DNA of 64,000 nt from the NCBI GenBank assembly GCA_016788165.1, contig JAEUTH010000019.1, forward strand, positions 1 to 64,000, given 5' to 3'. The stretch comes from Bacteroidia bacterium. Its GTDB lineage: Bacteria; Bacteroidota; Bacteroidia; AKYH767-A; OLB10. This document shows, in pieces, positions 1 to 64,000 of the stretch. Under the pieces are notes generated by a model that was not told the origin of the DNA, did no database searches, and worked only from the letters and a program-made list of their open reading frames with translations. The first letter of the stretch is position 1; each line of letters starts with the position of its first letter. A program made the translations under genes and the position numbers.

Positions 1-1
1 G

Positions 2-226
2 TACCCCAACCCTGCATTGGCTTATTTGCAAATAGGTTTGCCTTTTGATATCAGCAAAGCTACATTACTTATTACCGATATGCTGGGCCGTGTAGTATGG
101 CAACAATACCTGCCACAAGCTTATGATGTTATTACCATACCAACTGCTACACTTATGCCGGGTATGTATCACCTCAGCTTAACTACGGCAACACATCGCA
201 CCGTAAAAAAGTTTGTTAAACAGTAA
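2..226 (+). CDS. C-terminal fragment of a T9SS-exported protein (type A sorting domain), 5' end outside window
   Basis: The reading frame is open from base 2 and begins with YPNPA, the hallmark opening of the Bacteroidota type IX secretion C-terminal sorting domain. It continues with the expected beta-strand pattern (ITDMLGRVVWQ, then GMYHLSL) and ends in a basic tail, KKFVKQ. About 74 residues are visible, roughly one sorting domain. The functional part of the protein lies upstream, so its activity cannot be said. The domain directs passage across the outer membrane by T9SS, followed by cleavage and attachment. An in-frame TTG at 17 is not the real start, because the sorting motif begins before it. 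A strong terminator follows at 251. Confidence 0.85.
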   Translation, partial: YPNPALAYLQIGLPFDISKATLLITDMLGRVVWQQYLPQAYDVITIPTATLMPGMYHLSLTTATHRTVKKFVKQ

Positions 227-250
227 ATGTTGCTAATTTTAGCATGGATT

Positions 251-295
251 AAAATGGAGATTGCTTTTAAAAGAAAACGGTCTCCATTTTTTTTT
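251..295 (+). terminator. Rho-independent terminator after the T9SS fragment
   Basis: A perfect 10-bp stem (251-260 AAAATGGAGA with 281-290 TCTCCATTTT) encloses a 20-nt loop and runs into a T-tract ending at 295. It lies 25 bases after the stop codon at 226 and should end that transcript. The rest of the gap to 373 shows nothing else recognisable. Confidence 0.8.
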
Positions 296-372
296 CATGT
301 CTGGAGCCATATCGTATCATGCAATAACTTTCTCATTAACCAGTAAAGCGCCTTAAGTACTAAATCATAACC

Positions 373-1236
373 TTAAGCATGCGGAGTGCAGCAAATGTCA
401 ATCCATTGATATTGTTGCATATTAAGCGATGTAATGGTTTCGCCTGTATCGGCTTTTTTTATGCCGTAGTTTAAGGCTTGTAAAAACACAATTAATGCCA
501 GGCTGCTATTGCCCGCACGTTTTAGGTGGGCATCACATAATTCAATGTAAAGTACAGGTTTGTGTTTTAGCAACGTTTGTTTTACACCTTGCAATACATG
601 TAGTTCATAACCTTCGACATCAATCTTTATTAGGTCAATCTTATTTATCGAATGGCGGTTTAAATAATCATCTAAGGTAATGGCTTGTACTTGCAAACTG
701 CTATTTGTAAACGCACTTGAAATATAAGTGCCGCCACTGTTGCCATTTAATGGATCGGTTATTTGAACCGTTGCTTCAACATCGCTTAAAGCAAAGGGCT
801 CTAATGTAATGTTGGCAAAAGTGTTAAGTTTCATATTATCTTGACATTTTTTAAAAATAGCAGGCATAGGTTCGAAACCAATTACATGGCCATTTGCCCC
901 GGTTAGTTTTGCAATATTCAAAAGGGTTTCGCCAAAATTTACGCCCACATCAATTACATGAAAGTCCGGCTTAATAAGCTTGTACAATGCTGCTTTGTCC
1001 TCGGTTTGAATACCAAAATACAAAGCATACTCCATCCATTGATTTAAATAGAGCTGATACTTTACACCATTTACTTCGGTAAGCCTTACATCGTTTTTCG
1101 AATATTGAAGATTGGAAGGCAATAGCTTTACAAAAAGGTTGTCCATACTTTTGCCTTTGGTTAATGCAGCCAACCTCGAATCAAAAAAAGAAAGTGTAAA
1201 CAATTGTTTTAGCGGAAACAACAAACGGTTAATCAT
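373..1236 (-). CDS. FkbM family SAM-dependent methyltransferase
   Basis: 287 residues. Class I methyltransferase motif I is at about residues 94-103 (VIDVGVNFGE) and the acidic adenosine-binding strand at 121-125 (FEPMP). The FkbM-family signature KIDVEGYELHVLQG follows near residue 205. FkbM proteins O-methylate sugars or polyketides; in glycan loci they usually methylate a polysaccharide residue. The gene lies 6 bases downstream of the membrane-protein gene on the same strand, so the two are probably co-transcribed. No signal peptide; cytoplasmic. The exact acceptor cannot be read from the sequence. Confidence 0.85.
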   Translation of the reverse strand: MINRLLFPLKQLFTLSFFDSRLAALTKGKSMDNLFVKLLPSNLQYSKNDVRLTEVNGVKYQLYLNQWMEYALYFGIQTEDKAALYKLIKPDFHVIDVGVNFGETLLNIAKLTGANGHVIGFEPMPAIFKKCQDNMKLNTFANITLEPFALSDVEATVQITDPLNGNSGGTYISSAFTNSSLQVQAITLDDYLNRHSINKIDLIKIDVEGYELHVLQGVKQTLLKHKPVLYIELCDAHLKRAGNSSLALIVFLQALNYGIKKADTGETITSLNMQQYQWIDICCTPHA

Positions 1237-1242
1237 ACTAAA

Positions 1243-2622
1243 TTAAATTTTGGCGCCAATAGGTGTAAACTGTTTAATCTTTTGTACTGCATTTTGTTTA
1301 TCCAGCTTATGCAGGTAATCAATTATATAAAGTGAGCAAACAAAAAATGGAATAATAGGAATCTTATACCTAACTAAACTGCCGAAATTCGAAGTTGAAA
1401 ACCCAACTGAAAAAGCGAAGAAAAAAGTAAAAATCAGCGAGTAAGTTAGTAATGAGTGACGCAAAAAGTATTTAAAAACACCCACAATTCTTATGCGAAT
1501 CAGTGTACGTAATGTAAGCAGCAAAATAAATGTGTTTTCTAAAGCCGAAACCAACATTACAATGTTATTGGCTTCATTTAATGCCGGTCTGAAAATACAG
1601 GTAAAAATTGCAATGGGCGCTTTCTTTAATATACCCGAAAGTGTGGGTTCGTATTCGCCAATATCAAAAGTGTTGCCCTGATAATAATCGGCCTTTAAAT
1701 CTTTTTGTGTTTCTACAGCTTTGTAAACCAAATTATCGGCACTGTACTGGCCTAAAGATTCCTGTAATAAAAACAGCATTAAATAACCTAAGCCTACAAT
1801 CATCCCAACAAAAACCGGTATTACCAAAGCCTTTTTCATTGTGCCCGTAACACGTTCGCTATAGGCCATTATAATCCAAAGAAAACAGCCCGGTAATAAA
1901 CCAATAAGCAAGTAGGGGCGTATTATGAGCATAATATTGGACACAAAAAGCATGATTAAAATATTGGAAGAAATTTTTTTACGGCTAATAAATAATGCAT
2001 TAAAGGAACTTACAAAATAGCCGATAGCTGAAAAGGTAACCGTATCTTTTAAAATGCCCGACCCCCAAAAAAACACCGATGGCATAAAAAAAACACCTAC
2101 GGCAAATTGTGAACTCAATGATGGAAAAGAATCGGCAAATACCCGGTAAAGTTTCCACACACCAAAAAAAGAAACCCAAGCCATTAGTACAGTTGCAACA
2201 ATATAACTTCTGAATCCAAAAAATACAAATACCGATGTGAGTTTTACAATAAAGTAAGCACTGGAGTCGCGCACATAAATGGGGTAGCCAATATTTGCAT
2301 CGTATAAAGTGTAATCAATTTCATCAACACTGTGTGTCATTAAATAGAAGTAACCGCCAGGGTCGCGAAACAAAACCTTGTTAAGCAAGATGGCGTCTGA
2401 AAAAAAGTTTGTTGTATCGCCACCATAGTAGTAATTGGTATAAATAAGGCAAACACAAATGCCACCTATTACTTTAAAAAACAAAGCCTTGGTATAAAAC
2501 CTATAAATTGGTTGTGTATCAATGTTGCGTTTTTGAATGGCGCGTGCCAGAAAAAAAATAAGCAGCAGGTAAAATGGCGCTATCACCAAATCATACCAAC
2601 TAATCATTTCAAAAACCCGCAT
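1243..2622 (-). CDS. Multi-pass inner-membrane protein, possibly a glycan polymerase or GT-C-like enzyme
   Basis: 459 residues with about ten hydrophobic helices across its length. An acidic-aromatic motif after the second helix (YYYGGDTTNFF, about residues 64-74) recalls the first-loop acidic motifs of membrane glycosyltransferases and polymerases. No standard catalytic signature is recognised. Its partner FkbM gene and the nearby glycosyltransferase suggest a role in surface polysaccharide assembly (inference). Start: the first ATG at 2622 is used; ATG at 2607 (MISWYD) would give a more typical hydrophobic N-terminus and is an equal candidate. Confidence 0.6.
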   Translation of the reverse strand: MRVFEMISWYDLVIAPFYLLLIFFLARAIQKRNIDTQPIYRFYTKALFFKVIGGICVCLIYTNYYYGGDTTNFFSDAILLNKVLFRDPGGYFYLMTHSVDEIDYTLYDANIGYPIYVRDSSAYFIVKLTSVFVFFGFRSYIVATVLMAWVSFFGVWKLYRVFADSFPSLSSQFAVGVFFMPSVFFWGSGILKDTVTFSAIGYFVSSFNALFISRKKISSNILIMLFVSNIMLIIRPYLLIGLLPGCFLWIIMAYSERVTGTMKKALVIPVFVGMIVGLGYLMLFLLQESLGQYSADNLVYKAVETQKDLKADYYQGNTFDIGEYEPTLSGILKKAPIAIFTCIFRPALNEANNIVMLVSALENTFILLLTLRTLIRIRIVGVFKYFLRHSLLTYSLIFTFFFAFSVGFSTSNFGSLVRYKIPIIPFFVCSLYIIDYLHKLDKQNAVQKIKQFTPIGAKI

Positions 2623-2725
2623 GTGCTTTTACATTTAAAACTTGGTAAAAGTATTTTTTAAATGCTTTATATAATCTTAATTCAAAAAACCACGCGTGTT
2701 TTATAATTTGGCTGCGTTTTAAATC

Positions 2726-3940
2726 ATGAACGTATTATATCTTTCTTATGATGGCATGACCGACCCTTTAGGTCAATCGCAAGTGCTTCCATACTTATTT
2801 GGTCTTAGCAAAGCGGGTTATAAAATCCATCTGATATCGTTCGAAAAACCGGAGCGTAACCATTTAGTATCCGGTTTAAAAAAAGAGATAACTGAGCAAG
2901 GTATTACCTGGCACCCGTTGGTGTATCATAAAAAACCTGCCGTTTTAAGTACGCTATTTGATATACTAATACTAAAGCAAAAAGTAATAAAACTGCATAC
3001 GGAATTTAATTTCCAATTGGTGCATTGCCGTAGCTACATAACAGCTATAGCTGGTTTGCATTTGAAACAAAAAAGAGGCGTTTCATTTATTTTTGATATG
3101 CGTGGCTTTTATGCCGATGAGCGTGTTGATGGTGGTTTATGGCCACAGGATAAATTTGTATATAAATTTATATATCAATACTTTAAGCAGCTTGAAAAAA
3201 AATTACTTATCAATGCCGATGCCATCGTTTCATTAACTAATTCGGCTAAAAATATTATGCAAAACTGGCAACTTAAAAAGCTGCCATTGCCAATAACGGT
3301 AATTCCATGCTGTGCCGATTTAGCCCACTTTAATTTCATGAATAGCCAAAAAACGATAACCAAAACGCAGCTTAAAATAGCTGATGACGCATTGGTTATA
3401 ACCTACCTTGGAGCAATTGGCACCTGGTATATGTTGGATGAGATGCTTTTGTTTTTTAAATCATTACTTCAGGTAAAACCTGATGCTTTGTTTTTATTTA
3501 TAACCACAGAAAGCGCCAATACAATTTTTAATGCCGCACAAAAGTTGGATATTAGTCAAACCCAAATCAGAGTTGTATCAGCAAATCGTCAGCAGGTTCC
3601 CTCCTACCTGTTATTGGCCGATTTAGCTATTTTCTTTATCAAACCCACTTTTTCGAAAAAGGCCTCATCGCCAACCAAGCAAGCCGAGTTAATGGGCATG
3701 GGATTACCCATAATATGTAATGCCGGTGTGGGCGATACAGATTACATTGTAAACGAAACGAACAGTGGTATTGCATTGCCCGATTTAACCGTTGAAACTT
3801 TTAAAAAAACTGCCGATAATTTAAACGAACTGCTGTGTTTAGATAAGCACCATATTTACGAAGGCGCAATACGGTTTTTTGATCTGAATAAAGGAATTGA
3901 ACAATATCAGCAAGTTTATCAGCGCTTGCTAAAACAATAA
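2726..3940 (+). CDS. Glycosyltransferase, GT4-like (GT-B fold)
   Basis: 404 residues. The N-terminus NVLYLSYDGMTDPLGQSQ is typical of GT4-type enzymes with a glycine/serine-rich acceptor loop. The C-terminal half carries the donor-binding region (TKQAELMGMGLPIICNAGVGD, about residues 320-340), the usual place of the GT-B nucleotide-sugar contacts. No membrane segment or signal peptide; cytoplasmic. It is transcribed divergently from the membrane protein/FkbM pair, which suggests a shared glycan locus. Its stop codon abuts the stop codon of convergent rlmH with no base between. Sugar specificity cannot be predicted. Confidence 0.8.
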   Translation: MNVLYLSYDGMTDPLGQSQVLPYLFGLSKAGYKIHLISFEKPERNHLVSGLKKEITEQGITWHPLVYHKKPAVLSTLFDILILKQKVIKLHTEFNFQLVHCRSYITAIAGLHLKQKRGVSFIFDMRGFYADERVDGGLWPQDKFVYKFIYQYFKQLEKKLLINADAIVSLTNSAKNIMQNWQLKKLPLPITVIPCCADLAHFNFMNSQKTITKTQLKIADDALVITYLGAIGTWYMLDEMLLFFKSLLQVKPDALFLFITTESANTIFNAAQKLDISQTQIRVVSANRQQVPSYLLLADLAIFFIKPTFSKKASSPTKQAELMGMGLPIICNAGVGDTDYIVNETNSGIALPDLTVETFKKTADNLNELLCLDKHHIYEGAIRFFDLNKGIEQYQQVYQRLLKQ

Positions 3941-4402
3941 TTATTCGTGATGGTATTTTTCGTTTTTGATTATTGTAAATGCGCGGTACAATTGTTCGAC
4001 AAATATTAAGCGCACCATTTGATGTGTGAAAGTAAACGATGATAAGCTGATGCTTGGCGAATCTTTTACTAATGCTGCATCGAAACCATAAGCACTGCCG
4101 GCAACAAAAATCAAATTGCCCGGTTTATGTAATTGTTTGCTAATCCACTCGGCAAACTTTATGGATGTATAACTTTTGCCTTTATCATCTAAAAAAATTA
4201 ATGTATCGCCCGGTTGGCAATGCTTGAGAATGCTTTGACTTTCGGACTTAAGTTGCTGCAATTTATCGGGCAAGGGTTTCTTAATGTCTATTTCAATAAA
4301 CTCAAAACGTACGTAATGCTTAAGCCTTTTTATATACAACTGTATGCCCGTTATTAAATAAGCCTCTTGCGTTTTACCGGTGCAAATAAATTTTATAACC
4401 AT
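3941..4402 (-). CDS. rlmH: 23S rRNA (pseudouridine-1915-N3)-methyltransferase RlmH
   Basis: 153 residues, the normal size of this SPOUT-class enzyme. Clear family motifs are LDDKGKSYTS near the middle, the SAM-binding knot FVAGSAYGFD, and the C-terminal SLSSFTFTHQMVRL followed by EQLYRAFTI and a basic YHHE end. RlmH methylates pseudouridine 1915 in helix 69 of 23S rRNA. It is convergent with the glycosyltransferase gene and divergent from the DUF4783/nadC group, a neighbourhood often conserved in Bacteroidota. Confidence 0.95.
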   Translation of the reverse strand: MVIKFICTGKTQEAYLITGIQLYIKRLKHYVRFEFIEIDIKKPLPDKLQQLKSESQSILKHCQPGDTLIFLDDKGKSYTSIKFAEWISKQLHKPGNLIFVAGSAYGFDAALVKDSPSISLSSFTFTHQMVRLIFVEQLYRAFTIIKNEKYHHE

Positions 4403-4459
4403 TTTAAAATTGGTGTTTGGTATAGGTTATTATTAACAAACCTACGTTCATGTTAAATT

Positions 4460-4467
4460 TATTTTTG
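4460..4467 (+). promoter_or_regulatory. Candidate -7 box (TATTTTTG) for the DUF4783-nadC group
   Basis: An exact match to the Bacteroidota TAnnTTTG box lies 47 bases upstream of the ATG at 4515. No TTTG is present at the usual 19-20 base spacing upstream, so only half of the promoter is supported. Confidence 0.35.
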
Positions 4468-4514
4468 CTACAAATAATAAATGGCATTGGCTTAATTATT
4501 GTGATTTTTACAGC

Positions 4515-4907
4515 ATGAAAAATAAAAATTTGATGCTGGCCGTTTTACTTCTGTTTTTGTGTAATATTTCTATTGCGCAAACCGATGTAATAACTGAAAT
4601 ATCTAACGGAATTAAAGAAGCCAATGCAGAAAAAATAAGCAGGTACTTTAGTGCTAACATTGACTTAACTACCGATAAGGGCGAAGAAATGTATAGCAAA
4701 GTACAGGCAACAGGTGTGTTACGCGATTTTTTTGTACGATATCCTGTACGCAACTACACCATATTACATAAAGGTCAAAAAGACGAAGCCGAATATGTGG
4801 TTGGAACTTATACAAGTACACGCCACATTAATTTCAGAGTTTACTTTTTTATAAAACAAAGTGGCAACACCAAAATATTGAACGACCTGAGGTTTGAAAA
4901 AGAATAA
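4515..4907 (+). CDS. DUF4783 family exported protein
   Basis: 130 residues. An N-terminal signal peptide ends near residue 21 (LLFLCNISIAQ). The remainder is a compact alpha+beta domain with a cone-like, NTF2-type appearance, with FSANIDLTTDKGEE in the middle and DLRFEKE at the end. It matches the DUF4783 family, found almost only in Bacteroidota and commonly just upstream of nadC, as here. Function is unknown. The terminator at 4911 separates it partly from nadC. Confidence 0.8.
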   Translation: MKNKNLMLAVLLLFLCNISIAQTDVITEISNGIKEANAEKISRYFSANIDLTTDKGEEMYSKVQATGVLRDFFVRYPVRNYTILHKGQKDEAEYVVGTYTSTRHINFRVYFFIKQSGNTKILNDLRFEKE

Positions 4908-4910
4908 AAA

Positions 4911-4941
4911 AAAACCACTCTGATTTGAGTGGTTTTTTTTT
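4911..4941 (+). terminator. Rho-independent terminator after the DUF4783 gene
   Basis: AAAACCACTC (4911-4920) pairs perfectly with GAGTGGTTTT (4927-4936) around a 6-base loop and is followed by T residues to 4941. It begins 3 bases after the stop codon. Read-through into nadC may still occur. Confidence 0.85.
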
Positions 4942-5005
4942 GAATATTGGCAGCCTGCATACATAGTTAACGCTTAAAAAAACAAGATTGCAGCTGATTT
5001 TTAAA

Positions 5006-5842
5006 ATGGATAATCTAATACAATTTATTAAAAATGGTCTGGCAGAAGATATAGGCCCGGGCGATTATAGTGCTTTGGCATGCATACCTGCAAATGCTAA
5101 AGGTAAAGTGGCGCTTAAAGTTAAAGAAGCCGGTGTATTAGCCGGTTGCCAATTAGCTCAGGAAATACTCAAACAATATGTTGTTGATTATGACTATGAG
5201 CCATTAATGTATGATGGACAAAACATGCAACCTGGCGATATAGCATTTACGGTAACAGGAGCTACCCAAAAAATATTAACTGCCGAACGTCTGATACTTA
5301 ACTGTATGCAACGCATGAGTGCCATTGCCACAATTACACGAAGCTTTGTTGATGAAATAGCAGGTACACAAGCAAAAATATTAGATACCAGAAAAACTAC
5401 ACCACTTTGCCGTACTATTGAAAAATGGGCTGTTCGCATTGGCGGTGGTTACAACCACAGGTTTGGTTTATATGATATGATTATGATAAAAGATAACCAT
5501 GTTGACTTTTGTGGTGGTATTGAAAAAGCTATTGACAATGTAGCCAATTTTCAAAGAGCTAATGGATTAACATTACAGGTAGAAATTGAAACCAGAGATA
5601 TTAATCAGGTTAAAAAAGTATTGGCACATGGCGGTATAAACCGTATAATGCTTGATAACTTTAACACTGTTGATTTATCCGAAGCCGTAACCCTTATTAA
5701 TAATACTTATGAAACCGAAGCATCGGGCGGCATTAAACTACATAATGTACGTAGTTATGCACTTACGGGTGTAAACTTTATCTCTGTTGGTGCGCTTACG
5801 CATGGTGTTAAAAGTTTAGATTTAAGTTTGAAAGCTGTTTAA
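5006..5842 (+). CDS. nadC: Nicotinate-nucleotide diphosphorylase (carboxylating)
   Basis: 278 residues from ATG 5006; an upstream in-frame TTG at 4988 would add six residues but the family start is MDNLIQFIKNGLAEDIG. Family motifs: EDIGPGDYS at the N-terminus, the substrate loop DTRKTTPLCR, and the GGGYNHRFGL-MIKDNH segment that binds quinolinate and PRPP. EASGGI near the end is the conserved C-terminal active-site strand. It converts quinolinate and PRPP to nicotinate mononucleotide, CO2 and PPi in de novo NAD synthesis. The YihY gene follows within a few bases, so the two are likely co-transcribed. Confidence 0.95.
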   Translation: MDNLIQFIKNGLAEDIGPGDYSALACIPANAKGKVALKVKEAGVLAGCQLAQEILKQYVVDYDYEPLMYDGQNMQPGDIAFTVTGATQKILTAERLILNCMQRMSAIATITRSFVDEIAGTQAKILDTRKTTPLCRTIEKWAVRIGGGYNHRFGLYDMIMIKDNHVDFCGGIEKAIDNVANFQRANGLTLQVEIETRDINQVKKVLAHGGINRIMLDNFNTVDLSEAVTLINNTYETEASGGIKLHNVRSYALTGVNFISVGALTHGVKSLDLSLKAV

Positions 5843-5848
5843 TTGAAA

Positions 5849-6754
5849 ATGCCTGAAACTAATAAAAAACCGGTTTTTATTTATGACTATTGGTTTGGTG
5901 GCACTTCGTTTCTGGAGGTATTAAAATTTTTTATTCGTGGCATTCGTAAAGGCGATATGGCTGCACGAAGCGAAGCGCTTGCTTTTAGTTTCTTTCTGGC
6001 ATTGTTTCCATCTATTATATTTTTATTTACGCTGATACCCTATGTGCCGATAGATAATTTTCAATCACAATTACTGCTGCTTATACGCTCGCTGTTACCC
6101 GAAACCACATTTAAAGCTGTAGAAACTACACTTATTGATATCATCAATATTAAACACAGTGGTATTTTATCATTAGGCTTTGTGTTTGCGCTTTACTTTA
6201 GTACCAATGGTATAAATGCCATGTTGCAAAGTTTTAATAAATCGTATCACGGTAGTAGTAGTAGTCGGCCTGCATGGAAACAAAGAGTTATATCATTACT
6301 ACTTACAATAATAATTGCATCGCTTATAATTGCTGCAATTGCCATAATGGTTATTCAACAGTTTGCCATTAAATTTATTGAACAACATAACATGCTTAAC
6401 AACCATTTGTATCTGATGCTTATAAACATTGGAAACTGGTTGGTAATATTAGCCTTGTGTTTTTTTGCAATTGCATGTTTGTATTATTTTGGATCGACCC
6501 GAAGTAAAAAGTTTATTTTCTTTTCGCCCGGAGCAACATTTGCAACACTGCTAATTATACTCACCTCCATTGTATTTAATTATTATGTATCAAACTTTGG
6601 CAATTACAACAAGCTATATGGCTCTATTGGTACTCTAATAATAGTGATGCTTTACATTCAATTTATAAGTATGATGTTGTTGATTGGATATGAATTTAAT
6701 GTATCGGTTTATAATGCCCGAAAAAAGCATGAGCTACAAAACAAAAGCAACTAA
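5849..6754 (+). CDS. YihY/virulence factor BrkB family membrane protein
   Basis: About 301 residues from ATG 5849; an in-frame TTG at 5843 touches the nadC stop codon. Hydrophobic segments suggest about six transmembrane helices. Family features are the cytoplasmic N-terminus with DMAARSEALAFSFFLALFPS before the first helix and the FGNYNKLYGSIGTLIIVMLY segment near the end. The family was once thought to be RNase BN; that is not supported, and its function is unsettled. The gene converges on asnB with 2 bases between stops. Confidence 0.9.
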   Translation: MPETNKKPVFIYDYWFGGTSFLEVLKFFIRGIRKGDMAARSEALAFSFFLALFPSIIFLFTLIPYVPIDNFQSQLLLLIRSLLPETTFKAVETTLIDIINIKHSGILSLGFVFALYFSTNGINAMLQSFNKSYHGSSSSRPAWKQRVISLLLTIIIASLIIAAIAIMVIQQFAIKFIEQHNMLNNHLYLMLINIGNWLVILALCFFAIACLYYFGSTRSKKFIFFSPGATFATLLIILTSIVFNYYVSNFGNYNKLYGSIGTLIIVMLYIQFISMMLLIGYEFNVSVYNARKKHELQNKSN

Positions 6755-6756
6755 TA

Positions 6757-8583
6757 TTACCGTTTGTTGTTTTTTAAAAAATTTTGCAACACTATTAACT
6801 GCCACACCCTGTTATACAGAAAATGATTACCGTTTTTCCAGCTTTTAACAAGCGCTGATACATTTTTTGCATTTAAAATTCCGGTATTATTAATAGCAGA
6901 TTGGCTTAATAAATCTTCAACCAAAAAATGCAAAGGCCCTTGCAACCATTGTTGTAATGGTATTGAAAATCCTTGTTTCGGCCTGTCGAGAATGGGTTTA
7001 GGTACGTATTTGTACAAAACCTGTTTCAGCATTATTTTCATTTGATTGCCATGCATTTTTAATGGCTCAGGTACATTTAATGCAAATGCAATAAGGCGTC
7101 TGTCTAGTAAAGGCACCCTTGCTTCAATACTACATAGCATGCTGGTTCTATCTACCTTTACGAGCAAATCATCAGGCAAGTAAAAACATAAATCATATAA
7201 ACTTTGATATGCAGCTGCCGATATTTTCTTATCATGATTTAATGATTTAAATTCGTTATAAAACATTTCATGATATGGCTGCGAATTAAATAGCATTTGT
7301 TTGCTTTCATGCATGCTGAATAAGTATTGCTCTTGCGAAAAAATATGGGCAGGCAAAAAATCATGATTGAAATTAAAAAGCCCTGCTACGCGCTTGTAAC
7401 GGGGCGGCATTTGTTTTAGGATACTTTTAATACCCGATGCAGCAAAAGGCATGTAAGGTCTATGCAATCGTTTTGCCCATTTATAAGCGCCATAGCCCAT
7501 AAAAAGTTCATCGCCACCATCGCCAGATAATACTACCTTAACTTGTTTACCTGCAAGTTCCGAAACCAGATATGTAGGCAAAGCAGACGAATCGGCAAAC
7601 GGTTCGTCAAACTGTTGCATTATATGCATCAACTTTTCGATAGCGTGTGCATAGGTAACTTCTAAAGTATGGTGTTGGGTTTTTAAATGTGATGCAACTA
7701 ATGCTGCATGTTTGGCTTCACTATTTGCAACATCGGTAAAACCAATACTGAAAGTTTGTAACGATTTGGTTTGTTTAGCTGCCAATGCTGCTATTAAACT
7801 TGAATCGGTGCCACCGCTTAAAAAAACTCCAAAAGGCACATCGCTGCGCATGTGTTGCTTAACTGATTGTAAAAGTAACGACTCCAACACATCAACATCT
7901 GTATTGGTTTGATTTGATAATTCGTTACCAGGGTGCCAATATACCTTAGCTTGTAAACCGTGTTTATTTACAATTAAAATATGGCCGGGCTTTAATTTGT
8001 AAACCTTACTATAAATGCTTTCAGGTGCGGCAATATATCCTGCATACAGGTAATTAAATATTGCCTGTTGATTTATTTCGTTACAAAGTCCGATTACCTT
8101 CAAAGCTTTTAGTTCGCTGGCAAACACAACCGATACACCATCATTATAATAATACAATGGTTTAATACCCACACCATCTCTAACCAAATACAGTATTTCG
8201 TCAATATTATCATATACTGCTATGGCAAACATGCCTTCAAATAATTTTACCGCTTCAATTCCATTTTGTGCAATAAGTGCCAATGCTACTTCGGTATCGC
8301 TATGGGTTTTAAGTGTAAGCTTAAATTGTTGTGCCAGCTCGATGTAATTATAAATCTCGCCATTAAAAACCATAACATATCGTCCCGATGCATCAATCAT
8401 TGGTTGATTTGAATCGCTTGAAAGATCAATTATTGATAAGCGTCTGTGCCCCAAAGAAACATGATGGTGCTGGTATATTCCTTCGGCATCAGGCCCCCGA
8501 TGTTTGAGGCATTGCAACATTTGCTGGGTGTGTCCCTTATTAAAAGCGTTAGTAGTAGAAAAATATCCGGCAATGCCACACAT
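6757..8583 (-). CDS. asnB: AsnB-like asparagine synthase (glutamine-hydrolysing), copy 1
   Basis: 608 residues. Begins MCGIAGYF with Cys2 as the expected class II glutaminase nucleophile once Met is removed. GHRRLSIIDL at about 45-54 and FNGEIYNY at 73-80 bind glutamine. The ATP pyrophosphatase loop SGGTDSS is at about 256-262. Lies 22 bases downstream of a second AsnB-like gene, so they probably form an operon. In glycan clusters such enzymes often amidate a sugar carboxylate instead of aspartate; which applies here cannot be told from the sequence. Confidence 0.85.
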   Translation of the reverse strand: MCGIAGYFSTTNAFNKGHTQQMLQCLKHRGPDAEGIYQHHHVSLGHRRLSIIDLSSDSNQPMIDASGRYVMVFNGEIYNYIELAQQFKLTLKTHSDTEVALALIAQNGIEAVKLFEGMFAIAVYDNIDEILYLVRDGVGIKPLYYYNDGVSVVFASELKALKVIGLCNEINQQAIFNYLYAGYIAAPESIYSKVYKLKPGHILIVNKHGLQAKVYWHPGNELSNQTNTDVDVLESLLLQSVKQHMRSDVPFGVFLSGGTDSSLIAALAAKQTKSLQTFSIGFTDVANSEAKHAALVASHLKTQHHTLEVTYAHAIEKLMHIMQQFDEPFADSSALPTYLVSELAGKQVKVVLSGDGGDELFMGYGAYKWAKRLHRPYMPFAASGIKSILKQMPPRYKRVAGLFNFNHDFLPAHIFSQEQYLFSMHESKQMLFNSQPYHEMFYNEFKSLNHDKKISAAAYQSLYDLCFYLPDDLLVKVDRTSMLCSIEARVPLLDRRLIAFALNVPEPLKMHGNQMKIMLKQVLYKYVPKPILDRPKQGFSIPLQQWLQGPLHFLVEDLLSQSAINNTGILNAKNVSALVKSWKNGNHFLYNRVWQLIVLQNFLKNNKR

Positions 8584-8605
8584 GGTATAAATACGAAAGT
8601 TAATA

Positions 8606-10474
8606 TTATGCCTTACTTTGTTTTAATAACTGCGCTGCAACCCAACAGCGGAATATATCGGTACTATCAGCTTTAAATTTACTATTGGAAGTTTTAACTG
8701 CGTCAATCAGGGGTGCGTTAACAATTTTATTTTGCACTAAAATTTCTAAATCAGATTGAATTTTTTCCTGTATTCGTGGGTTTTGTAACCAAATAGTATC
8801 GGGGGTGATATAACCTATCTTGTCTTTACGCCAGCAAATAGCGGGTGGCAAAATGTTTTCGAATGATTTACGCATTATATACTTCGTCCATGCTTTATGT
8901 ATTTTATAATGTGCAGGTAATGAAAAAATAAACTGTACCAGGTTATGGTCTAAAAATGGCAACCGAACTTCGAGCGAATGTGCCATAGAGTTTCTATCGG
9001 CATACATTAATAACTCTTCTAATTGCCCGCTGCTGATGCTATAGTAAAGGTTGTGGTTAAATTTATTGGCAATTCCCTGATTGTATTCAAAATGATTTTT
9101 TCCACAATAAGCGGCAAAGTCCTTATTAACGAAATCGTTTGATAATGCTTCCTGCTTTTGTTTATAGCGTATGGCCATGTTGTAAAAAGATGGAATCATG
9201 GCATATAAATTAAACAACTTTCCTCTAACAAAATCAGTATTAAACAATGCTCGATAAGCCGCCAACTCCGATTTTAAATTGCTACGGTTATAACGGGCTT
9301 GGTCTAAAAAAAAGTAATAATACATGTAGTTATATCCGGCCAAACTTTCATCAGCACCTTGCCCATCCAATAAAACAGTAATCATATTTTTTTTTGCTAA
9401 CTCCATTACAGCATATTGGGCCATAACACTGGCCGACCCAAACGGTTCTTCCATGTGGTATGTCATACGTTCGAATGAATCTAAAAACGTATCCTCGTCC
9501 GGAAAAATAAAATGCGGGTCAACATTGGTTTTATCAATTACTTGTTGCATAAAATACCCTTCATCCTTTTCGAAATTTTTAAACCTTGCCGAAAAAGTAC
9601 TTTGCTGCAAATGCCCTTTGTTTAGTGCATCTATTAAACATACTATTACCGAGCTATCTAACCCACCCGATAAACTTGAACCTATTGGCACATCAGAACG
9701 TAACCTTTTTAATAATGAGCTGGTAAATAATTCTGTAAATGTTTTACAAGCATCATCAAATGAAATATTCTGTTGCTTATCAACATCAATATCCCAATAT
9801 TTTGTTTTCGAAATTTTACCATTACTATCTACTATCAGATAATGTGCAGCTTCTAATTTTTCGATTTGATTATAAAACGTAGCTGAACGGTTGTAAGGTT
9901 CATACGTATGCTTTAATGAAATAAAATTAAAAAGGTTGTTTTGATTTACATCGCGCTTTATACCAAAAGCAAAAAGCGCTTTAATTTCGGATGCAAAAAT
10001 AAACTGAGCGCCATCCTTGTATATAAAAAATGGTTTTTCGCCAAACCTGTCGCGAGCACAAAAAAGTTTTTGTTGTTCTTCATCCCAAATAGCAAAAGCA
10101 AACATACCCTCTAAATCCTGCAGGCATTTTTCGCCTTTAAGATGGTATAAAGCTAACAGCACTTCTGTATCGCTATCCGATTTAAATTGATAGCCGAGTT
10201 TTAATAATTGATTTCTTAACTCAATGTAGTTATAAATTTCGCCATTAAAAGTTATCATTAACCGTCCATTTGCAAATGACATAGGCTGGCTGGCACTTTG
10301 CGTTAAATCAATAATGCTTAATCTGCGGTGGCCAAACCCCACGCGTGCATTATCGCTTATCCAAAAGCCTTCGCCATCAGGGCCTCTGTGTGCCAAAGCA
10401 GTTGTCATTTGCATGAGCTGCTGCTTTTTTACTGATGCATTATCAAATGAAATTATACCACAAATACCACACAT
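8606..10474 (-). CDS. asnB: AsnB-like asparagine synthase (glutamine-hydrolysing), copy 2
   Basis: 622 residues with the full domain pair: Cys2 nucleophile (MCGICGII), GHRRLSIIDL at about 48-57, FNGEIYNY at 77-84, and the PP-loop SGGLDSS at about 269-275. Its synthase half differs clearly from the neighbouring copy, for example a long insert of aromatic and Tyr residues (YNYMYYYFF), so this is an old duplication or two independent recruitments. Both glutaminase and ATP-binding residues are intact, so both copies look active. One may serve asparagine synthesis and the other glycan amidation (inference). Confidence 0.85.
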   Translation of the reverse strand: MCGICGIISFDNASVKKQQLMQMTTALAHRGPDGEGFWISDNARVGFGHRRLSIIDLTQSASQPMSFANGRLMITFNGEIYNYIELRNQLLKLGYQFKSDSDTEVLLALYHLKGEKCLQDLEGMFAFAIWDEEQQKLFCARDRFGEKPFFIYKDGAQFIFASEIKALFAFGIKRDVNQNNLFNFISLKHTYEPYNRSATFYNQIEKLEAAHYLIVDSNGKISKTKYWDIDVDKQQNISFDDACKTFTELFTSSLLKRLRSDVPIGSSLSGGLDSSVIVCLIDALNKGHLQQSTFSARFKNFEKDEGYFMQQVIDKTNVDPHFIFPDEDTFLDSFERMTYHMEEPFGSASVMAQYAVMELAKKNMITVLLDGQGADESLAGYNYMYYYFFLDQARYNRSNLKSELAAYRALFNTDFVRGKLFNLYAMIPSFYNMAIRYKQKQEALSNDFVNKDFAAYCGKNHFEYNQGIANKFNHNLYYSISSGQLEELLMYADRNSMAHSLEVRLPFLDHNLVQFIFSLPAHYKIHKAWTKYIMRKSFENILPPAICWRKDKIGYITPDTIWLQNPRIQEKIQSDLEILVQNKIVNAPLIDAVKTSNSKFKADSTDIFRCWVAAQLLKQSKA

Positions 10475-10609
10475 GGGTTGTAATGAATTGCTGCTAAAAA
10501 GTAAGTTGTTTTTAAAATAAAAGCAGTAACAATAAGTTGCGCAAAGTAAGTTATTTCAACAAACCTCAAAGCTATTGTATAACATCATTTAATATTTGCT
10601 TTTGTTTAT

Positions 10610-10662
10610 AAACGATAGAATAACTGCACCACGAGGTGCCAATTTTTAACGCACTATCGTTT
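10610..10662 (-). repeat. Nested inverted repeat between metallophosphoesterase and asnB genes
   Basis: An outer 9-bp pair (10610-10618 AAACGATAG with 10654-10662 CTATCGTTT) encloses an inner hairpin (10626-10630 GCACC, loop ACGA, 10635-10639 GGTGC). It lies just after the stop of the metallophosphoesterase gene on the minus strand and may act as a terminator or 3'-end stabiliser; there is no clear T-tract. The remaining 10475-10609 gap shows nothing else certain. Confidence 0.45.
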
Positions 10663-10676
10663 TAAATTATTTGCCA

Positions 10677-11348
10677 TTATAAATCGCGCCTTAATATATT
10701 TTGCAATGTTGGATGCAAATGGTTTTTATAACGTGTCAGAATCTGATAAACATTTACTTCGATAAACTTAATGGTTACAGCATGCGAAACGGTATCATAT
10801 AAAACCACATTAATAATATTACCTGCAATACGCGAAAACCCAACTGAGCCTACATTTACAATCAGTTTGTTTTGTTCCTTGCTATAAAATGGGCGATGCG
10901 TATGTCCCATAAAAAAAACATCCGGTGCTAATGCTGTAAATGGGTTTAAATCACTGTTAGGATATATGTAACCGTTTAAATGATCGAACGGACTGCCATG
11001 CATAAGTAACAACTTTTCATTTCCTGAATTTATTTCAATACTTGTTGGTAAAGAATTTAAATAGTCATAATTTATTTTTGAAATTGCATTTCTTGTTTTG
11101 GCAAGTTGATATATTTTATCGCGTTCGGGGTTAATGGGCAAGTAACCCAAAAGCATAGCGTCATGATTGCCTATTACGCTTACAATACCATCCGTTCTGA
11201 TAGCGTCAATTACCTGATTACTTACCGGAAAATATCCTACAAAATCGCCTAAATAAAATATTTTATCACATAATGTTTGCAAATAACGATAGCCTTTAAA
11301 AAAAGATTCGGTATGACTATGGGCATCTGATAAAAATCCAAATATCAT
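10677..11348 (-). CDS. YfcE/MJ0936-type metallophosphoesterase
   Basis: 223 residues. All calcineurin-type metal motifs are present: D8-x-H10 (SDAHSH), GDFVGY, GNHD, LMHGSP and GHTHRPF. The compact length fits the phosphodiesterase-like YfcE group, which hydrolyses phosphodiesters with Mn2+ or similar metals. No signal peptide; cytoplasmic. It stands between the aminotransferase and asnB genes on the same strand, with gaps of about 155 and 200 bases, so it may have its own transcript. The physiological substrate is not predictable. Confidence 0.85.
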   Translation of the reverse strand: MIFGFLSDAHSHTESFFKGYRYLQTLCDKIFYLGDFVGYFPVSNQVIDAIRTDGIVSVIGNHDAMLLGYLPINPERDKIYQLAKTRNAISKINYDYLNSLPTSIEINSGNEKLLLMHGSPFDHLNGYIYPNSDLNPFTALAPDVFFMGHTHRPFYSKEQNKLIVNVGSVGFSRIAGNIINVVLYDTVSHAVTIKFIEVNVYQILTRYKNHLHPTLQNILRRDL

Positions 11349-11503
11349 ATTTGCAGTTTCTTCGAAATATTGTAAGTAGCTAAGCTATTTATTAATTTAT
11401 CACTTCAAATTAAAACTGCTTTCCGGGTTGCATTTATATTGAAAATATGCATATAAATATTTATGTAATGCATCCATTTATGCGCATTATAAAACTATAA
11501 AAA

Positions 11504-12613
11504 TTACCCAACAATTTTTAGTAAGGCAGTAGCTACATGCTGTATATCTGCAACACTTAGTTTTTCGTAAAGGGGTAAAACCAAACCTTGTTGGTAAGCC
11601 TTTAGTGCATTTGGGAAAAGCGTAGCTGTATTTAATTTGTATTTGTACTGATAATATTTTTGCTGTGGTATGCATTGGGCGCCATAGTTAGTACCAATAC
11701 CCACATCTTGTAAACGCATAATTACTTCATCGCGTTGTATGCCTTCGATTATAATGTGAAACGATTGCCAGGTGTGATAATAACCATTGGGTATTATGGG
11801 CAACATTATGTTTTTGCAATGTTGTAATGCACAGAGATAAGCTTGGGCTAATGTTTGTTTATAGGCTAATATTTGTGGTAAACGTTTAAACTGACTGTGC
11901 ACTAACGCTGCCTGAAAATCGGTTAGACGGTAATTAAAACCGGCTGCCACAAACTGCATTTTACCATCCTCCATTTGAATACCATGATTACGCAACACCC
12001 TAAGTTTTTTTTCCAAAGCATCGTCATTGGTAATTAACATACCACCCTCGCCACTGGTAATTGCTTTGCGTGGATGAAATGAAAACGAACCCAAAGTGCC
12101 AAATGTACCCGCAAATTGGCAGCCTACACTGGCTGCTAATGCGCATGCCGCATCTTCAATTACTATCAGGTTATGTTTTATGGCAATGGGCATAAGCAAT
12201 TCCATATTGGCTAACAAACCAAATTCATGCACGGGAATAATGGCCTTGGTTTTTGGTGTAATGGCCGATTCAATTTTACTTACATCAATATTAAATGTTT
12301 GCAAATCAATATCAACAAAAACGGGTGTTGCACCAACCAACTCCACAACATTTGCCGTAGCTACATACGACAAAGCAGGTACAATAACTTCGTGCCCCTG
12401 GCCAATACCGGCAGCAATTAACGCTAAATGCAATGTTGCCGTACCATTACTTATTGCAATGGCATGTTTTACGTTTAAATAACGTGCTACATCTTGTTCG
12501 AAAAGCGCTACTTGTTTACCTTGAATGAGCATACCTGTTTGTAGCACATCTGTTACCGCTTTGATATCATCAGGCTTAATATCGGGCACCATTAAAGGAA
12601 TTTTATTTTCCAT
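11504..12613 (-). CDS. DegT/DnrJ/EryC1/StrS family PLP-dependent sugar aminotransferase
   Basis: 369 residues, typical length. The Schiff-base lysine is K183 in SFHPRKAITSGEGG; the acidic pyridine-nitrogen partner is in IEDAACALAA (about 152-161); SNGTATLHLAL (about 55-65) binds the phosphate. These enzymes usually transaminate nucleotide-keto-sugars to amino sugars. The start codon overlaps the upstream epimerase stop by one base (TAATG), so translation is coupled and the two probably act in sequence on one nucleotide sugar. Confidence 0.9.
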   Translation of the reverse strand: MENKIPLMVPDIKPDDIKAVTDVLQTGMLIQGKQVALFEQDVARYLNVKHAIAISNGTATLHLALIAAGIGQGHEVIVPALSYVATANVVELVGATPVFVDIDLQTFNIDVSKIESAITPKTKAIIPVHEFGLLANMELLMPIAIKHNLIVIEDAACALAASVGCQFAGTFGTLGSFSFHPRKAITSGEGGMLITNDDALEKKLRVLRNHGIQMEDGKMQFVAAGFNYRLTDFQAALVHSQFKRLPQILAYKQTLAQAYLCALQHCKNIMLPIIPNGYYHTWQSFHIIIEGIQRDEVIMRLQDVGIGTNYGAQCIPQQKYYQYKYKLNTATLFPNALKAYQQGLVLPLYEKLSVADIQHVATALLKIVG

Positions 12614-13566
12614 TAAACAAGCTGTTTAAAATAATCCGCTGTTTTTAATATACCTTCTTCTAAATCAACTTTGGCCTTAAAGCCTAATACATTTTCGGTT
12701 TTTGTTACTGATGGTATTCTCAATTCGATATCGGCTGAAAGTTGATCGCGAAATAAAATTTTTGATTTTGATGCCAATACCCTACAAACTGTTTGGGCTA
12801 AACCCAGTGTGGTAATAACAGCACGTGCATTACCCAGATTAAAACTCTCGCCAATTGCTTTTTCATCACTAATACAGCGCATCAAACAATCCACAAAGTC
12901 ATCTACATAACACCAAGCACGTATTTGTGTTCCATCGCCATTAATATAAATGTCTTCATTATTTAATGCGCGTTTAATAAAAATTTGCAATGCACCTTCG
13001 CCTGTTTGGCCCGGGCCATATACATTAAATGGCCGCACAGTTACGGTGGGCAAACCGTATTGTTTATGATAGGCATTTGCCAGATGCTCGCCAGCAAGCT
13101 TACTTACTGCATATACCCAGCGTGCTTCGCCTGCCGAACCTGAAATGGTGTTGTCGGCTTCGGAAGATTTATAGGCCATACTGCCAAATATTTCAGAGGT
13201 CGAAAAATCAATAAAACGGTGTGATACCTTATTAATATAAGCAGCTTCTAAGGCATTGGCTGTGCCAATCATATTTACTGTCATGGTGCGCACCGGATCT
13301 TTAATAACCGTATCTATACCGGCAATACCGGCAGCATGTACAACAATTTGTGCGCCTTGCATGGAAGCAGTTAAATGTGCTTTATCAATAACATCACCCT
13401 TAATTATTTTAATATTGGGATGTTGTATGTAGCCACTTGCAGTTAATGTATCGCGATGAAAATTATCATAAACCGTTATTTGATTATCGTCTATCAGATT
13501 TTTAATAAGTGTATTGGCAATAAACCCGGCACCACCGGTAATAAATATTTTTCTTTCTTTTATCAT
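12613..13566 (-). CDS. NAD-dependent nucleotide-sugar epimerase/dehydratase (extended SDR)
   Basis: 317 residues. The Rossmann glycine motif is GGAGFIA at about 11-17, the catalytic serine region STSEIFGS near 122-129, and the YxxxK pair Y152-AVS-K156. [10 protein letters not shown] marks the extended SDR sugar-binding region. It would oxidise, dehydrate or epimerise a nucleotide sugar at C4 before the coupled aminotransferase acts. It is the first gene of the minus-strand group and is divergent from the glycosyltransferase at 13782. Confidence 0.9.
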
Positions 13567-13680
13567 AATTAGTACACGCTTAACCTACACATTGCCTTGG
13601 CAGTATTGCACAAAGCATGATGCAACATTACACGAAATAATTATAATAATCAATGTAGCCAAATGCTTTAATAGCGCCAC

Positions 13681-13700
13681 AATTGTTTGTATAAACAATT
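13681..13700. promoter_or_regulatory. 20-bp palindrome in the divergent epimerase/glycosyltransferase promoter region
   Basis: AATTGTTT and AAACAATT form perfect 8-base arms around GTAT. The site sits between two divergent glycan genes (13566 and 13782) and is a plausible operator, but AT-rich palindromes can arise by chance. No clear TAnnTTTG box was found nearby. Confidence 0.3.
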
Positions 13701-13781
13701 TTTAATTATCGGTTATCTAAAATTGATTTAGATTATTGATTTGCATTTATAGTTTTACACACTGTGCTTTATAACCAATAA

Positions 13782-14867
13782 ATGAAAGTTTTACACCTGC
13801 CTTATAATGTTGCATCGGTTGCATCTACAAGTGTACGCATGCTTAATAAGTATGGCCATGAAGCTCAAGGAGTGGTTATTGCTGCAAATACCATTACATC
13901 AACCGATGATATTATTTCGCTTAAACCTTACATTTTAAAAAAAAATGCAAGCGGTATTAAACAAAGGTTGCAATACATTCAAACATTATATAAACTTATA
14001 AAGTGGGCTGATATATTACATTGGTATTGGAATGAGTCGGTACTGCCGTTGCAATTAGATTTTAGGTTTAAAAAACTTTTTAATAAACCCGGTGTGGTTG
14101 AGTGGCTGGGTTCTGATATCAGAATTTTAGAAATTGAGCTGCAAGACAACCCTTACTTCAAACGTGCCAACGACCATTATGGCCAAACTTTTAAAGTTAC
14201 CCATTATAACGATTCCTATAAAGTTCAGAAAGAATTTCTTGAAAATGGATTCGAACCCGTTGTTACTACCGGTATGACTTCTTATCTGATACCGGAATTG
14301 TTTCCGAAGTATTATAGTTTAAGGCAAAGAATATTGTCTGATAATTTTATTCCAAAATTTCCGGATGCAAACAATAAACGTCCCCTAATAATACACTCGC
14401 CTTCATCGCCTGAATTTAAAGGCACTGAATTTATTTTGCAGGCTATTGATAAATTAAAACCACTCTATGATTTTGATTTCAAACTGGTAATTGGCATGCC
14501 GCATCAGCAAGCATTGGAATTGATGCAGCAATGTGATATTTACATTGATCAACTTATACTGGGTTGCCACGGATATGCCGCTTGCGAAGCTATGGCATTT
14601 GGAAAACCGGTTATATGTTTTGTAAAAGATTCGCTGTTGAATGAATACCCTCCCAGCCTACCATTAGTTAATGCCAATCCGGATAACATAGCCCATGTGC
14701 TTGCTGACTTAATATCCGATAGCCAGTTAAGACATGATTTAGGAATTAAAGGAAGAGCGTATATAGATGCTTTTCATGATGAAAAAAAACTAACCGATGA
14801 AATGGTTTGTATTTATGAAGATGTAATGCGTAAACATGCCTTGAAAAAAATTAATGCACCTTCATAA
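13782..14867 (+). CDS. Glycosyltransferase, GT-B-like
   Basis: 361 residues. The C-terminal half has HSPSSPEFKGTEFILQAID and then GYAACEAMAFGKPVICFV with the GT4-like E-x7-E spacing region. The N-terminal half is less conserved, with LHWYWNESVLPLQ and WLGSDIR segments seen in Bacteroidota glycan glycosyltransferases. No signal peptide; cytoplasmic. Its last 17 bases overlap the end of the convergent PKD-protein gene. Sugar donor unknown. Confidence 0.7.
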   Translation: MKVLHLPYNVASVASTSVRMLNKYGHEAQGVVIAANTITSTDDIISLKPYILKKNASGIKQRLQYIQTLYKLIKWADILHWYWNESVLPLQLDFRFKKLFNKPGVVEWLGSDIRILEIELQDNPYFKRANDHYGQTFKVTHYNDSYKVQKEFLENGFEPVVTTGMTSYLIPELFPKYYSLRQRILSDNFIPKFPDANNKRPLIIHSPSSPEFKGTEFILQAIDKLKPLYDFDFKLVIGMPHQQALELMQQCDIYIDQLILGCHGYAACEAMAFGKPVICFVKDSLLNEYPPSLPLVNANPDNIAHVLADLISDSQLRHDLGIKGRAYIDAFHDEKKLTDEMVCIYEDVMRKHALKKINAPS

Positions 14868-17800
14868 AGCGTTGCTGCAATAAAACATCGTCAGCATTTA
14901 TTTGAATTAAATACATGCCATCGCTCAAAGCATTTACACTTAAAGGCAAATTATTAAACCCTTTTTTAACCATAATAGTTTGATTTAGAATAACAGCACC
15001 TTGTAAATTAAAAATTTTTAATTGCGCTTTGGAATTGTATGTAGCCTGCAAATATAAGTTGCCGTAATCATTTACCGGGTTGGGCCAAATTTGAAGTATC
15101 TGCCATTTTGCATCTAAAGCACTGCATTTTTTATTGTTTATTTGATCATCAACCATGCCGTCAGGTAAACTTATTTCAGCACAAAAATAAGTTGCATCAA
15201 AAAAATCGGTAAGTGCTATTTGACTTTTAAAATCATACACAACAGGCTGCCCCCCTACCGGCAAAGTTTTGTTTGACATTTCAAATAGCTCGGGCAAACC
15301 ATCCACTCTTAAAACCATATCGTATTCAGCAACCGGCAAATTACCCAGGTTTATTAACCTGCTGCTTACATTGAGCAGATTATTAGTTATTGAGTAGTAA
15401 ACATCCGTTAAAGCAACTTCGAAACGCGGGTATAAAATATTATATACCTGTTGTATCGTATCGGCACAACCATAATCATTTTTAGCGATGAGCTGATTTA
15501 GGTAATTACCGGTATCGTTATATACCGTAGTGGGGTTTAAATCGGTACTGCTTAGTCCATTACCAAAACTCCATTCATAGTGTGTTGCAAATAAACTTGA
15601 GTTGGTAAAGTTTACAGTTTGCATAGGCATTGCATATAATGGTTGTGTTGTAAAACTTGCTTGCGGCATGTTATGTATTACCACATTTTGCTGTAAGGTA
15701 TTTGTGCAGCTACTATCGCTTACAATGGTTAATACAATTGGATATGTACCAGCATTATCAAATAAAAAGTTAACTGTATTGGTTGTAAAGGTTTGGCCTT
15801 GAATATTCCACTCCAAACCTGCAATTCCGTTTGCAATTGATGTATCGGTAAAAATTGTTGACGTTTGATTGCAGGGTTGTGCAACTGTAAACCCTACATT
15901 GGGCAATGCATTAACCACAACATTTTGTTGAACGGATGCAAAGCACAGGTTGGTATCAGTTACTGTAACAGTTACTATAAATGTACCGGGGGCTGCATAT
16001 TTATGAAGCGGATTTTCTAAAACCGAAAGCGCACCCTGTTCACCAAAATTCCATTGCCATTGGTTAATTAAGCCCTGGTTTGGTGCCATATTTACAAATG
16101 AAAATTGCATATAGTCATTAAAACAATTGTTTGCTGTAACAAATGCCGGCATGGGCGATGGTTTTACCGTTACCGCTTTTACTGTATCGCCTATGCAACC
16201 CTTGCTTGAAGTAACCGTTAGCTGTACATTGTAATTGCCTGCATTTTGAAATTGCACCTGGCCATTTTTTGTCGAATCGGTAATACCATTACCAAAATTC
16301 CAATTCCAATTCACAATGGTGTCGGTTGGCATTAAACTAAAATCTATAAAGCTTGTAAGGCTGTCGTTACATACTGCCACCGGAATACTAAAATTTGCAA
16401 CCGGCAACTGATACACATTTGCATAACCCATTGTAGAATCCGTACATCCGTTTGCAGTTGAAACAGTATGCCAAACCTGATATGCTGCAGCACTATCGTA
16501 TAGCACCTTTGTTATACTATCGGTTGCTTGCATACCATTACCCAGTAGCCAGCTATGTGCTGTAATAAAATCGCCTGACGGGGCAAATGCAGTACTTGCT
16601 AAAAGTGTACTATCGCCCAGGCAAACTTGTGTGGTAGTAAATGATGCTGTTGGATTTGGTAGCACGTATATGGATTTAGTAATAACAGTATCGCAGGCAG
16701 TTGGTGTGGTTATAAGCAGCATAACCGATTGCACACCGTCTTGTGTAAATGCATGTTGTAACGTATCCACATTGGTAAATACACTGCCATCGCTAAAATA
16801 CCACTCGGTTTTTACAGGATAAGCATTGCCACTATAAGTGCTGCTGTTAATTATGGTTACACTTTCATTTTTACAAATAGTATCAGCGCTTAAACTGATG
16901 CTAATGTTTGCCGGTTGTGTAATAGCTATTGAATCGAAATAAGTATGCACACAACCATTGCTTGTTTGTGTAGTTAGCGAAATAAAATAACTGCTATCAA
17001 CCCAAGCAAAAGCATGTTGCGGATTTATATCGGTGCTTTGATTGCCATCGCCAAAACTCCAACTATAAGTGGCATTAAGGCCTGCAGTAAAAGTAGTATT
17101 GGTAAATAACACGGCATTACCCAGGCAGGTATTTAAAACATTGAAATTGCTAAGTGGTCCGGGTTGCACCACAACCGTTTTAGTTATCGAATCGGTACAG
17201 CCATTACTGTTGGTTACCATTAATAATACTTGAAAATTACCTGATGTTGGAAAAGCATATTGTGCCTGTGTCGTAACCGCACCGGCAGTATCGTAAAACC
17301 ACAACCAATCAACAATACTATCATTTACACTGGTTGATGCATCGTTAAAAAAAACCGTTTCGAACTGGCACACCGTATCGTTACTCATTGTAAAATCGGC
17401 TTGCGGCAATGGGACAACCGTTACATTTTTTATACATATAGCACTATCGCCATTTGTTGCATATACAGTAAGTGTAACCTGATAATTTCCTGCAACATTA
17501 TACGTATGTGCCGGATGCTGCAAGTTGCTGGTAATGGCATCGCCAAAATCCCATAACCAATTAACAATGGTTCCATAGCAAATGGTTGAAGTATCGGTAA
17601 ATTCAACAGCTTGTGCTAAACAAGTGCCTGTGTTTTTAAAACCTGCTACCGGTGGCATTATTGTAACCAATACGCTATCGGTGTAAACTTGCTGCACTCC
17701 GTTTGCAAAACCCTTTATATCAAACTTAACCAAACCGGTATCGTTGGCATTAAATGTAACACTTAATGTATCTGTAAAATTTTGCCATGCCGGAGAACTG

Positions 17801-18846
17801 ATACATGCCTGATTTTGAAATATTACGTGTGCAAAATTTGCACTTGTAAATACACGTGTAATATTACTATCGGCAAATACGGTAACCCCAAAGGGATTGA
17901 GGGCACTATTTACTGTATCAATCATTAAAGTTGGTATGGCAGTTATACTATCTAATTTAAACTGAAGATAGCGTTGCAAAACACCAAAGTTGTTGGAAAA
18001 CAAATACCAGCTATTATCAATTCGTTCTACGTCAATGCCAATGGTTTCGCTAAAAGTATTAGTAATGATGGTGCTTGTTGGATTAGGATTACTTATACTA
18101 TTGCCAAAATCTAACCTGATTATAAGCCCGCCATCGTTTGCTATAAAGCCATAGTAATTGTTAGTTGCACAATCAAACTCTATATCAATACCCCAGGGAA
18201 TTGAAAAAGGCCCGGTAATATCAATCACCTGAATAATATTTTGGAAAACGCTGTCGAATTCAATTCTTGTAATATTGTTTGCGCCCGAATTGGCTACAAA
18301 TAAATAGCGGCCGTAAAGCTTGCATCCACGTGCAGCATTAAAATTAGAAATGGCAAAATCAATTACATCGGGATTATTGTCGTCTATGCTATCAAACTCA
18401 AACTTCAGCACTTTATAAGCATCGCTTGCCGGCAACATGGCCACATATTTTCCGGCATCGGTTTTTATCATATCGCTACCAATATGCAGGTTAATTGATG
18501 GTGCCGGAATTGGCGCAATTAATTGAGAACTGATAAAATTAAATTGTGCATCAAACTCAAACCTGTGCATATAACCTGAACCCAATTGCTGACCGAATGC
18601 AAAATACTTACCCTTGTCTTTAAACACACTATACTCATATACATTGGTACCAATGCCTTGCACAATATTGGCTGTATTTGTTGGTGTTTGAATACATGCA
18701 TCAAACGTGGCTTGCTGTAAACCTGTACTTAAAAACAAGGTTTGCCCCGGGCAAATAGTATCAGGTAAATTTAAACTGCATTGCGCTGTGGCTTTAGTTA
18801 CACTACAACATAAAAAAATAAATATGCCTGATATAATTTTAAACAT
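14851..18846 (-). CDS. Secreted protein with nine PKD-like repeats and T9SS sorting domain
   Basis: 1331 residues. A signal peptide ends near residue 21 (SVTKATAQ). Residues about 30-400 hold beta-rich segments resembling a beta-propeller (repeated FEFDxxF and IEFDSVFQN strands). Nine PKD-like domains of about 82 residues follow, each with a WxFGxG-type core and a GNYxVxLTV-like strand. The C-terminus carries a T9SS type A domain (WPNPVNDYGNL, GMYLIQI, RFMKVH). It is probably a cell-surface adhesion or binding protein; no catalytic motif is seen. No neighbour appears functionally linked. Confidence 0.85.
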   Translation of the reverse strand: MFKIISGIFIFLCCSVTKATAQCSLNLPDTICPGQTLFLSTGLQQATFDACIQTPTNTANIVQGIGTNVYEYSVFKDKGKYFAFGQQLGSGYMHRFEFDAQFNFISSQLIAPIPAPSINLHIGSDMIKTDAGKYVAMLPASDAYKVLKFEFDSIDDNNPDVIDFAISNFNAARGCKLYGRYLFVANSGANNITRIEFDSVFQNIIQVIDITGPFSIPWGIDIEFDCATNNYYGFIANDGGLIIRLDFGNSISNPNPTSTIITNTFSETIGIDVERIDNSWYLFSNNFGVLQRYLQFKLDSITAIPTLMIDTVNSALNPFGVTVFADSNITRVFTSANFAHVIFQNQACISSPAWQNFTDTLSVTFNANDTGLVKFDIKGFANGVQQVYTDSVLVTIMPPVAGFKNTGTCLAQAVEFTDTSTICYGTIVNWLWDFGDAITSNLQHPAHTYNVAGNYQVTLTVYATNGDSAICIKNVTVVPLPQADFTMSNDTVCQFETVFFNDASTSVNDSIVDWLWFYDTAGAVTTQAQYAFPTSGNFQVLLMVTNSNGCTDSITKTVVVQPGPLSNFNVLNTCLGNAVLFTNTTFTAGLNATYSWSFGDGNQSTDINPQHAFAWVDSSYFISLTTQTSNGCVHTYFDSIAITQPANISISLSADTICKNESVTIINSSTYSGNAYPVKTEWYFSDGSVFTNVDTLQHAFTQDGVQSVMLLITTPTACDTVITKSIYVLPNPTASFTTTQVCLGDSTLLASTAFAPSGDFITAHSWLLGNGMQATDSITKVLYDSAAAYQVWHTVSTANGCTDSTMGYANVYQLPVANFSIPVAVCNDSLTSFIDFSLMPTDTIVNWNWNFGNGITDSTKNGQVQFQNAGNYNVQLTVTSSKGCIGDTVKAVTVKPSPMPAFVTANNCFNDYMQFSFVNMAPNQGLINQWQWNFGEQGALSVLENPLHKYAAPGTFIVTVTVTDTNLCFASVQQNVVVNALPNVGFTVAQPCNQTSTIFTDTSIANGIAGLEWNIQGQTFTTNTVNFLFDNAGTYPIVLTIVSDSSCTNTLQQNVVIHNMPQASFTTQPLYAMPMQTVNFTNSSLFATHYEWSFGNGLSSTDLNPTTVYNDTGNYLNQLIAKNDYGCADTIQQVYNILYPRFEVALTDVYYSITNNLLNVSSRLINLGNLPVAEYDMVLRVDGLPELFEMSNKTLPVGGQPVVYDFKSQIALTDFFDATYFCAEISLPDGMVDDQINNKKCSALDAKWQILQIWPNPVNDYGNLYLQATYNSKAQLKIFNLQGAVILNQTIMVKKGFNNLPLSVNALSDGMYLIQINADDVLLQQRFMKVH
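15440..17650 (-). repeat. Array of nine PKD-like repeat units inside the secreted protein
   Basis: Nine units of about 245 nt (about 82 aa) read on the minus strand from near 17650 to near 15440. Each begins with an A/S/V-x-F strand followed by a cysteine and ends with a GC-T/D strand. Units differ clearly in sequence, so the array is old rather than recently amplified. Confidence 0.7.
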
Positions 18847-18916
18847 GCTATCTGATTAATGTGCTAAATGTATGTTTTGCCATTCAAATAAATAAGCCGT
18901 TATCGTAAAATTAAAG

Positions 18917-19900
18917 TTAGTTTGCAGGTAAGTTATCAATTAGCTGCCTTGCCATTAATGGTGCCAATAAAACTCCTTTAGTGCCTAAGCCATTAATTAT
19001 GCCCACATTTTTTTGTTGCCATCTTACAACTGGGCGCCTGTCTTTAATAGTAGGTCTGATGGCCGCCCAATGATTGGTAATTTCGAACGGCAAATGGGTT
19101 ATTTGTTTAAGCATTTGCGCTAAGTGCATGCGTGCTTCTATTGATGGTTGATTATTTAAATACTGCCATTGATAAGTAGCGCCCACTTTAAACAAATTAT
19201 CACTTATGGGCAACACAAAATTATTTCGATTTAAAATATAACTGCTGTGTAAGTGCTCGCAATACACTTCTATAATTTCGCCTTTTGATAACTGAAAAGG
19301 CAAAGTATTAATAAAAGGATTGTTGGTTGCATCGCATCCATCACAAAATACAATGTAACTGGCTGTTATGTCTTGATAAATAATTTGATCATTTTTAAAA
19401 TGTAGTTGTTTGAAATCAAAAACTTGTTGCCTAACCGATGTACTGCTAATTGCACTTTTGATCATATCAGTAGTTTGCAAATATCCGGTTGCCTTTAGTT
19501 GTATTCCACCCAAGGGCATTATAACACCCGATAACGGTTCATTAATTTCGGACTCAATCAGGTAATTGATATCTGCATCACTACTGCGCATATACCAGTC
19601 GTTACGATGTTTAACAGATGTAAATATTTCGACTATACTTAGTGGCTTAAATAATGTAACACCAAATTTTTGCGCCATTGATTGATAAGTGGCTAATGCA
19701 TAAGGATATGCCTCATCAAACATCCAGCTTTTTACCAAACGCCTGCCGGTTATGGGATGTATTATACCTGCTGCTGCTTGTGTAGCTGATAGTTGATTTG
19801 GATTAGTAAATGCTATGTAACTATATTGTTTTTGCCACAAGTGGTGTGCTAAATTTATTCCGGCTAAGCCTTGTCCTACAATTATAAAATCTACCTGCAT
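18917..19900 (-). CDS. FAD-dependent oxidoreductase (DAO/glycine-oxidase-like)
   Basis: About 327 residues from ATG 19900; a GTG one codon earlier is possible. The N-terminal dinucleotide motif is VGQGLAGINLAHHL, followed by ATQAAAGIIHPITGRRLVKSW. GLGTKGVLLAPL near the end is the C-terminal FAD-binding element. The pattern matches the D-amino-acid oxidase superfamily. The substrate is unknown; MnmC- or ThiO-like activity is possible but not demonstrated. It lies downstream of the small membrane protein gene on the same strand. Confidence 0.75.
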   Translation of the reverse strand: MQVDFIIVGQGLAGINLAHHLWQKQYSYIAFTNPNQLSATQAAAGIIHPITGRRLVKSWMFDEAYPYALATYQSMAQKFGVTLFKPLSIVEIFTSVKHRNDWYMRSSDADINYLIESEINEPLSGVIMPLGGIQLKATGYLQTTDMIKSAISSTSVRQQVFDFKQLHFKNDQIIYQDITASYIVFCDGCDATNNPFINTLPFQLSKGEIIEVYCEHLHSSYILNRNNFVLPISDNLFKVGATYQWQYLNNQPSIEARMHLAQMLKQITHLPFEITNHWAAIRPTIKDRRPVVRWQQKNVGIINGLGTKGVLLAPLMARQLIDNLPAN

Positions 19901-19957
19901 CACAGCTTAATATAATTTCCGCTATAAAATAAACAGTTAAGCACTATAGTATTGGGT

Positions 19958-20632
19958 TTATTTTCCACGACTGATGGTATTTGCTTGCGCCTTATCGTTT
20001 ATACATACATCTACATCGGCATAATGCGTTTGGTTGTTTAAAGTATAGTAACCACGTATGTGCAATGAGTCGGGGTTTGATTGGCGGTAAACCGCTACCG
20101 AATCAATAGTATGACCAAAAGAAATGTTACGTACCAATGTTTTATTAAAGTAGCCTAACTTTTTTACAACTTTATAATCGTTTGATTTGATTTCTTGTAA
20201 GAATGATGACTGCTTATCAACATACACATTATCGTACAATAACAAACGGTCATAATTTTTTACCTGCCAGTTTCCGTATATTAACAATGAAAACAATTTG
20301 GAAGGCGCGCTTACAAAAAGAATAAATGAAGCAGCAAAAAGCAGGAAGTAACTTTTTAAAATTACATGATAACCCGTGCGCCAAATTAATCCACTGCAAG
20401 CAATGCCACTGCAAAGAAACAATAGTGTTGCGGCAATACGAACCGATGATAATTGTGCGAAACTTTGCAACAACCCTACCAGTATAAAAAACAAGAGCGA
20501 TAAAAAATGCAGGCCAACAATACGTTTTACAAAAATGGTATTTGCATTTTTACCGGCAATCATTAATATCAATGCTACTACCAATGATAAAATGTAGCTG
20601 CAAACACAAATTATAAACAGGCCATTATTCAC
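19958..20632 (-). CDS. Small multi-pass membrane protein of unknown function
   Basis: 224 residues from GTG 20632. Four hydrophobic helices fill the first ~110 residues (ending FAASFILFVSAPSK), followed by a soluble beta-rich C-terminal domain of about 110 residues. No family is recognised. It starts 11 bases after uvrB ends on the same strand and is probably co-transcribed with it. Nothing suggests a DNA-repair role, so the link may be positional only. Confidence 0.6.
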   Translation of the reverse strand: MNNGLFIICVCSYILSLVVALILMIAGKNANTIFVKRIVGLHFLSLLFFILVGLLQSFAQLSSVRIAATLLFLCSGIACSGLIWRTGYHVILKSYFLLFAASFILFVSAPSKLFSLLIYGNWQVKNYDRLLLYDNVYVDKQSSFLQEIKSNDYKVVKKLGYFNKTLVRNISFGHTIDSVAVYRQSNPDSLHIRGYYTLNNQTHYADVDVCINDKAQANTISRGK

Positions 20633-20643
20633 TATAAAACCAA

Positions 20644-22650
20644 TTAAATATTTTCTGCCAACTTTTCAATTTCAATCATTTCATCGCGCAAGCGAGCAGC
20701 TTCAATAAAGTCTAATGCGCGTGCTGCCCGCTCCATATCGCGTTTTACTTTTGCTGCTTGCTTTTTCAATTGTTCTTTATCCATGTATTTAATTAATGGG
20801 TCGGCTGCAACGTTTATGGAGTTTGGCTCAACATAAGCTTTATCGGCATTTTGTGCTGCACTTTGTAAATAGTTTTTAGTTGATTTTTTGACGGGTGTTG
20901 GTGTAATGTTATGGGTGCTATTATATTCCATTTGTTTGGCTCTGCGTCTGTCGGTCTCGTCAATGGTACGTTGCATGCTATCGGTAATTTTATCTGCATA
21001 CATAATTACTTTTCCATTTATATTACGTGCTGCCCTACCTGCTGTTTGCGTCAAACTTCGGTTACTTCGTAAAAAACCTTCTTTATCGGCATCTAAAATT
21101 GCCACTAAAGATACTTCGGGCAAATCTAAACCTTCGCGCAGTAAGTTTATACCAATTAAAACATCAAACAAACCTTGCCGTAGTTCACTTAAAATTTCTA
21201 CACGTTCTAACGTATCAATATCACTGTGTATGTAACGGCATTTTATATTGAGTTTAATAAGGTATTTAGCTAACTCTTCGGCCATACGTTTGGTAAGTGT
21301 AGTAACTAATACGCGTTGTTTGTTTCGGATGGTTTGGTCAATTTCGCCAAGTAAATCGTCAATTTGATTGATGCTGGGTCTTACTTCAATTATTGGGTCT
21401 AATAAACCTGTGGGTCTTATTAATTGCTCAACAATAACACCGCCACTTGCTTCCAGTTCGTAATCGGCCGGGGTTGCACTAACATAAATTATCTGATGTA
21501 GCAAACTATCAAACTCGTCAAACTTTAATGGCCTGTTATCCATAGCACTTGGCAAACGAAAACCATAGTCAACTAAATTTACTTTACGCGAACGGTCGCC
21601 ACCGTACATGGCTCTGATTTGCGATACGGTTACATGACTTTCGTCAACAACTAAAACAAAATCTTGCGGAAAATAATCTAACAAACAAAAAGGTCGCATG
21701 CCTGCATTTCGCCCATCGAAATAGCGCGAGTAATTTTCGATGCCGCTGCAATAGCCCAATTCACGTATCATTTCCAGGTCGTATGTTACTCTGTCTTCCA
21801 ATCTTTTTGCTTCCAGCGTACGATGTTGTTCATTAAAAAAATTAACCTGCTTCATCATATCTTCCTGTATATTATAAATTGCCTGCTGCTGTGTTTTTGC
21901 ACTGGTAACAAAAATGTTTGCCGGAAATATGGCTATAAAATCATGGTTTGAAACTAAGCGACCGCTAACCGGATCAATAGTTTGCAATGCATCAATTTCA
22001 TCACCAAAAAATGAAATGCGATAAGCAAAATCGGCATAAGCTAAAAATACATCAACGGTATCGCCTTTAACTCTAAACGTGCCACGCTTAAAATCATCTG
22101 TAGTGCGTGCATACAAACTGGTAACTAATTTATGTAAAAACGTATTGCGCGAAATACTTTGCTGTAATTGTAAACGGATAATGTTCTCGGTAAAATCGGC
22201 AGGGTTACCCATACCATAAATACATGATACACTTGATACCACTATAACATCTTTACGGCCACTTAATAAAGTGCTGGTAGTACTTAAACGCAGTTTTTCA
22301 ATTTCGGCATTTATTGATAAATCTTTTTCGATGTATGTATTGCTACTGGGTATATATGCTTCGGGCTGATAGTAATCGTAGTAGGAAACAAAATACTCGA
22401 CTGCATTTTTTGGAAAAAAGTGTTTAAACTCACCATACAGTTGTGCAGCTAAGGTTTTATTGTGCGACAATATAAGTGTGGGTCGTTTTATCTGTTGAAT
22501 AACATTGGCAATGGTAAACGTTTTGCCCGAGCCGGTAACGCCTAATAGCACCTGCGATCTTTCGCCACTTTGTAAACCCGCTACCAATTGCCTGATTGCT
22601 TCCGGCTGATCGCCTGTTGGATTAAACTCAGCAGTTATTTCAAATTCCAT
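20644..22650 (-). CDS. uvrB: Excinuclease ABC subunit B
   Basis: 668 residues, normal length. Walker A LGVTGSGKTFT near residue 37, the beta-hairpin motif YYDYYQPEAYIP near 95, helicase motif VVDESHVT, and SATPADYELE. The C-terminal UVR motif AARALDFIEAARLRDEM contacts UvrC. UvrB is the damage-verifying helicase-like subunit of nucleotide excision repair. uvrA lies in the same window on the same strand (38237), about 16 kb away, not in an operon. Confidence 0.97.
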   Translation of the reverse strand: MEFEITAEFNPTGDQPEAIRQLVAGLQSGERSQVLLGVTGSGKTFTIANVIQQIKRPTLILSHNKTLAAQLYGEFKHFFPKNAVEYFVSYYDYYQPEAYIPSSNTYIEKDLSINAEIEKLRLSTTSTLLSGRKDVIVVSSVSCIYGMGNPADFTENIIRLQLQQSISRNTFLHKLVTSLYARTTDDFKRGTFRVKGDTVDVFLAYADFAYRISFFGDEIDALQTIDPVSGRLVSNHDFIAIFPANIFVTSAKTQQQAIYNIQEDMMKQVNFFNEQHRTLEAKRLEDRVTYDLEMIRELGYCSGIENYSRYFDGRNAGMRPFCLLDYFPQDFVLVVDESHVTVSQIRAMYGGDRSRKVNLVDYGFRLPSAMDNRPLKFDEFDSLLHQIIYVSATPADYELEASGGVIVEQLIRPTGLLDPIIEVRPSINQIDDLLGEIDQTIRNKQRVLVTTLTKRMAEELAKYLIKLNIKCRYIHSDIDTLERVEILSELRQGLFDVLIGINLLREGLDLPEVSLVAILDADKEGFLRSNRSLTQTAGRAARNINGKVIMYADKITDSMQRTIDETDRRRAKQMEYNSTHNITPTPVKKSTKNYLQSAAQNADKAYVEPNSINVAADPLIKYMDKEQLKKQAAKVKRDMERAARALDFIEAARLRDEMIEIEKLAENI

Positions 22651-22702
22651 ATTAGTTTGATGTAAGGCAAAGTAAGTGTTTACTTTTTGGGCGAAGCAAA
22701 AT

Positions 22703-24349
22703 CTACTTTATCATTTCAAATTTGTTGTTTTTTAGTTGATAGATATGTCCATCAATAATTAGCTCCTGCCCTTCGGTAATCTGACTAAGATTAATAATAT
22801 CGCTGTCAATAGTATGCAAGGTGCCTTTATTTGACCTTGCAATATCCATGTAATTGGTATTAATGCCACCATAAGTACCACAAAGTACAATATGTATGGG
22901 CCTGCATAATTTATTAGTTAGTTCAATATCGCGTGGTGTAGCAAAATTATCGGCTATCATCACAATTTCTGAATCTGAAAATTTTTGACAAGCTGTTAAT
23001 ACAGCTTCAATATTATTTTCAGGGATGTCGCCTCCATCGCCATTCGTCATTGCTTCGTAAATGGTTTGTGTAACCTGACTAAAATCAACGTTGCTTACCG
23101 GGTACACACCCCCTGTTAGCCCAATCCGTTTCTTACTATCGGCTATATTATTTCCATCATTAAAAAAATAAAAGTAAGCAACCCGCTTGCGCATGGCCGG
23201 TTGTTTAAACCAAAGCAACATTTGCGAAGTATATGGTGCCATACTGCCTGTTACATCGCAAACAAAAACCAATGGTTGCCAGGCATTTCGAATTAAAACT
23301 TTAAGCACGCTGCTATCTTGCTCGCTAAGCATTTTAAAATATTCGTCAGTAGCTTCCACTGAATCAATATAGGTTTCTTCGAATTTGCCTTTGGGGTTAT
23401 AGTTTTTTATTAAGCTATCGCCTTTTACAGAATCTACAAAAATGATTTTACTGTTATAGTCAAATATAATTGGTAATTGCATTTGCATATTGGTAGCTCG
23501 GCCATTTTTTTTTGCCGGTAACCATTTAGGCATTTGCTCCATAACTGTTATTGCTTGGCTATTACAAGCAACGTCAATACCATTTATTATTTTAATTGTA
23601 TTTATCTGGCCTTGTGTGTTTACATTAAAACTTAAAACAACAGTACCTTGTTTTTTATTTCGGTATGAGTCGGGCGGGTATTTTGCTTGTTCTTTAAGAA
23701 ATGTATTTAATGCTTCAGTGCCTCCTGAATACTGTGGCATAGTAACTTTATCATAGTATCTTTTCTTGTAAACCGGTATTTTAATTTTACGCCTTACATC
23801 CTTTCCCTTTTTATCACTTATAACTGTATCGCCCATAATTTTTTTTATGTACAACAACTCTTCGCTACGGGTTGTTTTTGTATCAGCTACTCTATATGTA
23901 AAAATAAAGCCATGAAACATTTGCTGGCCTTGCGCTACATTTTGAGCGCCCGTAATAGCAATTTGGCCCCATGTAATTAAATTATCTTTAAACAAATGCG
24001 GGGCATATTTTTGCAAGGCTTGCAAACGCTCCCTGTTTAGCTCTTTTTGATTAAATGCAGGGCTTAACTTATAAGTTGTATAAACCAAATCAATACGATA
24101 AATTACTTGATTTATAACTGTATCTAAAGTTGGATTTGATTTAATAAAGCCTTTTGCGAATGGCGATTCGATATAAAACTGATTACTTTTTAGTTGGCTT
24201 AAACCTATACTATCTACCTTAAGTATTTCGGCATTCAATTGTTTGTCAAATGCATCTTCTTGTGCGTTTGCATTATTCCAAAAATTATAAAGCAAAATTG
24301 TAAAGCTAATTCTAATTAACGAACTGCGTATATGGCACTTGTTTTTCAA
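22703..24349 (-). CDS. Exported protein with TonB C-terminal-like domain and VWA domain
   Basis: 548 residues from TTG 24349, the first codon after an in-frame stop; no ATG start is available near the signal peptide (ends about residue 29, NNANAQ). Residues about 205-295 match the TonB C-terminal fold (MPQYSGGTEALNTFLK, QGTVVLSFNVNTQG, MPKWLPAKKNG). Residues about 365-500 match a von Willebrand A domain with a MIDAS-type DVTGSM. The TonB_C plus VWA order in one exported protein is unusual. It may sense or transmit force or ligand binding in the envelope (inference). It ends 53 bases before uvrB on the same strand. Confidence 0.7.
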   Translation of the reverse strand: MKNKCHIRSSLIRISFTILLYNFWNNANAQEDAFDKQLNAEILKVDSIGLSQLKSNQFYIESPFAKGFIKSNPTLDTVINQVIYRIDLVYTTYKLSPAFNQKELNRERLQALQKYAPHLFKDNLITWGQIAITGAQNVAQGQQMFHGFIFTYRVADTKTTRSEELLYIKKIMGDTVISDKKGKDVRRKIKIPVYKKRYYDKVTMPQYSGGTEALNTFLKEQAKYPPDSYRNKKQGTVVLSFNVNTQGQINTIKIINGIDVACNSQAITVMEQMPKWLPAKKNGRATNMQMQLPIIFDYNSKIIFVDSVKGDSLIKNYNPKGKFEETYIDSVEATDEYFKMLSEQDSSVLKVLIRNAWQPLVFVCDVTGSMAPYTSQMLLWFKQPAMRKRVAYFYFFNDGNNIADSKKRIGLTGGVYPVSNVDFSQVTQTIYEAMTNGDGGDIPENNIEAVLTACQKFSDSEIVMIADNFATPRDIELTNKLCRPIHIVLCGTYGGINTNYMDIARSNKGTLHTIDSDIINLSQITEGQELIIDGHIYQLKNNKFEMIK

Positions 24350-24372
24350 TTAAGCTTTGGTTTTTAATCAAT

Positions 24373-24397
24373 AAAAAAGGTGGCAGTTTATGCCACC
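24373..24397 (-). terminator. Rho-independent terminator after rny
   Basis: On the minus strand GGTGGCA, loop TAAAC, TGCCACC is followed by six T residues (plus-strand A at 24373-24378). It lies 25 bases past the rny stop at 24422. Confidence 0.85.
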
Positions 24398-24421
24398 CGT
24401 AAATTTAAATTTTACAATAAA

Positions 24422-25990
24422 TTATTTTGCAATGTTTACCGAACGGGTTTCGCGGATTACGGTAACGCGTACTTGTCCGGGATAAGTCATTTCAGTTTGA
24501 ATTTTTTGAGCAATATCAAACGATAATGTTTCGGCTTGTTTATCGCTCACTTTTTCGCTTTGTACAATAACGCGTAATTCGCGACCGGCTTGTATTGCAA
24601 ACGACTTTTCAACACCATGATAAGAGGTAGCTAAAGTTTCTAAATCTTTTAAGCGTTTCATATACTGTTCGGCCATTTCGCGTCTGGCACCGGGTCTGGC
24701 ACCACTAATGGCATCGCATACCTGAACAATTGGCGAAATTAAACTGGTCATTTCAATTTCATCATGGTGGGCACCAATTGCATTAACCACTTCGGGATGC
24801 TCTTTAAACTTTTCGGCCAGTTTCATACCTAAAATTGCATGTGGCAACTCCGGTTCGTCATCAGGTACTTTGCCTATATCGTGAAGCAATCCGGCACGTT
24901 TTGCCAACTTAACATTCATCCCTAACTCAGTTGCCATAATAGCACAAAGGTTAGCAACTTCACGTGAGTGTTGCAATAAATTCTGTCCATAGGATGAGCG
25001 GTATTTCATGCGCCCAACCATACGAATTAACTCAGGTGCTAAACCATGTATGCCTAAATCAATGGTGGTACGTTTACCCACTTCAATTATTTCTTCGTCT
25101 AATTGACGTTTCACTTTGGCCACAACCTCTTCAATTCGCGCGGGGTGTATGCGCCCATCGCTAACAAGTTGGTGCAGTGCCAAGCGTGCTATTTCTCTTC
25201 GCACCGGATCGAAACCTGAAAGTATGATGGCTTCCGGTGTATCGTCAACTATAAATTCAATTCCTGTTGCAGCTTCTAATGCACGTATGTTTCTACCTTC
25301 ACGGCCAATTATACGGCCTTTAACTTCATCGCTATCTATATTAAAAACCGTAACAGCGTTTTCAATAGCATGCTCAGTTGCTACACGTTGTATGGTTTGA
25401 ATAACAATGCGCTTCGCCTCTTTGTTTGCTGTAAGTTTTGCCTCGTCCATTGTGTCTTTTATATGACTCATGGCAGCCGTTTTTGCTTCGGCTTTTAAAG
25501 CTTCAACCAATTGCGCTTTTGCATCGGTTTGACTTAAACCTGCAATCTTTTCTAATTGTTGTACTTGTTTTTCGTGTGCTTTATTGAGTTCTTCTTTGCG
25601 TTTTTCAACTTGTTCGAGTTGTGTTTTAAGACTTTGCTGAATGGCATCGGCCTCAGTTTGTTTACGTGAAAGTTGTTCCGACTTTTGGCTTGCCTCTTTC
25701 TCCTTTTGTTTAATTCGATTTTCGGCTACGGCAATTTGTTTTTCCTTTTCTGTAATTGATTTTTCATGCTCCGATTTAAGTTGATAAAACTTCTCCTTTG
25801 CTTCCATCATTTTTTGGTTTTTAACCACTTCGGCTTTTGCTTCGGCTTCGGTAAGTATGGCTTGAGCTTGTTTTTGGGCTGCTTCTTCCTTTCCCTTATT
25901 GGTTTTATTTACCATAAAATAGGTAATAGCCACACCAACTAAAAGGCCGGCTACTGTTGCTACTATAGTTATTATTAGGTTTTCATCCAT
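24422..25990 (-). CDS. rny: Ribonuclease Y
   Basis: 522 residues. A single N-terminal transmembrane helix (about 6-26), then a long charged coiled coil (about 30-200), a KH domain ([17 protein letters not shown], about 225-240), and an HD domain ([10 protein letters not shown] and LLHDIGK). It is a membrane-anchored endoribonuclease that starts mRNA decay. It follows the 6S-like RNA and zapA on the same strand, with its own terminator at 24373. Confidence 0.97.
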
Positions 25991-26054
25991 ATCGCAAGTT
26001 TATTTACTAATTGATTTTATTATTGTTATTTTAAAGTATATCATATATGGGCAT

Positions 26055-26253
26055 AAAAAAGCCCGACAAAATTCTGCACCATTATTAAACCCCGAACTAT
26101 TAGGGCTGAAGCTGCCCAAACGTTTACGCTACTTATGTTACTTTTTAAGCGAACTTACAAGTGATTAAAGTCTGCATTAGTGTTTGAAAGCTTATTGCTT
26201 CAATGGTATTTTAATGTTGAGTTTAAAATAGAAATCAGAATTTCATCAGGCCT
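26055..26253 (-). ncRNA. ssrS: 6S RNA (SsrS-like), between zapA and rny
   Basis: The minus-strand transcript would be about 199 nt. Its ends pair over 18 bases: the 5' arm is the complement of 26236-26253 and the 3' arm the complement of 26059-26076, with G-U pairs and no mismatch. A second 8-bp helix joins the complements of 26219-26226 and 26085-26092. An apical hairpin has a TAAG-UUCG-CUUA stem-loop (26146-26157), and small hairpins flank the middle (26103-26117 and 26184-26203). The 3' arm runs into six U residues (26055-26060), an intrinsic terminator. Length, rod shape, side hairpins and the zapA neighbour match 6S RNA, which binds RNA polymerase. Rfam 6S-Flavo was not tested. Confidence 0.72.
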
Positions 26254-26260
26254 ATATTTG

Positions 26261-26294
26261 CAAAACGTTTGCAATAAACCTTTTGTTTATCAAA
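26261..26294 (-). promoter_or_regulatory. Degenerate promoter for the 6S-like RNA
   Basis: Reading the minus strand, TTTG lies at 26294-26291, overlapping the zapA stop codon, and TTTTG at 26265-26261, about 8 bases before the predicted RNA 5' end at 26253. The spacing is a few bases longer than the usual Bacteroidota TTTG-TAnnTTTG arrangement and the TA of the -7 box is missing, so support is partial. Confidence 0.35.
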
Positions 26295-26589
26295 GAACGT
26301 TGGTAGTTAAATGATTATTCATCATGGCTAACATACTATCTAAACTATTGTGCATCTGCGAATTATTTTGCGCGTATGCTTCTTTTTGTTTTTCAAGTTC
26401 TGTAGCCATTTGAATCAGACACATACTATATAAATCCTGCTTATCGGTAATTTTATAATCAACCTCAAAGCGTTCTATTAACTGATTTATTGATTGTGCT
26501 GCAGCTCTAACAGTTTCAACTTCGGTAATCGAAGTTTTTAAAGGATAGGTCCTATTTCCAATCGAAACTGTAATTGAGGTGGTATCCAT
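26290..26589 (-). CDS. zapA: Cell division protein ZapA
   Basis: 99 residues from ATG 26589, in agreement with family length; an upstream in-frame ATG at 26628 overlaps the preceding gene. The N-terminus SITVSIGNRTYPLK followed by a VRAAAQSINQLIERF helix is the ZapA dimer fold, and the C-terminal half is a coiled coil. ZapA crosslinks FtsZ filaments at midcell. It lies 2 bases downstream of the small coiled-coil gene, so the two are co-transcribed. Confidence 0.9.
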   Translation of the reverse strand: MDTTSITVSIGNRTYPLKTSITEVETVRAAAQSINQLIERFEVDYKITDKQDLYSMCLIQMATELEKQKEAYAQNNSQMHNSLDSMLAMMNNHLTTNVL

Positions 26590-26591
26590 TG

Positions 26592-26900
26592 TTAGTTGTG
26601 TTTTTCGTTGCTCAGTTGTTTCATACAAGTATCAATTTGATTAATAAAATTGTCGATTTGAATTAGTAAATCGGTTTTATCAATATCCGTTCTGTTGCTT
26701 GTTATTGCCTGAACTAATTTTGCTGCTTTTAACTTTTCATCTAATTGATGAATGGTAAGGTTCTGATCTTCTATTTTAGCTATCAACTCTTGATTTAATT
26801 CCAACATTTTGTGGTTTTCAATCAATAGCTGTTGCTGCAAATGTATCATTTTTTCAATGCTGCCGTATAACGCATTTATTTTTTGATTCAATTCGTCCAT
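26592..26900 (-). CDS. Small coiled-coil protein upstream of zapA
   Basis: 102 residues, no signal peptide. Heptad-rich helix over residues about 10-70 (LQQQLLIENHKMLELNQELI), then a short spacer and a second helix ending MKQLSNEKHN. It ends 2 bases before the zapA start. The linkage to zapA and the coiled-coil shape suggest a divisome accessory role analogous to ZapB (inference, not homology). No named family recognised. Confidence 0.65.
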   Translation of the reverse strand: MDELNQKINALYGSIEKMIHLQQQLLIENHKMLELNQELIAKIEDQNLTIHQLDEKLKAAKLVQAITSNRTDIDKTDLLIQIDNFINQIDTCMKQLSNEKHN

Positions 26901-26937
26901 AGCTTTTGCTATCCATTAAATTAAACGTTCTAAAAAT

Positions 26938-26966
26938 AAGAAACCCCGGTTAGTCCGGGGTTTCTT
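26938..26966 (-). terminator. Strong terminator after the 1785-aa T9SS protein
   Basis: A perfect 12-bp stem (26938-26949 AAGAAACCCCGG with 26955-26966 CCGGGGTTTCTT) with a 5-base loop. It lies 23 bases beyond the stop at 26989 and, on the minus strand, is followed by a T-rich run (ATTTTTA). Confidence 0.85.
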
Positions 26967-26988
26967 TATAAATAAGTTTAAAAAGTTA

Positions 26989-29900
26989 TTACTCAGTAAC
27001 AACCATTTTACGAACTAATTTCTGACCATCATTTTCAAGTGTGTAGTAATAAACACCTGGTGCTAAATCGGTTGATTTGAAAGTAACCGAATGTTTACCT
27101 GCATCTAACTTGGTATTAACCAAGGTAGCAACTTGTTTACCCAATACATCTGTAACAGTAATTACAGTTTTGCCTGATTTAAGTATGGCGTAATTAATTG
27201 TAGTTAAACCGTTGGCAGGGTTTGGTGTATTTTGATTTAAATACCATCCGTTACCGGTATTCTCGGCAACACCTGTTAATACACATGGCGATGTTTGTTG
27301 CTTAAAACAAAAATCGTCAATAGCCCATCCCTCGCGTGTATTGGTTTGATCGGATGCAAACCTGAAACGGAACATGATGGTACCGGTTGTTAATGATTTG
27401 TACTCATGTACCGACTCAACCCAGGCACCATAAGTGCCGGTAAATGCCGGAACCAAACCTTGGTTAAAGGCAGCAACGTATAATGCGTTGTACCAGTTTA
27501 TTTGGTCGCCAAAATCTCCAAACGATTTCCAAGTTGCAGCACTATCAATTGAAAATTCAACTAAGCCACCATCGTTAAACAAATCCATATCGAAATTATG
27601 CCAAAAACGCATTTCATAACAACGTCCCTGTACTACATTAAACACGGGCGTGTACAAAGAACTTTCGTCATTATTGGGATAATCGCCTGTTAATTTGGTT
27701 GACCAGCAATTGGCACCACCGTGTGGGCCGGTAATAATTGCCTTACTTGGCGAACCTAATTCCCAACTTTGATTTACATTAACAAAGGTTGAAGTATTTA
27801 ATGCAACCCAGGTAGGGCCGGTTTCAAAATCATTACAGTAGCCGGCAGTTGTTGCAGTAACCGTATCGAAAACGGTTAAAACAGCGCATGCAGTATCATC
27901 ATCCGGAAATTCATCAGGTAATTGATTGGGGAAACTGGTATAAACACAAACATCATGGGCACCTGGTGAAGCATTCCACTGACAACTGAATGTATGTTGC
28001 CAGGTGCTATCAAACAATACACCACCAGAAACAGGTGTTGGATTTATTGCATCGGTACAAATAATGTTACCATCTATACGGAGTGTAACCGAAACACTTT
28101 GTAATGGAATGTAACCACTGTTTTTAAGTGTAGCTGTTAATAACTGGTTGCCCGGTTGTAAAACACCATTAGTTGCTTCAACTTTTACTGATGCTGCTGT
28201 ATTAGGTATAGGACGATACACTTTAATATCATCAATAGATACACCATCAGAAGTAGTAAAACCATCGGTTGTATAAACAAACTTAAAGCGCACATTATTA
28301 AAACCATCCATATCACCATTTACATCTTTATAAAATGCATTCATCCAAAAACCTGAACCGCTCCAGCCTGGTGTATTGCTTGAGAAAATGTTAGCGGTAG
28401 TGTACCAGTTATTTGATTGTGGCGAGCCAACAGCACCTAAAACTGCCCAGTTTGTACCTCCATCGGTCGAATATTGAACGTGTGTACCATCGCCATCAAA
28501 TTGATCAGTTTTGTAATTAATATAAAATGACAACTCACCTTTGACCACATTGGTAAAATCGAAATAAGGTGATATTAATTCACAATTTGCATTAGCAGTT
28601 GTAATGGTATTAAGGTTTACATCCCAACAATTAGGTGGCGAGTAAGCCGAAGCTGTGGCTCCAAAATTAGGCGCTCCATATTCCCATTTACTGCTTGCAT
28701 TTGCCGATGATGTTGTCCAACCGGCATTGGGTCCATCAAAATCATCGGTATAAGTTGGAATAATTGTAGGTACGCCTACATAGTCTCTACAAGTAGTGTC
28801 GTTGGTGGCATCGCCATCTCCTGTTAACGATGTCCATGCACAAACCGTAAATTGACCTGTAATAGCATTAAAATTAGGTAATAAATTAATCGTAGCCGAA
28901 GCATTAGGTGCCAATGAACCTGCATAATTGGTTGTTTGCACACCACCTCCATTTACCGAATAAGAAACCGGGAAATTGCTGATTATATTTTGACCAAAGT
29001 TGCGTATTGTAACTGTTAATGTATAGGGCGCACCAATTTGCAAGCCTTGTTGCGCGGGTGCATCAATAGAAGTAACACCGGCATCGAAAGGTGGTGGTAT
29101 TTTAGCACATAAACCATCTAATGAAAATCCGGAGTTTTGGATAATGCCATCACAAGAAAAAGCGTAGCGTAGTTGTAATAAGCCGGTATTGTTAAACTGG
29201 CTCATATTACACTCGGCTTTTATCCATCCGTTCGAATTTCCTTCCCATCCCTGGTTGCCACCACCTGAAATTACATTACCTGTGTACCAATTAACTGCAC
29301 CTACAGGGTTTAGTATTGTCCAGGGGCCACCGGCTTCTGAGTATTCTATCCGTACACCGTCCCAGCCGTTTTCCGTATCAAAATTTATCCAAAAAGATAG
29401 GTTTACGTTGGTTGCATTACTAAAATCAAGAAAAGGTGAATACAAGTAAGCGTACGTATTACTTGGCATACCCTGATAGGCAGTATTTAAATTGATATCC
29501 CAAGAATTTGGTGCCGAATGTGCTGTATTTGTAGCGCCAAAATTAGGTGTACCCAACTCCCATGTATTAACACCAGATGGGTCAGACCCACCTTGCCAAC
29601 CAATTGCACCACCATCAAAGTTTTCACAATAGTTTAAGGTGTCAACCGGTACACCAAATGAACAGGCATTGGTTGTATCGTTGGTATTGTCCTGATCGCC
29701 AACTAATACCGTATATGCTTTAAAACAATATGAGCCGACAGGAGGTAAAAATTGAGGTGGTATGGTAACAATTGCAGTTGCATTGGGTGTTAATGGTGTA
29801 CCAGTATAAGCCACCGGGCCTTGTGGGCCAGCACCTATATCATAATACAAATCGAATACAGATATTGTATTGATACCAAAGTTACGCACCCTAACTGTCA

Positions 29901-32346
29901 TATCAGTTAACGTATTTGCACCTGAATTTGAGCCCGGGCTAATTATAGCATCAACACCAATATCATCAGGTAGTGGCACACGAATACAGAAGTCGTCTAA
30001 TGAAAAGCCGTCATTCTCGATTATACCATCTGAAGTAAATACAAACTGAAACTGCACATTACCTGCATTGTTAAACTGACTTAGGTTTTTAGATGCTTTT
30101 TTCCATCCGCCTCCATCGTCCGTCCAAGCTGAATCACCATTGGCAGAATTAATGGTACCATCATACCAGTTTACGGCTATACCATCTGAGTTAAGATTGG
30201 TCCATGGGCCTGCATTTAATGAATATTGCAAACGTGTACCATCCCAAAAACCTTCCGTAAAATAATTAATCCAAAAAGAAAGCTCTACATTTTGAACCGG
30301 TGTAAAATCGAAAAATGGTGACAATAAAATGGCATTTGCATTGCCGGTATAGGCCGAATTCAAATTAACATCCCAGCTATTAGGCGCACTATGCGAACTA
30401 CTGGTAACACCAAATGCAGGCGTACCTAACTCCCAAAGCGTTGTGGCGCCCGGTGTTGTAACATCTGTCCAATCATTACCGTTAACATCAAAATCGTTAC
30501 AATAGGTTAGTTGTATAACCGGAATACCTTTAGATGCAACACACATTGTATCGTTTGGTGTATATGCATCGCCAGTTGTAACTACCCATGCACAAAAATC
30601 GTAGTTACCATTAGGTATAACAAATGTAGGCATGGTAATAACAGCCGTATCATTTGGCGCAAGTGGTGCACCGGCATACGCTGTTGGTCCAACCACGGTG
30701 GCACCGCCATCAATGGTATAGTAACAGTCGAAAGCTGCTACGTTAACGGTTCCATAATTACGTACCCGTATAATGGCATTGCTGTTTTGTCCCCCGCCAC
30801 CGGTGGCAAAAGGTTGCTTAATTTGATCAACACCCATATCCGTAGGTGGTGGTTGAATGATGCAAAAATCGTCTAATGAAAAACCATCACCGGTACTAAA
30901 CTGACTCGATTTAAATACGAATCTGAATTGCACACCACCAACACTTGCATCGAATGCACTTAAGTTAAAGCCTGCCTGCACCCAGCCATTAGAGTTACCC
31001 CCCCAACCCGCTTGTGAGTTATTGGCAATGTTGGTTAAGTTGTACCAATTAGTTGCTGATGGATCTAATGCAACATCTAAAAGTGTCCAGGGGCCACCTG
31101 CTTGCGAATATTCTAAATATACGCCATCCTCGTCAAAATTTGCTGTAGTAGCACTATTGTACCAAAACGACATGCGGCAATTGATACTTGCAGCAAAATC
31201 GAAAACGGGTGAGGTTAAATAACTTTCCGAACCTTGAACGTAAGGACCAGTTAATACAATATCCCATGCATTAGGTGCCGAATGTGCTGTTGAAGTTGGG
31301 CCATAGTTAGGTGCGCCTAATTCCCAAACCGAACCCGAAACCGAAGTCGCTGTCCATAAATTATTTACATCAAAGTCATCACAATAAGGGAATGTAATAC
31401 CCGAAGATGCCACAAAACAAATTGGTTGTGGAACACCTCCCACAAATGCAGGGTAGTAAATTTCGTTAGCACATGATGAGGCATCTTGCGCATAGAAATA
31501 ATAGCAAACGGTATCCAAATGATTTACACCAGGAATTTGACCGGTGTAAACACTATCGCCTAATGGATTAACCATAGGTATCACATTAGGACCTACGCCA
31601 TTAACGGTATAAAAAATGTAAACAGCAGCCAATCCTGATTGGTCGGTAACATTTAAATTTAAGTCGAATGGGCCTAAGTTATAAATTGTGTTCGATAAAA
31701 CAGGTGGCAATTGAGTAACCACAGGCGGGAATACTTCACATGGTGCTGATTCAATACATATATCATCAATCAACCAGCCTAAACGACCACCCATGCCTGA
31801 GTTATTTAAGTCCTTTGCAACCCAACGAACTTTAGCATTGGGACTTAATCCCACTAATGCCGAAATATCGAACGTTTCGAATTTCCACCAGGTAGAATCG
31901 GGTAAGGCACCTGCATTACCGGGTTGCCAAGTAGGGTATGATGATTCGACAAACTTATTTCCTTGCTGACCAAAAGGTGCCGATCCCATATACTCTGTGG
32001 CTGTAAGATTTGTCCATGTAGTACCACCATCGTTTGAAACCTGAACAATACCTTGGTCAAAAAACTCGAGCTTACAGATATGCCAAAACTTAAGTAACAC
32101 AAAACTGTGACCCGGTGTTGCAAAATCAATATCAACCGTAGTAAGCACCGCTTCGTTGCCTTGAGCATAAGTACCCAAAGTACTTTGTAAACCTGTATGC
32201 GGATAGGTTGTGTTTGCATTAAAACCCGGTGTACCGGTTGAGGTTACCGAGTCAATAACTTCCATATCCTCAGAAAAATAACAGTTTTGACTAAAAACCG
32301 TTATTGTGGTTAAGAAGAAAGACAGCGTAAATAGTAGTTTTTTCAT
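26989..32346 (-). CDS. Giant T9SS-exported protein with repeated jelly-roll (choice-of-anchor J/MAM-like) and CARDB-like domains
   Basis: 1785 residues from ATG 32346 (a TTG two codons upstream is less likely). The signal peptide ends near residue 20 (TITVFSQN). An N-terminal jelly-roll-like domain (about 25-205) is followed by five units of about 293 residues. Each starts with a Y-C-x-D/N-F motif, carries WELGxPxFG, HSAPNSWDxNL and SP-FDF-x-LSFW strands, and closes with a CARDB-like beta sandwich (VRNFG-type strand) in most copies. The C-terminus is a T9SS type A domain (NTPNPANGLT, GVYYYTL, RKMVVTE). No catalytic motif is seen; a surface adhesin or matrix protein is likely. Confidence 0.8.
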   Translation of the reverse strand: MKKLLFTLSFFLTTITVFSQNCYFSEDMEVIDSVTSTGTPGFNANTTYPHTGLQSTLGTYAQGNEAVLTTVDIDFATPGHSFVLLKFWHICKLEFFDQGIVQVSNDGGTTWTNLTATEYMGSAPFGQQGNKFVESSYPTWQPGNAGALPDSTWWKFETFDISALVGLSPNAKVRWVAKDLNNSGMGGRLGWLIDDICIESAPCEVFPPVVTQLPPVLSNTIYNLGPFDLNLNVTDQSGLAAVYIFYTVNGVGPNVIPMVNPLGDSVYTGQIPGVNHLDTVCYYFYAQDASSCANEIYYPAFVGGVPQPICFVASSGITFPYCDDFDVNNLWTATSVSGSVWELGAPNYGPTSTAHSAPNAWDIVLTGPYVQGSESYLTSPVFDFAASINCRMSFWYNSATTANFDEDGVYLEYSQAGGPWTLLDVALDPSATNWYNLTNIANNSQAGWGGNSNGWVQAGFNLSAFDASVGGVQFRFVFKSSQFSTGDGFSLDDFCIIQPPPTDMGVDQIKQPFATGGGGQNSNAIIRVRNYGTVNVAAFDCYYTIDGGATVVGPTAYAGAPLAPNDTAVITMPTFVIPNGNYDFCAWVVTTGDAYTPNDTMCVASKGIPVIQLTYCNDFDVNGNDWTDVTTPGATTLWELGTPAFGVTSSSHSAPNSWDVNLNSAYTGNANAILLSPFFDFTPVQNVELSFWINYFTEGFWDGTRLQYSLNAGPWTNLNSDGIAVNWYDGTINSANGDSAWTDDGGGWKKASKNLSQFNNAGNVQFQFVFTSDGIIENDGFSLDDFCIRVPLPDDIGVDAIISPGSNSGANTLTDMTVRVRNFGINTISVFDLYYDIGAGPQGPVAYTGTPLTPNATAIVTIPPQFLPPVGSYCFKAYTVLVGDQDNTNDTTNACSFGVPVDTLNYCENFDGGAIGWQGGSDPSGVNTWELGTPNFGATNTAHSAPNSWDINLNTAYQGMPSNTYAYLYSPFLDFSNATNVNLSFWINFDTENGWDGVRIEYSEAGGPWTILNPVGAVNWYTGNVISGGGNQGWEGNSNGWIKAECNMSQFNNTGLLQLRYAFSCDGIIQNSGFSLDGLCAKIPPPFDAGVTSIDAPAQQGLQIGAPYTLTVTIRNFGQNIISNFPVSYSVNGGGVQTTNYAGSLAPNASATINLLPNFNAITGQFTVCAWTSLTGDGDATNDTTCRDYVGVPTIIPTYTDDFDGPNAGWTTSSANASSKWEYGAPNFGATASAYSPPNCWDVNLNTITTANANCELISPYFDFTNVVKGELSFYINYKTDQFDGDGTHVQYSTDGGTNWAVLGAVGSPQSNNWYTTANIFSSNTPGWSGSGFWMNAFYKDVNGDMDGFNNVRFKFVYTTDGFTTSDGVSIDDIKVYRPIPNTAASVKVEATNGVLQPGNQLLTATLKNSGYIPLQSVSVTLRIDGNIICTDAINPTPVSGGVLFDSTWQHTFSCQWNASPGAHDVCVYTSFPNQLPDEFPDDDTACAVLTVFDTVTATTAGYCNDFETGPTWVALNTSTFVNVNQSWELGSPSKAIITGPHGGANCWSTKLTGDYPNNDESSLYTPVFNVVQGRCYEMRFWHNFDMDLFNDGGLVEFSIDSAATWKSFGDFGDQINWYNALYVAAFNQGLVPAFTGTYGAWVESVHEYKSLTTGTIMFRFRFASDQTNTREGWAIDDFCFKQQTSPCVLTGVAENTGNGWYLNQNTPNPANGLTTINYAILKSGKTVITVTDVLGKQVATLVNTKLDAGKHSVTFKSTDLAPGVYYYTLENDGQKLVRKMVVTE
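27300..31390 (-). repeat. Five-copy tandem repeat, period about 880 nt, inside the T9SS protein
   Basis: The Y-C/T-x-x-F starts of successive units lie near 31387, 30503, 29632, 28752 and 27840, so the period is 872-912 nt. Copies retain WELG/WEYG, HSAPNSWD and LSFWIN cores but vary elsewhere. The last copy is the most divergent. Confidence 0.7.
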
Positions 32347-32467
32347 GGGCAATTTGATTTGAATTTCTTTGGTGTTGTATTTCTGTTACTAAGTATGAGG
32401 ATAAAATAAAGGCGTAAAAATATATTTTAAATTGAAATAAGTATAACAGTTGTGTATGTATGAAGTC

Positions 32468-32486
32468 AAACTATTTAAAATAGTTT
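32468..32486. promoter_or_regulatory. 19-bp AT-rich palindrome between fabD and the T9SS gene
   Basis: AAACTATTT and AAATAGTTT form perfect 9-base arms about one central A. The site lies 26 bases past the fabD stop and 122 bases upstream of the T9SS gene start, both on the minus strand. It may be an operator or a weak terminator. Confidence 0.3.
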
Positions 32487-32511
32487 CATTTTTTAGGGTT
32501 AGGTATGCATA

Positions 32512-33384
32512 TTAACTTACAATAACTGCCACTTTATTTATTTTTTTAACCAAACCTTGTAAAACTTTACCAGGCCCAATTTCAGTAAAACTGGTTGCGC
32601 CATCAGCAATCATGTTATTGATGGTTTGAGTCCATCGTACCGGTGCTGTAAGCTGCGCTATTAAATTGGTTTTAATTTCATCAGGATTCGAATATGGCCG
32701 GGCATCAACATTCTGATAGATATTACACCTTGGTATATTAAAGTGTGTTTGATTTATTGCCATTGCTAACCTTTCGCGTGCAGGTTCCATTAATGGTGAG
32801 TGAAATGCGCCACCTACAGCCAATTTTAACGCACGTTTGGCACCGGCTTCGGTAAGCATTTTACAAGCCGTATCTATACCGGAAATGCTGCCTGAAATAA
32901 CTAACTGACCGGGGCAATTAAAATTAGCACATACTACCACATCGTTAATTTGATTACAAATGGTTTCTACTACTTCATCGGCCAAACCAAGTACCGCTGC
33001 CATCGTTGAGGGATTTTTTAAACAAGCTTCCTGCATGGCTTGCGCACGTTCCATAACCAATTTTAATCCGCTTTCGAATGATAATGCTTCGATAGCAACC
33101 AAGGCCGAAAACTCGCCTAATGAATGACCTGCAACCATATCGGGCATAAAATTGTTTTCTAAAACTTTGGCTTGTACTACACTATGCAAAAAAATGGCAG
33201 GTTGTGTAACATTGGTTTGCTTCAAGTCCTCATCAGTACCGTTAAACATTAAATCGGTAATTCTGAATCCTAAAATTTCATTACCGGTTTCGAATAGTTG
33301 CCGGGCCGAAATGTTTTGCTCGTACAAATCATTACCCATTCCCACAAATTGAGAACCTTGACCCGGAAAAATATATGCTTTCAT
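32512..33384 (-). CDS. fabD: Malonyl-CoA:ACP transacylase
   Basis: 290 residues. The N-terminus IFPGQGSQFVGMG and the nucleophile motif GHSLGEF with Ser88 identify FabD. FHSPLMEPA near residue 200 carries the catalytic histidine. It moves malonyl groups from CoA to acyl carrier protein to start fatty acid elongation. No other fab gene is nearby. Length and all key residues are normal. Confidence 0.95.
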   Translation of the reverse strand: MKAYIFPGQGSQFVGMGNDLYEQNISARQLFETGNEILGFRITDLMFNGTDEDLKQTNVTQPAIFLHSVVQAKVLENNFMPDMVAGHSLGEFSALVAIEALSFESGLKLVMERAQAMQEACLKNPSTMAAVLGLADEVVETICNQINDVVVCANFNCPGQLVISGSISGIDTACKMLTEAGAKRALKLAVGGAFHSPLMEPARERLAMAINQTHFNIPRCNIYQNVDARPYSNPDEIKTNLIAQLTAPVRWTQTINNMIADGATSFTEIGPGKVLQGLVKKINKVAVIVS

Positions 33385-33479
33385 AAGTTGCGTGTAACTT
33401 TAATTTGAATTGGGCTAATGTAAAAAAAGTGTTTAATGGCTGAGTTGGATTTATAATAAAGTATGCATTTGAAATATGC

Positions 33480-34127
33480 CTACCTCGTATAGGTTTTAAT
33501 TAAACTTATAAATTCACTACGTGTTTTGTCGTTTTCAAATTCGCCTGTAAATGCCGAAGTAGTAGTAACCGAATTTTGTTTTTGTACACCACGCATTTGC
33601 ATACATAAATGTTGTGCCTCAATAACTACAGCTACACCCAGTGGCGTTAGTGTACTTTGAATACAATCGCGTATTTCGTTGGTTAATCGTTCCTGCACTT
33701 GAAGCCTGCGGGAAAATGCATCTACAACACGGGGAATTTTACTCAATCCAACAATACGCCCATTAGGAATGTATGCTATATGCGCTTTACCAAAAAAAGG
33801 CAACATGTGATGCTCACAAAGCGAGTATAACTCAATATCCTTTACAATTACCATTTGGCTATACTTTTCGGTAAACATGGCACTACGTAATATTTCTTCG
33901 GGATTTATATCATAGCCATGCGTTAAAAACTGAATTGCTTTTGCGGCTCTTTCAGGTGTTTTTAATAACCCCTCACGCTTTACGTTTTCGCCAATTTGGG
34001 CTATGATATTGCTATAGCTGTTGGCGCATGACATTACAATTTTCTTATTGTATTGGTCAATTTTAGAATAACCATCTACATCATCAATTAATAACGAATT
34101 GGGTTTAATTTGTTTTTTACCTCGCAT
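33480..34127 (-). CDS. folE: GTP cyclohydrolase I
   Basis: 215 residues. Zinc-binding motif [11 protein letters not shown] with Cys and two His, [23 protein letters not shown] in the active site, and [11 protein letters not shown] near the end with the second zinc cysteine. It converts GTP to dihydroneopterin triphosphate, the first step of folate, pterin or queuosine precursor synthesis. It begins 23 bases downstream of the 6-pyruvoyl-tetrahydropterin-type gene on the same strand, so both probably belong to one pathway. Confidence 0.95.
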
Positions 34128-34150
34128 AACTTACAAAGCGTATAAATAGT

Positions 34151-34564
34151 TTAGTTACCAAAATATTCAACAAAATTTCGCTCTGTTTCATAAAGTTTGA
34201 TTGCATGCAGGGTGCAATTATGTTGTGCAATTTTATCAAACAAACGTTGCCAAATTGCTATTGCCAGATTTTCAGTTGACGGAATTTTGTCTTTCAAAAA
34301 TGGCACATCTAAATTCAGATTTTTGTGGTCAATATGTTTAATTACTTCATCGTTAATTAAATTACTTAACTGCTTAATATCCATAACAAATCCGGTTTCT
34401 GCACTTGGCATTCCTTTAACGGTTACAAACAAATCATAGTTATGACCATGCCAATTTGGGTTGGCGCATTTGCCAAACACAGCTTGGTTTTTTTCATCTG
34501 TCCAATCTGGTCGGTAAACTTTATGTGCGGCATTAAAATGCTCTTTTCTTGTTACGTAAATCAT
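34151..34564 (-). CDS. queD: 6-carboxytetrahydropterin synthase / 6-pyruvoyl tetrahydropterin synthase (QueD/PTPS family)
   Basis: 137 residues. Zinc-binding histidines appear in FNAAHKVY and WHGHNY; the catalytic Cys is in FGKCANPNWHGHNY; IDHKNLNLD and a C-terminal YETERNFVEY complete the active site. Adjacent to folE, which supplies its substrate dihydroneopterin triphosphate. Queuosine precursor synthesis (QueD) is the commonest role in Bacteroidota; a tetrahydrobiopterin-like role cannot be excluded. Confidence 0.85.
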   Translation of the reverse strand: MIYVTRKEHFNAAHKVYRPDWTDEKNQAVFGKCANPNWHGHNYDLFVTVKGMPSAETGFVMDIKQLSNLINDEVIKHIDHKNLNLDVPFLKDKIPSTENLAIAIWQRLFDKIAQHNCTLHAIKLYETERNFVEYFGN

Positions 34565-34667
34565 TTTTATTTAATTGGGCGGCAAATGTAATTTTTTCAA
34601 ACAATTACATCATTTTGAAATTTTAATAATAAACCGATTTTAATTTATGGCATAATAAATTTATCGC

Positions 34668-35375
34668 ATGTATAAAGTACTTATAGTAACAGCAACACCT
34701 TTTGAATTGAATGAAATAATTGAAACAGTAAGTTTAAAAACTGGTGATGTAAAGCGCATTATTACGGAAAGTAATTTTCTTGTTGATGTACTAATCTCAG
34801 GTATTGGTATGGTTGCTACTACATTTAATTTAACCCAATGCCTTAACAAAAACAGCTATGATATAGTTTTACAAGCCGGTGTTGGTGGCTCATTTGACCA
34901 CAACTTAACTTTGGGACAAGTGGTAAATATTACCACAGATTGTTTTATCGAAATGGGAACTTTTAGTGATAAATTTGAATCAATATTTGATTTGGGGCTG
35001 GTGGATAAGAATGCACTCCCCTATTTTAACGGCTTGGTTCATGCATCAGTTGGTGATAATTTTTTAAAAACATTACCGCAAGTAAAAGCAATAACGGTAA
35101 ATCATATATCAGGTAATTTACAGCATATTGATAACCTGAATAATTACTTTAAAAAGCTAAATTACTTTCCGACAATTGAAAGTATGGAAGGTGCGGCTTT
35201 GTTTTATGTATGCAATTGCTTCAATATTAAATGCTATCAAATCAGATCTGTTTCGAATTATATAGAACCGCGAAATAAGCATAACTGGCAGTTACAAAAA
35301 TCAATTAAAGCATTACAAAAAATTGTAATTGAGTGGTTACAACTTAACAAATTAATTACACATCAGCGTTTATAA
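34668..35375 (+). CDS. mqnB: Futalosine hydrolase
   Basis: 235 residues. A nucleoside-phosphorylase/MTAN-like fold: VLIVTATPFE at the N-terminus, VLQAGVGGSF in the middle, and ESMEGAALFYVC with IRSVSNYIEPRNK near the end. These match futalosine hydrolase, which cleaves futalosine to dehypoxanthine futalosine and hypoxanthine in the alternative menaquinone route. No other mqn gene is nearby. The last 13 bases overlap the convergent lipoprotein gene. Confidence 0.85.
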   Translation: MYKVLIVTATPFELNEIIETVSLKTGDVKRIITESNFLVDVLISGIGMVATTFNLTQCLNKNSYDIVLQAGVGGSFDHNLTLGQVVNITTDCFIEMGTFSDKFESIFDLGLVDKNALPYFNGLVHASVGDNFLKTLPQVKAITVNHISGNLQHIDNLNNYFKKLNYFPTIESMEGAALFYVCNCFNIKCYQIRSVSNYIEPRNKHNWQLQKSIKALQKIVIEWLQLNKLITHQRL

Positions 35376-35761
35376 GTTGCTGTAACCGTATCTCGGCTTC
35401 CACTGTCATTTGTATAATAGGTAATAGAAAAACTTCCGTTAGTATTTCGTAAGCCACTACCTGTAACTAATATGCCATTATCAACATCCTGAAACGGAAT
35501 TGTAATGGAGTTGCCAACAACAATCGCCACGCAGTTTATACTATTTCCCAAACCATAAAAATTACCAATGCTTATACTATCATTTTCACCAATTGAACTT
35601 ATGGTTGATGGATAAGCACTATTACCATTAAGTTTGCTTTGCTCGTTTACCAACCAATCACCAGTATATAAAAGTCTGCTATCTCCTTCGGGAAGCGTCT
35701 CTTCATCCGTACATGCCGCAAAAAATAACATAAGTAAAAACAAACCAACTTTACTTTTCAT
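35363..35761 (-). CDS. Small predicted lipoprotein
   Basis: 132 residues from ATG 35761; an upstream ATG at 35782 adds seven residues but the signal peptide starts at MKSKVGLF. The lipobox LFFAAC lies at about residues 12-17. The rest is a beta-rich domain of about 110 residues, similar in shape to small lipocalin-like lipoproteins of Bacteroidota; no family is firmly recognised. Confidence 0.65.
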   Translation of the reverse strand: MKSKVGLFLLMLFFAACTDEETLPEGDSRLLYTGDWLVNEQSKLNGNSAYPSTISSIGENDSISIGNFYGLGNSINCVAIVVGNSITIPFQDVDNGILVTGSGLRNTNGSFSITYYTNDSGSRDTVTATYKR

Positions 35762-35811
35762 AATACCTAAACGTTTATGCACAATAATGCGACTTTATAG
35801 TATGTGTTCAA

Positions 35812-38118
35812 TTAATTTTTAATGACTTTATATACTTTCAGCCCATCGCCACTAATTAATTTTAAATAGTATATGCCATTGTTTAATTCGGCTGTGTTTA
35901 TTAATATATCCGATAGCTGGCTATTATTAAATATCGAAGTAATATTTTGTCCAAGTTGATTGGTTAAGTGAAGCAAAGAAACCTGATTGGCACCTGAAAC
36001 AATAAGTTGCCCATTACATGGCTGTGGGTATATATTAATTGCATCGAACCCTGAATGGGCAAGACGACAATTAGAACCTAACTGAATCAGTTGTTTCTTA
36101 TTAAGGCTATAACCATTGCTGTTACCGGCTTTAACCTGCACATGCCCGCCCTGATTGCCATAATTTACCACAATTGAAGTTGTACCCTGACCAGAAATAA
36201 TTTCAGCTTTACCCGGCTTACTCCAAGTGTAAACTGTGGCACCAGCTACCGGTTGTGTACTGTAAACTACATTTTGCTGATGCGGGCAAATTTCGTAGGG
36301 GCCTATTATTTGCAGCGGTTTTGGAGGGATGCATCCCAAAATTAATTGTACAGTTTTGGAGCAATCAAATGCATCTGTAACTGTTACTGTATAGTTGGTA
36401 TCTAACAGGTTAGTGATGGTCTGATTGGTGTTTCCATCGTTCCATAAAAAACTATAAGGGGATATACCATTGCTGACTTGTAAGGTTATGGCACCGTCAT
36501 TTATGCCACATGTATTATTTGTAATCGTATTTGTAATAAAAAGTTCATCAGGCTGCACCACAGCAGCTGAAGCTGTTTTTGTTATACCGCAAAAATCAGT
36601 AACAGTTACTGTATAGGTATTTGCCACTACATTACTACTTGTGCTGACAGTGCAACCATTGCTCCATAAATATGTGTAAGGTGCATTGCCTCCGCTTGTT
36701 TGTGCAGATATTATGCCTGTTGAGTCGCCAAAACAATATACAGGTTGCGCCAATGCATTAACTTGCAAGGGCGCAGCACATACTGAACCACATAAACCCA
36801 TTAATTGTGAATACTGATTGCAAAGCCAATCGAAATTTTGTTGTGCATCAGAATCTAAAGCCGATAACAATAAATTGTTCAACTCATTACTGTCAGTTAA
36901 AAGATTGTACAACTCCTTACGGCCATCATCAAATAGTAGTAATTTATACTTACTATTCCTGATGGTTTTTCCATTCATCGAATCGGGATTAAGTCTGAAA
37001 ATTTCGGCAAATGCAAACGGACGCACACTATCTGTATTGTTTCGCAGAATGGGCAATAAGCTATGCGAATCAGTTATAGTGTTTTGTGGAAAATAGGGTT
37101 GCCAGTTATCAAACCCAAACATTTCAATTATTGTTGCAAATAAGTCTTGCAAATTAACCAATGCATTACTGGTACGTGGTGTTTGTAGTACTCCAGGGCC
37201 ATTAATAATTAGCGGCACATGGATACCGGCCTGATATATGGTACTTTTTGATCGCTGGGCATTTACATTTTGCGCTACCTTTTTAAAATTACCGTTATCA
37301 CTTGTAAATATAATATAGGTACTATCCAATTTATTCCAAAATGATAATGAATCAAGCAAACGACCTATTTCAGTATCCATGGCTTCTAATGCTGCTTTAA
37401 AATATTTCTGAGGATAGGTGTTAATGTCTGTTTTTGTTCCAATACAACCGGGTACGGTATGCAAATTGGCAGGTGGGTTATGGTAAGGTGTATGCGGTGC
37501 ATTAAACGACATACAAATAAAAAATGAGGTGTCGCCTTGCAGCTTAGCCCAGTTTAGTGCATCATTTACAGTTTGTGTAGTTGCATAATTGGTACAAGTT
37601 GTTTGTATGCTATCGGTATATTTTGTCCAGTTATAAAAGTTATTTAAAGAGCCTTCGAAACTACCAACACAGGTATTAAAACCCATGTATTGCGGAATGA
37701 GCAAGTTTGATGATGATGTTGGCCTGTGCAAATGCCATTTACCAAAAACTGCCGACTTAACAGCGTTCGGTTGTATTAGGTTTAATACGCGTGGAATTAA
37801 AATCTCAGCGGTATCTAACTCTGGCTCGCCATTATTTGCGCCAATAAAATTGCCAATTCCATTTCTGAAACTAAATCGTCCGGTTAACAAGCCTGCACGC
37901 GTAGGCGAACAAACCGGATTTGCAATTGCTTGCTTAAACCGCAAGCCTGTTTCGGCCAAGTGCCTTAATCTGGGCATGTTAGCGGTATCTAAACTACCCT
38001 CATAAAAGCTTAAGTAATCAGTACCTAAATCATCAGCAATAATTAAAATTACATTTCGCTGCGCACTTGTATTAAGGCAAAATATTGCAGCAAACAATAG
38101 GATAAAAAACTTAGTCAT
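35812..38118 (-). CDS. T9SS-exported sulfatase with SprB-type repeats
   Basis: 768 residues. Signal peptide ends near residue 19 (LNTSAQ). The sulfatase domain (about 20-440) has IIADDLG (metal Asp29 and Asp30), C70-S-P-T-R74, the site of formylglycine formation, and SDNG. Two SprB-type repeats follow (PYTYLWSNG and PYSFLWNDG, each closing TYTVTVTD or NYTVTVTD), then a PKD-like module and a T9SS tail (IYPQPCNGQLIV, GIYYLKLI). It would hydrolyse sulfate esters on extracellular substrates such as sulfated polysaccharides. No maturation enzyme (FGE or anSME) is in the window. Confidence 0.85.
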   Translation of the reverse strand: MTKFFILLFAAIFCLNTSAQRNVILIIADDLGTDYLSFYEGSLDTANMPRLRHLAETGLRFKQAIANPVCSPTRAGLLTGRFSFRNGIGNFIGANNGEPELDTAEILIPRVLNLIQPNAVKSAVFGKWHLHRPTSSSNLLIPQYMGFNTCVGSFEGSLNNFYNWTKYTDSIQTTCTNYATTQTVNDALNWAKLQGDTSFFICMSFNAPHTPYHNPPANLHTVPGCIGTKTDINTYPQKYFKAALEAMDTEIGRLLDSLSFWNKLDSTYIIFTSDNGNFKKVAQNVNAQRSKSTIYQAGIHVPLIINGPGVLQTPRTSNALVNLQDLFATIIEMFGFDNWQPYFPQNTITDSHSLLPILRNNTDSVRPFAFAEIFRLNPDSMNGKTIRNSKYKLLLFDDGRKELYNLLTDSNELNNLLLSALDSDAQQNFDWLCNQYSQLMGLCGSVCAAPLQVNALAQPVYCFGDSTGIISAQTSGGNAPYTYLWSNGCTVSTSSNVVANTYTVTVTDFCGITKTASAAVVQPDELFITNTITNNTCGINDGAITLQVSNGISPYSFLWNDGNTNQTITNLLDTNYTVTVTDAFDCSKTVQLILGCIPPKPLQIIGPYEICPHQQNVVYSTQPVAGATVYTWSKPGKAEIISGQGTTSIVVNYGNQGGHVQVKAGNSNGYSLNKKQLIQLGSNCRLAHSGFDAINIYPQPCNGQLIVSGANQVSLLHLTNQLGQNITSIFNNSQLSDILINTAELNNGIYYLKLISGDGLKVYKVIKN

Positions 38119-38236
38119 TCATTTAAAATGTTATACTAAGCCAAGGTGGTTATAAACAGGGCAATAGCAAAATTGGGGCTTTATTTATTTAACGAAGTTA
38201 CAAATTATCAAATTACTTAAAAATTGTATGGTTGTT

Positions 38237-41095
38237 TTAGTTTAGTTTTTGTTTTAAAAAATGTGCTGTTGCATTGTTGGTTTGATGAACCATTGCTTCG
38301 GGTAAGCCTTCGAAAATAAGATGCCCACCATTTTTACCGCCTTCAGGTCCCAAATCAATAATCCAGTCAGCGCATTTTATCACATCCAAATTATGTTCGA
38401 TAACAATTATAGTATTGCCTTTATTTATTAATGCCTGAAATGCATTTAAAAGTTTATTGATATCATGAAAATGTAATCCTGTTGTGGGTTCATCAAAAAT
38501 AAAAAGGGTATTGGTAGCCTCGGCACCTAATAATAAGTAACTGGCTAATTTAATACGTTGGGCTTCGCCACCACTTAATGTATTAGAAGCTTGTCCTAAT
38601 TTTATATAACCCATTCCTACATCTACCAATGGTTTAAGCTTTGCAGCAATTTTCCTTTCAAATGTTTTATATTTTTCGGCTGCATGCTCATCACTAAATA
38701 ATTGTAAGGCATCATCTACTGTAAGGTCTAAAAGCTGATCTATACTTTTATTTTTGTAAACAATCTCAAGCACTTCGGATTTAAAGCGTTTACCATCACA
38801 TGTTTCACATTTCAAATGTAAATCGGCCATAAATTGCATTTCTATGGTTACAACGCCTTCGCCCTGGCAACTTTCACATCGTCCGCCTTCAACATTAAAT
38901 GAGAAATGCGATGGTTTAAATTTTCGCGCAATTGCTAAGGGCATTTCAGCATATAAGGCTCTTATTTCATCATAAGCTTTTACATAAGTGGCCGGGTTAC
39001 TGCGCGATGATTTACCAATTGGATTTTGGTCAATTAATTCAACTGCTTTTATGGCTTGAATATCACCACTTAATTTATCGAAACGGCCACATAAATCACT
39101 ATACCCTCCAATATTTTTTTTCAATGCCGGATATAAAATTTTTTTCACCAGGGTTGTCTTTCCACTTCCACTTACACCTGTTATAGCAGTTAAAATACCC
39201 AAAGGAAATTTCACATTAATGTTTTTCAGATTGTTTTCGCGACAGCCCATCACTTCAACATACTTTTTCCAAACTCTTCTTTTTGTTGGTAAAGCAATTT
39301 GCAAGCGATTGCTAAAGTAGGCGGCAGTTAAACTTTTTTCGTTTTTACAAAGCGACTTAAAATTACCTATATGAACTAAATTGCCGCCATTAGTACCGGC
39401 CAATGGTCCGATATCAGCAATAACATCAGCACTGCGCATTATATCTTCATCATGCTCGACAATGATTAAGCTATTTCCTAATTTTTGTAATTCTTTCAAA
39501 ACCGTAACTAACTTTTGAGTATCGTTAGGATGCAATCCAATACTTGGTTCATCCATAATATACATACTGCCAACTAAACTACTACCTACTGATGTAGCCA
39601 GGTTTATTCTTTGCGATTCACCGCCACTTAAGGTATTACTAAGTCTGTTTAACGTTAAATACCCTAAGCCTACATTATTTAAAAAACTGAGCCGGTTCGT
39701 AATTTCTATCAGCAATCTTTTTGCAATTACGGAATCATGTTTTTCTAACTTTAATTCTCTAAAATAAAGATTCAGTTCAGTTATGGGCATAAGCACCAAA
39801 TCTGTTATTGATTTACCTCCTATTTTAACATAATTTGCATCTGCCCTAAGTCTGCTTCCCTTGCAATGTGCACAAATTGTTTTTCCCCGGTAACGACTAA
39901 GCATCACACGATATTGAATTTTGAAAACTTGTGATTCGAGAAAATTGAAAAAGGCATTTAGTCCTTCGAAATATTTATTGCCTGTCCATAACAAATCAAA
40001 TTGCAAATCACTAAGTTGGGCTATAGGTTTATGAATTGGGAAATCAAATTTATAAGCTGATTTTATTAATGCCTCATTCCATTCGTTCATTTTTTCACTT
40101 TTCCAGCAAGCAATTGCACCTTCATAAACTGAAAGATTTCTGTCTGGAATTACCAAATCATGGTCAATGCCGATAACACTTCCAAAACCCTCGCAAAATT
40201 TACAAGCTCCATAAGGATTATTAAATGAGAAAAAATTAACGCTTGGTATTTCAAACGTTAAGCCATCAGTTTCAAATTTATTAGAAAATGTAGCGCTTTC
40301 GCTAATGCCATCGTTTTCTATTTTTTCAATAATAACAACACCCTGCCCTTCATTAAATGCAATATGAATGCTATCGGCCATACGGGCTAATGTTTCGTCA
40401 TCTTGCTTTACAACCACTCTGTCAATTACCAGTAAAGCATCTATTAAAACCGATTTATTATTTAGTTTATTATTTTGCTCGAAACCGGCAATTAGTTTTT
40501 CAATATCATGAACTTCGTTTTGCCATTTAATTCGATTAAAGCCTTTATAGACCAACGTTTTTAAATATTCAATATCTGATAATGCATTATAATTTTGAGA
40601 TGGGGCAAGTACCAAAACTTTTTGCAGCTCGGGTAAGCTTTTGAGATAATCAACCACATCCGCTACCTGATGTTTTTCAACCAATTTGCCTGATTGCGGT
40701 GCATACGTTTTGCCAATACGTGCAAATAACAACTTTAAGTAATCATATATTTCTGTTGACGTACCTACAGTACTTCGTGGGTTGCGTGTATTTACTTTTT
40801 GTTCGATAGCAATTGCCGGAGAAACGCCCTTAATATATGTAACATTGGGCTTTTCCATTTTTCCCATAAACTGCCTGGCGTAAGATGAAAGACTTTCTAC
40901 ATACCTCCGTTGACCTTCGGCATATAATGTATCAAATGCCAATGATGATTTGCCGCTGCCGCTTACACCTGTAATGACAATAAATTTATTACGAGGTATG
41001 GCTATCTCCAGATTTTTAAGGTTGTTTACGTTTGCCCCTTTTATCAAAATAAACTCTTTTGGACTAAGCGAATCGAAAGCTGCAGCCTTACTCAT
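38237..41095 (-). CDS. uvrA: Excinuclease ABC subunit A
   Basis: 952 residues. Two ABC ATPase modules: Walker A GVSGSGKSSL near residue 42 and GVSGSGKTTL near 645, and two LSGGE(S/A)QRI signatures. Zinc-finger cysteine pairs are visible, e.g. CKFCEGFG and CESCQGEG with CETCDG. It recognises distorting DNA lesions and loads UvrB. All key residues intact, standard length. A 307-base non-coding region separates its start from the next giant gene. Confidence 0.97.
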   Translation of the reverse strand: MSKAAAFDSLSPKEFILIKGANVNNLKNLEIAIPRNKFIVITGVSGSGKSSLAFDTLYAEGQRRYVESLSSYARQFMGKMEKPNVTYIKGVSPAIAIEQKVNTRNPRSTVGTSTEIYDYLKLLFARIGKTYAPQSGKLVEKHQVADVVDYLKSLPELQKVLVLAPSQNYNALSDIEYLKTLVYKGFNRIKWQNEVHDIEKLIAGFEQNNKLNNKSVLIDALLVIDRVVVKQDDETLARMADSIHIAFNEGQGVVIIEKIENDGISESATFSNKFETDGLTFEIPSVNFFSFNNPYGACKFCEGFGSVIGIDHDLVIPDRNLSVYEGAIACWKSEKMNEWNEALIKSAYKFDFPIHKPIAQLSDLQFDLLWTGNKYFEGLNAFFNFLESQVFKIQYRVMLSRYRGKTICAHCKGSRLRADANYVKIGGKSITDLVLMPITELNLYFRELKLEKHDSVIAKRLLIEITNRLSFLNNVGLGYLTLNRLSNTLSGGESQRINLATSVGSSLVGSMYIMDEPSIGLHPNDTQKLVTVLKELQKLGNSLIIVEHDEDIMRSADVIADIGPLAGTNGGNLVHIGNFKSLCKNEKSLTAAYFSNRLQIALPTKRRVWKKYVEVMGCRENNLKNINVKFPLGILTAITGVSGSGKTTLVKKILYPALKKNIGGYSDLCGRFDKLSGDIQAIKAVELIDQNPIGKSSRSNPATYVKAYDEIRALYAEMPLAIARKFKPSHFSFNVEGGRCESCQGEGVVTIEMQFMADLHLKCETCDGKRFKSEVLEIVYKNKSIDQLLDLTVDDALQLFSDEHAAEKYKTFERKIAAKLKPLVDVGMGYIKLGQASNTLSGGEAQRIKLASYLLLGAEATNTLFIFDEPTTGLHFHDINKLLNAFQALINKGNTIIVIEHNLDVIKCADWIIDLGPEGGKNGGHLIFEGLPEAMVHQTNNATAHFLKQKLN

Positions 41096-41402
41096 TTATC
41101 AAATTTTTAGGCAACAAATGTATTTTTATCGAATAATTATGGAACCATGTTAATATTTGGTTGTTAATAACCAAACCTAGTTCAATTTACTTGATTTTAT
41201 TGAATTACAAGTGTTTGAAGTCTTTTTGAGTAAAGTTAATCTTCAAATTGTTAATAACATGCCATTGTGTTAATAACTAAATTGTTAAGCGTGAATCAAG
41301 ACAAAACTATTATGCCGCAAAGGCATAATTTTTGCTTTGGCTTTGGGTTTTTTGAAACCCACTTAATAAATACGACAATTCACCCCCCTTTGCAAAAAGC
41401 TT
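41096..41402. promoter_or_regulatory. Intergenic region (307 nt) with two hairpins upstream of the first giant gene
   Basis: An imperfect palindrome TTGGTT-GTTAAT-AACCAA lies near 41157. Downstream are ATTATGCC-GCAAA-GGCATAAT (41309-41329) followed by five T residues, and GGGTTT-TTTG-AAACCC (41345-41360), 42 bases before the ATG at 41403. The first hairpin resembles a short intrinsic terminator and could act as an attenuator or end an upstream transcript. No full TAnnTTTG promoter was found. Nothing coding is recognised. Confidence 0.4.
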
Positions 41403-44400
41403 ATGAGAAAACTACTTCTACTATTTGGTACTATATTTTGTTTTAACCAAAGTTCGGGCCAAGTAATACAAGCAACTTTAGGTACTACAACTAAATTAGC
41501 AGCTGATTTCCTTGGCTATAATGGTGCCAATTTTTTAAGGGCCGATCAACCGAACTATGATACCCAATGGATTGTGGACTCATTAGCGTCTCTTTACCCA
41601 AGTACTGTTAGATATCCTGCAGGTTTGCCCAGTAATTACTGGGATTGGCGCACAGGCAATTTTGTTCAAAACCTGAAAGAAGGCTGGATATTACCCAAAG
41701 ACTTTGGTTCGATTAAAAAAACAAGCGACTTTACAACCATACGTACCATGCTTGAAGGTAATGCAGCCGTACCCATGTTAAGTTTGAATATTTTGTGCAG
41801 TAGTAAAGAAAATGAAACCGCTGGTTTGATGTTTGCAAACAGCTTAAATATACCTGTAAAATATATTGAATTTGGCAGCGAACTTTATCACGATAGACTA
41901 AATTATTTGGATGAATTTCCATCAGCCGAATCTTATGCATTAAAATGTAATGAATGGGCAGCTTTTATAAAGTCAATCCCCGGATTTCAGAATTACAAAA
42001 TTGCAGCAGTAGGCGCACAACCCAATTCCGATCCCGTATTTAGCCGTAGAAACAGCTGGACTAAAAAAGTAACGGATGTACTAACCAGTAGTGTTGATGC
42101 CATTACACTTCATTACTACAATAGTGGACGTTGGGGTAAGTATGCTGACACGGAACAAAACTTACATATCATGTTTCAGGCACCGTTTGAGCAAATTGCC
42201 GATGAAAAACCAAATTTTGACATGGCGCGTGCTAAGAAAAAGGAAGTTTGGATTACAGAGTATAATCATTACGACAGAGGACGTTGTTTACATGATACCT
42301 GGGCACATGGTTTGTTCTTAGCAACACAAACGCTTACTTTTTTAGAAGATACAATAATTACAAAAGCACTTTGCCATACCATTACCACCGATGCCCGCAT
42401 GGGATGTTTGTTTAACGATTCGAATGGTTTAATAGATTTTGAAAACTATAAAAATGATGCAAACTGTAATGTAAATGCACCATTCACACGCCCACATCAA
42501 AAATCGGCCGGAGGCACAGCAATAAGTATGGTTGCCAAAGCCATGCAAAATGCAACTTCGAAAAAGAAAATAAATTTTGGGGCTGGCACGCCTGTTTTTT
42601 TAAATGGTTACCAAATGATTTATGGTTGGCAATTTGACGGGCCATTAGGTACTGAAGCTATTATTTTAAACTTAGATAGCGTTAGCCATTCTGTAAATTT
42701 TTCAGCAGCAACATGGAACTTAGCTAATGGTAAATTTGCGCAAGTTTATCCGGGACCTGGTGGGCCATTAGAATTTATTGTGGGAAATCCGGTATCCAAC
42801 CCCACCGCACATGAATTAACACAGGGTAATGTGAAGAGCACCAACCAAAAAATGACTTTGCAAGGTTGGTCAATAACACATATTTGGGTTAAGAAAACGG
42901 CAGTAATTGCTAAAGCCACCAAACAAAAAATTTCGAATGGCAGTAAAACTACTTTACGCGCTTTCGGAAACAGTTCAAACTATACTTGGAGTGGTGCCCA
43001 ACTTACTTCACTTAAACCTGATGGATCGTTGGTTGAATTTGTATCAACCAATAATCAAAATAAAACGTATAATATACAGGTTACCGATGCAAGTGGCGTA
43101 TCATCCAGCACACAAATAAGTGTTTATGCAAAACCCGTTGTAACTGCAACAGCATCGGCTACTACTATTTGTACAGGTAGCTCCTTAACATTAACAGCAA
43201 ATTTAACGGGTGGTAATAGTAACAATACCAAATCGTTTATTTGGGTACCATCCGAAAATATTACCAATCCCAATCAGGCAGTTTGTACAGCAAAGCCTAC
43301 ACAAACAACAACCTACACGGTTTATGCTACCGATGGAAACGACTATACAGCACAGGCATCGGTTACAGTTACAGTAGGACCCGATGCCGAAGCCGGTGAC
43401 GATCAGTACATTGTGAGTGGCACTTCTGTACAATTAACTGCTGCAAATATCAAGGTAGGTGTTAGTTATAAATGGTACTTAAATGGCAGTTTATTAGGAA
43501 ACATTTCAGTACCTGTTACACCTTTAGTTAAAAGCACATACATGTTGGTAGCACGTCAAAATCAAAATACTTGCTCTGATACTGATTATGTTACAATTAC
43601 CCCATTAATTACATGTGCATCAGCCTTAGATACATTTTTAACCATACCACCAAATTTTACGGTTAAACAATTTGTAAATCGCATGAAGATTTACAGCAGC
43701 TTAACCGGTAATGCCATTGCCAATGATACTTTGTTAAGCAATTTATCATTGCCCATATATTTCAATGGCCCATTTATTATTGACAATCACTATACTTTTG
43801 TTAATTGTACAAACATGTATTTTAGCGAAGGTGCTTACATACTTCAAAATACAGACAATAAAAATTTATCGCTTTATAATTGTCAACTAAAGGCAGCTCC
43901 CTGTACACAAAAAATGTGGCGTGGCATTGTAATGCAAGAATATGGCGAGAAACTAACTTTAAATAATTGTTTAATTGAAGATGCCATAAATGGTGTTGAA
44001 GCAACAAACAATACACGCATTTTTGCAACCAACACCACATTTAAGCGCTGTTACGTTGGCATTTATTTTCATGATTATGACGAGGTAGATTTAGGGGGAT
44101 TCATTGTAGGGTGTAAGTTTGTTGGCACAAAGTGCACTTTAGAGCCCTACTTAAACCAAACTCGGTTAGCGGGAATATATTGTAATAATGCATATATGAT
44201 AGAAATTGGAAGCAACACTAGCGCTTCCAATATTTTTAACAAATCACTTTATGGTATTTATTCAATAAACACCAGTGTAAAGATTTACAACAGCATATTC
44301 TCTAAAATGAGGCAACAGGAAGGTGCTTTTCCGAATACCGGTACTTGCATTTACATGAAAAACAGTGCCGGCACCGGTAATATAAACAACCCCTTACACT

Positions 44401-46274
44401 TATGGCCCATGTATGAATTGTTTGCAGGGGACTCAATTAATAACTATGGAAACGAATTTAAAAACTCAAACAAAGGTATATTGAGCGATAACTGTGCAGT
44501 TAATGCAACAGGAAACCTATTTGACAATTTAGGTGTAGCTTTTACCGCTAATGGATGTGTTTATAAAGAATTAGTACTTAGAAAAAATACGGTAATCAAC
44601 ACCGACAATGGCTTTTCGCTTATAGACAATAAATGGGCAACCAGCGATATAACTGACAACAACATAACCATAAGAGCCGTTACATCTAATAGCAGCGGAA
44701 CCTATGGTTTACGTATTGCTGATGCAGCTGGTTTTTCATCAATTTTAAATATTGAAAACAATCATTTTACAAGCCGTGGTATTTATGCCATGCAAATTAC
44801 CAATAACGTATTAGGCAATATCGAAAGCAATTCGATATATATGGATAATACCGCACCCTTAACTGCTTATGGTATCAAATTAGAAGCATGCGATTCGATG
44901 AAAGTTAACTGCAATAACATTTATGGAGGCACATTGGCCAACTATGGTAACCAACGTGCGGTTTCGTTAAGCTTTACACCTAATTCATACTTAGAATGTA
45001 ACGAAACACATAAGACAGGAATTGGTTTTGAGTTTTTAGCCGATTGCAATTTCGCTTATTTAAAAAACAATACATTCAGAAGACATAAGATCGGCATTTC
45101 AGTAGGTGATATCGGAATTACCGGTGGTATTATTGGCCCGCAACCCCCGGTTTCTAATTTGCGTCCACTTGGTAATATCTTTGCCGGAGAATATACAATT
45201 GCAACAGGCGTTGGCAAAGGCAAAGGATATTTTGTAACTGCCGCAACACAATCGGTTAATTCTAAATTAGCCGGAGGAATTGGTTCATTAAAACAATTTA
45301 TTGTTTACGATGGTGACCCAATACAAACACCTTATCCAAATATAAAAATTGGTACGGCATCAACTGCATTAAACCCACAAAAAAACACTAAAATCCCTCT
45401 TGATTGTAATGCTAATTGTAGTATGCCTGACGCTGCTAACATGCGCACCACAGAAATCGAAAAACCAACTATTTCCGATTATTCAAATCTTAAAAATCAA
45501 TTGGTACAAACTTTTAATGACGAAACAAATGATGTGATACAACAGCATCTGAAAATTGATTTAATTAGAACTGCTTCTGATTTTGATTTAGGTAATGGAT
45601 CCAATTCGCATCAATTGAAAGCTTTTTACAATCAGATGCAGCAAACTAATATTGGCTTTATTGCTAATATTTCGAAAGCCTATTCAAAGTTAAACGGCTG
45701 TAACAATATTGAAGAAAACAAGCGACTTATACTAACTGCAGCCCAGCTTTCGGCAGCAATTACGCCTGACAATATTTATGAAGAAAATTCCAAACAAATA
45801 GAAAGCATAAAAACCAAGTACCTGTTGTCTATGCAAAGCGATATGGATGCATTTGAATTAGCGGAACTTTTTGGTATTGCATCACAATGCCCTTATGTTG
45901 GTGGGCCGGCTGTATTTGATGCGCGTGCATTGTATGTTAAATACTATCCTAATATTGTTTTTGATGACCATTTAATTTGTAAAACCGGCACCATGCATAA
46001 GGATGCAAGTACTGAAATTACAAATGCAAGTGTACTAGCATATCCAAACCCAACCGATAATATTTTAAAACTAAACACCCAATTAACTTCTTATAGTCAA
46101 GCATCAATATACCTGTACGATGTTACCGGCCGTCTGGTTTACCAAAAGCAAATAAATACACAACAAAATACTGAAGAACTGTTATTAGGTCAATTAGACA
46201 ACGGTTACTATAATTACAATATTATTGCTGATGGAGTTTCTATTTTAAACGGCAAAGTTGGCGTAATAAAGTAA
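41403..46274 (+). CDS. Giant T9SS protein with clan GH-A-like barrel, Ig-like and beta-helix regions (copy 1)
   Basis: 1623 residues. Signal peptide ends near 19 (FNQSSGQ). Residues about 25-480 look like a TIM-barrel glycosidase of clan GH-A (as in GH51/GH79/GH30): YIEFGSELY places a candidate acid/base at E160 and VWITEYNHY a candidate nucleophile at E286, with LHYYNSGRWG between them. Then come two Ig-like domains (about 510-720) and a long stretch of short N-rich repeated turns typical of right-handed beta-helices (about 760-1300). The C-terminus is a T9SS domain (YPNPTDN, YDVTGRLVY). No substrate can be assigned. A paralog follows immediately. Confidence 0.7.
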   Translation: MRKLLLLFGTIFCFNQSSGQVIQATLGTTTKLAADFLGYNGANFLRADQPNYDTQWIVDSLASLYPSTVRYPAGLPSNYWDWRTGNFVQNLKEGWILPKDFGSIKKTSDFTTIRTMLEGNAAVPMLSLNILCSSKENETAGLMFANSLNIPVKYIEFGSELYHDRLNYLDEFPSAESYALKCNEWAAFIKSIPGFQNYKIAAVGAQPNSDPVFSRRNSWTKKVTDVLTSSVDAITLHYYNSGRWGKYADTEQNLHIMFQAPFEQIADEKPNFDMARAKKKEVWITEYNHYDRGRCLHDTWAHGLFLATQTLTFLEDTIITKALCHTITTDARMGCLFNDSNGLIDFENYKNDANCNVNAPFTRPHQKSAGGTAISMVAKAMQNATSKKKINFGAGTPVFLNGYQMIYGWQFDGPLGTEAIILNLDSVSHSVNFSAATWNLANGKFAQVYPGPGGPLEFIVGNPVSNPTAHELTQGNVKSTNQKMTLQGWSITHIWVKKTAVIAKATKQKISNGSKTTLRAFGNSSNYTWSGAQLTSLKPDGSLVEFVSTNNQNKTYNIQVTDASGVSSSTQISVYAKPVVTATASATTICTGSSLTLTANLTGGNSNNTKSFIWVPSENITNPNQAVCTAKPTQTTTYTVYATDGNDYTAQASVTVTVGPDAEAGDDQYIVSGTSVQLTAANIKVGVSYKWYLNGSLLGNISVPVTPLVKSTYMLVARQNQNTCSDTDYVTITPLITCASALDTFLTIPPNFTVKQFVNRMKIYSSLTGNAIANDTLLSNLSLPIYFNGPFIIDNHYTFVNCTNMYFSEGAYILQNTDNKNLSLYNCQLKAAPCTQKMWRGIVMQEYGEKLTLNNCLIEDAINGVEATNNTRIFATNTTFKRCYVGIYFHDYDEVDLGGFIVGCKFVGTKCTLEPYLNQTRLAGIYCNNAYMIEIGSNTSASNIFNKSLYGIYSINTSVKIYNSIFSKMRQQEGAFPNTGTCIYMKNSAGTGNINNPLHLWPMYELFAGDSINNYGNEFKNSNKGILSDNCAVNATGNLFDNLGVAFTANGCVYKELVLRKNTVINTDNGFSLIDNKWATSDITDNNITIRAVTSNSSGTYGLRIADAAGFSSILNIENNHFTSRGIYAMQITNNVLGNIESNSIYMDNTAPLTAYGIKLEACDSMKVNCNNIYGGTLANYGNQRAVSLSFTPNSYLECNETHKTGIGFEFLADCNFAYLKNNTFRRHKIGISVGDIGITGGIIGPQPPVSNLRPLGNIFAGEYTIATGVGKGKGYFVTAATQSVNSKLAGGIGSLKQFIVYDGDPIQTPYPNIKIGTASTALNPQKNTKIPLDCNANCSMPDAANMRTTEIEKPTISDYSNLKNQLVQTFNDETNDVIQQHLKIDLIRTASDFDLGNGSNSHQLKAFYNQMQQTNIGFIANISKAYSKLNGCNNIEENKRLILTAAQLSAAITPDNIYEENSKQIESIKTKYLLSMQSDMDAFELAELFGIASQCPYVGGPAVFDARALYVKYYPNIVFDDHLICKTGTMHKDASTEITNASVLAYPNPTDNILKLNTQLTSYSQASIYLYDVTGRLVYQKQINTQQNTEELLLGQLDNGYYNYNIIADGVSILNGKVGVIK

Positions 46275-46335
46275 GCGACAAGTAAGTTTTAATAAATACC
46301 TAATAAGTAAGCTACATTTAAGCAGTAGCTCATAA

Positions 46336-46369
46336 AAATAAAGGCTAAATTTGGCCTTTATTTTTTTTT
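46336..46369 (+). terminator. Rho-independent terminator between the tandem giants
   Basis: AAATAAAGGC (46336-46345) pairs with GCCTTTATTT (46354-46363) around an 8-base loop, with a T-tract to 46369. It lies after the stop at 46274 and before the next gene at 46402, so the paralogs are probably separate transcripts. Confidence 0.85.
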
Positions 46370-46401
46370 ATACCCGTTAAAAAAACACACCACATTAGAG
46401 A

Positions 46402-49400
46402 ATGAACTTAAAGCATCTTAAAAACTTAATTCTTATTGCTTGCCTTTCGAATGGTATTGCCACAGCTCAACTCATACCTGTAACATTTGGTTCATACAGC
46501 AAAGTACCCGAAGATTTTTTTGGTTACAACGGGGCAAACTTTGTTAGGGCTAACGAACCCAATTATAATACACTTTGGGTGGTTGACTCATTACCAAGTT
46601 TACATGCAAATACAATCAGATACACAGCTGGGTTACCCGGCAACTATTGGGATTGGCAAACAGGCACATTTTTAAAAGAGTTACCCCCCAATTGGATTTT
46701 GCCCAAAGATTACGATGGAATTAATCCAAAGAAAAGTGATTTAATTACGTTTAGGGCAATGGTTAACAGAGCCATAATTACGCCTATGTTAAGTTGCAAT
46801 ATTTTATGCAGCAACAAAGAGTTTCAATTGGCTGAATTGTTTTATGCAAAGGGTATAAATATTCCGATAAAATACATTGAAATGGGTAGCGAATTATACC
46901 ACACCCGTTTAAATTATGTTGAGGTTTTTCCAACGCCAACTGACTATGCATTAAGAGCTAATGAATGGGCAAGCTACTTTAAATCATTCCCATTTTTTGC
47001 GAATATTAAAATTGGTGTTGTGGGTGCTACCCAACGACCCGAAGAAAGTTACAGCCGCAGAAATACCTGGACAACAGACGTGGCAGCAACCGTAAATAGC
47101 GATGTGGACGCAATAATATTGCATTATTATAATAGCGGTAGCTGGGCCGCAAATCCTGTAAATATTGAAAATTTACACCTGATGCTTAGCGCCCCTTTCA
47201 AGCAATTTGACAATGAGGCTAAAATGCTTAATACCATCAGAAATGCAGGTAAAGAATCATGGTTAACCGAATACAATCACTATGACAGAAGCCGATGTAC
47301 ACATGATACCTGGGCTCATGGTTTATTTGTTGCTTCGCAAACACTTTGCTTTTTCGAAGACACTAACATTACCAAGGTGCTTTGCCATGCGTTAACAGGA
47401 GATGGGCGATTGGGTGCACTTTTTAATGATTCATCTGCCTTAAGAGACTATGAAAAATACAGAGGTGATGTTGATTGTTCGTTAAATGCGCCTTATACCA
47501 TACCACACGAAAAAAGCGCTGCCGGAACTGCTTTAGCACAAGTAGCACATGCCATTCAAAACTCTACAAATAAGCGAAAGTTATTGTTTGGTAATGGCAG
47601 TCGCACTTTTACCACCGGACATAGCACTTTGTACGGTTGGCAATTCGACAATAATAATTTTACCGAAGCTATAATTATGAACCTGGATAGTATCAGACAA
47701 GACATCACATTTGATACTGCGCAATGGAACCTAAATGGTAGTTTGTATCAACAAATTTTTCCTGGCCCAGGTGGCCCTCTGGACTTTATAATTGGCAATG
47801 CCAAATACAAGCCTGATAGTAATGAACTTAAAATTATTTTAGATAGACAATCGAGTCAAAGACTAAGCTTACCGGCTTATTCATTAACCAGAATTTGGGT
47901 TTCGAAAAACAAAATTTATTTAAAAGCTGCCGATACGTTATTGTGTAACGGAACCTTTACCCAAATTCAAGCCTATGGTGGAAAAAAATACACCTGGAGT
48001 GGTGCTAAGTTTGACTACTTAACCCCCGACAGCAGCTTGGTAAAATTTACAAATGGTAATAATAAAAATCAAGTTTACACAGTAATTGCAACCGACCAAA
48101 ATGGTGTTACAGCTTCCATAAATATTACCGTTACCGAAACACCATCGCTTACGGTTAGTACCAATAAAAATGTGGTATGTGCAGGTAACGAAGCCAAACT
48201 TACTGCAACTTTAAGTACCAGTAATCCCAATGCAGTATTTCATTACGTTTGGGTACCATCACAAACAATCGTTAACCCAAACTTGTCAATTTGTAAGGTA
48301 TATCCTACTAAAACGACTACATATACAGTTTATGCAACAGACGGGAAATGTTTTGCACCTTATGACTCTGTTACAATTAAAGTTGCACCTTATGCTGAGG
48401 CACCAAAAGATACCATCATTACATTAGGTAGCAGCATTATGCTTAAACCATTAAGTACACAAACCAATGTTACATTTAATTGGTACGAAGGCAGTAATTT
48501 TTTAGGAACTGACTCAGCCTTGATAACACCCAACCAAACAACTGTTTACACATTAATAGGAAATAATTTAGGAAGTTGTACGGATACCGATTATGTAACA
48601 GTGCAGGTTGTTGAAGTATGCAACTCGGCAACTGATACCGCATTAACGTTTAAACCTTATACTACAATAAAGGAATTTGCATTAAAAATGATTGACTATT
48701 GTACCGTTACAGGTGCATGCATTGCAACCGATACTTTATTAAAAAACTTTACTGGCGAAATTGTGTTTAATGGCCCATTGATTTTAAACGACAATTTTAG
48801 TTTTTCAAATTGTACCAACCTTAAGTTTGGCGAAGGTGCATACATTGAACATAACAAAGATAACCGCCTGCTTGAATTTATAAATTGCCAATTATCAGCA
48901 GCGGCTTGTAATAACAAAATGTGGGACGGCATAAAAATGTTGGAACCGGGCGAAAAGCTAACGCTAAGAAATACAACCATTGCTGACGCAACTGTTGGAA
49001 TTAACAGCTTTAACAATGCAGTAGTAGTATTAGATAGTTGTACATTTTTAAATTGTTACATAGGTGTTGATTTTGAAAGATATGATGAATCGGAAGCCGA
49101 AGGAAAAGTAAGTGCTACCAAATTTTTAGGTAATACACTTACATTAGAACCCTATGCAGGCAAAACATCATTTGCAGGTATTTTATGCGACAATGCTTCT
49201 GTACTTAATTTTGGCGATTCAAAAGAGCAACCTAATATTTTTTCAGGCTCACTATTCGGTATATATTCCATAAACACATCGCTTGAGCTCCACAACAATA
49301 TTTTCGAAAATTTGGTTACCGATACAACTTTAGGCCAACCCTATACTGGTACCGGTGTTTATATGACAAACACAAATGCGAGTGGTAATATTGCAGATCC

Positions 49401-51231
49401 TGTTCAATTATGGCCCTTACATAAATTTTGGGGTGGCAACTTAGGGCTTAATAATGGAAACACTTTTAAAAATATGCGCTATGGAATTATTACCGAAAAC
49501 ATTGAAACCAATGTAACTAACAACGAATTTGACAATGTTGCTTTTGGTATAAAAGCATCTAAAGGTGTAATAAAACTTCAAACAATAAATAAAAATCAAT
49601 TCATTAATACAGCCCAGGCTATCGAATTAAACGACAATAAAAAAGCAGTAATATCCATTACCAATAATACCATACATACACAGTTCGCTACATCGGCAAA
49701 CGATTTAATTTTTGGTGTAAGAATAATTGAGTCAGCAGGCAATAGCAGCCAGTTACGCATTGCCGATAACTTGATTGAAAATAATGGTCTATCAGGTATT
49801 GAGATAAGTAATAACTATGGTGGCATTATCGAAAACAATCAAATAATTCAAAACAGTTTGCAAACCGAAACTTCAATTGCGCTAAGTGTTGAAAACAGCG
49901 ATTCGGTTACCATCAGTTGTAATAAAGTAAGCAGTACTGATAGTTTGACAATTGCACCAACGCAAACAGCCTATAAATTTGCATTTGCACCCGAATCGCA
50001 AGTACTATGTAACTCGAGCAATGGAACGGCCATTGGCTTTCAGTTTTTAGCTAATTGCGACCTTTCTGATATTAGAAATAACAAAATAAAAGCCCACGAT
50101 AATGGCTTGGTTTTAGGCGATGTAAGTTTAACAGGAGGTGTTATAGGCCCACAACCAGGTTTAAACCAAACACGTGGCGCAGGCAATATATTTGAAGGTG
50201 CATACACCGTTTCTACCGGTACAGGTGCTGCAAAAGGTTTCTTTACACATGCTGCCACATTATCGGTTAACTCACAAGCTGCCGGTGTACAAGGCACCAA
50301 TACACAATTTATGGTGTATAATGCCGACTCGTTACAAGTACCCTACCCTAATTTAAGTATCGGTAGTAACGCTACACCATTTACACCGGTACTTAAAAAC
50401 AAGCCTTCCAACCCATGCCCAACGGTTTGCGCCATACCGCTTAAAATAAATAACGGAGAAACAAACTTTAGCAACGCTTACGACTATGCTGCTGCTGTTT
50501 TACTTTCAAATAATAATGAAGACGCAACCACCCATGCTCGAAAAGTGTTTGTTCTAAAAGCCCAAAATCAAGTAAGTACCAGCAACCCATCGCTAGCATC
50601 TTTTACACAGCAATATAAAATCACAAATTTGGGCAACATGGCTTTAGTGTCTGATTATTATAAGACCATGAAAGCAAACGATAAAGATGTTTATCAAAAA
50701 ATTGCAACGGTTTTAAATACAATGCAGCCTAACAATATTGTTGAATTAAACTGGCACACACTTGAACTGATTAAGACCGAAAATGCAATCGAGCAAAAAC
50801 CGCTTTCGCAAATACAATATCAAATAATTAAAAACATAGCTAATCAATGTCCATATATTGGTGGTAAAAGTGTTTTTGATGCACGTGGCATTGTTGCCGG
50901 TATTGAACACGTTGTTTACAACGATGCAACAACCTGTCAAACAAAACCAATAGTAAAAAATACCCACGTTAATACATTGCCATTTATAAATGCATATCCA
51001 AATCCGGCTAATCAATATTTTAATGTAGTATATAATCTGAGCGATTATAAAAATGCCAATATTCACTTCTTCGACATTGCAGGAAGATTGGTTTTAGCTA
51101 ACGACATAAATACAACACAAGGTTTTCAAGCTATTGATGTTTCGATGTTGGAAGCAGGTATTTACGCCTATGTAGCAATAGCCGATGGTCAAAAGATTTT
51201 ACAAGGCAAGGTTTGTGTAATTAGTAAGTAA
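46402..51231 (+). CDS. Giant T9SS protein with clan GH-A-like barrel, Ig-like and beta-helix regions (copy 2)
   Basis: 1609 residues. Signal peptide ends near 23 (GIATAQ). The same architecture as copy 1: YIEMGSELYH (candidate acid/base E164), SWLTEYNHY (candidate nucleophile E290), LHYYNSGSW, two Ig-like domains, beta-helix-like region, and T9SS tail (YPNPANQYF, FDIAGRLVL). Both glutamates are conserved, which supports a catalytic barrel. The N-terminal ~180 residues are about 50-60% identical to copy 1 by eye, so this is an older duplication. Near the end both share QCPY-I/V-GG and VFDAR, a motif seen before the tail in related beta-helix proteins. Confidence 0.7.
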   Translation: MNLKHLKNLILIACLSNGIATAQLIPVTFGSYSKVPEDFFGYNGANFVRANEPNYNTLWVVDSLPSLHANTIRYTAGLPGNYWDWQTGTFLKELPPNWILPKDYDGINPKKSDLITFRAMVNRAIITPMLSCNILCSNKEFQLAELFYAKGINIPIKYIEMGSELYHTRLNYVEVFPTPTDYALRANEWASYFKSFPFFANIKIGVVGATQRPEESYSRRNTWTTDVAATVNSDVDAIILHYYNSGSWAANPVNIENLHLMLSAPFKQFDNEAKMLNTIRNAGKESWLTEYNHYDRSRCTHDTWAHGLFVASQTLCFFEDTNITKVLCHALTGDGRLGALFNDSSALRDYEKYRGDVDCSLNAPYTIPHEKSAAGTALAQVAHAIQNSTNKRKLLFGNGSRTFTTGHSTLYGWQFDNNNFTEAIIMNLDSIRQDITFDTAQWNLNGSLYQQIFPGPGGPLDFIIGNAKYKPDSNELKIILDRQSSQRLSLPAYSLTRIWVSKNKIYLKAADTLLCNGTFTQIQAYGGKKYTWSGAKFDYLTPDSSLVKFTNGNNKNQVYTVIATDQNGVTASINITVTETPSLTVSTNKNVVCAGNEAKLTATLSTSNPNAVFHYVWVPSQTIVNPNLSICKVYPTKTTTYTVYATDGKCFAPYDSVTIKVAPYAEAPKDTIITLGSSIMLKPLSTQTNVTFNWYEGSNFLGTDSALITPNQTTVYTLIGNNLGSCTDTDYVTVQVVEVCNSATDTALTFKPYTTIKEFALKMIDYCTVTGACIATDTLLKNFTGEIVFNGPLILNDNFSFSNCTNLKFGEGAYIEHNKDNRLLEFINCQLSAAACNNKMWDGIKMLEPGEKLTLRNTTIADATVGINSFNNAVVVLDSCTFLNCYIGVDFERYDESEAEGKVSATKFLGNTLTLEPYAGKTSFAGILCDNASVLNFGDSKEQPNIFSGSLFGIYSINTSLELHNNIFENLVTDTTLGQPYTGTGVYMTNTNASGNIADPVQLWPLHKFWGGNLGLNNGNTFKNMRYGIITENIETNVTNNEFDNVAFGIKASKGVIKLQTINKNQFINTAQAIELNDNKKAVISITNNTIHTQFATSANDLIFGVRIIESAGNSSQLRIADNLIENNGLSGIEISNNYGGIIENNQIIQNSLQTETSIALSVENSDSVTISCNKVSSTDSLTIAPTQTAYKFAFAPESQVLCNSSNGTAIGFQFLANCDLSDIRNNKIKAHDNGLVLGDVSLTGGVIGPQPGLNQTRGAGNIFEGAYTVSTGTGAAKGFFTHAATLSVNSQAAGVQGTNTQFMVYNADSLQVPYPNLSIGSNATPFTPVLKNKPSNPCPTVCAIPLKINNGETNFSNAYDYAAAVLLSNNNEDATTHARKVFVLKAQNQVSTSNPSLASFTQQYKITNLGNMALVSDYYKTMKANDKDVYQKIATVLNTMQPNNIVELNWHTLELIKTENAIEQKPLSQIQYQIIKNIANQCPYIGGKSVFDARGIVAGIEHVVYNDATTCQTKPIVKNTHVNTLPFINAYPNPANQYFNVVYNLSDYKNANIHFFDIAGRLVLANDINTTQGFQAIDVSMLEAGIYAYVAIADGQKILQGKVCVISK

Positions 51232-51248
51232 ACTGATTTTTAATGATA

Positions 51249-51287
51249 AAAAAAGAGGCTGCCTACTTTTAAGACAGCCTCTTTTTT
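51249..51287. terminator. Bidirectional terminator between convergent genes
   Basis: A 13-bp stem (51249-51261 with 51275-51287; core GAGGCTG/CAGCCTC) with A/T flanks on both sides, so it can serve the giant gene on the plus strand and the glucosaminidase gene on the minus strand. Confidence 0.9.
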
Positions 51288-51302
51288 GTTTCTGTAATTA
51301 AC

Positions 51303-52244
51303 TTACCTAAGCTTAATAACCTCACCAACATTTAAGAAAGCCGCATCTTCGATTCGATTATAACGCATCAATTTTTTTAGTTTAACACCATATAGTTGCG
51401 ATATGTACCAAAGGGTTTCGCCCGATGCAACAAGGTGCGTTTCTATATGTGAGCAATTATGTTTTGGCTTTAAATATACCAACATACCCTGCCGTAATAT
51501 GGTTGACGTACCGGCATCGTTATACTTAAAAATGTTTGCCAAAGTTATATCATTCTCTTTCGCCAGTTTATACCAGGTATCGCCTTTTGCTGCAATGGCA
51601 TAAGGCAGATCATCGCAATACGATATTTTAGGAATTAATAGCGGGAATACGGTAACCGATGTTTTAATTATTGTGTCGGTTTGATGCGCAAAAGGTGCGT
51701 TTTGTAAATTGAGAACAGGCTTATCGTACTGCGACAAATTATTTTCCTCAATCAATTTAATAAGTCTGTTTGCATAATCGGGATTGGTTGCATAGCCTGC
51801 TTGTTTTAAGCCTTTAGCCCAACCAATATAATCACCTTGTTCTAAACTAAACAAAAAACTGTAACGTGGACGTGTCTTTAAAAAATTACTGTGATCATCA
51901 TAAGATTGCTGCACATTTTCATATAGTCTGAAACATTCATTTTTTTCATCGTCATCCTGAATATAGGTTTTACCATTCCATTCTTTATGGCATTTAATAC
52001 CAAAATGGTTGTTAGCTTGTTGTGCCAAAGGTGAGTTGCCATAATCACTTTCAAACATTCCTTGCGCTAAGGTTATACTTGCAGGCACACCGGTTAGTTG
52101 CATATCTTTAATCGCAGCAGGTGCATAGGCATTTATATAATCAGTTGCACTAAGTCTAATTGTTGATTGAGCTACAATTTTACTACTCACTAACATTTGT
52201 GTAAGCATTAAACTGATAATTATTGGTTGACGCGGCTTTATCAT
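51303..52244 (-). CDS. GH73-type glucosaminidase with two LysM domains
   Basis: About 313 residues from ATG 52244 (an upstream ATG at 52268 adds eight residues). Signal peptide ends near residue 26 (SKIVAQ). The GH73 catalytic domain (about 33-180) has TLAQGMFESDYGNS with Glu65 as the catalytic acid, ANNHFGIKC and YRFL-type segments; two LysM repeats close the protein (DTWYKLAKENDI and ETLWYISQLYGV). It cleaves N-acetylglucosaminyl bonds in peptidoglycan, for cell separation or wall remodelling. Confidence 0.9.
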   Translation of the reverse strand: MIKPRQPIIISLMLTQMLVSSKIVAQSTIRLSATDYINAYAPAAIKDMQLTGVPASITLAQGMFESDYGNSPLAQQANNHFGIKCHKEWNGKTYIQDDDEKNECFRLYENVQQSYDDHSNFLKTRPRYSFLFSLEQGDYIGWAKGLKQAGYATNPDYANRLIKLIEENNLSQYDKPVLNLQNAPFAHQTDTIIKTSVTVFPLLIPKISYCDDLPYAIAAKGDTWYKLAKENDITLANIFKYNDAGTSTILRQGMLVYLKPKHNCSHIETHLVASGETLWYISQLYGVKLKKLMRYNRIEDAAFLNVGEVIKLR

Positions 52245-52322
52245 AAAAACAAAAGTAATTCTGCACATCAGGCCGTTGCTGCATAGCCGTTGATTTTAAT
52301 AACAGTCTTATGTTAACTGTAG

Positions 52323-53174
52323 TTATAACTGTAAATATTGCAAACCACCGGTATGTATGGCCACAATCGTATCGCCTCGCTTAAACCAACCTTGCTCGAT
52401 TAGTTGGAAAAGTTTTTGAAACATCTTTCCTGTATAAATGGGTTCAATTGGTATATTAAATGAGTTGGTGAAGTTAGCACAAAACGCATTTAAAGTTTCA
52501 TTACTCTTACCATAGCCAGGTGCAGCATTATTGAATAGGTGGCATTGGTTTTCTAAGTCTGCTTTTAAAATTGTTTGTACGGGCAAATCAATTGAAAACT
52601 GTGTTACCTGAATACCAATAGCCTGTTTTTTATTTACAACACTTGCTATACCTGCTAAAGTGGTACCAGTACCTACGGGGCAAACAACATAATCAAAAGG
52701 CAATTCAATGTCATTTATTATTTGAGCACAACCCTGCATCCCCAATTCATTACACCCACCTTCTGGTATAACAAACAAATTGCCATAAGTTTTTAATAAC
52801 GTATTATGATATTGGTTGCTATAGCGATTTGTATAAGTTTTTCTATCAACATAAACCAATTGCATGCCGTGTTGCGAAGCACGTTGAAGTGTAATATTTT
52901 TTGACTGATTGTTACTTAATTCATTACCTCTGATAATGCCAATTGTTTTAATGCCATGTAAAAACCCAGTGTAGGCCACAGCTGCAATGTGATTACTAAA
53001 AGCGCCCCCAAAAGTGAGTATAGATTGGTAATTATTTTGTTTGAAATGTATTAAGTTGTAATACAACTTGCGCATTTTATTACCACCAACAATGGGATGC
53101 AAAGCATCTTCGCGATGCACTATCAAGCGTACTCCGGCTTTATCTAACCATAAACTTTTTAATTCGTTATACAT
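52323..53174 (-). CDS. PLP-dependent ACC deaminase / D-cysteine desulfhydrase family enzyme
   Basis: 283 residues. GGNKMRKLYYNL carries the PLP lysine, TFGGAFSNHIAAVA the substrate loop, and VCPVGTGTTLAGIA the phosphate loop. The family includes 1-aminocyclopropane-1-carboxylate deaminase and D-cysteine desulfhydrase; the substrate cannot be decided from the motifs. It is divergent from the small DUF5522 gene. Confidence 0.8.
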   Translation of the reverse strand: MYNELKSLWLDKAGVRLIVHREDALHPIVGGNKMRKLYYNLIHFKQNNYQSILTFGGAFSNHIAAVAYTGFLHGIKTIGIIRGNELSNNQSKNITLQRASQHGMQLVYVDRKTYTNRYSNQYHNTLLKTYGNLFVIPEGGCNELGMQGCAQIINDIELPFDYVVCPVGTGTTLAGIASVVNKKQAIGIQVTQFSIDLPVQTILKADLENQCHLFNNAAPGYGKSNETLNAFCANFTNSFNIPIEPIYTGKMFQKLFQLIEQGWFKRGDTIVAIHTGGLQYLQL

Positions 53175-53227
53175 CTATGCAATTAGTTAGTAATTAAAAC
53201 ATAATAGTGTATTTAAATATTTCGCAA

Positions 53228-53401
<174 letters not shown>

Positions 53402-53409
53402 TCCACGCT

Positions 53410-54342
53410 TCAGCTATAAATTGCAACCGTACTTTGCGTATCGTTTGCACAAGCACGGTACATGCCTTCTGAATTAAACGTCATTTCTATCTGGCCATTT
53501 TTATCAATAGCAATTACACCACCTTCGCCACCCATTTGCAACAATTTATCCTTAACAACTTTATCACACGCTTGTTGCAATGTTAAGCCTCTGTATTCCA
53601 TCAAACACGATATATCATAAGCAACAACTGCTCTGATAAAATACTCGCCATGGCCGGTACATGAAACAGCACATGTGTTGTTATTGGCGTAAGTACCAGC
53701 ACCAATTATTGGCGTATCGCCAATGCGTCCATATTGTTTATTGGTCATACCTCCGGTAGATGTTGCTGCAGCTAAATTGCCATTAACATCAAAAGCTACA
53801 CAACCTACGGTGCCAAATTTTTTTTCGTCTGCATGATCAAGCTGTGTTATGCCGGTGTTCTTTACTTGCTGCCATTGTTTAAACCGATAGGCATCAAAAA
53901 AATAATCATCCGTTTCTACTGGTATATTTTGAGTTGCTGCAAAAGCCTCGGCACCACCGCCCGATAAAAAAACATGCTGTGAATTTTGCATCACTGCTTG
54001 CGCTAATTCAATCGGGTTTTTAATGCGACTTACACCTGCAACAGCCCCTGCCTTTAAACTTTGTCCGCACATTATTGCAGCATCCATCTCATGGCCACCT
54101 GTATGTGTAAAAACCGAACCTTTACCGGCATTAAACAAAGGTGTATTTTCTAAGGCAATTGTGGTTGCTACTACGGCTGATAAGGCATCGCTTCCTGCTG
54201 CTAAAAGCAATTGGCCTACCTTTAAGCAATCGGCAAGCGTGTGCATATAATTTGCTTCTTCTGCCGGTGTAATTTTGTTTCTCAAAATAGTACCTGCACC
54301 ACCATGCAAAGCAATTGCATATTTAGGTTTTATAATACCCAT
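53410..54342 (-). CDS. Isoaspartyl peptidase / L-asparaginase (Ntn-hydrolase family)
   Basis: About 310 residues from ATG 54342; a TTG at 54360 would add six. AIALHGGAGT at the start, FNAGKGSVFT, and the autoprocessing site FGTVGCVA with nucleophile Thr178. GGMTNKQYGRIGD and CTGHGEYFIR complete the active site. The precursor self-cleaves before Thr178 into two subunits and hydrolyses beta-aspartyl dipeptides and asparagine. Confidence 0.92.
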   Translation of the reverse strand: MGIIKPKYAIALHGGAGTILRNKITPAEEANYMHTLADCLKVGQLLLAAGSDALSAVVATTIALENTPLFNAGKGSVFTHTGGHEMDAAIMCGQSLKAGAVAGVSRIKNPIELAQAVMQNSQHVFLSGGGAEAFAATQNIPVETDDYFFDAYRFKQWQQVKNTGITQLDHADEKKFGTVGCVAFDVNGNLAAATSTGGMTNKQYGRIGDTPIIGAGTYANNNTCAVSCTGHGEYFIRAVVAYDISCLMEYRGLTLQQACDKVVKDKLLQMGGEGGVIAIDKNGQIEMTFNSEGMYRACANDTQSTVAIYS

Positions 54343-54483
54343 ACCGAAAACTTTTTGCAAGCGTAATAATAAATATTGTGACGTTAAACTATTAACTGAC
54401 TTTTAGAATGGACGATTTAAAAACGACAAATGAGCAAAAACCTTAAAACATTAAAACTTAACCAAACCCTCATTGGATAACCC

Positions 54484-54512
54484 TTGTCAAATTCGTTTCT
54501 TTTTTACATTTG
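54484..54512 (+). promoter_or_regulatory. Promoter upstream of the PpiC/SurA operon
   Basis: TTG at 54484-54486 and an exact TAnnTTTG box, TACATTTG, at 54505-54512, spacing 18. It gives a leader of about 25-30 bases before the ATG at 54545. It is the best promoter match in the window. Confidence 0.55.
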
Positions 54513-54544
54513 CCACCCTTAAAAATCCAACTATCAATTTATTT

Positions 54545-56542
54545 ATGAAAAAATTAGTTTTAGTATGCCTTTGCCTTATTAATCTAACCAACCTAAAAGC
54601 ACAAACCGACCCGGTACTGATGAACATTGCAGGTAAGCCTGTTACAAAATCGGAGTTTGAGCGTGTTTATAAGAAAAATAACAATAAGGATGTTAGTTTT
54701 GATGATAAATCTGTACGCGATTACCTTGAACTTTATATAAATTATAAGCTAAAAGTTCAGGCTGCCCTTGACGCGTCTTTAGATACTTCGGCAACTTTTA
54801 AAAATGAACTTATGGGGTATAGAAAACAATTGGCTACACCTTATATGACAGATACTACCGTGAGCCAACAAATTTTAACCGAAGCATACGAACGCTTACA
54901 AAAAGATGTTAGAGCCAGCCACATTTTAATACGCTGTAACCCCGATGCATTACCAAAAGATACCGTAGCTGCATATACTAAAATAATGCGTTTGCGTGAT
55001 TTGATAACCAAAAAGAAATTTGATTTTGCCAAAGTAGCACGCGATTCAAGTGACGATCCATCGGCCAAAGAAAATGGTGGCGACTTGGGCTACTTTACAG
55101 GCATGCAAATGGTTTATCCTTTCGAAACGGTTGCCTATACAACACCCATTGGTCAAATATCAATGCCTGTGCGTACAAAGTTTGGGTATCACATAATTAA
55201 GGTTGCCGATCATCGTGCAGCACAAGGCGAAATTCACTGTGCTCATATTATGATTAAAGTAGCGCCCGGTGTAGCCGATAACGATACTGCAGCTATAAAT
55301 GCCAAAACAAAAATTAATGAAATTTACCAGAAAGTAAAAGCAGGCGAAAAATTTGAAGACTTAGCAGCAACCTATAGCGAAGACAAAGGCTCGGCTAAAA
55401 ACGGTGGCGCTTTACCATGGTTTGGCACTGGTCGTATGGTGCCAGAGTTTGAAAAGGCTGCTTTTGCCCTCAAAACGGATGGTCAAATATCAGAACCCAT
55501 TAAATCATCTTATGGCTGGCATATTATAAAACGCCTTGAAGCGAGAGGCATACCTTCCTTTGACGAGAAAAAGGCTGAATTAAAACAACAGATTTCGCGA
55601 GACAGCCGCAACGAAGCCAGTAAGGATGCTATGATTTCGAAAATAAAATCGGCCTATAAGTACAAAGAAAACATAGCTGCCAAAGACGAGTTTTTAAAAT
55701 CGTTAGATAGTGCCATCGTTGCAGGCGAATACAGCGATACCTTAGCAGGAAAATTCAACAAAAACTTATTTAGTTTAGGCAACAGTAATTACGCACAGTC
55801 AGATTTTGCTGCATACATAGTAACACATCAAACCAAGCGCAGCAGTGGCGACCCTTATAACGTGGGCAATGCCATGTATCAGGCATACGTAAACGAAACT
55901 TGTTTAGCTTATGAAGAAAGTCGTTTAGAAGATAAATATCCTGACTTTAAAAATTTAATGCAGGAATATCGCGATGGTATTTTACTATTCGATTTAACCG
56001 ATAAACAAGTTTGGTCGCGTGCAGTAAAAGATACCACCGGTTTAGAAACGTTTTACAACAGTAATAAAACCAACTACATGTGGCCCGAACGCTTACATGC
56101 TGTTATATATAGTTGCGCATCTGAAAGTATTGCATCTGATGTACGCAAATTATTAAAGAAAAAAACACCAGCAACAGATATATTAGACAAGACTAATAAA
56201 GAGTCGCAATTAAACCTATCAGTTAAAGAAGGAAAATTTATTAGTGGTGATAATGACGTGATAGATACCTTGCAATTTGTTACACCCACAAAAAAAATGG
56301 CCGGTAGCATTTTTAGCAACTTACCTAAAGGTCTTACAGCTAATTTTAGTAACAACAACCAAATTACATTTGTAGATATTAAGGAGTTTTTACAACCCAT
56401 GCCTAAAAGCTTAGAAGAAGCAAAAGGCTTGGTAACTGCCGATTATCAAACCTATCTTGAAAAAAGCTGGATTGAGCAACTTCGTAAAAAATATCCGGTA
56501 CAGGTAAATGACGAAGTGCTTAAAAGCATCATCAAAAAATAA
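54545..56542 (+). CDS. Periplasmic peptidylprolyl isomerase with two parvulin (PpiC) domains
   Basis: 665 residues from ATG 54545; an upstream in-frame start would bury the signal peptide (LINLTNLKAQ ends it near residue 20). N-terminal SurA-like helical region (20-120), first parvulin domain about 123-222 (ASHILIRC, GGDLGYF, FGYHIIKV), second about 230-340 (CAHIMIKV, GGALPWFG, YGWHIIKRLE), then a long C-terminal region. It isomerises proline bonds and chaperones proteins in the periplasm. First gene of a run with two more SurA-like genes and moxR. Confidence 0.85.
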   Translation: MKKLVLVCLCLINLTNLKAQTDPVLMNIAGKPVTKSEFERVYKKNNNKDVSFDDKSVRDYLELYINYKLKVQAALDASLDTSATFKNELMGYRKQLATPYMTDTTVSQQILTEAYERLQKDVRASHILIRCNPDALPKDTVAAYTKIMRLRDLITKKKFDFAKVARDSSDDPSAKENGGDLGYFTGMQMVYPFETVAYTTPIGQISMPVRTKFGYHIIKVADHRAAQGEIHCAHIMIKVAPGVADNDTAAINAKTKINEIYQKVKAGEKFEDLAATYSEDKGSAKNGGALPWFGTGRMVPEFEKAAFALKTDGQISEPIKSSYGWHIIKRLEARGIPSFDEKKAELKQQISRDSRNEASKDAMISKIKSAYKYKENIAAKDEFLKSLDSAIVAGEYSDTLAGKFNKNLFSLGNSNYAQSDFAAYIVTHQTKRSSGDPYNVGNAMYQAYVNETCLAYEESRLEDKYPDFKNLMQEYRDGILLFDLTDKQVWSRAVKDTTGLETFYNSNKTNYMWPERLHAVIYSCASESIASDVRKLLKKKTPATDILDKTNKESQLNLSVKEGKFISGDNDVIDTLQFVTPTKKMAGSIFSNLPKGLTANFSNNNQITFVDIKEFLQPMPKSLEEAKGLVTADYQTYLEKSWIEQLRKKYPVQVNDEVLKSIIKK

Positions 56543-56564
56543 GCAAATTCCGCTAAACTATTAT

Positions 56565-56598
56565 ACAAAGTGAACCTGAAAAATCAGGTTCACTTTGT
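56565..56598 (+). terminator. Hairpin after the first PpiC gene
   Basis: A perfect 15-bp stem (56565-56579 with 56584-56598; core AAGTGAACCTGA) and an AAAA loop. The tail after it is only moderately T-rich (TATTTAAA), so it may act as an attenuator or mRNA end rather than a full terminator. Confidence 0.7.
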
Positions 56599-56616
56599 TA
56601 TTTAAAGTAGTAAAAC

Positions 56617-57489
56617 ATGCATCACAATAATGGGTATAAATATGCAATTGCATTGTTTGCTTTTTCAATATTGGGCTGCCAATATTTTAAATCAAAACCC
56701 ACTGTGGATCAAACACAGGCTGTTGCCCGTGTCTATGATAAATATCTTTTTAAAAACGACTTAATAAAAATAATACCCAAAGGAGCATCGGCTGCCGACA
56801 GCATGCAAGCCGTTAGAAATTACATTGATAATTGGATTAAACAAAACATTATACTTCGTAAAGCCGAAAACAATTTGAACGATGACGAAAAAAATGTACA
56901 ACCGCAGTTAGATAACTATCGAAATACACTCATAACCTATATATACCAACGCGAGCTTATTAAAGAAAAGTTAGATACAACCGTAACCGAAAACGAAATA
57001 ACAGAATACTATCAAACACATAAAAATAACTTTGCCTTGCGTCAAAGCATTGTTAGGTTTATCTACTTAAAAACCGATAAAGCAGCACCTAAATTAAACC
57101 AGGTAAGGCAATGGTTTAAATCAAACAATAATGATGACAAAATAAAATTAGAAGACTATTGTTATCAGTTTGCAACCGACTATTTTTTAAATGATGAAGA
57201 CTGGGTATCTATCGACCAATGCCTTCAAAAAGCAGGTATTATAACCGATAACAAAGATGCATACTTACAAAGTAATTTTTATACCGAAATACCTGATAGT
57301 ACGCAAATTACGTTTATACGAATAAAAGAATTCAAATATAAAGACAGTATTTCGCCCATTGAATTTGAAACCGACAACATTAAAAATCTGATAATAAACA
57401 AACGTAAATTAGGGCTTATTCAAGAAATGGAAAAGGCCGCTTATCAAAAAGCACTCAACGAAAAAGACTTTGAAATTTACACACAATAA
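56617..57489 (+). CDS. SurA-related lipoprotein without a clear parvulin domain
   Basis: 290 residues. A lipoprotein signal ends at the Cys of SILGC (about residue 21). The rest resembles the SurA N-terminal helical chaperone domain (WIKQNIILRKAENNL, ITEYYQTHKNNF) but I see no parvulin signature (no GGDLG or FGYHII). It sits between two PpiC/SurA genes and ends 7 bases before the next start, so it is probably a chaperone-only partner in one operon. Confidence 0.7.
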   Translation: MHHNNGYKYAIALFAFSILGCQYFKSKPTVDQTQAVARVYDKYLFKNDLIKIIPKGASAADSMQAVRNYIDNWIKQNIILRKAENNLNDDEKNVQPQLDNYRNTLITYIYQRELIKEKLDTTVTENEITEYYQTHKNNFALRQSIVRFIYLKTDKAAPKLNQVRQWFKSNNNDDKIKLEDYCYQFATDYFLNDEDWVSIDQCLQKAGIITDNKDAYLQSNFYTEIPDSTQITFIRIKEFKYKDSISPIEFETDNIKNLIINKRKLGLIQEMEKAAYQKALNEKDFEIYTQ

Positions 57490-57496
57490 CCCATAA

Positions 57497-58840
57497 ATGA
57501 CTACATCAAAATTAAAAGGCTACTTAATTTTTCTTTTGTGTATTTACTTTGGCAAAGCAATAAGCCAACCGCAAATATTAGATCAGGTAGCAGCCATAGT
57601 AGGCAGTAAAATTATTTTGCAAAGCGAAGTAGAACAACAATACCAAGTGTACTTATCACAAGGAAACTACGCCAAACCCGAAATTAAATGTAGCATACTT
57701 GAAAAAATGATTGTAAATAAACTGCTGCTGCACCATGCTATTATTGACAGTATTGAAGTTACCGACCAGCAAGTTGAAGATGGTATGGAAAGACGTTTCA
57801 GATATTACATTGAACAATTTGGAAGCGTAGAAAAATTTGAAGAATTCTATGGCAAGTCGGTACTTGACTGGCGCGAAGAACTCAGACCTATATTTCGTGA
57901 AAACTTGCTTACACAAGCCATGCAGGATAAAGTACAAAGCCCGGTAAGTGTTGCGCCTTATGATGTAAAAAAATTTTTTATCGACATACCAACCGATAGC
58001 TTACCCTTAATAAATGCAGAAATAGAATACCAACAAATTGTAAAAAATGTATCCTTTGGTGAGGCTGCCAAAAAAGAATGTAAAGATAAATTAGATGCTT
58101 ATCGTAAACGAATTATAAGTGGCGAATCAGACTTTGGAACTTTGGCGGTTTTATATTCGGCCGATAAAGGTTCGGCTCGAAATAATGGCGAATTAGGTTT
58201 TGTAAACCGAGGCGATTTAGTACCTGAGTTTGAAGCTGCTGCATTTAAACTTCAAAAAAATGAAATCTCACCAGTAGTCGAAACCAAGTTTGGTTTTCAC
58301 ATCATACAACTTATCGAACGAAGAGGCAATCAGATAAACGTACGTCACATTTTATTGCGCCCAACCATTACCGATGCCGACAACAAACAAACCATTGCCC
58401 TTTTAGATAGTGTGGTTGATTTGATTCATAAAGATAGTATCAGCTTTAGCGAAGCCGCGCAAAAATACAGCGATGACGAAGAATCGCATTTTAGCGGTGG
58501 TAACGTTATTAATCCGCAAACCGGTACCACACGTTGGGAAATTGATGAAATAGATCGCATTGTATTTCAGTTGATAGACCAGTTAAACATAAACGAAATT
58601 ACGGCTGTGGTGCCCCATCAAACTGCGCAAGGGAAATTAGCATATCGTGTTATTAAATTAAAAGAACGTACAAAACCCCATGTACTAAACATGACCGATG
58701 ATTACCAGCGGCTGCAAAATCTGGCGCTTACAAAAAATCAAGAAAAAGCATTAAACGATTGGGTTAAAAAGAAAAAACCCGGCACATTTATACAAGTAAA
58801 TTCTCCGTTTAACGCCTGTAGCGAATTTAAAATCAACTGA
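57497..58840 (+). CDS. surA: Periplasmic chaperone/peptidylprolyl isomerase SurA
   Basis: 447 residues. Signal peptide ends near 23 (FGKAISQ). The SurA N-domain spans about 25-160 (AAIVGSKIILQSEVEQQ). Parvulin domain 1 (about 175-275) has GELGFV and FGFHIIQLIERR; parvulin 2 (about 280-390) has VRHILLRP and FSGGNV. It helps outer-membrane beta-barrel proteins fold. It forms a probable operon with the preceding genes; moxR follows after 29 bases. Confidence 0.9.
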   Translation: MTTSKLKGYLIFLLCIYFGKAISQPQILDQVAAIVGSKIILQSEVEQQYQVYLSQGNYAKPEIKCSILEKMIVNKLLLHHAIIDSIEVTDQQVEDGMERRFRYYIEQFGSVEKFEEFYGKSVLDWREELRPIFRENLLTQAMQDKVQSPVSVAPYDVKKFFIDIPTDSLPLINAEIEYQQIVKNVSFGEAAKKECKDKLDAYRKRIISGESDFGTLAVLYSADKGSARNNGELGFVNRGDLVPEFEAAAFKLQKNEISPVVETKFGFHIIQLIERRGNQINVRHILLRPTITDADNKQTIALLDSVVDLIHKDSISFSEAAQKYSDDEESHFSGGNVINPQTGTTRWEIDEIDRIVFQLIDQLNINEITAVVPHQTAQGKLAYRVIKLKERTKPHVLNMTDDYQRLQNLALTKNQEKALNDWVKKKKPGTFIQVNSPFNACSEFKIN

Positions 58841-58869
58841 AACTAAATTTATAACTGCTAATTCAAATT

Positions 58870-59841
58870 ATGAAAAACTATGCAACCGATGTTGAAGCTG
58901 TTGACGATTTGCGCAAAACATATCAACAGTTAACTACAGAAATTGGTAAAGTAATTGTTGGCCAGGATGCCATCGTACGCGATACCCTTATTTCGATTTT
59001 TAGTAACGGACATTGTTTGCTGGTTGGTGTACCCGGTCTGGCCAAAACATTATTGGTAAATACCATTGCGGGTGCTTTAGGTTTATCATACAACCGCATT
59101 CAGTTTACACCCGATTTAATGCCAAGTGATATTATTGGAACTGAAATTTTAAACGAACAACGACATTTTCAATTTGTAAAAGGCCCATTGTTTTCGAACA
59201 TTATTTTAGCAGATGAAATAAACCGAACGCCACCTAAAACACAAGCCGCTTTGTTAGAAGCCATGCAAGAGCGTGCTGTAACTGCAGCAGGAAAACGCTA
59301 TCAGTTAGACCAACCATTTTTTGTTTTAGCCACACAAAACCCTATTGAACAGGAAGGTACTTACCCTTTACCCGAAGCGCAGCTCGACCGTTTTATGTTT
59401 AATGTTTGGTTGGATTATCCAAAATTTGATGAAGAAATTTTAGTTGTAAAAAATACCACATCAGCACATACACCAACATTAAATAAAGTGATGGGTGCCG
59501 AAGAAATTATTTTCTTTCAGCAACTCATACGTAAAGTACCCGTGCCCGACAATGTTTTACAGTATGCCGTATCATTGGCCAGCAAAACCAGGCCTAACAC
59601 GGCATTAGCAACATCAGAAACCAACCAATATTTAAGTTGGGGTGCAGGACCAAGAGCTTCACAATTTTTAGTAATTGGCGCAAAAACCCATGCCGTATTA
59701 AATGGCAAATATGCGCCTGATATTGAAGATGTAAAAGCAGTGGCACCGGCAATATTAAGGCATCGGATAGTAAAAAATTACAAAGCCGAAGCCGAGGGTA
59801 TTTCAGTTGAAAGTTTAATTTCAAAATTACTGGCATCTTAG
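58870..59841 (+). CDS. MoxR-family AAA+ ATPase
   Basis: 323 residues. Walker A GVPGLAKTLL near 56, Walker B ILADEINRTPPKTQAALLEAM, sensor 1 ATQNPIEQEGTYPLPEAQLDRF. MoxR ATPases usually sit before DUF58 and VWA (BatA/BatB) genes and help mature them; none of these is here, as the next gene is a divergent ABC ATPase. It follows surA closely and may act in envelope protein quality control. Confidence 0.9.
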   Translation: MKNYATDVEAVDDLRKTYQQLTTEIGKVIVGQDAIVRDTLISIFSNGHCLLVGVPGLAKTLLVNTIAGALGLSYNRIQFTPDLMPSDIIGTEILNEQRHFQFVKGPLFSNIILADEINRTPPKTQAALLEAMQERAVTAAGKRYQLDQPFFVLATQNPIEQEGTYPLPEAQLDRFMFNVWLDYPKFDEEILVVKNTTSAHTPTLNKVMGAEEIIFFQQLIRKVPVPDNVLQYAVSLASKTRPNTALATSETNQYLSWGAGPRASQFLVIGAKTHAVLNGKYAPDIEDVKAVAPAILRHRIVKNYKAEAEGISVESLISKLLAS

Positions 59842-59867
59842 TTTTCAATGCCTAACAATAATTAAAT

Positions 59868-60521
59868 TTAAATAACTACACCATCGCTTATTGTTACAAC
59901 TTTATCGGCCATTGCTGCCAACGATTGGTTGTGAGTAACAATAACAAATGTTTGCTTAAACGCATTACGTAAATCAAAAAATAATTGATGCAACGCTGCA
60001 GCATTTGCCGAATCTAAATTGCCCGAAGGCTCATCAGCTAAAATAACCATAGGGTTATTTATTAATGACCTGGCCACTGCAATACGCTGCTGCTCACCAC
60101 CCGAAAGTGCACCCGGTTTATGATTTGCACGATGCGTTAACTTTAAAAAATCTAATAACTGCATGGCTTTGGCCTCGGCTTCGCGTTTGGGTGTACCTCC
60201 AATAAATGCCGGAATACAAATGTTTTCAACTGCAGTAAACTCAGGCAATAAATTGTGAAACTGAAAAACAAAACCAATTTTTTTATTACGCACCTGTGCC
60301 AACTTTTTACTGCTTAAATTCTGAATAAGCTCACCTTCTATCCATAATTGGCCGGTATCGGCCGTATCTAAAGTGCCCAAAATTTGCAAGAGTGTAGTTT
60401 TCCCTGCCCCTGATGCACCAACTATTGCTACAATTTCAGAAGCGTTAACTGCCATGTTTATGCCCTTAAGCACAGCAACATTGCCAAATGTTTTTACAAT
60501 ATTTTTTGCCTCAACTAACAT
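59868..60521 (-). CDS. ABC transporter ATP-binding protein, LolD/MacB type
   Basis: 217 residues, a single ATPase domain. Walker A GASGAGKTTLL near 37, Q-loop FVFQFHNLLPEF, signature LSGGEQQRIAVARSL, Walker B VILADEPSGNLDS. It matches the LolD-type ATPase that works with LolC/LolE permeases to send lipoproteins to the outer membrane, or MacB-like exporters. No permease gene is adjacent, so the partner must be elsewhere. Confidence 0.85.
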   Translation of the reverse strand: MLVEAKNIVKTFGNVAVLKGINMAVNASEIVAIVGASGAGKTTLLQILGTLDTADTGQLWIEGELIQNLSSKKLAQVRNKKIGFVFQFHNLLPEFTAVENICIPAFIGGTPKREAEAKAMQLLDFLKLTHRANHKPGALSGGEQQRIAVARSLINNPMVILADEPSGNLDSANAAALHQLFFDLRNAFKQTFVIVTHNQSLAAMADKVVTISDGVVI

Positions 60522-60745
60522 ATAATACTACACAAATAAAATTTGCCAAATATCAACAATAACTAACAATAGGCTATTAATACTTTGCGTTTTGTAAAAT
60601 GTAATTAACTTTAATAAAACAACAGAAAAGTGGCGTTGCATGACCAGCAAAACCGCTATAATATACAACAAATGAAGCAGCCCGATAAAATAAAATGCTG
60701 TTAACAACAGGTTGCTTTGGGCTTTCGCAATCCTAAATTTTAGTA

Positions 60746-60753
60746 TAGGTTTG
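60746..60753 (+). promoter_or_regulatory. -7 box (TAGGTTTG) upstream of the TPR gene
   Basis: An exact TAnnTTTG match 27 bases before the ATG at 60780, in the divergent 258-base gap with the LolD-like gene. No clear TTTG at the standard spacing. The rest of the gap shows nothing recognisable. Confidence 0.5.
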
Positions 60754-60767
60754 CATTAAATTTAAGT

Positions 60768-60774
60768 AAAGGAG
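60768..60774 (+). promoter_or_regulatory. Shine-Dalgarno site (AAAGGAG) of the TPR gene
   Basis: AAAGGAG ends 5 bases before the ATG at 60780. Strong SD sites are uncommon in Bacteroidota, where most starts rely on A-rich leaders, so this one stands out and supports the start. Confidence 0.6.
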
Positions 60775-60779
60775 ATTTT

Positions 60780-62204
60780 ATGTTTGAAGATGATGATGCA
60801 AGCATGGGCGAAGAGCAACTGGATGATAAAAAAGATGCTTTGCAGAAGTACGAGGATATGATAAAAAGTCGTGTTGATTTATTTTTTGATGTAGATGCAT
60901 TGGGGTTAATTATTGACGCTTATTTTGAAAACAACAAGTATCAACAGGCATTAGATGCCTGTAACTATGCATTAAAATTACACCCATCACAACATGAGTT
61001 TATTTTAAGACAAGCCGGCCTGTTAAATAAAATGGGGAATGATAAAGGTGCTTTTGACACGTTACTTGCTTACGAAAAAATTAACCCGCATAATGCTGAC
61101 TTGTATCTTATTAGAGCAAATATTTATCTGGCACAAAATGAATTTACAAATGCCATTGATAATTATTTATTAGCAATAAAGTTTACCGATGACCCTGCCC
61201 CAATTTATCACGATTTAGCTTTTGCTTATGCCGACTCGAGCGACTTTAACAGCGCCATCAAATACATAAAAATGTTTTTGCAAAGCGGCTGGCAAGATAC
61301 GCTGGCTTACGATCAGTTAATAAACTGGTTGGTTATTACAGGTAGGCTCGAAAGCGAAACATCCTTTTTCCAAAATCAAATTGACAACGACCCATACAAT
61401 GATGCGGCATGGCTTGCATTCGGTATGGTTAGTAAGGAACTTAAAATGTATGAAAAAGCATTACATGCATTTGAATATTGCCTGCTGATTGCAAACGACA
61501 ATATACAAGGGTACTTAGAACAAGGTGATGTATATTTTATACTCGAACAATATGAAGCGGCAATAAAATCCTACGAAAACTCCTTAACCTATTTTCCGGG
61601 CAATGCCGTTACTTATTACAACATTGGCGAATGTTATGAACGATTAAACGATTTTACCAAAGCACGCGAACATTACACACGTGCTATTCGTTTATATCCC
61701 GACTTAGCCGCTGCCTGGTATAGCATTGGTATGGTGCTTAGCTATCAGGAAAAAGCGTATGAGGCAATACATTACTTAAAAAAATCCGTTGAGCTAGAAC
61801 CCGGAAATGCTGAGTTTTGGTTTGCTTTAGCCGATTGCGAAAGTACCTTAGGACACTTTAACGAAGCTATAGCCTGCTATGAAAATGTAATAGACCTTGA
61901 ACCTGACAATGAAGATATTTATGCCGAATATGCCCTGTTTTTATTTGAACACAACCAAATAAAAGACGCCATTGAAACCATACAAATGGGAATAAAAACC
62001 CTACCACAAAATGCCGAACATTATTATTACGCTGCTTGCTTTTTATATAGTGATGGTAAGTTACAAATGGCCTATGAAGAGTTTGAACAAGGACTTATAA
62101 AAAACTTTAACGACCATAAAATTATTTTTGAAGTATTGCCTCCTTTGCAAAATGATTATCGCATAATTGAATTAATTAGCCGCTATAGCGATAACCAAAT
62201 ATAA
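60780..62204 (+). CDS. Tetratricopeptide-repeat (TPR) protein
   Basis: 474 residues, no signal peptide or membrane segment. After an acidic N-terminus (FEDDDASMGEEQLDD), about ten or more TPR units follow, with typical WxxxGxxxxxxxxYxxAxxxYxxAxxLxP spacing (e.g. AWYSIGMVLSYQEKAYEAI, FWFALADCESTLGHFNEAI). It is likely a cytoplasmic protein-protein scaffold; no partner domain is visible. Downstream comA follows 23 bases later, so they may be co-transcribed. Confidence 0.85.
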   Translation: MFEDDDASMGEEQLDDKKDALQKYEDMIKSRVDLFFDVDALGLIIDAYFENNKYQQALDACNYALKLHPSQHEFILRQAGLLNKMGNDKGAFDTLLAYEKINPHNADLYLIRANIYLAQNEFTNAIDNYLLAIKFTDDPAPIYHDLAFAYADSSDFNSAIKYIKMFLQSGWQDTLAYDQLINWLVITGRLESETSFFQNQIDNDPYNDAAWLAFGMVSKELKMYEKALHAFEYCLLIANDNIQGYLEQGDVYFILEQYEAAIKSYENSLTYFPGNAVTYYNIGECYERLNDFTKAREHYTRAIRLYPDLAAAWYSIGMVLSYQEKAYEAIHYLKKSVELEPGNAEFWFALADCESTLGHFNEAIACYENVIDLEPDNEDIYAEYALFLFEHNQIKDAIETIQMGIKTLPQNAEHYYYAACFLYSDGKLQMAYEEFEQGLIKNFNDHKIIFEVLPPLQNDYRIIELISRYSDNQI

Positions 62205-62227
62205 ACAAACCAAAACCTGCTTTTTAC

Positions 62228-62986
62228 ATGATTAATTTTGAATTATCAAATGTACCCCAACGTGCTGTAAAACCACGCCAAACCGGCATAACCATGGTTA
62301 TGGACAAGGGTTTAAGCGTACGCCAAGCCGAAGATCTAATTGAATCGGGACTGGCATACATAGATATCATAAAATTAGGTTTTGGCAGTGCACTAATAAC
62401 ACCAAACCTACAGCAAAAATTAGACGTATATCGCAATGCCGGTGTGCCCGTATATTTTGGTGGTACCATGGCCGAATCATTTATTGTTCGGAAAAAATTT
62501 GATGACTACATCCGCCTTCTCGAAAAATATAAAATGACGCATGCCGAAATCAGCGATGGTTCTATAACCATACCGCATGATGAGAAATGCGAATACATAC
62601 GCAGGCTGGCAAAGCAAATTACCGTAATTAGCGAAGTGGGAAGTAAAGAAGAAGGCATAATCATACATCCCAGCGTTTGGACCAGTATGATGTTAAAAGA
62701 ACTTGAAGCTGGTGTTTGGAAAGTAATTGCCGAAGCACGCGAAAGTGGCACCGTGGGCATATACCGCCCAAACGGAAAAGCACATGTAATGCTTATAAAT
62801 ATTATTACCAATAAAGTACCGGCCGAAAAAATTATTTGGGAAGCACCTCAAAAATCACAACAAGCTTACTTTATTAAACACATGGGCGCTGATGTAAATT
62901 TAGGCAACATTGCACCCAATGAAATTATTGCATTGGAAAGTTTACGCCTGGGTTTGCGCAGCGATACTTTTTTTCAATACCTATAA
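62228..62986 (+). CDS. comA: Phosphosulfolactate synthase-like protein (ComA family)
   Basis: 252 residues, a TIM barrel. Conserved segments GITMVMDKGLS, DIIKLGFGSAL, VYFGGTMAES, VISEVGSKEE, and GADVNLGNIAPNE match ComA, which adds sulfite to phosphoenolpyruvate to make phosphosulfolactate, the first step of coenzyme M synthesis in archaea. In Bacteroidota the product may feed other sulfonates such as cysteate for sulfonolipids (inference). No other coenzyme M gene is nearby. A rhodanese gene follows closely. Confidence 0.85.
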   Translation: MINFELSNVPQRAVKPRQTGITMVMDKGLSVRQAEDLIESGLAYIDIIKLGFGSALITPNLQQKLDVYRNAGVPVYFGGTMAESFIVRKKFDDYIRLLEKYKMTHAEISDGSITIPHDEKCEYIRRLAKQITVISEVGSKEEGIIIHPSVWTSMMLKELEAGVWKVIAEARESGTVGIYRPNGKAHVMLINIITNKVPAEKIIWEAPQKSQQAYFIKHMGADVNLGNIAPNEIIALESLRLGLRSDTFFQYL

Positions 62987-63003
62987 AAATTAATCCAAAT
63001 AAA

Positions 63004-63318
63004 ATGAAAGAAAAAACTGTACAAGAGTTGCAACAAATGCGAAACGATGGAAGCGATTTTCAATTAATAGATGTACGCGAAGAATGGGAGTTTGAAACCG
63101 CAAACATTAATGGCGAGTTAATACCCTTAGGCCATATAATGGATGAACAAGATAAAATTTCGAAATCGAAACCGGTTATTATTCACTGCCGGTCGGGCTC
63201 GCGAAGCACTACCGCTGTTAAAGCTTTAGAACAATTAGGTTACACCAATTTATACAATTTAAAAGGTGGTATTATGGCCTGGAAAAACGAAATAGATCCA
63301 ACGCTTGACGTGAGCTGA
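63004..63318 (+). CDS. Single-domain rhodanese-like protein
   Basis: 104 residues. DVREEWEF near 23-30 and the active-site loop HCRSGSRST with Cys62 define the rhodanese fold. It can transfer sulfane sulfur or bind sulfur intermediates. It starts 17 bases after the ComA-like gene, and the two may act in one sulfur-handling route (inference). No signal peptide. Confidence 0.88.
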   Translation: MKEKTVQELQQMRNDGSDFQLIDVREEWEFETANINGELIPLGHIMDEQDKISKSKPVIIHCRSGSRSTTAVKALEQLGYTNLYNLKGGIMAWKNEIDPTLDVS

Positions 63319-63369
63319 TTTACTTTTTTATTTTACTTAATTTATAATTCCACTAAAGCATTCGATTAA

Positions 63370-64000
63370 ATGTTAGAACTGTTTACGCACATTTTACATC
63401 TTGATTTTGAATGGTTGTTTTTAAACTACAACCAAACTATTTATACCATATTATTTCTGGTGATATTCATCGAAACCGGTTTGGTATTAATGCCCTTTTT
63501 ACCGGGCGATTCGCTATTATTTACTGCCGGTTTATTTGCTCGTTTGGGCTATTTAGATTTGGGTTTGCTAATGGCCTTGTTATTTGTAGCTGCTGTTTTA
63601 GGCGATAATACCAATTACTGGGTTGGCCGTAAACTCGGCTTACGCGCCATACAAATTAAATTTAAAGACAAGCTTTTGGTAAAGCCTGAATATGTAGAGA
63701 AAACACATGCTTTTTACGAAAAGCATGGCGCTAAAACCATTATAATGGCTCGGTTTGTTCCAATAGTACGCACTTTTGCACCGTTTGTTGCAGGCATTGG
63801 CACCATGGACTATCGCAGGTTTTTATCATTTGATGTATTAGGTGGTGTTATATGGATAGGATCACTTACACTGGCCGGTTATTTTTTAGGCGAAATTCCC
63901 TGGATAAGAAAAAATATCGAGTTAGTAGCATTGGCTATAATAGCCATTTCATTGTTACCAGTAATTGTTGGTGTAATTAAAAACCGCAGGGCTACTGCTT
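63370..64000 (+). CDS. DedA family membrane protein (3' end outside window)
   Basis: Open from ATG 63370 to the window edge, at least 210 residues. The hydrophobic N-terminal helix, ETGLVLMPFLPGDSLLFTAG and FVPIVRTFAPFVAG are the DedA/SNARE-associated signature; several further membrane helices follow. DedA proteins are inner-membrane transporters that flip lipids such as undecaprenyl phosphate or phosphatidylethanolamine in some bacteria. Only a few residues appear to be missing. Confidence 0.9.
   Translation, partial: MLELFTHILHLDFEWLFLNYNQTIYTILFLVIFIETGLVLMPFLPGDSLLFTAGLFARLGYLDLGLLMALLFVAAVLGDNTNYWVGRKLGLRAIQIKFKDKLLVKPEYVEKTHAFYEKHGAKTIIMARFVPIVRTFAPFVAGIGTMDYRRFLSFDVLGGVIWIGSLTLAGYFLGEIPWIRKNIELVALAIIAISLLPVIVGVIKNRRATA

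Follow-up and report, generated by a model that had tools for sequence, protein, structure and literature searches.

We are highly confident that the minus strand of the window, by which we mean the whole 64,000-nucleotide stretch analysed here, carries the 6S RNA gene (ssrS) of its genome between zapA and rny, and that this gene is orthologous to 6S-Flavo by sequence motif, structure and position. Sequence comparison further suggests that this 6S RNA is likely to be read through from zapA under antitermination of the rRNA type, directed by a boxA. Weighed together, the 6S identity and the model of zapA read-through with boxA seem very likely to be right. The proposed feature comprises the RNA core at 26056-26252 and the boxA at 26290-26301. 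The source genome (G000) belongs to the Bacteroidota and consists of 3.34 Mb in 46 contigs. On its minus strand zapA (26290-26580; Pfam PF05164, ZapA, E = 1e-14) is followed by a 300-nt gap that holds the RNA and then by rny, encoding RNase Y (24422-25990; PF12072, RNase_Y_N, E = 1e-36, with PF00013 and PF01966). The first-pass annotation had named zapA as the upstream neighbour, as it is for ssrS, and rightly so, given the Pfam match and the E. coli arrangement in which zapA, ssrS and fau all lie on one strand. A 102-aa reading frame (26592-26900, minus strand) directly before zapA occupies the position of zapB in the proteobacterial zapB-zapA-ssrS order and appears coiled-coil by eye; the family search with it matched none, and a ZapB-like identity is unsupported by searches. 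A reading frame of 1787 aa (26989-32352, minus strand) shows repeated domains and an apparent type IX secretion sorting tail (VLGKQVATLVNTKLDAGKHSVTF...).

The RNA, of about 198 nt (26056-26253, minus strand), follows the general architecture of 6S RNA, a rod of ~180-200 nt with a closing stem, a central bubble and an apical stem. Its best core (26056-26252) was assigned to the 6S-Flavo / Bacteroidales-1 group from the match to a covariance model of our own (R1, described below), covariation and the z-score of the fold. The segment 26055-26253 had a minimum free energy of -54.8 kcal/mol (z = -4.6), and 1 of 200 shuffled sequences folded equally well. The closing stem P1, of 17-18 bp, pairs a 5' arm at 26236-26252 (GGCCTGATGAAATTCTG) with a 3' arm at 26060-26076 (CAGAATTTTGTCGGGCT) that is also the stem of the intrinsic terminator, the T-run of which lies at 26055-26060, giving the 3' end GGGC-TTTTTT (26055-26064). 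In the second stem (P2) UUUAAACUC is paired with GGGGUUUAA; the latter, the partner of AAACUC, was placed at 26085-26093 by the fold and the larger of two alignments (A2). The first apical helix (P3) has its 5' arm at 26197-26202, pairs with 26107-26112 and shows a compensated change (UGAAGC/GCUUCA vs UGGAGC/GCUCCA), and an apical hairpin AAG-UUCG-CUU is located at 26147-26156. The folded minus-strand RNA of about 199 nt that had been described earlier was thus recovered with its closing stem, second stem, UUCG hairpin and T-run. Where the central bubble borders the closing stem, the alignment revealed a conserved AAACUCAACA (26215-26224), a putative template for pRNA. The 3' strand of the bubble can form an alternative hairpin, GCCCU/GGGGU (26089-26106, z = -2.9), which is mutually exclusive with P2 and is a candidate release hairpin; it is strong in the window and its near relatives, whereas several families have a weak version or none (71 distinct segments gave a mean z of -1.1).

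The strong fold is not a product of chance, and the RNA is kept in relatives with doubly changed pairs. An RNase Y gene was identified in 59 of the 61 relatives searched, and their zapA-rny gaps were then read. Most of them hold one RNA with the order CCCGCAUUAGUUCCG ... AAACUCAACA ... UUGGAG ... AGCAG ... CUCCACCC ... GGGGUUUA ... CGGAAUUAAUGCGGG-UUUUU. In an alignment of 22 sequences (A1), assessed against a structure of 39 pairs drawn up by hand, 26 of the 39 were changed on both sides. In A1 88.7% of cells were paired, compared with 32-49% when the partners were slid by 1-3 columns; part of this gap is expected since the structure was drawn on one member sequence, which does not apply to the double changes. 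When 79 sequences were aligned to the model (A2, an alignment fitted to the structure and hence biased towards it), double changes were found in 38 of the 39 pairs, and none of 500 shuffles scored as high. All P1 pairs were doubly changed in A2, with 94.9% of cells paired. The search for compensatory changes in relatives, suggested in the first-pass annotation as a check, therefore came out strongly in favour of the RNA. The motif ACUCAACA was almost invariant in A1 and is the same in the 6S-Flavo consensus.

The Rfam search of the window returned nothing at the gathering thresholds, and no 6S model was listed even at a permissive E-value; the permissive matches were to snoRNA and miRNA models and reflect chance only. 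The suggested search with the 6S and 6S-Flavo models thus failed for the window itself and succeeded, below threshold, at the zapA-rny gap of relatives. Just upstream of rny, RF00013 (6S) matched in two relatives (E = 0.002 and 6e-5), RF01685 (6S-Flavo) in five relatives and at locus L031, and RF01693 (Bacteroidales-1) at locus L012, all below threshold. Two more weak RF01685 matches lay away from zapA-rny: the one in genome G052 was an unlinked copy also found by R1 (65.5 bits), and the one in G017 is probably due to chance. At E <= 0.001 RF01685 matched in 11 genomes of the class (two above the cut-off), and 10 of these 11 matches lay between zapA and rny. Alignment to 6S-Flavo showed a common ACUCAACA start, a GG-GUUU end and an identical order of helices; the 6S-Flavo frame ACUCAACA...GGRGUUU with four apical helices is present in the RNA. 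The likeness to 6S-Flavo extends to the zapA-rny position, whereas the Rfam model covers 108 nt only, lacks the closing stem and does not match the window sequence.

The link to recognised 6S RNAs was provided by R1, a covariance model built only from the window and its relatives (22 sequences). R1 scored the window RNA, itself among those 22, at 135.7 bits (E = 4e-26). It also detected both above-threshold 6S-Flavo RNAs, at 63 bits (62.9, E = 7e-11) and 59 bits, and above-threshold Bacteroidales-1 RNAs unlinked to zapA at up to 54 bits (54.1, E = 6e-10), with a weak match or none for some of the latter. RF01693 and R1 picked identical places in genomes G284, G107, G124 and G071 (loci L254/L208, L256, L261 and L262), and matches to RF01685 and RF01693 overlapped in G062, G202 and G326. 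Since the models find each other's members and places, 6S-Flavo, Bacteroidales-1 and the group of the window are best read as one family, which unites two Rfam families and an unrecognised group in one 6S lineage. Because R1 connects the sequence to recognised members, the failure at the gathering thresholds reflects the reach of the Rfam models and not the definition of 6S RNA. The 6S identity proposed in the first-pass annotation thereby gained support from the Rfam matches in the relatives' gap, the cross-detection by R1 and the zapA-rny synteny. Bacteroidales-1 (RF01693, '6S-Bacteroidales suggested') resembles the window group in the R1 scores of its unlinked members and in scores of 73-92 bits where the models overlap, but its above-threshold members differ in lying away from zapA and rny, with their own TAnnTTTG promoter and no boxA. 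In Bacteroides, 6S RNA and pRNAs have been observed by dRNA-seq (PMC7366714); we infer that this RNA is the Bacteroidales-1 RNA, helped by the match of a Bacteroides control genome to RF01693. Proteobacterial 6S RNA (SsrS, RF00013) is similar in lying directly 3' of zapA in E. coli and in a whole-model match (E = 0.0004) in one relative, whereas E. coli ssrS is followed by ygfA/fau instead of rny and its zapA-ssrS interval lacks a good boxA. The order zapA-ssrS has been described for beta- and gamma-proteobacteria (PMC7641849). The zapA-6S order is common to different phyla and may be an ancient arrangement.

The boxA (AACGTTCTTTGA, 26290-26301, minus strand) escaped the first-pass annotation and lies outside the stretch marked there. 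It matches the boxA of the 16S leader, and its presence ahead of the RNA is conserved throughout the class. Its CGTTCTTTGA overlaps the last codons of zapA (N-V-L-stop), 37 nt before the RNA, and occurs at two sites only in the genome, the zapA stop codon and the 16S leader (G000:C19:4093-4102, minus strand, 97 nt before the 16S gene). A reversed control pattern also gave 2 sites genome-wide; the count is thus ordinary, with no enrichment, and it is the placement and not the number that is informative. Almost every gap of the relatives carried CGTTCTTT at or just past the zapA stop. Of 62 linked copies, 51 have GTTCTTT in the 200 nt preceding the RNA, vs 76 of 1312 control stretches (6%), and several of the 11 linked loci lacking the exact motif carry GTTCTTA or GTTCATT. 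Similar results were obtained in a second, named sample, where GTTCTT[TA] was present within 150 nt upstream in 40 of 42 linked copies vs 51 of 1219 controls. The GTTCTTT motif goes with the RNA. Coding of the ZapA C-terminus as the mere reason for the motif was rejected, as elsewhere the motif sits past the zapA stop and also occurs where there is no zapA.

The sequence, placement and conservation of the motif lead us to infer a boxA function at the 6S locus. The GTTCTTTGA shared with the 16S leader of this genome agrees in its core with the gammaproteobacterial consensus GYTCTTTAANA, and in this it is like the boxA of rRNA leaders, suhB and other Nus targets; unlike at the known sites, it precedes a 6S RNA. 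The survey that gives this consensus did not, by its authors' own statement, consider non-coding RNAs (PMC5725501). Our search of the open-access literature for 6S RNA together with boxA found no relevant report, which is not proof of novelty.

A different account would keep the 6S identity and deny the motif a working role: GTTCTTT would be an inherited leftover or belong to a weak promoter, and an unrecognised promoter of its own would serve the RNA. The TTTG inside CTTTGA does resemble a -33 element, and Bacteroidota promoters can be degenerate. However, motif and RNA are separated by anything between 13 and 121 nt, a spacing looser than a promoter would allow, CGTTCTTTACATA, which has no TTTG, stands in many copies, and the linked loci have no -7 box: none of the 62 linked loci, and none of the 42 in the second sample, has TAnnTTTG in the 30 nt preceding the RNA, although two of these 42, both from Rikenellaceae, are perhaps not directly linked. 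CGTTCTTTGA as a -33/-7 promoter was rejected for its variable spacing and the missing -7 box. The identical motif was present in 15 of 15 16S leaders examined in relatives, 91-140 nt before the gene, was kept at 7 of 17 copies not adjoining zapA, and was absent from zapA-rny gaps devoid of the RNA. We consider this account of the linked loci unlikely. The scan was for the TAnnTTTG type, and a promoter of another type could escape it. That type was found just upstream in 4 of 17 unlinked loci of the class (background 146 of 7085) and in 7 of 7 Bacteroidales-1 loci (L247-L253). Among unlinked copies, L247-L254, L222, L225 and L226 have TAnnTTTG just upstream and no boxA. Most unlinked copies had either TAnnTTTG or boxA and no copy had both, six unlinked copies carrying neither in exact form. 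In the simplest view there are two modes of expression, zapA read-through with antitermination or an own promoter.

For the linked genes, including that of the window, the model of zapA read-through with boxA predicts the following. No promoter dedicated to the 6S gene can be recognised, and transcription would arrive through zapA. A working boxA binds NusB/S10 and suppresses Rho termination; the one here would load these factors at the zapA stop as in an rRNA leader and allow the polymerase to cross the untranslated stretch. P1 would terminate the transcript, and processing would generate the 5' end of the 6S RNA. 6S RNAs are small RNAs that bind RNA polymerase holoenzyme of the sigma-70 type and inhibit it, and in E. 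coli and B. subtilis the rod of 6S RNA mimics an open promoter. By analogy, the rod described here, with its closing stem, central bubble and apical stem, would mimic an open promoter and bind RNA polymerase holoenzyme. Synthesis of the pRNA would begin on the 5' strand of the bubble and run on into P2, copying AAACUCAACA, with the predicted product 5'-...UGUUGAGUUU...-3'. Copying would free GGGG, which in this genome may re-pair with the preceding CCC (GCCCU) and eject the RNA. A structured trans-acting RNA of 6S ancestry whose present target is core polymerase, as for the actinobacterial Ms1, or something else might be suspected from the failure at the Rfam cut-offs and from the fact that a 6S function here is predicted from comparison; however, the bubble motif ACUCAACA recurs in 6S-Flavo, as does the paired architecture, and the Bacteroides member makes pRNAs (PMC7366714), if it belongs to the same family as we suppose, and we regard such a change of target as very improbable. 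If 6S RNA and rRNA do share an antitermination signal, the supply of a polymerase inhibitor would be tied to the supply of ribosomes. A broader proposal, to which we give an even chance, is that throughout the Bacteroidia 6S RNA is an antiterminated transcript like rRNA, made by zapA read-through with boxA, so that a global inhibitor of RNA polymerase comes under the same Nus control as rRNA, that genes which moved swapped the boxA for a promoter, and that the zapA-6S order is perhaps ancient.

Within the order, R1 found one copy per genome in 35 of 42; under strict filters, it found the RNA in 69 of 295 genomes of the class, where RF01685 and RF01693 matched above the cut-off in 2 and 8 of the 295, respectively; a 6S gene is thereby supplied for many genomes with none annotated. 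In one genus of the same family (g4; loci L032 and L033, including Bacteroidetes bacterium OLB10) the zapA-rny gap is short and no copy was detected anywhere. Of the 69 class copies, 52 adjoin zapA and/or rny and 17 neither, and because unlinked copies persist in diverse contexts the RNA is a stand-alone one. A cis-acting leader of rny (an attenuator or riboswitch with P1 as terminator and read-through set by a ligand or the level of RNase Y), although suggested by the place of the RNA directly before rny in the same orientation and by P1 being an intrinsic terminator, was rejected as extremely improbable because these 17 copies and the Bacteroidales-1 type keep the RNA and its structure without rny as a neighbour, and also in view of the matches to 6S models and of an alignment in which no conserved anti-terminator was noticed. 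In named genomes retrieved with an RNase Y query, R1 placed the RNA ahead of rny in members of Pedobacter, Mucilaginibacter, Sphingobacterium, Olivibacter, Vicingaceae and other groups; a few of these matches had E near 0.01-0.03, yet all were in position. In one Bacteroidales genome (UBA1402, L146:3039-3437) a tmRNA gene was located directly 3' of rny.
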